Source: Candidatus Abyssobacteria bacterium SURF_5
GTDB lineage: Bacteria > Abyssobacteria > SURF-5
NCBI GenBank assembly: GCA_003598085.1
Contig: QZKU01000088.1
Location: 1-28,749, forward strand
DNA length: 28,749 bases
Direction of reading: 5' to 3'
Below are positions 1 through 28,749 of this stretch, one piece after another. The notes under the pieces are model-generated. The model was given only the letters and a program-made list of their open reading frames with translations, made no database searches and had not been told where the DNA came from. Numbering within the stretch: the first letter of the stretch is position 1; each line of letters opens with the position of its first letter. The position numbers were made by a program, and so were the translations under genes.

Positions 1-94
1 GCATGCCTGAGGCAAAGCCTTCAGGAAAGCCGGATGCGGGAAATCTGCACGTCCGGTTTGACGAGGGGGAGGGGTAATGCCCTCCCTACTCTAC
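1..94 (+). mobile_element. 3' end of a group II intron (domains V and VI)
   Basis: Positions 27-60 fold as a 34-nt domain V. The catalytic AGC triad is at 28-30 and pairs with GTT at 56-58 through a G-U wobble. The lower helix is 31-35 with 51-55, there is a two-base AC bulge at 49-50, and a GAAA-type loop lies at 40-43. A GC-rich domain VI hairpin follows at about 63-92, with a bulged A near position 88 as candidate branch point. The intron most likely ends at an AC near 94, but the exact 3' splice site is inferred. The reverse transcriptase/maturase gene would lie upstream, outside the window. Confidence 0.85.
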
Positions 95-115
95 CGTCTA
101 CGGTTCATTTAAGTA

Positions 116-144
116 TTGACCGGCTCTTGTTCTGGCCGGAATAA
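116..144 (+). promoter_or_regulatory. Possible sigma70 promoter for the porin gene
   Basis: TTGACC at 116-121 and GAATAA at 139-144 are separated by 17 bases. The site lies just past the intron end and 135 bases before the GTG start of the porin-like gene. The -10 match is weak, so this is tentative. The rest of 95-278 shows no gene. Confidence 0.3.
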
Positions 145-278
145 AGATCGTCGCCAGAAAGAGTTAAAGCGAAAATCGTTATAGTTTTACCGCAGTTTCG
201 ATTTCGAAAGAGTAACGGGAGAGCGAAGATTTTGAGTTTTTGGGGGAGAAGTGGGGAGAAGCGCATGCGGGGGAATAA

Positions 279-1895
279 GTGCGAGCTTTATGCGATGTAG
301 GAATTTCTTTCCTGTTGTGTCTTTTTTTACTTAGTCACCCTTTGAAAGCCTATTCCGAGGAGCTTCGGGGCTCTGGGGACAGACACCATTCTACGAATTC
401 AAAAGAACTGAATTCCGTAAACGGAGTCAGTCCCCTTCGCAAGGATGCAAGTGCTGAAGAGCTTCGGGGACAGCCTTCATCCTACGAATCTACGGAACAG
501 GATTCCGTAAATGGGGAGACTGAATCTGGGACTTCAGAGACAGATACTATTCTATTCCCTGAGGCGCGGGACAGGCTTCAAGAAGACGTGAATTCCGCGA
601 ATGGAGTCAGCCCCTTTCGCCTTGGGACAATCCCCGAAGCGCTCATGGATCAGTGGCGCGACTGGCCGCCGTCGGAAAATTTCAGGATCACTCTCGAATA
701 TCGGAATTACACCTATTTTGAGGATGAGGCTCTCGGCGATAGCCGCGACTCGATCAATGAGGGCAGATTCCGAATCGAGTACGACAAGCCGCTTCGCGAG
801 AATCTCCGGCTTTATCTGAATCTGCTTGCCCAGGCCGATGACGACGATTTCACGAGCGGCGTGTTCGACCTGGATGAGGACGATCTCGACCGAAGCTATC
901 TGAACTTTACGGAGGCGTTTGTCGATATCTATTTTGAGCGGTTCGATCTGCGGCTGGGCAAACAGATCATCAATTGGGGAAAGGCGGACGTTTTCAATCC
1001 GACGGACAATCTGACTCCGACGGATTATTCAAACCTGCTCGATGACGACGAGATCGGCGTTCTCGCGGCGAATCTGAATTATTATTGGAATGAGTGGAAC
1101 CTTCAGCTTGTTGCGATCCCGCTGTTCGCACCGAGCCGGCTGCCGCCTCGTGATACTCGGTTCTCGCTTTTTCCGAGCGACTCTCCGATCGTAATCGAGG
1201 ACCCCGAGCTTCCGCCGAACGCAATCGATAATGCGCAGGCGGGCGTCAGGCTGATGTCAACGTTTCGCGGCTGGGATTTTTCGGTGAGTTATTATGACGG
1301 GATCAACGACATACCGAGCCCGGAGCTGCGGTTTCAGCAGGTCATCATTCCGCCGCTCCCGATTCCGGTTGACGTCCCGTACATCGTTCCCGTCTACAAC
1401 CGATTCCGGTCGTTCGGCGCGGATTTTGCCACGGTATTCGATCGCTGGGGCCTTCATGGCGAGGCCGCGCAATTCATCTTTGACGGCGACCGGCAGGATT
1501 CTTACCTGCAGTACGTCATTGGGGTCGACTACAAGAAAAGCGATGTCCTCTTCGATCATGATCTTTTTATCATTCTTGAGTATGTCGGAGCGGAGGTGAC
1601 CGAAGAGGGCGAGGCGCTTGAGACGGGAATGCCGCCGCTCGATCGGGTGATAACCAGTGGATTCGCCACAAACATCAATTATGAATTTACCGAGTTCACG
1701 CGATTGGAAGTGAGGGGGGCGATAGATTTTCATCAAGGCGACGATTATTATGTTCAGCCGCAGTTGGTGCATGCGGTGAACGATAATTTGGCGGTGATCC
1801 TCGGATTTGATATCCTTGGAGGGCCGCGCGAGACGTTTTTCGGGCATTTCAAGGATAATGACCGCGTATACGGCAAACTGATTTATACGTTTTAA
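279..1895 (+). CDS. Outer-membrane beta-barrel protein, DUF1302/porin-like
   Basis: A 538-residue exported protein. It has a hydrophobic signal peptide (residues 1 to about 24), a low-complexity linker rich in Asn, Ser, Glu and Gly (about 25-112), and a long region of alternating aromatic/polar strands that ends in YGKLIYTF, the terminal aromatic typical of outer-membrane barrels. The segment around residues 225-250 (LGKQIINWGKADVFNPTDN) resembles the conserved motif of DUF1302-type porins, which are often encoded next to LolA-like proteins and RND exporters. The start is GTG at 279; the ATG at 264 runs into a stop after 11 codons. GGGGGAA lies just upstream of the GTG. The linker is oddly encoded by palindromic repeat DNA (see the repeats at 375-435, 461-530 and 568-615). 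The substrate is unknown. An outer-membrane location is well supported; the family name is moderately supported. Confidence 0.72.
   Translation: MRALCDVGISFLLCLFLLSHPLKAYSEELRGSGDRHHSTNSKELNSVNGVSPLRKDASAEELRGQPSSYESTEQDSVNGETESGTSETDTILFPEARDRLQEDVNSANGVSPFRLGTIPEALMDQWRDWPPSENFRITLEYRNYTYFEDEALGDSRDSINEGRFRIEYDKPLRENLRLYLNLLAQADDDDFTSGVFDLDEDDLDRSYLNFTEAFVDIYFERFDLRLGKQIINWGKADVFNPTDNLTPTDYSNLLDDDEIGVLAANLNYYWNEWNLQLVAIPLFAPSRLPPRDTRFSLFPSDSPIVIEDPELPPNAIDNAQAGVRLMSTFRGWDFSVSYYDGINDIPSPELRFQQVIIPPLPIPVDVPYIVPVYNRFRSFGADFATVFDRWGLHGEAAQFIFDGDRQDSYLQYVIGVDYKKSDVLFDHDLFIILEYVGAEVTEEGEALETGMPPLDRVITSGFATNINYEFTEFTRLEVRGAIDFHQGDDYYVQPQLVHAVNDNLAVILGFDILGGPRETFFGHFKDNDRVYGKLIYTF
375..435 (+). repeat. 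Palindromic REP-like repeat inside the porin coding sequence
   Basis: A 26-base left arm (375-400, starting GGGGACAGAC) and a 26-base right arm (410-435, ending GTCAGTCCCC) are near-perfect reverse complements around a 9-base loop. GGGGACAGAC...GTCTGTCCCC-like dyads with internal AATTCGT are typical of dispersed REP-type elements mobilised by RAYT (TnpA_REP) transposases; that assignment is from memory of the family. The reading frame passes through it without a stop. Confidence 0.75.
461..530 (+). repeat. Degenerate second copy of the intragenic palindromic repeat
   Basis: After GAGGAGCTTCGGGG at 357-370, the related GAAGAGCTTCGGGG occurs at 457-470. It is followed by CATCCTACGAATCTACGGAA and a GATTCCGTAAATGG block, matching the order of elements in 375-435 with substitutions. 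The frame stays open. Confidence 0.5.
568..615 (+). repeat. Degenerate third copy of the intragenic palindromic repeat
   Basis: GGGACAG at 568-574 and GAATTCCGCGAATGGAGTCA followed by GCCCC up to 615 match the ends of the repeat at 375-435. Middle bases have diverged. It encodes the NSANGVSPF part of the linker, parallel to NSVNGVSPL encoded by the first copy. Confidence 0.5.
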
Positions 1896-1944
1896 CGATG
1901 GGCGAATGCAATATTGTAGAGCAAAGGGTGGGATTGAAGGTTCT

Positions 1945-1970
1945 GTAGGGGCGACCCTATGTGGTCGCCC
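1945..1970 (+). repeat. GTAGGG-type palindromic repeat
   Basis: GTAGGGGCGACC at 1945-1956 and GGTCGCCC at 1963-1970 form a hairpin, GGGCGACC against GGTCGCCC. It lies between the porin and the LolA-like gene. The GTAGGG lead and the hairpin layout match the units at 20113 and 28511, although the stem sequence differs. It could act as a processing or pausing hairpin; this is inference. Confidence 0.55.
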
Positions 1971-2025
1971 GAGCATCCACACGCAGTTCCTGCAGAGTCT
2001 TCCTGCCATAGGGAGGGGATCAGTC

Positions 2026-2826
2026 ATGAGATACTCCAGGATTGTCGCTGTGATCATATCATTCATTGCCATTACGTTCTTGTGCGCACAGGCCGCGCTT
2101 TCCGAGGAGCTTACCGGCCGGCAGATCATGGAAAAAGAGGAACTTCTAAACAAGGGAAAAGATGAGTTCAACTGCATGAGCATGAAGCTTATCAACAGCC
2201 GCGGCCAGGAGCGAAACCGGAAAGTCGAATACTACCGCAAGACGGAAGAAGGCGACGTCGACAAGATACTCATGCGCTTCCTCGAGCCTGCGGACGTCAA
2301 GGGAGTCGGCCTGCTCACGCTCGAACAGATCGACCGCGACGACGACCAGTGGCTCTACCTGCCGGCCCTCAAGAAGGTGCGCAGGATCTCGTCGAGCGAC
2401 CAGACCGACAATTTCATGGGGACCGATTTCACTTACGAGGACATCCGTTCCGAAAAACTCGACAGGCACATCTACAATGTTATCGGGAGCGAGATTCTCG
2501 ACGGCCACGACTGCTATATGATTGAAGCGCTCCCCGCCGACGAGGCCCAGAAGCGGGAGAGCGGTTACAGCCGCCGCGAGATCTGGATTCGCAAAGACAT
2601 CTTTCTCACGGTCCAGACCAAGTACTATGACCGAAAGGGCGAGTTTTTCAAACTCGGAGTAGTGAAGGACATCGTTGAGATCGCGCCTAATGTCTATCGG
2701 CCCAATTTCATGGAAATGAAGAACCTGAAAACAAACCACACCACGCAACTGAATTTCGATAACAGACGGGTAAACCAGGGAATCGACAACGTAGTTTTTA
2801 CCGAACGCGAACTGAAACGCGGTTGA
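2026..2826 (+). CDS. Periplasmic outer-membrane lipoprotein-sorting (LolA-like) protein
   Basis: A 266-residue protein with a clear signal peptide (residues 1 to about 26, ending near AQAALS). The body resembles the LolA-like family (PF17131 type). Family features visible are an early E-E-L motif, strands carrying Y-R-K and K-I-L-M-R-F, the core DDDQWLYLPALKKVRRISSSDQTDNFMGTDFTYEDI, split here by its central RRISSS turn, and a late strand YDRKGEFFKLGVV. These proteins are thought to bind lipid or lipoprotein acyl chains in a half-barrel, and they often sit beside a porin-like protein and an RND exporter. The porin is present; no RND gene is visible. ATG 2026 is chosen because GGGAGGGG lies at 2011-2018 and it begins the signal peptide; the frame is open 40 codons further upstream but has no Shine-Dalgarno there. 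Confidence 0.83.
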   Translation: MRYSRIVAVIISFIAITFLCAQAALSEELTGRQIMEKEELLNKGKDEFNCMSMKLINSRGQERNRKVEYYRKTEEGDVDKILMRFLEPADVKGVGLLTLEQIDRDDDQWLYLPALKKVRRISSSDQTDNFMGTDFTYEDIRSEKLDRHIYNVIGSEILDGHDCYMIEALPADEAQKRESGYSRREIWIRKDIFLTVQTKYYDRKGEFFKLGVVKDIVEIAPNVYRPNFMEMKNLKTNHTTQLNFDNRRVNQGIDNVVFTERELKRG

Positions 2827-3003
2827 CAACGGTTGCAGGCGGATTAACAGATATAGCTCTCCTTCGTCCCCCGTTCGCCTTGCCTTGGAGCAAAAGCTGC
2901 GTCAATTTCCCCGCGCCGCAAAGCGGTCTAAGTTAAGGATAAACAATACGTTCCATGTCTCGTGACAGTGCTGTTCCGCGCCTGTTCACAACTGGTTGCT
3001 TGC

Positions 3004-3032
3004 TTGACAACGTATGGGGATTGTGATAGCAT
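3004..3032 (+). promoter_or_regulatory. Strong sigma70-type promoter for rpsA
   Basis: TTGACA at 3004-3009, a 17-base spacer, an extended -10 TG at 3024-3025 and TAGCAT at 3027-3032. Transcription would start about 36 bases before the rpsA ATG. Confidence 0.75.
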
Positions 3033-3075
3033 AAACAATGCTAATTTATTTTACCGAGGAGGTTTTCGAAAACAT

Positions 3076-4959
3076 ATGGCATTTGAGGAAAAACATGAAC
3101 CCGCTCGTACTGAGCCCGAGCCGACGGCGGAGGCGCGGCGAGTAGCACCCCGACACCGCATTTCCTCTGTTCAGAGTGAAGATCTAAGCGACGCAGACCT
3201 CGACAAAATCGAGGACATGTCCCAGATTTATGAGCAGACCCTGAAGGATTTCGAGGAAGGCGAAGTAGTAAAAGGAAGCATTGTTTCGGTTGGACCGGAC
3301 TACGTGTTGGTGGACATCGGCTATAAGTCGGAAGGCACGATTCATCTTTCCGAATTTTCAGAGCCCGACCAGGTGAAGGTCGGCGATGAGGTTGACGTCC
3401 TCATCGAGATCGCGGAAGATCAGGATGGAATGATCGTCCTCTCGAAGACAAAAGCCGACAAAATCAAGAACTGGGCCAAGATTCAGAAGTTGTTCGAGGA
3501 CAATCAGCTTGTCGAAGGCAAAATTGTCCGCAAGGTAAAAGGCGGCTTCAAGGTCGATATCGGACTGGACGCTTTCTTGCCGGCTTCGCAAATCGCGCGC
3601 CGGCCCGTCGGCGATCTCGACCAGTATCTTGGGAAAGTGTATAAGTTCCGGATTATCAAACTGACCAAACGGCGAAGGAACGTCGTGCTCTCGCGCAAGC
3701 AAGTGCTCGAGGAGGCCAGGAGCGAAGACAAGGCCCGCCTGCTGGGCACTCTCGAGATCGGGAAGGAACTCGAGGGCGTCGTGAAGAATATCACCGACTT
3801 CGGCGCATTCATCGACGTCGGAGGGATCGACGGCCTGCTCCACATCACCGATATGTCGTGGGGCCGCATCAAGCATCCGTCCGAAGTCCTCTCAGTCGGC
3901 GAGAAGGTCCGGGTGAAAGTCCTGAATTTCAACAAGGAAGATGAGAAGATATCGCTCGGCCTGAAGCAGATGACGCCGAACCCCTGGTCGCACGTCGAGG
4001 AGAAGTATCCGATCGGCGCCGCCGTCAGGGGGCGGGTCGTCAGCATGACCGATTACGGCGCGTTTGTGCAGCTCGAAGAGGGCGTCGAGGGCATGGTGCA
4101 TATCTCAGAGATGTCCTGGACCAAGCGCGTGCGGCATCCCTCCGAGATCGTCCACATCGGGCAGGAAATTGATGTGAAACTGCTCAACGTGGACGCGAAG
4201 AACGAGAAGATATCGCTGGGCATCAAGCAGATCGGCGAGAATCCCTGGGTCCGCATGAAGGAGAAATATCCGACCGGGACCATTGTCAAGGGACTCGTCC
4301 GCAACCTGACCGACTACGGCGCATTCATTCAGATCGAGGAAGGCATCGACGGCCTTCTCCACATCTCCGATATGTCGTGGACCAAAAAGGTGAATCATCC
4401 GTCCGAGGTGTTGAAAAAAGGCGATGAAGTCGAAGTCCAGGTCCTGAACGTGGATTCCCAGCACGAGCGGATATCACTCGGGCTCAAGCAGCTCGAAGCC
4501 GATCCGTGGCGTGAGGTCGGAAAAAGATATCGCGCGGGCGACTACGTCGAGACCAGCATATCCAAGCTCGTCTCCTTTGGCGCATTTGCGCGGCTCGATA
4601 ACGGAATCGAAGGACTGATTCATATCTCCGAACTCTCCAAAGACCGCGTGGCGAAACCCGAAGAGGTGGTCCATCCCGGCGAGAAGGTCGTTGTCAAAAT
4701 TATCAGCATCGATCCTTCCACCAGGAAAATCGGCCTCAGCCTGAAACAGTACAAGGAAGAGCTGGAAAAAGCCGACACAGCCGAATATCAGAATAACGTA
4801 GCCTCGAACGTAAGCATCGGCGAAGTGGCAGGCGAAGAGTTGAGCGCAAAAATCGCTGAAGCCGCAGAGGCCGAAGAGACCGGGGTGGCGGCGCCGGAGG
4901 AAGAGACGGACGCAACCGCGGCCGAGGCCGAGGAGACGGAAGTTCGCGAAGGCGACTGA
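3076..4959 (+). CDS. rpsA: 30S ribosomal protein S1
   Basis: A 627-residue protein with six consecutive S1 RNA-binding domains. Counting from ATG 3076 they start at roughly residues 60, 145, 230, 315, 400 and 490. Domains 3-5 carry the classic GAFI/GAFV strand, GLLHISDMSW-like motif and K-ISLGLKQ ending. Domains 1 and 2 are divergent, as is usual for the ribosome-binding half of S1. The C-terminus is an acidic Glu/Ala tail. S1 binds mRNA leaders and delivers them to the 30S subunit. ATG 3076 is preferred over an upstream in-frame start at 2962 because GAGGAGG lies at 3056-3062 and the promoter at 3004-3032 would begin transcription downstream of 2962. The gene stands alone between its promoter and the terminator at 5138-5170. 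Confidence 0.95.
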   Translation: MAFEEKHEPARTEPEPTAEARRVAPRHRISSVQSEDLSDADLDKIEDMSQIYEQTLKDFEEGEVVKGSIVSVGPDYVLVDIGYKSEGTIHLSEFSEPDQVKVGDEVDVLIEIAEDQDGMIVLSKTKADKIKNWAKIQKLFEDNQLVEGKIVRKVKGGFKVDIGLDAFLPASQIARRPVGDLDQYLGKVYKFRIIKLTKRRRNVVLSRKQVLEEARSEDKARLLGTLEIGKELEGVVKNITDFGAFIDVGGIDGLLHITDMSWGRIKHPSEVLSVGEKVRVKVLNFNKEDEKISLGLKQMTPNPWSHVEEKYPIGAAVRGRVVSMTDYGAFVQLEEGVEGMVHISEMSWTKRVRHPSEIVHIGQEIDVKLLNVDAKNEKISLGIKQIGENPWVRMKEKYPTGTIVKGLVRNLTDYGAFIQIEEGIDGLLHISDMSWTKKVNHPSEVLKKGDEVEVQVLNVDSQHERISLGLKQLEADPWREVGKRYRAGDYVETSISKLVSFGAFARLDNGIEGLIHISELSKDRVAKPEEVVHPGEKVVVKIISIDPSTRKIGLSLKQYKEELEKADTAEYQNNVASNVSIGEVAGEELSAKIAEAAEAEETGVAAPEEETDATAAEAEETEVREGD

Positions 4960-5010
4960 TCTGCAGGACGCGCCGCCTGAATTTCCTGTCATGATATCTG
5001 ACGCGTGCTC

Positions 5011-5068
5011 CCGTTGAAACAACGGAGGGGAATATTCCTCGAAAGAACCGGCGGCATAATGGCGCCGG
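5011..5068 (+). other. Three tandem hairpins in the rpsA 3' region
   Basis: CCGTTG (5011-5016) pairs with CAACGG (5020-5025). A 14-base near-palindrome, GGGGAATATTCCTC, occupies 5027-5040. CCGGCG (5048-5053) pairs with CGCCGG (5063-5068). All lie between the rpsA stop and its terminator and contain no reading frame. Function unknown. Confidence 0.5.
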
Positions 5069-5137
5069 GCTTGAGTATGAAGTTCGCGGCGCATGTCGTA
5101 AAGCAAAAACAAAAAAGCGAGTAAATACGAGACCTGA

Positions 5138-5170
5138 AGCGAGGTAATTCTCCTTTTCCTCGCTTTTTTT
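5138..5170 (+). terminator. Intrinsic terminator after rpsA
   Basis: AGCGAGG (5138-5144) pairs with CCTCGCT (5158-5164) around a 13-base loop and runs directly into a T tract (5164-5170). Confidence 0.9.
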
Positions 5171-5223
5171 GTATCTCCCTTTCTTCAATCTTCCTCTGCG
5201 GAAGAACAGCTAGTGGTGGATGC

Positions 5224-6426
5224 ATGAAAGTCGCTCTCCTTATCGGCGATGGGATGGCCGATTATCCCGTTGAAGAACTTGACGGCCTCACTCCGCTCGA
5301 GGCGGCCGAGACCCCAAATATGGATCGGCTCGCCCGCGAAGGGACCGTCGGGCTGGTGCGAACCGTGCCGGAAGGCACGGCGCCCGGGAGCGATATCGCC
5401 AATCTGAACCTTCTCGGGTACGACGTTTCCCGCTACTATACCGGCCGCGCGCCTCTCGAATGCGCGAGCCGCAACATTGATCTTACCGCTGAACAGATCG
5501 CTTTCCGGTGCAACCTTGTCACCGTAGCCGACGAGACCATGGTCGACTACAGCGCCGGCCACATCGGCAGCGAAGAAGCGGCCGAATTGATCGCGGATAT
5601 CGACCGGCAACTGGGTGACTCATCGCGGAAGTTCTACGCCGGTGTCAGCTACAGGCATCTCCTGGTGGCGGATCCGGGCGGCGCAAAATGGGAAACCAAT
5701 CTCACGTGCACTCCTCCTCACGATATCGTCGGGCAGCCGATTACGTCATATCTGCCGCAGGGGGAGAACCAGCAGCTTTTCCGAAAGATGATGCTCGAAT
5801 CGCAGAAGATTCTTTCCGAGCATGCGGTCAATCTTCGCAGAATCAGGTCGGGGAAGCGGCCGGCGACCATGATCTGGCTGTGGGGTCACGGCAAGCGCCC
5901 GTCGATGCCGACGTTTCAGCAGTTGTACGCAATGAAAGGGGCGGTGATCTCGGCGGTCGACCTGATCCGGGGTCTCGGCAAGTATGCGGGATTGAACGTA
6001 ATCGACGTGCCGGGGGCCACCGGCTATTTCGATACAAATTATTCCGGCAAGGCCGGACACGGAATCGATTCACTCAAGAAATCTGATTTTCTTTTTCTTC
6101 ATGTCGAGGCGCCGGATGAAGCCGGGCATGCAGGCAATATGCAAGAGAAGATCAGAGCGATCGAGAACTTCGATCGGCTCATCGTTGGACCGATCACCGA
6201 TGCTCTCTCCGGCTCGGAGCCGGCCCGGCTTCTGGTGTTGCCCGACCACGCCACTCCGTTAAGCGTTCGCACGCATGTGAGCGATCCGGTCCCCTTTGTC
6301 GCTCACGGCGCCGCCATCCCGACCAACGGCTGCTCCGGCTTCAGCGAGGCGCAGGCCGGGCGGACGCGATTATATATAGAGAAGGGTTTTGAGCTTTTGC
6401 CGGCTTATCTGAAGAGAGATACATGA
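5224..6426 (+). CDS. apgM: Cofactor-independent phosphoglycerate mutase (apgM type); proposed homoserine kinase
   Basis: A 400-residue alkaline-phosphatase-superfamily enzyme of the archaeal/bacterial short iPGM group. Visible metal and catalytic signatures are D9 in LIGDGMAD, the Ser nucleophile S56 in TAPGSDIANLN, the DEAGHAG motif around residue 300 and the PDHATP motif around 340. The usual reaction is 2-/3-phosphoglycerate interconversion with two divalent metal ions. A subgroup found beside threonine-pathway genes has been proposed to be a homoserine kinase. Here it directly precedes aspartate kinase with about 20 bases between them, which favours the latter role, but the sequence alone does not decide. 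GGTGGA precedes ATG 5224. It is the first gene of an operon reaching 9812. Confidence 0.87.
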   Translation: MKVALLIGDGMADYPVEELDGLTPLEAAETPNMDRLAREGTVGLVRTVPEGTAPGSDIANLNLLGYDVSRYYTGRAPLECASRNIDLTAEQIAFRCNLVTVADETMVDYSAGHIGSEEAAELIADIDRQLGDSSRKFYAGVSYRHLLVADPGGAKWETNLTCTPPHDIVGQPITSYLPQGENQQLFRKMMLESQKILSEHAVNLRRIRSGKRPATMIWLWGHGKRPSMPTFQQLYAMKGAVISAVDLIRGLGKYAGLNVIDVPGATGYFDTNYSGKAGHGIDSLKKSDFLFLHVEAPDEAGHAGNMQEKIRAIENFDRLIVGPITDALSGSEPARLLVLPDHATPLSVRTHVSDPVPFVAHGAAIPTNGCSGFSEAQAGRTRLYIEKGFELLPAYLKRDT

Positions 6427-6443
6427 GAAAGGCGGGAGAGACT

Positions 6444-7703
6444 GTGGCTCTGATTGTACAGAAATACGGCGGGACTTCGGTCGCAAACACAGAGAAAATA
6501 AAGAACGTTGCCCGGCGCGTTGCCGAGACCAGGAACGGCGGCAACAAGCTTATAATCGTCGTTTCCGCAATGGGCGAGATGACGGACGAGTTGGTTGATC
6601 TGGCGAGCCAGATCACCGATTCGCCCAACGAACGCGAGTACGATATGCTACTGTCGACCGGCGAGCAGATTTCCGTGGCGCTGCTGGCGATGGCGCTTCA
6701 AGCGCTCGGGCACGAGGCCATTTCGTTTACCGGCGGACAGGTCGGCATCAAGACCGACGGCTGGCACACCAAGGCGAGGATCCTCTCGATCGACACTTCT
6801 CGAATCCAAAAGGAACTGGAAGCGGGGAAAATTGCAATCGTGTGCGGGTTCCAGGGAGTCAACAGCGACTATGACATCACCACGCTCGGGCGGGGCGGCT
6901 CCGACACGAGCGCGGTTGCCCTGGCGGCGGCGTTCAGAGCGGATCTTTGCGAAATCTATACCGACGTCGACGGCGTCTATACGGCCGATCCCCGCATTGT
7001 GCCCGAAGCGCGCAAGCTCGCTCGGATCGCATACGACGAACTGCTGGAGATGGCCAGTCTCGGGGCGCAGGTCATGCAGCCGCGCGCAGTCGAATTCGGT
7101 AAGAAATACGGGGTGCCGATGCGGATCAGGTCGAGCTACAACAAAGACACCGGTACCCTTGTCACCAAGGAGGTAGCTGCAATGGAAAAAGTAGTGGTCA
7201 GCGGTGCGACGTTAAATGAAAAGGAAGCCAAAATCACGCTGGTCGGCGTTACCGATAAACCCGGTGTCGCCGCAACACTTTTCGAAAATATCGCCGCCCA
7301 AAACATCGTGGTCGATATGATCATTCAGAACGTCAGCGAAGGCGGCCTGAGCGATATCTCCTTTACCGTTCCCAAGGATGACATGAAGAAGGCGGTCAAG
7401 GTGGCGGAACAGATCAAAAAGGAAATCGGTGCAAGAGACGTCCGCGCCGACAGCAACATCGCGAAGGTTTCCGTCGTCGGAGTCGGAATGCGAAGCCATT
7501 CGGGCGTGGCCGCCAAGATGTTCAAGACGCTCGCCGACGAGGGGATCAATATCGACATGATCAGCACCTCCGAGATCAAGATATCCTGTGTCGTCGAAGG
7601 CAGCCGCGGGCGCGACGCCCTCCGCGCGCTCCATGGCGTGTTTGAGCTGGAGAAAGCCGCCGCCCTCATCGAGGAACAAGCGCATGAAAGTCGAACTGTA
7701 TGA
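6444..7703 (+). CDS. lysC: Aspartate kinase
   Basis: A 419-residue aspartokinase, the first step of the lysine, threonine, methionine and isoleucine branch. The N-terminal kinase domain shows KYGGTSVAN, FTGGQVGIKTDG and TTLGRGGSDTSAVALA, then the YTDVDGVYTADPRIV motif. Two ACT regulatory domains follow (about residues 262-335 and 342-415, opening with ITLVGVTDKPGV and VSVVGVGMRSHSGV), implying feedback control by end-product amino acids. GTG 6444 is chosen because it begins at the near-universal ALIVQKYGGTSV N-terminus and follows GGGAGAG at 6434-6440. ATG 6423, overlapping the previous stop as ATGA, is an alternative that adds seven residues. The 3' end overlaps the next gene by 20 bases. 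Confidence 0.95.
   Translation: MALIVQKYGGTSVANTEKIKNVARRVAETRNGGNKLIIVVSAMGEMTDELVDLASQITDSPNEREYDMLLSTGEQISVALLAMALQALGHEAISFTGGQVGIKTDGWHTKARILSIDTSRIQKELEAGKIAIVCGFQGVNSDYDITTLGRGGSDTSAVALAAAFRADLCEIYTDVDGVYTADPRIVPEARKLARIAYDELLEMASLGAQVMQPRAVEFGKKYGVPMRIRSSYNKDTGTLVTKEVAAMEKVVVSGATLNEKEAKITLVGVTDKPGVAATLFENIAAQNIVVDMIIQNVSEGGLSDISFTVPKDDMKKAVKVAEQIKKEIGARDVRADSNIAKVSVVGVGMRSHSGVAAKMFKTLADEGINIDMISTSEIKISCVVEGSRGRDALRALHGVFELEKAAALIEEQAHESRTV
7182..7703 (+). CDS. Probable aspartokinase beta subunit from an internal in-frame start
   Basis: Inside lysC and in the same frame, AAGGAGGT (7167-7174) is followed after seven bases by ATG 7182. This is the best Shine-Dalgarno in the operon, placed exactly at the linker between the kinase domain and the ACT domains. 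The product would be 173 residues holding both ACT domains. Bacillus and Corynebacterium lysC genes make such a beta subunit and form alpha2beta2 kinases. Production here is inferred from the start signal and the domain boundary. Confidence 0.6.
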   Translation: MEKVVVSGATLNEKEAKITLVGVTDKPGVAATLFENIAAQNIVVDMIIQNVSEGGLSDISFTVPKDDMKKAVKVAEQIKKEIGARDVRADSNIAKVSVVGVGMRSHSGVAAKMFKTLADEGINIDMISTSEIKISCVVEGSRGRDALRALHGVFELEKAAALIEEQAHESRTV

Positions 7704-9279
7704 CACTACCCTGCGCGACGGCGCACAGGGCGAACGGATCACCTTCTCGTCGGAAGACCAGTTGTTGATCGCTCAACTGCTGGATAACCTCGGGATCGAC
7801 TATATTGAAGGGGGCCAGCCCGCCTCCAATCCGAAAGCGGTGCACTTCTTCAAGCAGGTCAAGCAGCTCAACCTGAAAAACGCGCGGCCGGTCGCTTTCG
7901 GCGGTACCTGTCATCCTCGCCGTCGCGTCCAGGAGGATGAATCACTCAGGAAACTGCTCGATGCCGGCACCCGTCAGATCACCATTGTGGGAAAATCGTG
8001 GGATTTTCATGTCCACAAAGTCCTCGGAGTCTCGCTCAACAAGAACCTTTCGCTGATCGATGAAACCATCCGATTTCTCATCTCGCACGGGCGCGAGGTA
8101 TTCTTTGACGCCGAACATTTTTTCGACGGCTGCAAGGAGAATCCGAACTATGCTCTGTCGGTGCTAAAGGCGGCCGAAAAGGCCGGCGCCGCGCGAATCA
8201 TTCTTTGCGATACGAACGGCGGCAGCATGCTCGACGAAGTATCCCGGGCTATCGATGCGGCGAAGAAGGCGGTCAGCGTTCCGCTCGGCATCCACGTGCA
8301 TAATGATTCCGGGCTGGCGACCGCCAATACCCTGCTGGCCGTGCAGAAAGGCATTTCGCAGATACAGGGAACCATTAACGGTTACGGAGAACGCTGCGGA
8401 AATGCCGACCTGTGCATCATCATTCCCAACCTGTGCCTCAAGATGGGGATCCCGGTGGTCGCTAAAACGCGGCTTCAGACGCTCAGAGAGGTTTCGCATT
8501 ACGTGAGCGAACTGGCAAATATCACTCCGCGCACGAACCAGCCCTACGTCGGGTACAGCGCATTCGCCCATAAGGGCGGATGGCATGCCGATGCCGTCGG
8601 CAAGGACCCGCGCACATGCGAGCACGTGCCGCCCGAATCGGTTGGCAACCACCGGCGCATTCTCGTTTCTGAAGTGGCCGGAAAAGGAAGCCTTGCATCC
8701 AAGGCGAATTCGATCGGCATCAAGCTCAAGGCGAAGGATGCGCTGACGCAACAGGTGGTTCAGCGCCTGAAGGAGCTCGAACAGGCGGGATATCAATTCG
8801 AGGGCGCCGATGCCTCGCTCGAACTGCTAATGCACAAGACTCGCGGCACCCGCAAAAACTATTTCCGGCACGCGGGCTTTCGCGTGATCGTCGAGAAGCG
8901 CGAGGACAATCAATTGACATCCGAGGCGACTATCAAGGTGATCGTCGACGGCAAGGGCGAACAACATACGGCCGCTGAAGGTAATGGCCCGGTCAATGCC
9001 CTCGATAACGCATTACGCAAGGCGCTCGAACCGTTTTATGGGCAGGTTCGCGAGATGCATCTGTCCGATTTCAAAGTCAGAATCCTCGATGCCAAGGCCG
9101 GCACTCAGGCCAAGACGCGCGTGCTTATCGAATCCCGCGATAAGGAGGACACCTGGAACACCGTGGGCGTGGACGAGAACATCATCGAGGCAAGCTGGCA
9201 AGCGCTCGTTGACAGCATCGAGTACAAACTGATGAAAGACGAACGAGCAAAGAAGAAAAGTCGGAGGAAGGACAAATGA
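7684..9279 (+). CDS. cimA: (R)-citramalate synthase
   Basis: A 531-residue member of the DRE-TIM metallolyase family (isopropylmalate/citramalate synthases), most like the CimA group TIGR00977. The N-terminus has the acyl-CoA condensation signature DTTLRDGAQGE, then GGQPASNPK. The metal-binding HVH is in GIHVHNDSG, and NGYGERCGNADLC follows. The C-terminal about 130 residues form a LeuA-type allosteric domain. It condenses pyruvate with acetyl-CoA to citramalate, giving 2-oxobutyrate for isoleucine without threonine. ATG 7684 lies inside the end of lysC and follows GAGGAA at 7671-7676, so translation is probably coupled. A 2-isopropylmalate or homocitrate synthase role is less likely given the DGAQGE motif and the length. 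Confidence 0.9.
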   Translation: MKVELYDTTLRDGAQGERITFSSEDQLLIAQLLDNLGIDYIEGGQPASNPKAVHFFKQVKQLNLKNARPVAFGGTCHPRRRVQEDESLRKLLDAGTRQITIVGKSWDFHVHKVLGVSLNKNLSLIDETIRFLISHGREVFFDAEHFFDGCKENPNYALSVLKAAEKAGAARIILCDTNGGSMLDEVSRAIDAAKKAVSVPLGIHVHNDSGLATANTLLAVQKGISQIQGTINGYGERCGNADLCIIIPNLCLKMGIPVVAKTRLQTLREVSHYVSELANITPRTNQPYVGYSAFAHKGGWHADAVGKDPRTCEHVPPESVGNHRRILVSEVAGKGSLASKANSIGIKLKAKDALTQQVVQRLKELEQAGYQFEGADASLELLMHKTRGTRKNYFRHAGFRVIVEKREDNQLTSEATIKVIVDGKGEQHTAAEGNGPVNALDNALRKALEPFYGQVREMHLSDFKVRILDAKAGTQAKTRVLIESRDKEDTWNTVGVDENIIEASWQALVDSIEYKLMKDERAKKKSRRKDK

Positions 9280-9812
9280 AATCAGCGCGTCCGGAAGGAG
9301 ACAACTGCCGTTGTCGCCGCCGAGTAGTTTCCTGCGCGGCGTTTCTCGCACTCGCTGTTTTCGCCTCCTGCGCGAGCGGGCCGCCCGTGCGGGTCGGCGT
9401 GGATCAGGTGCTCGACCAGCCGCAGGCATTCAAAAATGAGCGAGTCGAGCTGACCGGCTTTGTCGAAGATTTGAAACCGGTTCAGGGCGACGTTTACCGC
9501 ACGCTCTTCTTCACGCTGGCGGGGCATCCTGACGGAGAAATCCTGGTCAGCGGGGCCGGCTACACGGCCGAGGCGATCGCGAAAGCCTCTTTCCTCGTTC
9601 AGCAGGCGTATGAGGAACACGAGCCCGTGACCATTGTGGGCAAACTGAAAGTGGATGAGAAAGCTCCGCCGGAGCTGAAACTGGAAAGCATCCGGTATCG
9701 CGGGCAGGAAGTCGAAATTAAGAGCGGCCCCACAACACGGCCGGGCCGCCTTTCAATCGGAGGCGGGGTAGTTACGGGTTCAGTCGGAATCGGAGCCACC
9801 ATCCATCCGTGA
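9276..9812 (+). CDS. Small putative lipoprotein, possible OB-fold
   Basis: A 178-residue protein of unknown function. A basic, Cys-containing N-terminus leads into a hydrophobic stretch and FASC, where C32 is a plausible though imperfect lipobox cysteine. The mature part has the pattern VELTGFVEDLKP...TIVGKLKVDEKAPPELKLESIR, an alternation of strands like small OB-fold domains; this is a weak structural guess. The ATG overlaps the cimA stop as ATGA, so it is translationally coupled to the amino-acid operon, yet no role there is apparent. Its 3' end overlaps the opposite-strand ABC gene by 33 bases. Confidence 0.65.
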   Translation: MKSARPEGDNCRCRRRVVSCAAFLALAVFASCASGPPVRVGVDQVLDQPQAFKNERVELTGFVEDLKPVQGDVYRTLFFTLAGHPDGEILVSGAGYTAEAIAKASFLVQQAYEEHEPVTIVGKLKVDEKAPPELKLESIRYRGQEVEIKSGPTTRPGRLSIGGGVVTGSVGIGATIHP

Positions 9813-11657
9813 GGTTTTCACAACTGTCGGCGGTTTTCGAGGCGAAGCGGGTCTCGGTCGGGGCGACGAAGCTTCCTGTTCTTTATACTGCAGGAGATAC
9901 AGCCGGTAATAAATCCCCTGTCGCTTCATCAATTCCGAGTGAGTGCCTTCCTCCACAAGCTGCCCCTTATGCATTACGAAAATCCTGTCGACGCCCTGGA
10001 TCGTGGACAGCCGATGAGCGATCACGATTGAGGTCCGCCCTTGCATGAGCTGGCGCACCGCCTGCTGAATCAGTATTTCAGTCGTTGTATCCACGTTGGA
10101 TGTCGCCTCATCGAGCACAAGAATCTTCGGCTCGTAGGCAAACGCGCGCGCAAAGGAAATGAGCTGCCGCTCGCCGCTCGACAGATTCTTTCCCCGCTCC
10201 TTGATCGGCTCCCGGTATCGCCCCGGAAAACGATTGATGAAGGCATCGACATTCGCTTTCCGCGCCGCCGCCTTCACCATCTCCGGTGAAAGCGCCTCGT
10301 TGCCGAGCCGAATGTTATAGTCGATGTCGCCGGAGAACAGGAAAACGTCCTGCAGCACCATCCCGATATTTCTCCGCAAAAGGTGCTTGTCGACCCCGCG
10401 GATGTCCTTGCCATCTATCAAGATACTGCCGGCCGTCACGTCGTACATTCGGGTCAAAAGCTTAATCAGCGTCGTCTTTCCGGCGCCGGTCGCGCCGACT
10501 ATCGCGATCTTCTCACCCGGCTTGATCTTGAATGAAACATCGCGGATAACCGGCTCATCCGGCTTATAGCCGAACCCCACATTGCGAAATTCGATCTTGC
10601 CGTGCACCGCATCGAGCGGCGCGGGCTGAGGCGAATCCTCGATCACGTCCTTCGAATCGAGCAGCTTGAAGATACGCTCGGAAGCGGCCATCGCAGATTG
10701 CATGATCGTGTACTGCTGGCTCAAGCTGAAGATCGGCTCGAAAAAGCGCTCGACCAGTTGAATGAACAGGACCAGCGAGCCGAACGTCAGCGTGTTGCGC
10801 ACGATTTGGCCGCCGCCGTACCACAGAATCAGGGCCAGTCCGACGGAGCCGATGAACTCGACCAGCGCCGAGAGTCCCGATTCATAGAAGACCGATCTCA
10901 GTTGCGATCCCAGCAAATTGTCGTTCACCTGCTCGAACTGGCGCCGATTGGCCCGCTCGCGCGAGAACATCTGCACGATTCCCATGCCGGTGATATTCTC
11001 GTGAAGCACGGAATTGATTCTTGCGAGCGTTAGCCGGATGGCCCTGAACGCGTCGCGTGCCTTGAGGCGGAAGAACATCGTCGAGATCAGCAGGAACGGA
11101 ACGATCGCGAACGTGACCAGCGACAGCTTGAAATCGACGGCAAAAAGGATAACCACAATCGCGACCAGTTTCAGGATATCGCCCAGGATCGTTACCACTC
11201 CATATGCGAACATCTCCTCGAGAGCTTCGACGTCCGTTGTGAGGCGCGTAATCAGCCGGCCGATCGGGTTCCTGTCGAAAAAGCGGGAAGACAATGTCAT
11301 GAGGTGACGGAATATCTTTATCCGGAGATCGAAGACTACCAGTTGACCTGTCTTACTGGTGATAAGCGATTCAAGAAATCCGAAAAAGAATTCGCCGATG
11401 ATCGCCAGAAAGAAGATCCCAACGATCAACATCAGGCCGCGCAGTTCACCGGCCAAAATATGTTCATCGATCGCCCTTTTTACCAGATACGGCTGCAGCA
11501 ACTGGAATCCGGAAAGGATCAGAAGGAAAAAGAGGGAAAGCATGATTCTCCCCTTGTACGGCCGCATATACTGCCACAGCCGCTTCACCAGGCGCGCGTC
11601 ATACGCTTTTCCCAGCGCCTCTTCTTCGTGATATGTTCCGATTCCGGGTCCGTGCAT
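9780..11657 (-). CDS. ABC exporter half-transporter (catalytic partner)
   Basis: A 625-residue fused permease-ATPase. Six hydrophobic segments lie in the first about 320 residues. The nucleotide-binding domain has Walker A GATGAGKTT, signature LSSGERQ, Walker B ILVLDEATSNVD and switch histidine in IAHRLS. The signature departs from LSGGQ while the catalytic Glu is intact. The C-terminus is a Ser/Pro/Arg-rich tail. It starts 9 bases after the stop of the other half-transporter and is preceded by GGAGGAATTG, so the two are co-transcribed and probably form a heterodimer of the MsbA/YheHI/TM287-288 kind. The substrate (drug, lipid or peptide) cannot be read from sequence. The tail overlaps the convergent lipoprotein gene. 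Confidence 0.9.
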   Translation of the reverse strand: MHGPGIGTYHEEEALGKAYDARLVKRLWQYMRPYKGRIMLSLFFLLILSGFQLLQPYLVKRAIDEHILAGELRGLMLIVGIFFLAIIGEFFFGFLESLITSKTGQLVVFDLRIKIFRHLMTLSSRFFDRNPIGRLITRLTTDVEALEEMFAYGVVTILGDILKLVAIVVILFAVDFKLSLVTFAIVPFLLISTMFFRLKARDAFRAIRLTLARINSVLHENITGMGIVQMFSRERANRRQFEQVNDNLLGSQLRSVFYESGLSALVEFIGSVGLALILWYGGGQIVRNTLTFGSLVLFIQLVERFFEPIFSLSQQYTIMQSAMAASERIFKLLDSKDVIEDSPQPAPLDAVHGKIEFRNVGFGYKPDEPVIRDVSFKIKPGEKIAIVGATGAGKTTLIKLLTRMYDVTAGSILIDGKDIRGVDKHLLRRNIGMVLQDVFLFSGDIDYNIRLGNEALSPEMVKAAARKANVDAFINRFPGRYREPIKERGKNLSSGERQLISFARAFAYEPKILVLDEATSNVDTTTEILIQQAVRQLMQGRTSIVIAHRLSTIQGVDRIFVMHKGQLVEEGTHSELMKRQGIYYRLYLLQYKEQEASSPRPRPASPRKPPTVVKTSRMDGGSDSD

Positions 11658-11666
11658 TTGTTTGTC

Positions 11667-13436
11667 CTACAATTCCTCCAGCTCTTCCATCAGTAGCTGC
11701 TTCTCGTAAAGGTCCGCATATATTCCCTTAAGCTGGATGAGCGACTCATGCGAGCCCTCCTCGACGATCTGACCTTCCTCCATCACGAGTATCTTGTCGG
11801 CGTCCTTTACCGTCGAGATGCGATGCGAGATCATGATCGTTGTTCGCTCCTTCAGCACCTGCCTCAGGTTCTTCAGTACCTGCTCCTCGGTGTGCGTATC
11901 CACACTCGAGAACGCATCATCGAGTATCAGGATCGTAGGATTCGCCGCCAGCGCGCGCGCCAGCGCCGTCCTCTGCCGCTGTCCTCCGGAAAGATTGATG
12001 CCGCGCTCGCCGATGATGGTCTCGAGTCCGCTCGGGAAACCGGAGATATCCGGCTCCAGGCCGGCGAGGCGGGCGGCCTTTTCGACGACGGAGCCTTCTC
12101 CATCCGCCGACCCGAATGAGATATTCTCCCGGAGGGTGAGCGAGAAAAGGAAGCTTTCCTGTGGAACCAGCGCCAGCTTCGACCTCAGTTCGGCCAGCGG
12201 GATAGAGGTGATATCGCGTCCGTCAATGAAAATTTTTCCCGGCTCGATTTCGAGCAGGCGCGCTATCAGATGCACCAGCGTTGTTTTTCCCGAGCCGGTG
12301 TGCCCCACGATAGCAACGGTGGAACCTGCCGGTATGCTGAAGCTCAGGTTCCTGAGGGCAAACCGGCCGTTGTTGCCGTTCTCAATCGAGGGGTATGCGA
12401 ACGAAAGATCTTGCACCTCTATTTCACCGTGCTCGATGACAAACGGGGTCGTTCTTTCGGTGTCGGTGATCGTCGGCTGTGCCTGAAAAACCTCGTTTAC
12501 GCGCCTGAGCGACGACAGCCCGCGCTGCGACGCGCTGATGATCATGCCCAGAAATGCGGTCGGCATCGCAAGAATGGCGAGATATCCGCTGAAGGCGACA
12601 AATTCGCCCAGTGTGATCCTGCCTGCAATGACGCTCGCGCCGCCATACGAGATGATGACCAGCATCCCGATTGCGCCAACGGCCCTGATCATCGGCGTCA
12701 GCAGGCTGTGCACCTTGATGAGACCGATGTTGCTGTCGAAATAATTCCTGCTCAGTTTTTCAAAATGCCTGGACTGGCTTTCCTCCTGAACGTACGCCTT
12801 GATGATCTGGATGCCCGACATGCTCTCCTGGGCCTGCGTGCTCACGTCCGCCAGGCGCTCCTGCACGGTTTTCGACCGGCTGAACAACTCGCTTGCAAAC
12901 CGCTTGAAGATAACCATGAAGAGGGGGTACGGGATCAGCGCGAGCAGCGTCAGCCGCGCACTCATCGACAGCATGATGGGAATTGCGCCGATATACATGA
13001 TCAGCGTGCTCGTGACGTAGAGAATAACCGGCCCCACCAGGCTCTGAACGTACTGCATGTCGTTGATCGTTCGGGACATGAGGTCGCCGGTCGGCATCTG
13101 TATGTAGTATGACGGGTTGAGCGTCTGAAGGTGCGCGAACAAATTATTGCGCATGTCGTGGGCCACTTTGCGGCTGTTGCCGAGCAGGAACCAGCGCGAG
13201 CCGATCCTGATCACCATCTGGACGGCGGCTACAACCAGTATCAGAATCGCGAACAGGTGCGGCCTTGCCAATTCATTCGCCTGTCTCACATATTGCAGGT
13301 GCTCGATCGTCTGCTTGGTGAGCCAGGGGATCAGAAGAGCCAGCCCGTTCGAGGCGAGCAAGCAGAGACACCCCGCCACGTAGGTCCAGAAGTAACGGCG
13401 AATATAGGGTATAAGAGTTAGCAGGTCTTTAAGCAT
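11667..13436 (-). CDS. ABC exporter half-transporter (degenerate-site partner)
   Basis: A 589-residue fused permease-ATPase, first gene of the exporter operon. About six membrane segments are followed by an ATPase domain with Walker A GHTGSGKTT, canonical signature LSGGQRQ, Walker B ILILDDAFSSVD and switch histidine in ISHRIS. The residue after the Walker B aspartate is Asp rather than the catalytic Glu. Combined with the LSSGE signature of its partner, this predicts one degenerate and one active ATP site, the pattern of heterodimeric exporters. A near-consensus promoter lies about 60-85 bases upstream. The Shine-Dalgarno is weak (GGAG about 17 bases before the ATG), so the exact start is somewhat uncertain. 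Confidence 0.9.
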   Translation of the reverse strand: MLKDLLTLIPYIRRYFWTYVAGCLCLLASNGLALLIPWLTKQTIEHLQYVRQANELARPHLFAILILVVAAVQMVIRIGSRWFLLGNSRKVAHDMRNNLFAHLQTLNPSYYIQMPTGDLMSRTINDMQYVQSLVGPVILYVTSTLIMYIGAIPIMLSMSARLTLLALIPYPLFMVIFKRFASELFSRSKTVQERLADVSTQAQESMSGIQIIKAYVQEESQSRHFEKLSRNYFDSNIGLIKVHSLLTPMIRAVGAIGMLVIISYGGASVIAGRITLGEFVAFSGYLAILAMPTAFLGMIISASQRGLSSLRRVNEVFQAQPTITDTERTTPFVIEHGEIEVQDLSFAYPSIENGNNGRFALRNLSFSIPAGSTVAIVGHTGSGKTTLVHLIARLLEIEPGKIFIDGRDITSIPLAELRSKLALVPQESFLFSLTLRENISFGSADGEGSVVEKAARLAGLEPDISGFPSGLETIIGERGINLSGGQRQRTALARALAANPTILILDDAFSSVDTHTEEQVLKNLRQVLKERTTIMISHRISTVKDADKILVMEEGQIVEEGSHESLIQLKGIYADLYEKQLLMEELEEL

Positions 13437-13493
13437 CTGCAGTTAAGTATTTACTCCGCGGATTAGTGGAAGCAAGGCGAAGGAAGCATCATT

Positions 13494-13522
13494 ATTATAG
13501 CTCAGGAAAGGGGTTCGGTCAA
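13494..13522 (-). promoter_or_regulatory. Sigma70 promoter for the ABC exporter operon
   Basis: Read on the minus strand, TTGACC (13522-13517), a 17-base spacer and a perfect TATAAT (13499-13494). It points at the exporter start at 13436. Confidence 0.82.
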
Positions 13523-13615
13523 CGGGATGATCCAGTGATAAAGGAGGCATTCAACTGAACGCGATCTGACACCTGCGCAATCGGCCGCGGGTGAACAGAC
13601 CGGGAAGGACAGTAT

Positions 13616-14068
13616 ATGCGGCTTAAAATAGTCCGTTTTCTTGCTCTGCTATTTACTGCCATTGCGCTTGCGGCATCGCTTGCTCACTTGTTCGAACTGC
13701 CGAACAAGATCGAGCTTTCCCGAGAAGCGTATTTGACAGTTCAGCAGATTTATCGAGGCTGGGCGTTGCTTGGTTTTGTCGTGGCGGGAGCGCTGATCTC
13801 GACACTCGCGTTGACTTTCATGGTTCGACGAAAACCGAAAACATTTGCCCTGTCTCTCGCAGCGTTTCTGTGCATAGCGGGCACGCAGGTGATCTTCTGG
13901 ACATTTACTTACCCGGCAAACCGGCAGACGAATAACTGGACGATGCTGCCTGCAAATTGGGAGCATCTGCGCGCGCAATGGGAATATTCTCATGCCGCAG
14001 GCGCAGTCCTGAATCTGAGCGCATTCATTTCATTGGTTCTGTCCGTGCTCACAGATGCAGATAAATGA
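13616..14068 (+). CDS. Four-helix membrane protein, DUF1772-like
   Basis: A 150-residue integral membrane protein with four hydrophobic segments (about residues 5-22, 45-68, 78-97 and 125-145). The early HLFELPNK and the late NWEHLRAQWEYSHAAGA resemble conserved motifs of DUF1772-type (anthrone-oxygenase-like) membrane proteins. No catalytic role can be assigned. ATG 13616 follows GGAAGGA at 13601-13607. It appears to be a single-gene unit, divergent from the ABC operon and convergent with msrAB, leaving 40 bases between the stops. Confidence 0.7.
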   Translation: MRLKIVRFLALLFTAIALAASLAHLFELPNKIELSREAYLTVQQIYRGWALLGFVVAGALISTLALTFMVRRKPKTFALSLAAFLCIAGTQVIFWTFTYPANRQTNNWTMLPANWEHLRAQWEYSHAAGAVLNLSAFISLVLSVLTDADK

Positions 14069-14108
14069 AACACCCCACGCCGATTTCTACTGTTTCTTTG
14101 CGGCAAAC

Positions 14109-15239
14109 TCATGCGTCAGATTTTTCGGGCGTGAACAGAGCGGCAAATTCGCCGTAGCCCTCCTTTTCAAGGTCCTCCTCGGGGATGAAACGAAGGGCGG
14201 CGGAGTTGAGGCAATAACGCAGGCCGGTGGGCGGCGGACCATCGGTGAAAACGTGGCCAAGATGCGAATCACCGTGTTTGCTTCGGACCTCCGTCCGTTT
14301 GATAAAGAAGAGCTTGTTGTCTTCCCTCTCGACGATGTTTTCCGGAACGAGAGGTTTGGTGAAGCTTGGCCAACCGGTGTCTGAGTCGAACTTATCGAGC
14401 GAGCTGAACAAAGGTTCGCCTGAGACGATATCAACGTAGATGCCGTCGCGCTTATTGTCCCAGTACTCGTTCTTGTACGCCGGTTCGGTCCCTTCATTTT
14501 GTGTGACTTCGTACTGGAGCGGTGTCAACCTCTTGCGCAGGGTCGCGTCATCAGGCTTGGTGTATTTCTGCTCCTTTGTCAAGGCAACCTTCTCCGGCTC
14601 TTTTCCCCAGATTTTCTCGATGAACTGGTCCCGTCCTGAGCGCCAGCGGTAGTACGTATACTTCAGTTTACTGGTGTCGTAGTAGTCTTGATGATAATCT
14701 TCCGCCTTGTAGAAGTTGGTAAACGGGACGATCTCGGTGACAATGGGTTTTTCAAACCTGCCGGAGGCATCGAGCGCGTTCTTTGATTCTTCGGCCTGCC
14801 GCTTCTGCTCCTCATTTTCATAAAAGATCACACTGCGATATTGCTCGCCCCGGTCGACAAACTGCCCTCCCGGGTCGGTCGGATCGATATGTTTCCAGAA
14901 GACCTCGAGGAGTTGACTATAGTCCGTCTTCGAGGGGTCATAATAAACCCGCACGGTCTCCACATGTCCCGTTGTGCCCGAAGATACTTCTTCGTAGGAA
15001 GGATTTTCCTTATGACCGCCTGCGAACCCCGAGATGGCTTCGACCACTCCGGGCGCCTTCTCAAAATCTGCTTCAACGCACCAGAAGCAGCCTCCCGCAA
15101 ATGTGGCCGTTTGCAGATTGTCCTGGTTGATCCCCTCGTCGCCTTCAACCTGCCGATTAAAAATGCCGAATAGATCCAAGGCAACCGCTCCTGCTATGAG
15201 TACCATAACGATTAGGAGAATCTTGGTCTTCATTCTCAT
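14109..15239 (-). CDS. msrAB: Bifunctional peptide-methionine sulfoxide reductase MsrA-MsrB, membrane-anchored
   Basis: A 376-residue fusion that repairs both S- and R-methionine sulfoxide in oxidised proteins. An N-terminal hydrophobic segment (residues 5-25) is a signal anchor or signal peptide, so the enzyme should work in the periplasm. MsrA spans about 44-200 with catalytic C51 in GGCFWC. MsrB spans about 229-357 with [17 protein letters not shown] and catalytic C343 in [11 protein letters not shown]. The CxxC zinc pairs found in many MsrB proteins are missing, which is a common variant. GGGAGGGG lies nine bases upstream of the first ATG (15239); a second ATG at 15233 is possible. Its electron donor (a CcdA/thioredoxin-like system) is not in the window. 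Confidence 0.94.
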
Positions 15240-15305
15240 AGATATTAACCCCTCCCTTCATACTAATATGAACAACTTTGCATAATCCGGCAAGCAAAAA
15301 TTGAT

Positions 15306-15330
15306 CATCTTCAGCCATTTTGTGAAGATG
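15306..15330 (-). terminator. Probable terminator of the ArsS operon
   Basis: On the minus strand, CATCTTCA pairs with TGAAGATG around a nine-base loop just after the glycosyltransferase stop. A run of five T (15300-15296) follows a few bases on. The stem is short and AT-rich, so efficiency is doubtful. Confidence 0.5.
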
Positions 15331-15336
15331 GACACG

Positions 15337-16692
15337 TTATCTGAGGGGCGAGCGGGCGGCTCTGTACCACCGTGCAACGGTGTCGAGGGGGGCGCCAATA
15401 TAGTAAGCCAATATCACCGCCTGATTAATTATCGTTGTTCGCCATACCCCCAAAGCGAGCCAGCGCCTGGCAGAGGTGGTAATTGGAACAGGAGCAATCA
15501 CAACGGCGCCACGTTTTCGAAGGCGCCGAACGAAAACGAAATCCTCCATGATCGGCATATCAGGGAACCCGCCCATTGCGCGGAAAAGACTTGTTCTCAT
15601 GAATAGCGCCTGATCCCCATATGGCATCTGGAGCAGCTTCGAACGCAAATTGGCCGCGCGCTCAATGACGCGAAGGCTGAGGTTTGTGGCGTCTATGGAA
15701 AGTAGAAATGCTCCGCCCGCAGTCCGGGGCTCCGCCAGCACTCGGCGGATATGACCGTCAAAACCGTTCGGCAGATGCGTGTCGGCGTGCAGAAACAGGA
15801 GAATCTCACCCATCGCGGCGGCAGCTGCGGCATTCTCTTGTTTTGCTCGTCCCCCGGGAGCAACGACAACTTTGACGCCTCGCGATTCAGCTATACCGAG
15901 GGTGTTGTCGCTGCTGCCTCCATCGGCGACAATTATCTCTATATTGCGGCCTTTTTTAGCTCTATCGATGGCAGCCGCCAGAGTCGATGCTTCATTGAGC
16001 GTAGGGATGACGATTGTAATCCGCTCCGCCTCCAGTTCTTGCCGAGCCCGGCGCTCCTCGGTTTCCCAAACAACGAGGTCCTCCGGATTGTCCACGTCAT
16101 CCAGTGTGTTTACGAAGCTGATGGAGCATCCGAGCTCCCTTGCGACGTCGAGGGTCTTCCCGATCACTTCGCCTGTTCCCCACGGCAAGCCGGCGAACAG
16201 AGCCTTGATCGGGGAGCGTAGCCCAATAAGATAATAGCCGCCGTCGGTCGCCGGCCCAAGAACGACGTCTGTTCCGTCAAGCGCGTCGAAAGCTTCGAAC
16301 AAGATTTCAGGCGTGATGCCGGGGCAATCAGTGCCAATTAGGACGGCTTGTTCTGCTCCGGCTGCGAACGCTTCCTGAAACGCATTGGCCATCCGCTGCC
16401 CGATATCACCTACGTCCTGTCGGCTATAGGAGAAATCACGGCCGAGCCACCGCCTCATGCGGCGCCTGCCGCCGCCATCGTACTGGACCTCTACCAAAAT
16501 CTGTCGCTCCCGTGCGAATCTTCGCGCGCGTCCAACGACGTGCTCTGTCATTCGGCGCTGCAGTTCCGCGGCGCCCTCAGAACCCAGCGCAGGGGTCAGG
16601 CGCGTCTTGGTTTTGCCCGGTTCGGGATAGCGGGTGAAGATAATCAGTCGTTGGCGATAGCCGGCGCCTTTCAACCTGTAAACAACCTCCAT
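15337..16692 (-). CDS. Fused double glycosyltransferase (TIGR04282 + TIGR04283 types)
   Basis: A 451-residue protein joining two GT-A nucleotide-diphospho-sugar transferase domains that are usually separate genes. Domain 1 (about 15-215) is the DUF2064 / 'rSAM/selenodomain-associated transferase 1' type, with FTRYPEPGKTKTRL, the metal-site IGTDCPG and DGGYYLIGL. Domain 2 (about 222-452) is the family-2 'transferase 2' type, with ITIVIPTLNEAS, VADGGSSDNT, FLHADTHLP, YGDQALFMR and PIMEDFVFVRRL. Both families are known as companions of radical SAM/Cys-rich (ArsS-type) proteins, which is also the case here. ATG 16692 overlaps the previous stop; an in-frame GTG lies directly before it at 16695. 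The likely role is sugar transfer in an arsenosugar or related small-molecule pathway; substrates are unknown. Confidence 0.88.
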   Translation of the reverse strand: MEVVYRLKGAGYRQRLIIFTRYPEPGKTKTRLTPALGSEGAAELQRRMTEHVVGRARRFARERQILVEVQYDGGGRRRMRRWLGRDFSYSRQDVGDIGQRMANAFQEAFAAGAEQAVLIGTDCPGITPEILFEAFDALDGTDVVLGPATDGGYYLIGLRSPIKALFAGLPWGTGEVIGKTLDVARELGCSISFVNTLDDVDNPEDLVVWETEERRARQELEAERITIVIPTLNEASTLAAAIDRAKKGRNIEIIVADGGSSDNTLGIAESRGVKVVVAPGGRAKQENAAAAAAMGEILLFLHADTHLPNGFDGHIRRVLAEPRTAGGAFLLSIDATNLSLRVIERAANLRSKLLQMPYGDQALFMRTSLFRAMGGFPDMPIMEDFVFVRRLRKRGAVVIAPVPITTSARRWLALGVWRTTIINQAVILAYYIGAPLDTVARWYRAARSPLR

Positions 16693-18215
16693 CACAGCCG
16701 TCTAAACGCAAGCAGCAAGGTGAACATTTTCTTGACGAACGGCGTCAGCCGGGTCCGGTTATACGCATCGGCAATGTGTTTGAACGACTCAGCCTGAGTC
16801 GGATACGGGTGAATCACGTTTGCAACAGCCTTCAGCCCCAAATTATTGACCATCGCGAGCGTGATCTCGCTGATCATTTCGCCCGCATGCCGCGCAACCA
16901 CCGTCGCGCCAAGAATTGTGTCGGTCCCTTTCTGCACATGAATTTTTGCAAGCCCCTCTTCTTCGCCGTCTGCGATTGCGCGATCGACTTCGCTGAACTG
17001 TCGCACAAACGTCTCCACTGGAATATTGCGTTCCTTCGCTTCCTTTTCGTACAGCCCGACATGCGCGATCTCCGGATCTGTGTAAGTGCACCAGGGAACA
17101 GTCAGGGCGCTTAAACGCTTGCGGCCCCAGAACAAGGCATTTTGGATCACGATTCTTGCCGTTGCATCGGCCATATGAGTGAATTTATGCGCAAGACACA
17201 CATCGCCCGCGGCATAGATATTCGCATTGGTTGTTCTCAATCTATCATCCACAACGACTCCGCTCCTGGCGTCGTATCTGACACCGGCTGCCTCGAGATT
17301 CAAGTCCTCGACGTTTGGCGCACGACCCGCCCCAATAAGGATTTCATCGACCGCGATGGTCTCCGATCTGCCTTCGGTCTCGAGATGCAGTAGTTTCTCT
17401 TCTCCCGAGACCGAAACCCGCTTGATCGTCGTCTTCAACCGGATATCGATCCCCTCTCGCCGGAACGTTTCGGCAATGATATCGGCCGCATCGCGATCTT
17501 CTCTTATCAGGATTTGTGGCGCTATTTCAAGCAATGTCACTGAACAGCCGAGCCGGTGAAAGGCCTGCGCAAGCTCGCATCCGAGCGGGCCGGCGCCCAA
17601 AACCGCCAACCGCGCCGGCCGCTCGTTCAGCGAAAAAACGGTTTCATTCGTAAGGAATCCAGCTTCGGCCAATCCCTCGACAGGCGGTTGAGTCGCTCTT
17701 GCCCCCGTAGCGATGACCGCTTTCTTGAACCGAAGTGTTTTTCCGTCGACCTCGATCGCGTTGGGGCCGGTGAATCTCCCTTGCCCCAGGAAAACGTCCA
17801 CCCCCAACTTTCGGAACCGCTCCGCGGAGTCGTGCCGGCTGATCCGCGCTCGAATTCGCCGCATTCGCTCCATGACGGCCGGAAAATCAGCCTCTGTTGC
17901 GCCTTTAAGACGGATGCCGAACGAAGATGCGCCGCATATATCGGCCACGATCCGGGAAGAACGGATCACGCATTTGGAAGGGACACAGCCGACATTCAGG
18001 CAATCGCCGCCCATGAGATGTCTCTCCACCAGCGCGACTTTCGCGCCGAGACCCGCCGCTCCGGCGGCCGCCACCAGGCCGGCGGTTCCGGCGCCGATCA
18101 CTACGAGGTTGTAGCGGCGGGCAGGCTCAGGATTCTTCCAATCAGGCGGATGAACATTGCGTACCAGGGCGGCATTATGCTCGTCTGCGGGGAGAACCTC
18201 AATTTTTCTGTCCAT
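16692..18215 (-). CDS. FAD-dependent pyridine nucleotide-disulfide oxidoreductase, MerA-like
   Basis: A 507-residue class I flavin disulfide reductase. The FAD-binding Rossmann motif VVIGAGTAG is at about 38-46, the redox-active cysteines are C72 and C77 in GGDCLNVGCVPSK, the NAD(P) motif AVLGAGPLG is near 210, and a second FAD motif NIYAAGDV is near 335. A C-terminal dimerisation domain carries HPYPTQAE in place of the usual HPHPT..E. It lacks the N-terminal HMA domain and the C-terminal Cys pair of true mercuric reductase, so automatic 'MerA' naming would be misleading. It sits between a TVP38-like membrane protein and the fused glycosyltransferase and overlaps the latter. AAGAGG precedes ATG 18215. 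Confidence 0.88.
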   Translation of the reverse strand: MDRKIEVLPADEHNAALVRNVHPPDWKNPEPARRYNLVVIGAGTAGLVAAAGAAGLGAKVALVERHLMGGDCLNVGCVPSKCVIRSSRIVADICGASSFGIRLKGATEADFPAVMERMRRIRARISRHDSAERFRKLGVDVFLGQGRFTGPNAIEVDGKTLRFKKAVIATGARATQPPVEGLAEAGFLTNETVFSLNERPARLAVLGAGPLGCELAQAFHRLGCSVTLLEIAPQILIREDRDAADIIAETFRREGIDIRLKTTIKRVSVSGEEKLLHLETEGRSETIAVDEILIGAGRAPNVEDLNLEAAGVRYDARSGVVVDDRLRTTNANIYAAGDVCLAHKFTHMADATARIVIQNALFWGRKRLSALTVPWCTYTDPEIAHVGLYEKEAKERNIPVETFVRQFSEVDRAIADGEEEGLAKIHVQKGTDTILGATVVARHAGEMISEITLAMVNNLGLKAVANVIHPYPTQAESFKHIADAYNRTRLTPFVKKMFTLLLAFRRL

Positions 18216-18235
18216 AAGCGGCCTCTTGTAACCGA

Positions 18236-18943
18236 TTATTCCTGATTACCTGTGTTCGCCTCTTTTTCCCGGAGCTTTCGGCGCGCTGCCCGAACCAGGA
18301 ACACGATGCCGATGGCTGCCGCCGCAAGTATGGCGACTAAAATCCACGGCACCCGTCCCTGAGAGACTGCCCGAGCGAAAACATCCGCTCCCACCACATA
18401 GAGCACTGTTCCGGGCAGCATGCACAGAAACGACCAAAACACGTACGTCCGGAATCGGACACGCGTAAGCCCAAAGCCGTAGTTGAGGAGATTGAACGGA
18501 AAGATCGGCGCCAGCCGCGTCAGCGCCACGATGATGGCGCCGTGCCTTTCAGTGAGCTGATCGATCCGCCGGAATTTCTCCTTCGTCGACAACCACCGGG
18601 CAACGGCATCCCGCGCAAAATAACGCGAAATGAGAAATGCGAGGCTCGCTCCAATGGTGGCGCCAAAGATGACTACGACGACGCCGACTACCGATCCAAA
18701 TAGTGCGCCCGCGGTAACCGTAAGGGCCGACCCGGGAACAGCCGCTACAACTGCAGCAACATAGATAAGAACAAAAGCGGCCGGGCCCCATGCTCCTAAA
18801 GAACGAATCCATTCCCGCAGGAGAGCCAGCTTCTCACCGAGTCCGAAGACCCTGGCGAGCGCCAGCATCATCAGGATGAGAACAAGCAGGAAAATCGGCT
18901 TCCATAAATCCTTCTTTGGCTTTGGTTTATCTATTTCATTCAT
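18236..18943 (-). CDS. TVP38/TMEM64 (DedA-like) family membrane protein
   Basis: A 235-residue inner-membrane protein. A short charged N-terminus precedes about six hydrophobic segments. The family core is visible: VPGSALTVTAGALFGSVVG, IGASLAFLISRYF, then RLAPIFPFNLLNYGFGLTRVRF and LPGTVLYVVGAD. Family members are linked to lipid scrambling or small-molecule transport, and they often neighbour the MerA-like oxidoreductase seen next. ATG 18943 is chosen because it opens the typical short N-terminus; the frame stays open upstream into arsS, but extension would add an unlikely polar leader. The Shine-Dalgarno is weak. It lies 52 bases after arsS and 20 before the oxidoreductase, in one operon. 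Confidence 0.85.
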   Translation of the reverse strand: MNEIDKPKPKKDLWKPIFLLVLILMMLALARVFGLGEKLALLREWIRSLGAWGPAAFVLIYVAAVVAAVPGSALTVTAGALFGSVVGVVVVIFGATIGASLAFLISRYFARDAVARWLSTKEKFRRIDQLTERHGAIIVALTRLAPIFPFNLLNYGFGLTRVRFRTYVFWSFLCMLPGTVLYVVGADVFARAVSQGRVPWILVAILAAAAIGIVFLVRAARRKLREKEANTGNQE

Positions 18944-18995
18944 GATAGAGTACGCTTTTTTAATTTCTGAGGGTGCAACAACTGCATGGAAGTCA

Positions 18996-19949
18996 TTAGA
19001 GCAATGCTCCTCCACATGACGAACCGGCCCCGGCCGTACAGCCAAAGCAATGGTCTCCGGTAACGATGCGGCGGGTTTTCAAGAGCTCCGGCTCAAACGA
19101 GCGGATATGATTCGGAGCGCCGTGGTTGACGGCGCACCCGAGGGCCAGGTTGAAATCGCAATCGTACAGGCTGCCGTCCCAGCCGACGCTGATCTGGCGC
19201 CGGCACATCAAACTGTCGAGCGTTGCAGGATTAAAAGAATCTTTCAGCAGCTCCAGGTATTCTTGCTCCTGATTCTCGCGCCGCAGTATCCTCCGGAATC
19301 GCCCCAAAGGCATATTCGTTATCGTCAGAAGCCGATTGAACTCGAGTCCGAAGCGCGCGCGCAGCTCGCGCTTGTAGTCCGCTTCGAGCGAGGTCTGGCG
19401 CGGCGGCAGGAAGGCGCCGCCCGGATTGTACACCAGGTCGAGCGCCAGGCCCTCCTCGCGCCCGTAGCCGGCGGCGTTCAATCGCCTGACGGCCTCGATA
19501 CTGTTTTCGTAGATTCCTTTGCCTCGCTGCGCGCTTACGTTCTCCTCGAGGTAGCACGGCAGGGAACCCACAAGCTGGACCCTGTTGGCTCGAAAGAAGG
19601 CCGGCATATCGTCCATACCCGGTTCGAGGAGGACCGTCAGATTTGTTCGTACCTGCACTCGCAGACCGGCTTTGGAAAGCGCGTTGATAAAATCAACAAA
19701 ATAGTGATTGAGTTCAGGGGCGCCGCCTGTCAGATCAACAAGCTTGCAGCTAATTTTCCCAACCGCCGCCAGAATCGATTCCATGATCGGCCAATCCATT
19801 GTTTCGGCCCGATCCGGCGAGGCCATGAGGTGACAGTGCCTGCACTGTTGATTGCACCGCAGCCCCAGGTTCGCTTGTAAAATATCGATTCCCCGGCAGT
19901 ACAGCCCCTGCCCAAGGAACCTCTCGATCCTTCTTTCAAAATCGTTCAT
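18996..19949 (-). CDS. arsS: Radical SAM/Cys-rich protein, arsenosugar biosynthesis ArsS type
   Basis: A 317-residue radical SAM enzyme. The 4Fe-4S/SAM cysteines are C32, C36 and C39 in LRCNQQCRHCH, and DLTGGAPELN follows as the SAM-contact segment. The C-terminal Cys-rich domain contains LMCRRQISVGWDGSLYDCDFN and ends in HCFGCTAGAGSSCGGALL (C301, C304, C312). This is the TIGR04167 type. Characterised ArsS adds a 5'-deoxyadenosyl group to dimethylarsenic on the way to arsenosugars. Many relatives carry selenocysteine in the C-terminal region; here all positions are Cys codons and the gene ends in TAA. It heads a four-gene minus-strand operon with the TVP38-like protein, the oxidoreductase and the fused glycosyltransferase. 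ATG 19949 is preceded by GGAG about nine bases upstream. No arsM or ars resistance gene is seen nearby. Confidence 0.88.
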   Translation of the reverse strand: MNDFERRIERFLGQGLYCRGIDILQANLGLRCNQQCRHCHLMASPDRAETMDWPIMESILAAVGKISCKLVDLTGGAPELNHYFVDFINALSKAGLRVQVRTNLTVLLEPGMDDMPAFFRANRVQLVGSLPCYLEENVSAQRGKGIYENSIEAVRRLNAAGYGREEGLALDLVYNPGGAFLPPRQTSLEADYKRELRARFGLEFNRLLTITNMPLGRFRRILRRENQEQEYLELLKDSFNPATLDSLMCRRQISVGWDGSLYDCDFNLALGCAVNHGAPNHIRSFEPELLKTRRIVTGDHCFGCTAGAGSSCGGALL

Positions 19950-20112
19950 AATTCACTGCTCCGCCCCCTTCAACTGGGCTCCCCTCCAAGCACGCTGCGG
20001 TTGTTCTCTTACCGAGTCCCTCTCTATCTGTAATAATAACACCATTTTTAAAGAAATATCCTCCAGCCTCTATTGTTTTCATCTTGTTTCTGACCTAGTG
20101 ACAGAAGTTGTG

Positions 20113-20180
20113 GTAGGGCCGAATTCATTCGGCCTCCTTTGACACAAGCCGAAGATCCGTGCGAATAAATTCGCACCTAC
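20113..20180 (+). repeat. Composite GTAGG repeat, two palindromic units, arms facing outwards
   Basis: The first unit (20113-20134) opens with GTAGGG and contains GGCCGAATTCATTCGGCC. The second unit (20159-20180) is GTGCGAATAAATTCGCAC followed by CTAC. Both units recur exactly as reverse complements at 28511-28532 and 28570-28591. It lies in the 481-base intergenic region 19950-20430, which otherwise holds the terminator and methyltransferase promoter below and no visible gene. Confidence 0.85.
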
Positions 20181-20257
20181 CAGAAAAAGGAGTTCCCGCC
20201 ACCGCATCACAAAGACCGAAGAAGAATTCTTGAACAGGAGCAGAAGCAAAATTAGAA

Positions 20258-20301
20258 AACCACCCCCGCGGCCAACTCATGGGCTCCGCGGGTGGTTTTT
20301 T
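20258..20301 (+). terminator. Strong GC-rich terminator hairpin, possibly bidirectional
   Basis: A stem of about 14 pairs (20258-20271 with 20286-20299, one mismatch or bulge in the C run) contains ACCACCC and CGCGG arms. It is followed by a T run into 20301 and preceded by AAAA. It lies between the divergent arsS and methyltransferase genes, so it does not terminate either one. Confidence 0.85.
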
Positions 20302-20345
20302 CTTCCATCCTCACCACTCCCGGCCGCTCGTCCTTCATCATTGAA

Positions 20346-20354
20346 TGTTATAAT
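20346..20354 (+). promoter_or_regulatory. Extended -10 promoter of the methyltransferase gene
   Basis: TGT followed by a perfect TATAAT at 20349-20354 makes an extended -10. The -35 region is poor. Transcription would start about 70 bases before ATG 20431. Confidence 0.55.
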
Positions 20355-20430
20355 GTGCGGCAGTGGCTTGATAACCCTTGCGGCAGCTTCGGCATAATTA
20401 GTAAACTTCTGCGAACTTACGAAGAAAAGA

Positions 20431-21120
20431 ATGAGTCTGCGCTCGAAAATAATAAAGACCGGCTGGGACCATTATGCCCGGTGGTACGACAGGGTACAGC
20501 CGAAAGCGATCGAGCTACTGCATTTTTTCGGAGATTTTTCCTTCGGCGAATTCCAGGAGCGGCTTGTCGAACTGGCGAATCTGCGACCTGGCGACAAGGT
20601 GCTCGACGTCGCGTGCGGGACGGGAGCCGCACATCCCGCCATCGCACGCGCTATCGGGCCGCGGGGCGAATTGATCGGTGTTGATCTTTCGAGCCGAATG
20701 CTCGAGCAGGCGAAGGCCAAAGCTCGCCGATTGAAGACCTCGGTCGAATATCTCGAGGCGGACGCGGAGGAACTCTCTTCCGTCTTTGAAAAGGAAAGCT
20801 TTGACGCTGTCATCAGCATCAACGGCCTCCCGCAATTCCCTCACCCCGAAAAGGCCCTCCACGAAATGATGCTGGTTCTGCGGCCGGGCGGCCGATTTGC
20901 AGTATCAACGATAAGCCGCGAGCGGTGCGAGCGGAAAATTTTCTTGTGGCCGCTGATGAAACTGGCGCCGCGCTTGTGGAGCAGCGAGAGATTTCGACGG
21001 CGCGTGAAAGAATTGGGGCTGGTGCATGTGAAAATTATCGAAGAAGGGATCATGCTGATTATAACCGGCGATAAGAGTGCACATCCTCCGCGCGCCGGTC
21101 GCCCCAAAGGCAGATTTTAA
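20431..21120 (+). CDS. Class I SAM-dependent methyltransferase (UbiE-like)
   Basis: A 229-residue Rossmann-fold methyltransferase. The SAM-binding motif I is VLDVACGTG (residues 57-65). An acidic strand end, IGVDLSSRML, follows, and then EADAEELSSVFEKESFDAVISINGLPQFPHPEKALHEMMLVLRPGGRF, split here by its FDAVI core, matches the methyltransferase-11 pattern of UbiE-type enzymes. The substrate is unknown. It has only isolated cysteines and no ArsM-like Cys set, so despite lying divergent to arsS it is not a recognisable arsenite methyltransferase. ATG 20431 has only a weak GAAGAAAAG upstream. A hairpin follows the gene at 21151-21169. Confidence 0.82.
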   Translation: MSLRSKIIKTGWDHYARWYDRVQPKAIELLHFFGDFSFGEFQERLVELANLRPGDKVLDVACGTGAAHPAIARAIGPRGELIGVDLSSRMLEQAKAKARRLKTSVEYLEADAEELSSVFEKESFDAVISINGLPQFPHPEKALHEMMLVLRPGGRFAVSTISRERCERKIFLWPLMKLAPRLWSSERFRRRVKELGLVHVKIIEEGIMLIITGDKSAHPPRAGRPKGRF

Positions 21121-21150
21121 GCGGCAATGGCCCCCGCTTGGCCCTGGTCT

Positions 21151-21169
21151 GCTCCCTTAAATAGGGAGC
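21151..21169 (+). other. Perfect hairpin downstream of the methyltransferase gene
   Basis: GCTCCCT (21151-21157) pairs with AGGGAGC (21163-21169) over a five-base loop. There is no T tract, so it is more likely an RNA-end stabiliser or repeat remnant than a terminator. Confidence 0.45.
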
Positions 21170-21223
21170 TACCAGTATATCGACCGAATCCTAAGCAATT
21201 GACTCATCTAAAGTTGCTGAGCG

Positions 21224-21277
21224 TGAAAATATTTTTTAAAATTTTCATAAAGATTCACTTGACAGTGAAATGATTCA
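21224..21277 (+). promoter_or_regulatory. Candidate operators: two inverted repeats over the envelope-operon promoter
   Basis: TGAAAAT (21224-21230) and ATTTTCA (21241-21247) form one dyad. TTCAC/GTGAA (21254-21258 and 21265-21269) form a second that straddles the -35 hexamer, and another TTCAC half-site lies at 21273-21277. The positions fit a repressor or activator site; no regulator gene is nearby. Confidence 0.4.
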
Positions 21278-21288
21278 CGTGTTATACT
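21259..21288 (+). promoter_or_regulatory. Sigma70 promoter for the envelope operon
   Basis: TTGACA at 21259-21264 and TATACT at 21283-21288, separated by 18 bases. Transcription would begin near 21295, giving a leader of about 100 bases before ATG 21396. The leader includes a TAAGGAG at 21303-21309 that has no start codon at normal distance. Confidence 0.75.
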
Positions 21289-21395
21289 TCGCCCCAAGTT
21301 AGTAAGGAGAATACAGGCACGCAGCAACAAAAGTGCATTGCGGTTTCCCTTGGAAACCCCGATCAGCAAGCTCCCAAACTTGTCCCCTTTTCCTT

Positions 21396-22073
21396 ATGAA
21401 TAATCTGGTCAAACGAGCTTTGATTCTCCTGATTTTCGGAGCGGCATTCGCCGTCTCGATCCTGGCCGTAGACCTGATCATTTCCCCGCGCCAAAAGAAG
21501 TCATCCGCCCTCCAGCAAGAGGCCGAGACTACAGCTCCGGCGCAGCAGGCGCCCAATCCCGAATTCTTCCTCCCGCCTGCGCCGCCGGCCGCTTCCCCGC
21601 CTGCCGTGCCGGTCGAAAAGAAAGGCGCAGGCGCTACCCCCGATCTGCCCTCCCCGGTATCACGCATGGAGCCATCGCAATTAAGGGAGGCATTCGCCTC
21701 CGGAGTTCCGGTTGAAGAAGCTTACATAGATGTCGCGCAGACGGCTGCCGAACTGCGCGCACATGTCGAGCGTAATCATCCATCGTTGAAACTTTCCGAC
21801 CGCGAATACGACAGGCTGGCGGAAAGCATCGGCTCCTTTCGCGAGGCTAATTTGAAGATGAAGTCGCTGGAACGCTCCAGCGAGAATTCACCTGCTATAC
21901 GCCGGGCAATGCAGCAAATGGCGACCGCGATGCAGGATTTCCGGCAAATAACCGGAATGACCCAGGGCGAATTTTTCCTGGGCGAAGATGCACCGGTAAA
22001 ATTCGGAGAGGATGAAAGGCCGGGGAAAAATGAAGAGCTTGTTGTTGATTATCTCCCTGACGGCAGGTCTTAG
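21396..22073 (+). CDS. Membrane-anchored Pro/Ala-linker protein of unknown function
   Basis: A 225-residue protein not recognised as a known family. An N-terminal membrane segment (about residues 6-27, ALILLIFGAAFAVSILAV) is followed by a basic stop (PRQKK), a Pro/Ala-rich linker (about 40-85) and a predicted helical domain (about 90-200) with many Glu, Arg and Met residues (LKMKSLERSS, AMQQMATAMQDF). This suggests an inner-membrane protein with a periplasmic helical domain. ATG 21396 is chosen because it directly precedes the membrane segment; the frame opens at GTG 21333 without a usable Shine-Dalgarno. It overlaps the DsbA-like gene by 44 bases, which implies coupled expression and perhaps a joint role. 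Confidence 0.65.
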   Translation: MNNLVKRALILLIFGAAFAVSILAVDLIISPRQKKSSALQQEAETTAPAQQAPNPEFFLPPAPPAASPPAVPVEKKGAGATPDLPSPVSRMEPSQLREAFASGVPVEEAYIDVAQTAAELRAHVERNHPSLKLSDREYDRLAESIGSFREANLKMKSLERSSENSPAIRRAMQQMATAMQDFRQITGMTQGEFFLGEDAPVKFGEDERPGKNEELVVDYLPDGRS

Positions 22074-23091
22074 TCTCCCGCTTATAGCACGAGCCGATCA
22101 GCAACCCGTTGCCACCTTGAATGGCAAACCTATCAATGAAGCTCAAGTCGAAAGTCGCGCCGCCACAAAAATCTATCGGCTTCGGTGGGAAATCTACAAT
22201 ACGCTGAAGACGGAATCACAGGCGCTGGTTGACGAGCTCCTTTTGGAAGAGGAGGCGAGCAAGCGGAACCTGACCCCGGAGGAGCTGCTCCAGCAGGAGG
22301 CGGACTCGAAGGCGAAAAAGCCGACCGAGGCCGACGTTGACGCCTATATGAAGGAGCAAAATATTGAAGTCGCCGACGAGGACATGATGGCTGAAATGCG
22401 CGGCCGGGTCAGCCTCTACCTGACCGAACGCGAACGCATCCAGCGCAGACTCGATTTTCAGGAACAATTGCGCCAACAGGCTGACTACCGGTTTCTCCTC
22501 GAGCCGCCGGAATCCCCGCGCCAGCAGGTGAGCACTGACGACGATCCGGCCCGCGGGCCGGCCGATGCCCCCGTTACCATAATCCACTTCGCCAGCTTCT
22601 CGTGTGAACACTGCGCCGAGAGCGCCGGCAAAATCCGAAAGCTTACCGAGGAATTCCCCGGCGCCATCCGGTGGGTTCACCGCGATTTCTTCAACATCTT
22701 CGATGAACTGGGACTGCTTTCAGCCGAAGCGGGCGAAATGGCCCACGCAAACGGCAAGTTCTGGGAATTCCACGATCAGATTTACACCCACTCCGGGGAA
22801 TACTCGCAGGATGACGTCAAAAGACTTCTCGCAGAACTGGGAATGGATGTCGCCGAATTCGACCAACTGCACAAACAGGCCTCCTTCATCATGGAGATAA
22901 AACACGATATCGAGGAAGGAGCCAACGCGGGTGTGAGCTCAGTTCCCGCTATCTTCGTGAACGGCCGCTATATCAGCGGCATGTTCGATTACGAGAAGTT
23001 GAAGCAAATGGTGGCGGAAGAATTGGCAATTGCGCCTCGGGAGACGCAGGAGAGTTCCGCGTCTCGCGAAAAAGCGGGGGCCGACATCTAG
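22030..23091 (+). CDS. Exported DsbA-like thiol oxidoreductase with SurA-like N-terminal domain
   Basis: A 353-residue periplasmic protein. The signal peptide is residues 1 to about 22 (ending ARA). Residues 25-160 are mostly helical and begin with VATLNGKPINEAQVES, like the N-terminal domain of SurA/PpiC-type chaperones. Residues 175-335 form a DsbA/thioredoxin-like domain with active-site C192 and C195 in FSCEHC and the cis-proline P306 in SSVPAIFVNG. Family members form, break or isomerise disulfides in exported proteins; which of these applies is not certain. ATG 22030 begins a standard signal peptide; ATG 22012 would add six residues. It is the second gene of the operon promoted at 21259, followed 136 bases on by the SGNH hydrolases. 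Confidence 0.85.
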   Translation: MKSLLLIISLTAGLSLPLIARADQQPVATLNGKPINEAQVESRAATKIYRLRWEIYNTLKTESQALVDELLLEEEASKRNLTPEELLQQEADSKAKKPTEADVDAYMKEQNIEVADEDMMAEMRGRVSLYLTERERIQRRLDFQEQLRQQADYRFLLEPPESPRQQVSTDDDPARGPADAPVTIIHFASFSCEHCAESAGKIRKLTEEFPGAIRWVHRDFFNIFDELGLLSAEAGEMAHANGKFWEFHDQIYTHSGEYSQDDVKRLLAELGMDVAEFDQLHKQASFIMEIKHDIEEGANAGVSSVPAIFVNGRYISGMFDYEKLKQMVAEELAIAPRETQESSASREKAGADI

Positions 23092-23227
23092 TTCTTCCTC
23101 ACCGAACAGGCGGATTCGTATGGCCCGCCTTAAAGAGGAGGTGGTTACCCGGGGAAAAGACGCAGCACCACATCGTTTGTTCCATTCTTTCAACCGTGTC
23201 TGAAGGAACAACAAAGGAGACCTACCT

Positions 23228-24145
23228 ATGGTTCGTGGACTACGAAGTTCTCCTGCGGGCTCTCTCTTGCTCCTCGTCCTGGCCTTGACACTGATCTTGT
23301 CTCTCACGAGTTCAGCCTACGCGAAAGACCCTCAGCTCATTCCGCGCCGGCTCAGCTCAGTGGGTGACAGCATCAGCGCAGGCATCGACGTGGATTATTA
23401 CGGACAAAACGCCAACGCGAGCTGGGTCAACGGCTACTACGGCTTCTGGGAATGGCTCTTCGGATATACCAACGTAAAGAGCCACAACCAGAGAATCACG
23501 GCTAACTGGGGCAGCAGCGGCCGCGCGAACTACATGGATGCCGTTAGCGGCGCCGACAGCTTTGATATACCGCTCCAGACTTCGCAGGCTGTCAGCCAGA
23601 GCGCCTACTACGTGACCGTTTTCATGGGCCACAACGACGTTTGCCAGAACACTTTTGCGGAGATACCGTCTGATGCGGTGTTCGAGGCGAATTTCCGCCA
23701 GGGAATGAATAACCTGAAGAACGGGCTGCCAAACGGCGCAACCGTTTACGTTCTCGCAATTGTGGATATCCGGCGCCTGTATGACGTTGGACAGGACATG
23801 TACGCGCTCGGAATCGTCGACTGCGAAGTGCTCTGGGCGACGACGCTGCTCGGCTGGTTCCCTTGCGGAACGATGCTCAGCCCGCTCAACAGCGAGGCCG
23901 ATCGGCAGTACACCCGCAGCCGCAACATCGCTTTCAACAACATTCTCCAGAATGTGACGGCGGAATTCAACGCAAACGATCCGCATCACTACTACTATTT
24001 TACGAACATGCCGTTCATATATCCCTATACGTCCGGTGATGTATCCACCCTGGATTGCTTCCATCCGTCCGGACAGGGACAGAAGACGCTTTCGCGCGAA
24101 TCCTGGAACGTCGGTCCATTCGCCGCCTATCAGAGAGGAAGCTGA
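23228..24145 (+). CDS. Secreted SGNH/GDSL-family hydrolase, copy 1
   Basis: A 305-residue exported protein with a signal peptide (1 to about 32, ending AYA). SGNH signatures are S48 in the block I motif SVGDSISAG, N136 in MGHND (block III) and the D276/H279 pair in LDCFHPSG (block V). Such enzymes are esterases or lipases acting on ester bonds in lipids, acylated sugars or cell-wall polymers; the substrate is unknown. Cysteines C139, C199, C213 and C277 are all kept in the neighbouring paralogue, suggesting disulfides. AAAGGAGA lies eight bases before ATG 23228. The block II glycine is not clearly assignable. Confidence 0.83.
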   Translation: MVRGLRSSPAGSLLLLVLALTLILSLTSSAYAKDPQLIPRRLSSVGDSISAGIDVDYYGQNANASWVNGYYGFWEWLFGYTNVKSHNQRITANWGSSGRANYMDAVSGADSFDIPLQTSQAVSQSAYYVTVFMGHNDVCQNTFAEIPSDAVFEANFRQGMNNLKNGLPNGATVYVLAIVDIRRLYDVGQDMYALGIVDCEVLWATTLLGWFPCGTMLSPLNSEADRQYTRSRNIAFNNILQNVTAEFNANDPHHYYYFTNMPFIYPYTSGDVSTLDCFHPSGQGQKTLSRESWNVGPFAAYQRGS

Positions 24146-24162
24146 GACGAGATGTTTTTAAA

Positions 24163-24187
24163 GGGGCGCCGGCAAAAACCGGCGCCT
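24163..24187 (+). terminator. Hairpin between the tandem SGNH genes
   Basis: GGCGCCGG (24165-24172) pairs perfectly with CCGGCGCC (24179-24186) around a CAAAAA loop, then TCTTCT. The T tract is poor, so it may attenuate rather than end transcription into the second copy. Confidence 0.55.
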
Positions 24188-24270
24188 CTTCTCCCTATGG
24201 CGCCAATTACAGTTAATCCGGCAGCTTGTTGCACCCCATGAAGCCGCGGCTGTGGAAAGGAAACCCGGCA

Positions 24271-25176
24271 ATGCAGTCCTTCCTTCGCTCTCGAATTCCC
24301 GTTTTTTTGCTTTCGATCGCGATGCTCTGCTTCTTCACGGCAAGGGCATTTGCCAAGGACCCGCAGCTTGTCCCCCGGCGCCTCAGTTCGACCGGCGACA
24401 GTATCAGCGCGGGCATCGATGTGGAGTATTATGGCCAGAATTCAAATGCCAGTTGGGTCAACGGCTATTATGGTTTCTGGCAATGGTTACTCGGGTTGAC
24501 CGACGTGCGGAGCCACAACCAGAGGATCACTGCGCAATGGGGAAGCGGCGGGCGCACAAACTACATGGATGCAGTCAGCGGCGCCGACATATTCGATCTC
24601 CCGCTCCAGACGTCTCAGGCGGTCAGCCAGAGCGCTTACTATGTCACCATCTTCATGGGCCACAACGACGTCTGCCAGGACCATTTCGAGGATATCCCGT
24701 CTGACGCAGTTTTTGAAGCTAATTTCCGGCAGGGCATGGAGAATCTCAAGAACGGCCTCCCTAACGGCGCGACTGTCTACGTTCTTGCGATAGTTGATAT
24801 CTACCGGCTTTACGTGGTGGGCCAGGACAAAAAGGCTCTCGGCATCGTCGACTGCGAATTGCTGTGGGCGACGACGCTGCTCAACTGGTTTCCGTGCGGG
24901 ACGATGCTCAACCCGCTCATAAGCGAGGCCGACCGCCAATTCACGCGCAGCCGCAACATCGCGTTCAACAAAATCCTCGAACGCGTGACGGCGGAATATA
25001 ACGCCGCCGATCCTCATCACTATTACTATTGGACGAAACTGCCGTTTGTGTTCCCGTTCAACGAAAGCCATGTCTCTAACCTCGACTGTTTCCACCCTTC
25101 CGCCAAAGGGCAGAAAACCTTATCGGCAGTGGCATGGTATGTCGGACCGTTCAGAACTTTCGGGGAGGGGGATTAA
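24271..25176 (+). CDS. Secreted SGNH/GDSL-family hydrolase, copy 2
   Basis: A 301-residue tandem paralogue of the gene at 23228, matching it along the whole length and, by eye, at about three quarters of residues. It keeps the signal peptide (ending AFA), STGDSISAG, MGHND, LDCFHPS and all four cysteines. Differences cluster near the C-terminus and in residues following the GDS and HND blocks, which could shift substrate preference. ATG 24271 is chosen because AAAGGAAA (24256-24263) precedes it and it opens the signal peptide; upstream in-frame TTG and ATG codons lack a ribosome site. The gene may be read through from copy 1 past the hairpin at 24163 or use its own promoter, which I could not identify. 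Confidence 0.83.
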   Translation: MQSFLRSRIPVFLLSIAMLCFFTARAFAKDPQLVPRRLSSTGDSISAGIDVEYYGQNSNASWVNGYYGFWQWLLGLTDVRSHNQRITAQWGSGGRTNYMDAVSGADIFDLPLQTSQAVSQSAYYVTIFMGHNDVCQDHFEDIPSDAVFEANFRQGMENLKNGLPNGATVYVLAIVDIYRLYVVGQDKKALGIVDCELLWATTLLNWFPCGTMLNPLISEADRQFTRSRNIAFNKILERVTAEYNAADPHHYYYWTKLPFVFPFNESHVSNLDCFHPSAKGQKTLSAVAWYVGPFRTFGEGD

Positions 25177-25261
25177 GCGAGAGACAATCCGAGAGGGGCA
25201 TTTTTTGAAGAGACATATCTAATTTCCCCGTTCATTCGACCGTGAGGCTTGCCGCAGAACA

Positions 25262-25999
25262 TCATTCCAATATCAGGTAAGCATCACCATTAAGACGTCT
25301 GGTCTCGCCGTCATAATACTCGGCAATAACCTTCAAATCATATATCCTCAGTGGGTTCAATCCTTCCAGAGGAATCCGTATCAAGAAAGCTTCCACACCT
25401 TTTCGCTCCATAAATGCGATAGCGACCGCATCGTATTCGTTCTCCAGATCATCATTCAGAGTTGGCCCATCAAGCGATCTCTTCAGCAGTTTTCTCATAA
25501 ATCTGTATCCGCTGTCAAACCCATACGGAAGAATGTGCCCGGGTATGCTTAGCGGGGCCAACTCTTCGTCTAACACTTCCAGAATTCTCGGCGGCTCCTT
25601 TCCCGTTTTCTCATACCAGATGCCGTTATCCATATATTGGTACCTGACTTGCGAATGGATAACGGTTACATCCTCGGGGAACAGAACCGCGGCGGAGATA
25701 CTGCTTAATTTTCCCTCCAGAACCAACTCGCAAAAACCGCGGTCAGTTCCGGTTCTGCCGAAGGAAACTTTTACTGTGGAGGTCGTTTTGGACTCATTAT
25801 GATAATGGTTTGCATACAGAATCGTTGCCTCTGTTTGGATCGGGATCTCCTGAATTTTTTGATATCTTTTGGCCAGGCATCCAGGAAATAAACATGTTCC
25901 GACCGCTACCGTAAAAAAGATCACCGGCAGAAAAGGTGAACCCTTTCGCTCAGGCCCCTTACCGCTTTTGATGGTGACCGGAATTTGAACGGAAACCAT
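25262..25999 (-). CDS. Hypothetical exported protein, possible lipoprotein
   Basis: A 245-residue protein of unknown family. A basic 20-residue leader precedes a hydrophobic stretch (about 24-40) ending LFPGCLAKRY, where the cysteine could be a lipidation site although the lipobox is atypical. The mature part is beta-rich with charged loops, with no recognised domain; one segment (WYEKTGKEPPRILEVLDEEL) is acidic. The ATG at 25999 has a poor Shine-Dalgarno, and an in-frame GTG 75 bases further in would give a shorter, more normal signal peptide, so the start is uncertain. It is convergent with SGNH copy 2 and divergent from the phosphodiesterase gene. Confidence 0.6.
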   Translation of the reverse strand: MVSVQIPVTIKSGKGPERKGSPFLPVIFFTVAVGTCLFPGCLAKRYQKIQEIPIQTEATILYANHYHNESKTTSTVKVSFGRTGTDRGFCELVLEGKLSSISAAVLFPEDVTVIHSQVRYQYMDNGIWYEKTGKEPPRILEVLDEELAPLSIPGHILPYGFDSGYRFMRKLLKRSLDGPTLNDDLENEYDAVAIAFMERKGVEAFLIRIPLEGLNPLRIYDLKVIAEYYDGETRRLNGDAYLILE

Positions 26000-26120
26000 A
26001 GCTTAGTATCAACAGAGAGACGAAGGAACGCTATTCTGTCCAAGATGCAGAGTGGGATGTGGATACGCCGAGCTTTCTCTTTCAGGAGTAAATTGTCACA
26101 TTTACTAAAGGAATAAGCCC

Positions 26121-27920
26121 TTGGTAAGAAAGCAAATCGTCATTCTTCTATTCACAGTTCTGCAATTCGCTTTGCCCGCAAGACTGTGCGCTGCTGCGCA
26201 GGAGGGCCCCTTTGCCCTCATTTTCGTGATTGATGGAATCCCGAACGACTTGTTCATGCAAATGCTCGAGCAAGGCGAGCTTCCGAATTTTCGAACGCAC
26301 ATTTATGAAAGAGGAATACACTCGAAGCACCACGTAAGCGTGTTCCCCCCGCTCACCTTTCCTGCGATGGCAAGCATTTTCAGCGGGTATTATCCTTCCA
26401 GCCATAAAGTTCCAAACTTCTTCTGGGTCGATCGAGAGCAGGCCAGGTACAAGAGTTATCTGAGCGCACTGCTCCCGCAGTATCAAAGCGACCTCGAGGA
26501 AAACGTCCGCTTCCTTTTCGACTTTTTTCCGCGGCGGCGAACCCTATCATTCGGCCTGCCGCTCAATATCGGCGGCGATTACACCCGCCATCTCACCAGT
26601 TCGTTCATCGATATCTTTCGAGAATTCAGAGACCTCGATTATGTCGGAAAAACGGTCAAACAGGAGCACGCAATCGCGCCGGATATGCTCATTAAACCGC
26701 TCAAGACGCTGGCGCTCCTGAATCCCGCCAAGGAAACCAATGTTATCTCTCTCCTGAATCCCGCGAGCCCTTCCGGCATCCTGAGATACTCGCTGGCTTC
26801 CTTTTCCCCGACTACCCGGGCGCTGCGCCGGCAGATTCCGGCGGCGGTGCTTTATTACGAATGGGCTCCCGACCATTTCGGCCACGAGGACGGCCCCTGG
26901 AGCGACGACGTGCGTGATTCCCTCATCGAGGCCGATACCCAGTTCGGCCGCCTGGTGCGCGTGTACCAGCAGGCTGAAATCTATGACAGGACCTTCTTCT
27001 TTCTGCTCTCCGACCACGGCCAGATTCCTGTCGATCCAAAGTACGTCCGCATCGATCGCCTCTTTCAGAAGAAAGGCTTCAAGGCCCAATTCGTTTCCCA
27101 TGAATTAATAGCAAAATCAGGTCTCTCCGGACTGCTGAGAATCCGATCGGTCCTCATCGGCAGCGGCAGCATAAAAGGCTACAACTGCGCGCTCGGCACA
27201 GCGGGCGGCGGGTCGGTTGTTGCTTTTCTCTCAAAAAATGGGGGAACCAAGGCGGAGGACTGGCGCGAGCAGGTTTATTATGAAGACCTCCTGAGCTATC
27301 CTCTGGGCTCCAGCAGGCACGTTAACCTCATACAGTTCATCACCTCGATAGACGGAATGAATTTTTTTCTGGTTCGAGAGAATGAATTCGTTCCCGGCGA
27401 GCCGCATGAGACGCGGGTCGTAAGTCGTTCGGGCTCATCGCGCGTGAGGGCGAAGGTTCGGAATGGGAAGCCGGTCGAAATCGGGTACGAACTCATTGAA
27501 GGAAAAGACCCGCTGGAATACATGCAGAACCCTTCTCTGGCGGCATTTATCAGGGAGGGCCATCATGGTGATATGGAGTGGCTCGAAGCGACCGCTGAAA
27601 CCGCATATCCGGACGCGCCCGTCCAAATCGCGCAGATCATGGAAACGCCTCGCTCGGGATCGGTTATCATGGTTCCGGACGATTACCATTCATTCAATGC
27701 GCGCACGTGGTCGAAACATGGGGGATTGAGCGCCAGCGAAATGCTCACTACATTTGCTGTTGCCGGCCCGGGGATACGTCACGGTTCGATAGATCATTCG
27801 CGGGTGATCGATTTCGTGCCCACATTCCTGCACCTCATGGGAAGGAACGTGCCCACGGGATATTTCGACGGAATGGTTTTAGAAAATATTATCGCGGAAA
27901 CTGAGGCGGGGCCGCCATGA
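26121..27920 (+). CDS. Exported phosphodiesterase / alkaline-phosphatase-superfamily hydrolase (ENPP-like)
   Basis: A 599-residue protein with a signal peptide (1 to about 26, ending CAAAQ). The type I phosphodiesterase/nucleotide pyrophosphatase pattern is visible: metal ligand D38 in FVIDGIPND, Thr nucleophile T79 in FPPLTFPAMASIFSG, D251 and H255 in WAPDHFGHED, D298/H299 in LLSDHGQ, and a late H in WSKHGGLS. These are the ligands expected for a two-zinc hydrolase of phosphate mono- or diesters. The start is TTG 26121, supported by AAAGGA at 26106-26111 nine bases upstream and by direct entry into the signal peptide. The family covers nucleotide, lipid and phosphonate substrates, so the substrate is open. 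It appears monocistronic. Confidence 0.83.
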   Translation: MVRKQIVILLFTVLQFALPARLCAAAQEGPFALIFVIDGIPNDLFMQMLEQGELPNFRTHIYERGIHSKHHVSVFPPLTFPAMASIFSGYYPSSHKVPNFFWVDREQARYKSYLSALLPQYQSDLEENVRFLFDFFPRRRTLSFGLPLNIGGDYTRHLTSSFIDIFREFRDLDYVGKTVKQEHAIAPDMLIKPLKTLALLNPAKETNVISLLNPASPSGILRYSLASFSPTTRALRRQIPAAVLYYEWAPDHFGHEDGPWSDDVRDSLIEADTQFGRLVRVYQQAEIYDRTFFFLLSDHGQIPVDPKYVRIDRLFQKKGFKAQFVSHELIAKSGLSGLLRIRSVLIGSGSIKGYNCALGTAGGGSVVAFLSKNGGTKAEDWREQVYYEDLLSYPLGSSRHVNLIQFITSIDGMNFFLVRENEFVPGEPHETRVVSRSGSSRVRAKVRNGKPVEIGYELIEGKDPLEYMQNPSLAAFIREGHHGDMEWLEATAETAYPDAPVQIAQIMETPRSGSVIMVPDDYHSFNARTWSKHGGLSASEMLTTFAVAGPGIRHGSIDHSRVIDFVPTFLHLMGRNVPTGYFDGMVLENIIAETEAGPP

Positions 27921-28143
27921 CAAATTGTGATTAAAAAATGTCTAATCATCGGCTTCCATAGTGCAGAAAGCCGCAACCAGGAAACCTTGGAGCTCGAATT
28001 ACGAATTTGACGAATTCCACAAATAAATTCCTTTTTTTCGCCATTACCGCATGTCCCGCCCGCGTTCGGGGCGCGACCCCGCTGCCGCCAGGAATCCAGA
28101 ATACGCGGGGTTAGCCGCGTCATCTCAGAAGACCAAGACAATT

Positions 28144-28226
28144 TGTCATTCTGAGGAGCAAAGCGACGAAGAATCTCTGCTCTTTAACAGACCAAAGAGA
28201 GATTCTTCGCTGCGCTCAGAATGTCA
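28144..28226 (+). repeat. Inverted repeat of the TGTCATTCTGAG type
   Basis: Left arm 28144-28178 (TGTCATTCTGAG through GAAGAATCTCT) and right arm about 28197-28226 (AGAGATTCTTCG through CAGAATGTCA) are imperfect reverse complements around a loop of about 20 bases. This sequence type is a widespread dispersed repeat in many large bacterial genomes (from memory), often mistranslated as a short protein. Confidence 0.8.
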
Positions 28227-28510
28227 ACCCGGTGAGGAGGCGTCAGCAGAAAGGAATGCTAAGAGGTCCTGTTGTGCCCAGCTTTCTCTGCGGCTCCGCG
28301 GCGCTGCGCTTTTTGCGCCGGTGCCGGCAAAAGAAATCTTGGGTTAAACGTTAAATCTATATCAACCGCGTGCCCGTAACAGAGATAAACGCAAAAGATA
28401 GAAGATTTTCTCCTCCGTTTCCTCTGTTGCCTCCTATTTGGAATGTTTCTTCTTCAGATTATTTTCCTGGTGTCCTGGTTTGTTTGGGGGGAGATTTTCT
28501 TTGAAAGACT

Positions 28511-28591
28511 GGCCGAATGAATTCGGCCCTACCGGCATTGGGGTTCGCCCGCCAGGTGCGCTCCAACCGGTAGGTGCGAATTTATTCGCAC
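28511..28591 (+). repeat. Composite GTAGG repeat, two palindromic units, arms facing inwards
   Basis: 28511-28532 is the exact reverse complement of the unit at 20113-20134. 28570-28591 is the exact reverse complement of the unit at 20159-20180, and the flank TCTTCGGC is also shared. The two units keep their order but each is flipped, with a 37-base spacer instead of 24. Confidence 0.85.
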
Positions 28592-28749
28592 GGTCTTCGG
28601 CGCTGAAGAAAACCTCTTTGTGCCTCCGCGGTGAAAAAAGCTTTTAAAAATAGGGTCCTCATGAGAATTTGTGGGTGAGAAAAAGTCATAAATAATTGAA
28701 AAGCATGAACTAAATCCTGCATATCGAGTGTCTGAAGAGGATACTTGAA

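Follow-up and report, generated by a model that had tools for sequence, protein, structure and literature searches.

Operon layout

The window analysed here is one whole contig (C88; 28,749 bases) of a 5.1 Mb genome in 145 contigs. Within 4.6 kb of it, four minus-strand genes encode an ArsS-type radical SAM protein, a VTT/TVP38 membrane protein, a MerA-like flavoenzyme and a protein in which the families TIGR04282 and TIGR04283 are fused (Table 1). All four frames are open, and along the operon the genes are spaced by gaps of 52 bp and 20 bp and finally by an overlap of 1-4 bases between flavoenzyme and fusion, so that the predicted arrangement of same-strand genes with short gaps or overlaps was borne out. 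For the membrane protein the first in-frame ATG (18943) was chosen as start; the listed TTG (19045) would overlap arsS. Families were assigned by comparing profile scores with the curated NCBIfam cut-offs, with Pfam used for domains, and the scores given below support the gene identities of the original prediction. The hairpin at which the operon had been said to end is present as a sequence (about 15330-15306), but as a terminator it is a weak candidate by its folding energy, its T run begins some bases beyond the stem, and it is absent from the list of a terminator scan of the window, which gave 10 sites compared with 8.8 expected by chance. A promoter-like site upstream of arsS was not detected in the scan of the arsS strand.

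Table 1. Coordinates of the operon genes and the adjoining hairpin in the window
Feature	Position	Strand	Details
ArsS-type radical SAM protein	18996..19949	-	317 aa; TIGR04167, PF12345, PF04055
VTT/TVP38 (DedA-like) membrane protein	18236..18943	-	235 aa; PF09335; several hydrophobic segments
MerA-like pyridine-nucleotide-disulfide oxidoreductase	16692..18215	-	507 aa; NF004991
TIGR04282-TIGR04283 fusion	15337..16695	-	start GTG 16695 or ATG 16692
Hairpin 3' of the last gene, possible weak terminator	15306..15330 (about)	-	CATCTTCA/TGAAGATG; -9.7 kcal/mol, z -2.0

ArsS and ArsM

ArsS reached 415 bits against TIGR04167 (cut-off 300; positions 6-303 of 303). The radical SAM motif C-x3-C-x2-C (C32, C36, C39), DUF3641 and the C-terminal HCFGCTAGAGSSCGG motif are all present, and the three motif cysteines as well as C249, C264, C301, C304 and C312 are invariant across the eight ArsS proteins compared. 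A selenoprotein was ruled out, the protein being of the cysteine form with no in-frame TGA in its gene. Adenosylation of arsenic by ArsS has been reported (Cheng et al., 2021, as cited in PMC12159101).

Scores above the respective cut-offs, for ArsS and for each half of the fused protein, support the predicted link to arsenosugar synthesis, as NCBIfam itself labels TIGR04167, TIGR04282 and TIGR04283 as arsenosugar biosynthesis proteins. The genes stand together as they do in Acinetobacter, Burkholderia and Cupriavidus; the window differs from this set in the fusion of TIGR04282 with TIGR04283, in having arsM and an MTAP-type gene unlinked and in the lack of DUF547 at the locus.

The absence of arsM noted in the original prediction holds for the window, but not for the genome. 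A profile search of the genome, as had been suggested, led to an ArsM of 276 aa on contig C38 with 358 bits on NF008823 (cut-off 263), and arsM was also found in both relatives from the phylum (3/3 genomes), so the argument that a missing arsM leaves the substrate open was not supported. The single TAA in the search match is the gene's own stop codon, and cysteines C66, C154 and C203 could be read from the sequence, in contexts that we take to be those of arsenic-binding cysteines. On the arsenosugar-specific ArsM model NF038099 the protein scored 98 bits, far under the cut-off of 400. Judged by these profiles it is of the general type and, because it falls so far below the specific cut-off, its evidence is limited to a predicted supply of methylated arsenic and does not extend to arsenosugar production. 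The divergent methyltransferase gene at 20431-21120 was rejected as arsM (73 bits against 263 on NF008823).

Conservation of the gene cluster

As a comparison within the phylum we used two other genomes, G001 and G002, both of which carry all four families within about 13 kb. The order in G002 is hydroxylase, ArsS, DUF547, VTT, flavoenzyme, an ORF with no family match and fusion, and in G001 hydroxylase, ArsS, an interval of ~4 kb, DUF547, VTT, flavoenzyme, a GT87-type protein and fusion. The window locus is a shortened form of this arrangement; the only DUF547 and hydroxylase genes of its genome lie ~11 kb apart on contig C127, away from the operon. All three related genomes have a single above-cut-off copy of ArsS, of TIGR04282 and of the NF004991 flavoenzyme, and in every case these copies share a contig and a neighbourhood. 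Because these genes are single-copy and nevertheless co-located in all three genomes, the clustering is not a matter of chance. The sole DUF547 domain of the window's genome belongs to a 914-aa ORF (L115 2249-4993, on C127), whereas the DUF547 proteins found at other ArsS loci are short, and a gene of the fatty-acid-hydroxylase/sterol-desaturase type adjoins ArsS in several bacteria (L019 11295-12206, L020 13465-14343, L026 6994-7899).

The wider survey covered the best 80 of at least 591 ArsS loci in GTDB genomes, picked by similarity, which makes its frequencies something other than a census. Counts refer to the 55 of these 80 loci with at least 4.5 kb of flank on either side and to 10 kb around ArsS, and were obtained with profiles made here from few seeds and with hand-set thresholds. 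TIGR04282- and/or TIGR04283-like genes were detected at 29 of the 55 loci (both at 22/55) and are concentrated within 2 kb of ArsS; ArsM-like genes followed with 12/55, MerA-like genes with 10/55 and VTT genes with 8/55, the pair of VTT plus MerA-like being found at 6/55. All four families occur together in the window, at L020, L022, L027, L061, L068, L074 and L090 and likewise in G001, and this co-location includes distant taxa (Acinetobacter and Cupriavidus plasmids, Oligoflexia, Deltaproteobacteria, Auribacterota, Isosphaeraceae). Neither ArsS nor the fusion had relatives among the viral contigs searched. The four-gene set sought around ArsS homologues was recovered in both relatives, so that the rare adjacency named as refuting the prediction did not arise within the family; beyond the family the set is a minority arrangement.

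Two plasmid loci illustrate its variation. That of Acinetobacter portensis (L027) comprises arsS, a bifunctional TVP38/FAD oxidoreductase, DUF547, TIGR04283, TIGR04282, a methyltransferase, a phosphate transporter, mtnP and a sterol desaturase; it shares the four families and the overall order with the window, but at L027 it is VTT and flavoenzyme that are joined in one protein while the transferases are two proteins, opposite to the window, and there are additional genes. In Pseudanabaena galeata (L024; order TVP38-mercuric reductase-arsM-TVP38-arsS) ArsS is likewise accompanied by a TVP38 protein and a mercuric-reductase-like flavoenzyme, whereas arsM lies within the locus and TIGR04282/TIGR04283 genes are absent within 8 kb.

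With VTT and MerA-like genes near ArsS at the 8 and 10 loci given above, these two might form a pair with a general role in stress or redox and lie beside an arsenosugar operon by coincidence. We regard such a loose neighbourhood as unlikely, as the arrangement recurs in distant bacteria, either with VTT and flavoenzyme fused (Acinetobacter, L068, L087) or with separate genes (L022), and as single-copy genes share one locus in the three related genomes. A recruitment of ArsS for a different chemistry on another substrate, e.g. selenium or a non-arsenic nucleoside, would fit with arsS being the only ars gene in the window and with the general type of the ArsM on C38, but is very improbable in view of the ArsS score with the family's invariant residues, the arsM genes of all three related genomes and the ArsM-like genes at 12 of the surveyed loci. 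With arsM on another contig and the four families clustered both in the relatives and in distant bacteria, the distinct pathway that the original prediction had allowed for is not supported; the operon belongs to an already named module, known from many bacteria and predicted to convert toxic arsenic into sugar-linked products, and is mostly ordinary save for the fused enzyme.

The fused TIGR04282-TIGR04283 protein

The two halves of the fusion scored 219 bits on TIGR04282 (residues 17-207; cut-off 134) and 245 bits on TIGR04283 (residues 226-444; cut-off 182). When a TIGR04282 profile of 30 domains was compared with the PDB, 3cgx, a putative nucleotide-diphospho-sugar transferase, came first, followed by guanylyltransferases of the CofC/FbiD type. 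The AlphaFold2 model of this half (pLDDT 95.2) matches the fold of 3cgx, 3-phosphoglycerate guanylyltransferase, KdsB, GlmU and IspD, and that of the TIGR04283 half (pLDDT 97.2) the fold of GT2 glycosyltransferases using UDP- or GDP-sugars. The TIGR04282 half resembles CofC/FbiD guanylyltransferases in fold and, distantly, in sequence (TM about 0.69-0.74 to 6bwg and 7p97), but stays under the CofC family cut-off (33 vs 105 bits). From these models it is predicted to have a nucleotidyltransferase fold and not a glycosyltransferase fold, a refinement that may be new; NCBIfam names the family a glycosyltransferase, and the nucleotidyltransferase-like fold leaves the reaction unsettled. The double glycosyltransferase originally proposed is better read, from both profile and fold, as a TIGR04282 domain of nucleotidyltransferase-like type joined to a GT2 glycosyltransferase.

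In the survey the order TIGR04282-TIGR04283 was observed in the window, L037 and L061 and the reversed order in L079 and L081, as expected for two enzymes of consecutive steps. Both relatives have a three-domain fusion (L020 4902-7076, L122 1354-3627), in which an N-terminal GT2-like domain precedes TIGR04282-TIGR04283; the extra domain of the G002 protein resembles polyprenyl-phosphate sugar synthases.

Four of the sampled loci have a gene of the methylthioadenosine phosphorylase (MTAP) type no more than 8 kb from ArsS (B. glumae, A. portensis, Cupriavidus and a Bdellovibrionaceae bin); at L079 it is the gene that separates ArsS from the fused transferases, and at L022 it comes immediately past the transferases. 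The MTAP-like gene of the window's genome is unlinked (contig C54) and scored 206 bits, under the cut-off of 274.85. MTAP acts on 5'-methylthioadenosine, of which the ArsS product is an arsenic analogue. From the nucleotidyltransferase fold of the TIGR04282 half and the MTAP-type genes near ArsS at four loci we infer, tentatively, that the fusion might be a bifunctional activate-and-transfer enzyme: once an MTAP-type enzyme has released the sugar 1-phosphate, the CofC-like half would convert it to NDP-(5-deoxy-5-dimethylarsinoyl-ribose), whose sugar the GT2 half would attach to glycerol or a lipid.

Flavoenzyme and VTT protein

The flavoenzyme scored 846 bits on NF004991 (cut-off 620) and contains a CLNVGC redox pair (CxxxxC) and the motif HPYPTQAE, in agreement with the thiol-redox type that had been predicted. 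It has the fold and the redox pair in common with MerA, but on the MerA model TIGR02053 it remains under the cut-off (405 vs 454 bits), the C-terminal Cys pair is absent, and it keeps a His-Glu motif also present in most homologues. We take this motif to be that of disulfide reductases and the C-terminal cysteine pair to be a trait of mercuric reductases. Mercury reduction was rejected from the MerA score and the missing C-terminal cysteines. A role as a thiol-disulfide or arsenical reductase is plausible from the sequence.

The VTT protein matched PF09335 with 107 bits and the model of the undecaprenyl-phosphate transporter UptA, NF052604, with 26.5 bits against a cut-off of 250. Its substrate could be a lipid carrier or a lipid product, although the low UptA score is at most a hint of this. 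The product of the ArsS-type pathway might also be an arsenosugar or glycolipid linked to a polyprenyl or lipid group, VTT then moving or recycling the lipid carrier. This would suit the hydroxylase-type gene, DUF547 and the large ORF preceding the fusion (GT87-type in G001, with no family match in G002) at the loci of the relatives, the extra N-terminal GT2 domain of their fusions with its synthase-like copy in G002, and the weak UptA matches of the VTT proteins. The window locus, however, has no extra GT2, GT87-like protein, hydroxylase or DUF547, the latter two residing on C127, and the UptA scores are far under the cut-off; we regard this reading as unlikely.

Proposed pathway

Gene identities, linkage, the presence of arsM and the fold classes are observed, and with the conditional steps after ArsS and the two accessory roles added to them, the operon is probably an arsenosugar-biosynthesis module (a probability of roughly two in three for the reading including its proposed steps). 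ArsM, whose gene is on contig C38, would convert arsenite to dimethylated arsenic, to which ArsS would add the 5'-deoxyadenosyl group of SAM in the reaction known for its family, giving dimethylarsinoyl-deoxyadenosine. A methylthioadenosine-type phosphorylase may then exchange adenine for phosphate on the arsenical nucleoside. The resulting ribose 1-phosphate, still carrying the arsenic, may next be activated with a nucleotide by the TIGR04282 half, after which the TIGR04283 half may pass the sugar to an acceptor, for instance glycerol or a lipid. Holding a thiol or the arsenical in the reduced state would fall to the flavoenzyme, and membrane handling of a lipid or product to the VTT protein.

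Among the organic arsenic compounds of algae and seafood, arsenosugars are abundant. In the literature accessible to search we found no description of the enzymes acting after ArsS, and a fused protein of two predicted activities adjoining ArsS offers a compact in vitro test of these steps. The specialist interest of the locus lies in the specific and testable role proposed for this protein. In addition, arsenosugar-type gene sets are extended to groundwater bacteria, the nearest named relative being labelled Candidatus Poribacteria.

Flanking sequence

The operon is followed after 97 bp, on its own strand, by the gene for an MsrA-MsrB fusion (14109-15239, minus strand) with a hydrophobic leader at its N-terminus; genes of the Msr type were found within 10 kb of ArsS at 3/55 well-flanked loci. 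The palindrome GTGCGAATNNATTCGCAC occurs in the window at 20159-20176 and 28574-28591, with 33 copies in the genome and 0 in a backwards control, and looks like a dispersed family of short palindromic repeats. Its first copy in the window lies inside a 96-base stretch upstream of arsS with a strong stem-loop (z -3.0). A pair of GDSL-lipase/acylhydrolase genes (23228-24145 and 24226-25176) is followed by a type I phosphodiesterase-like gene (26121-27920).
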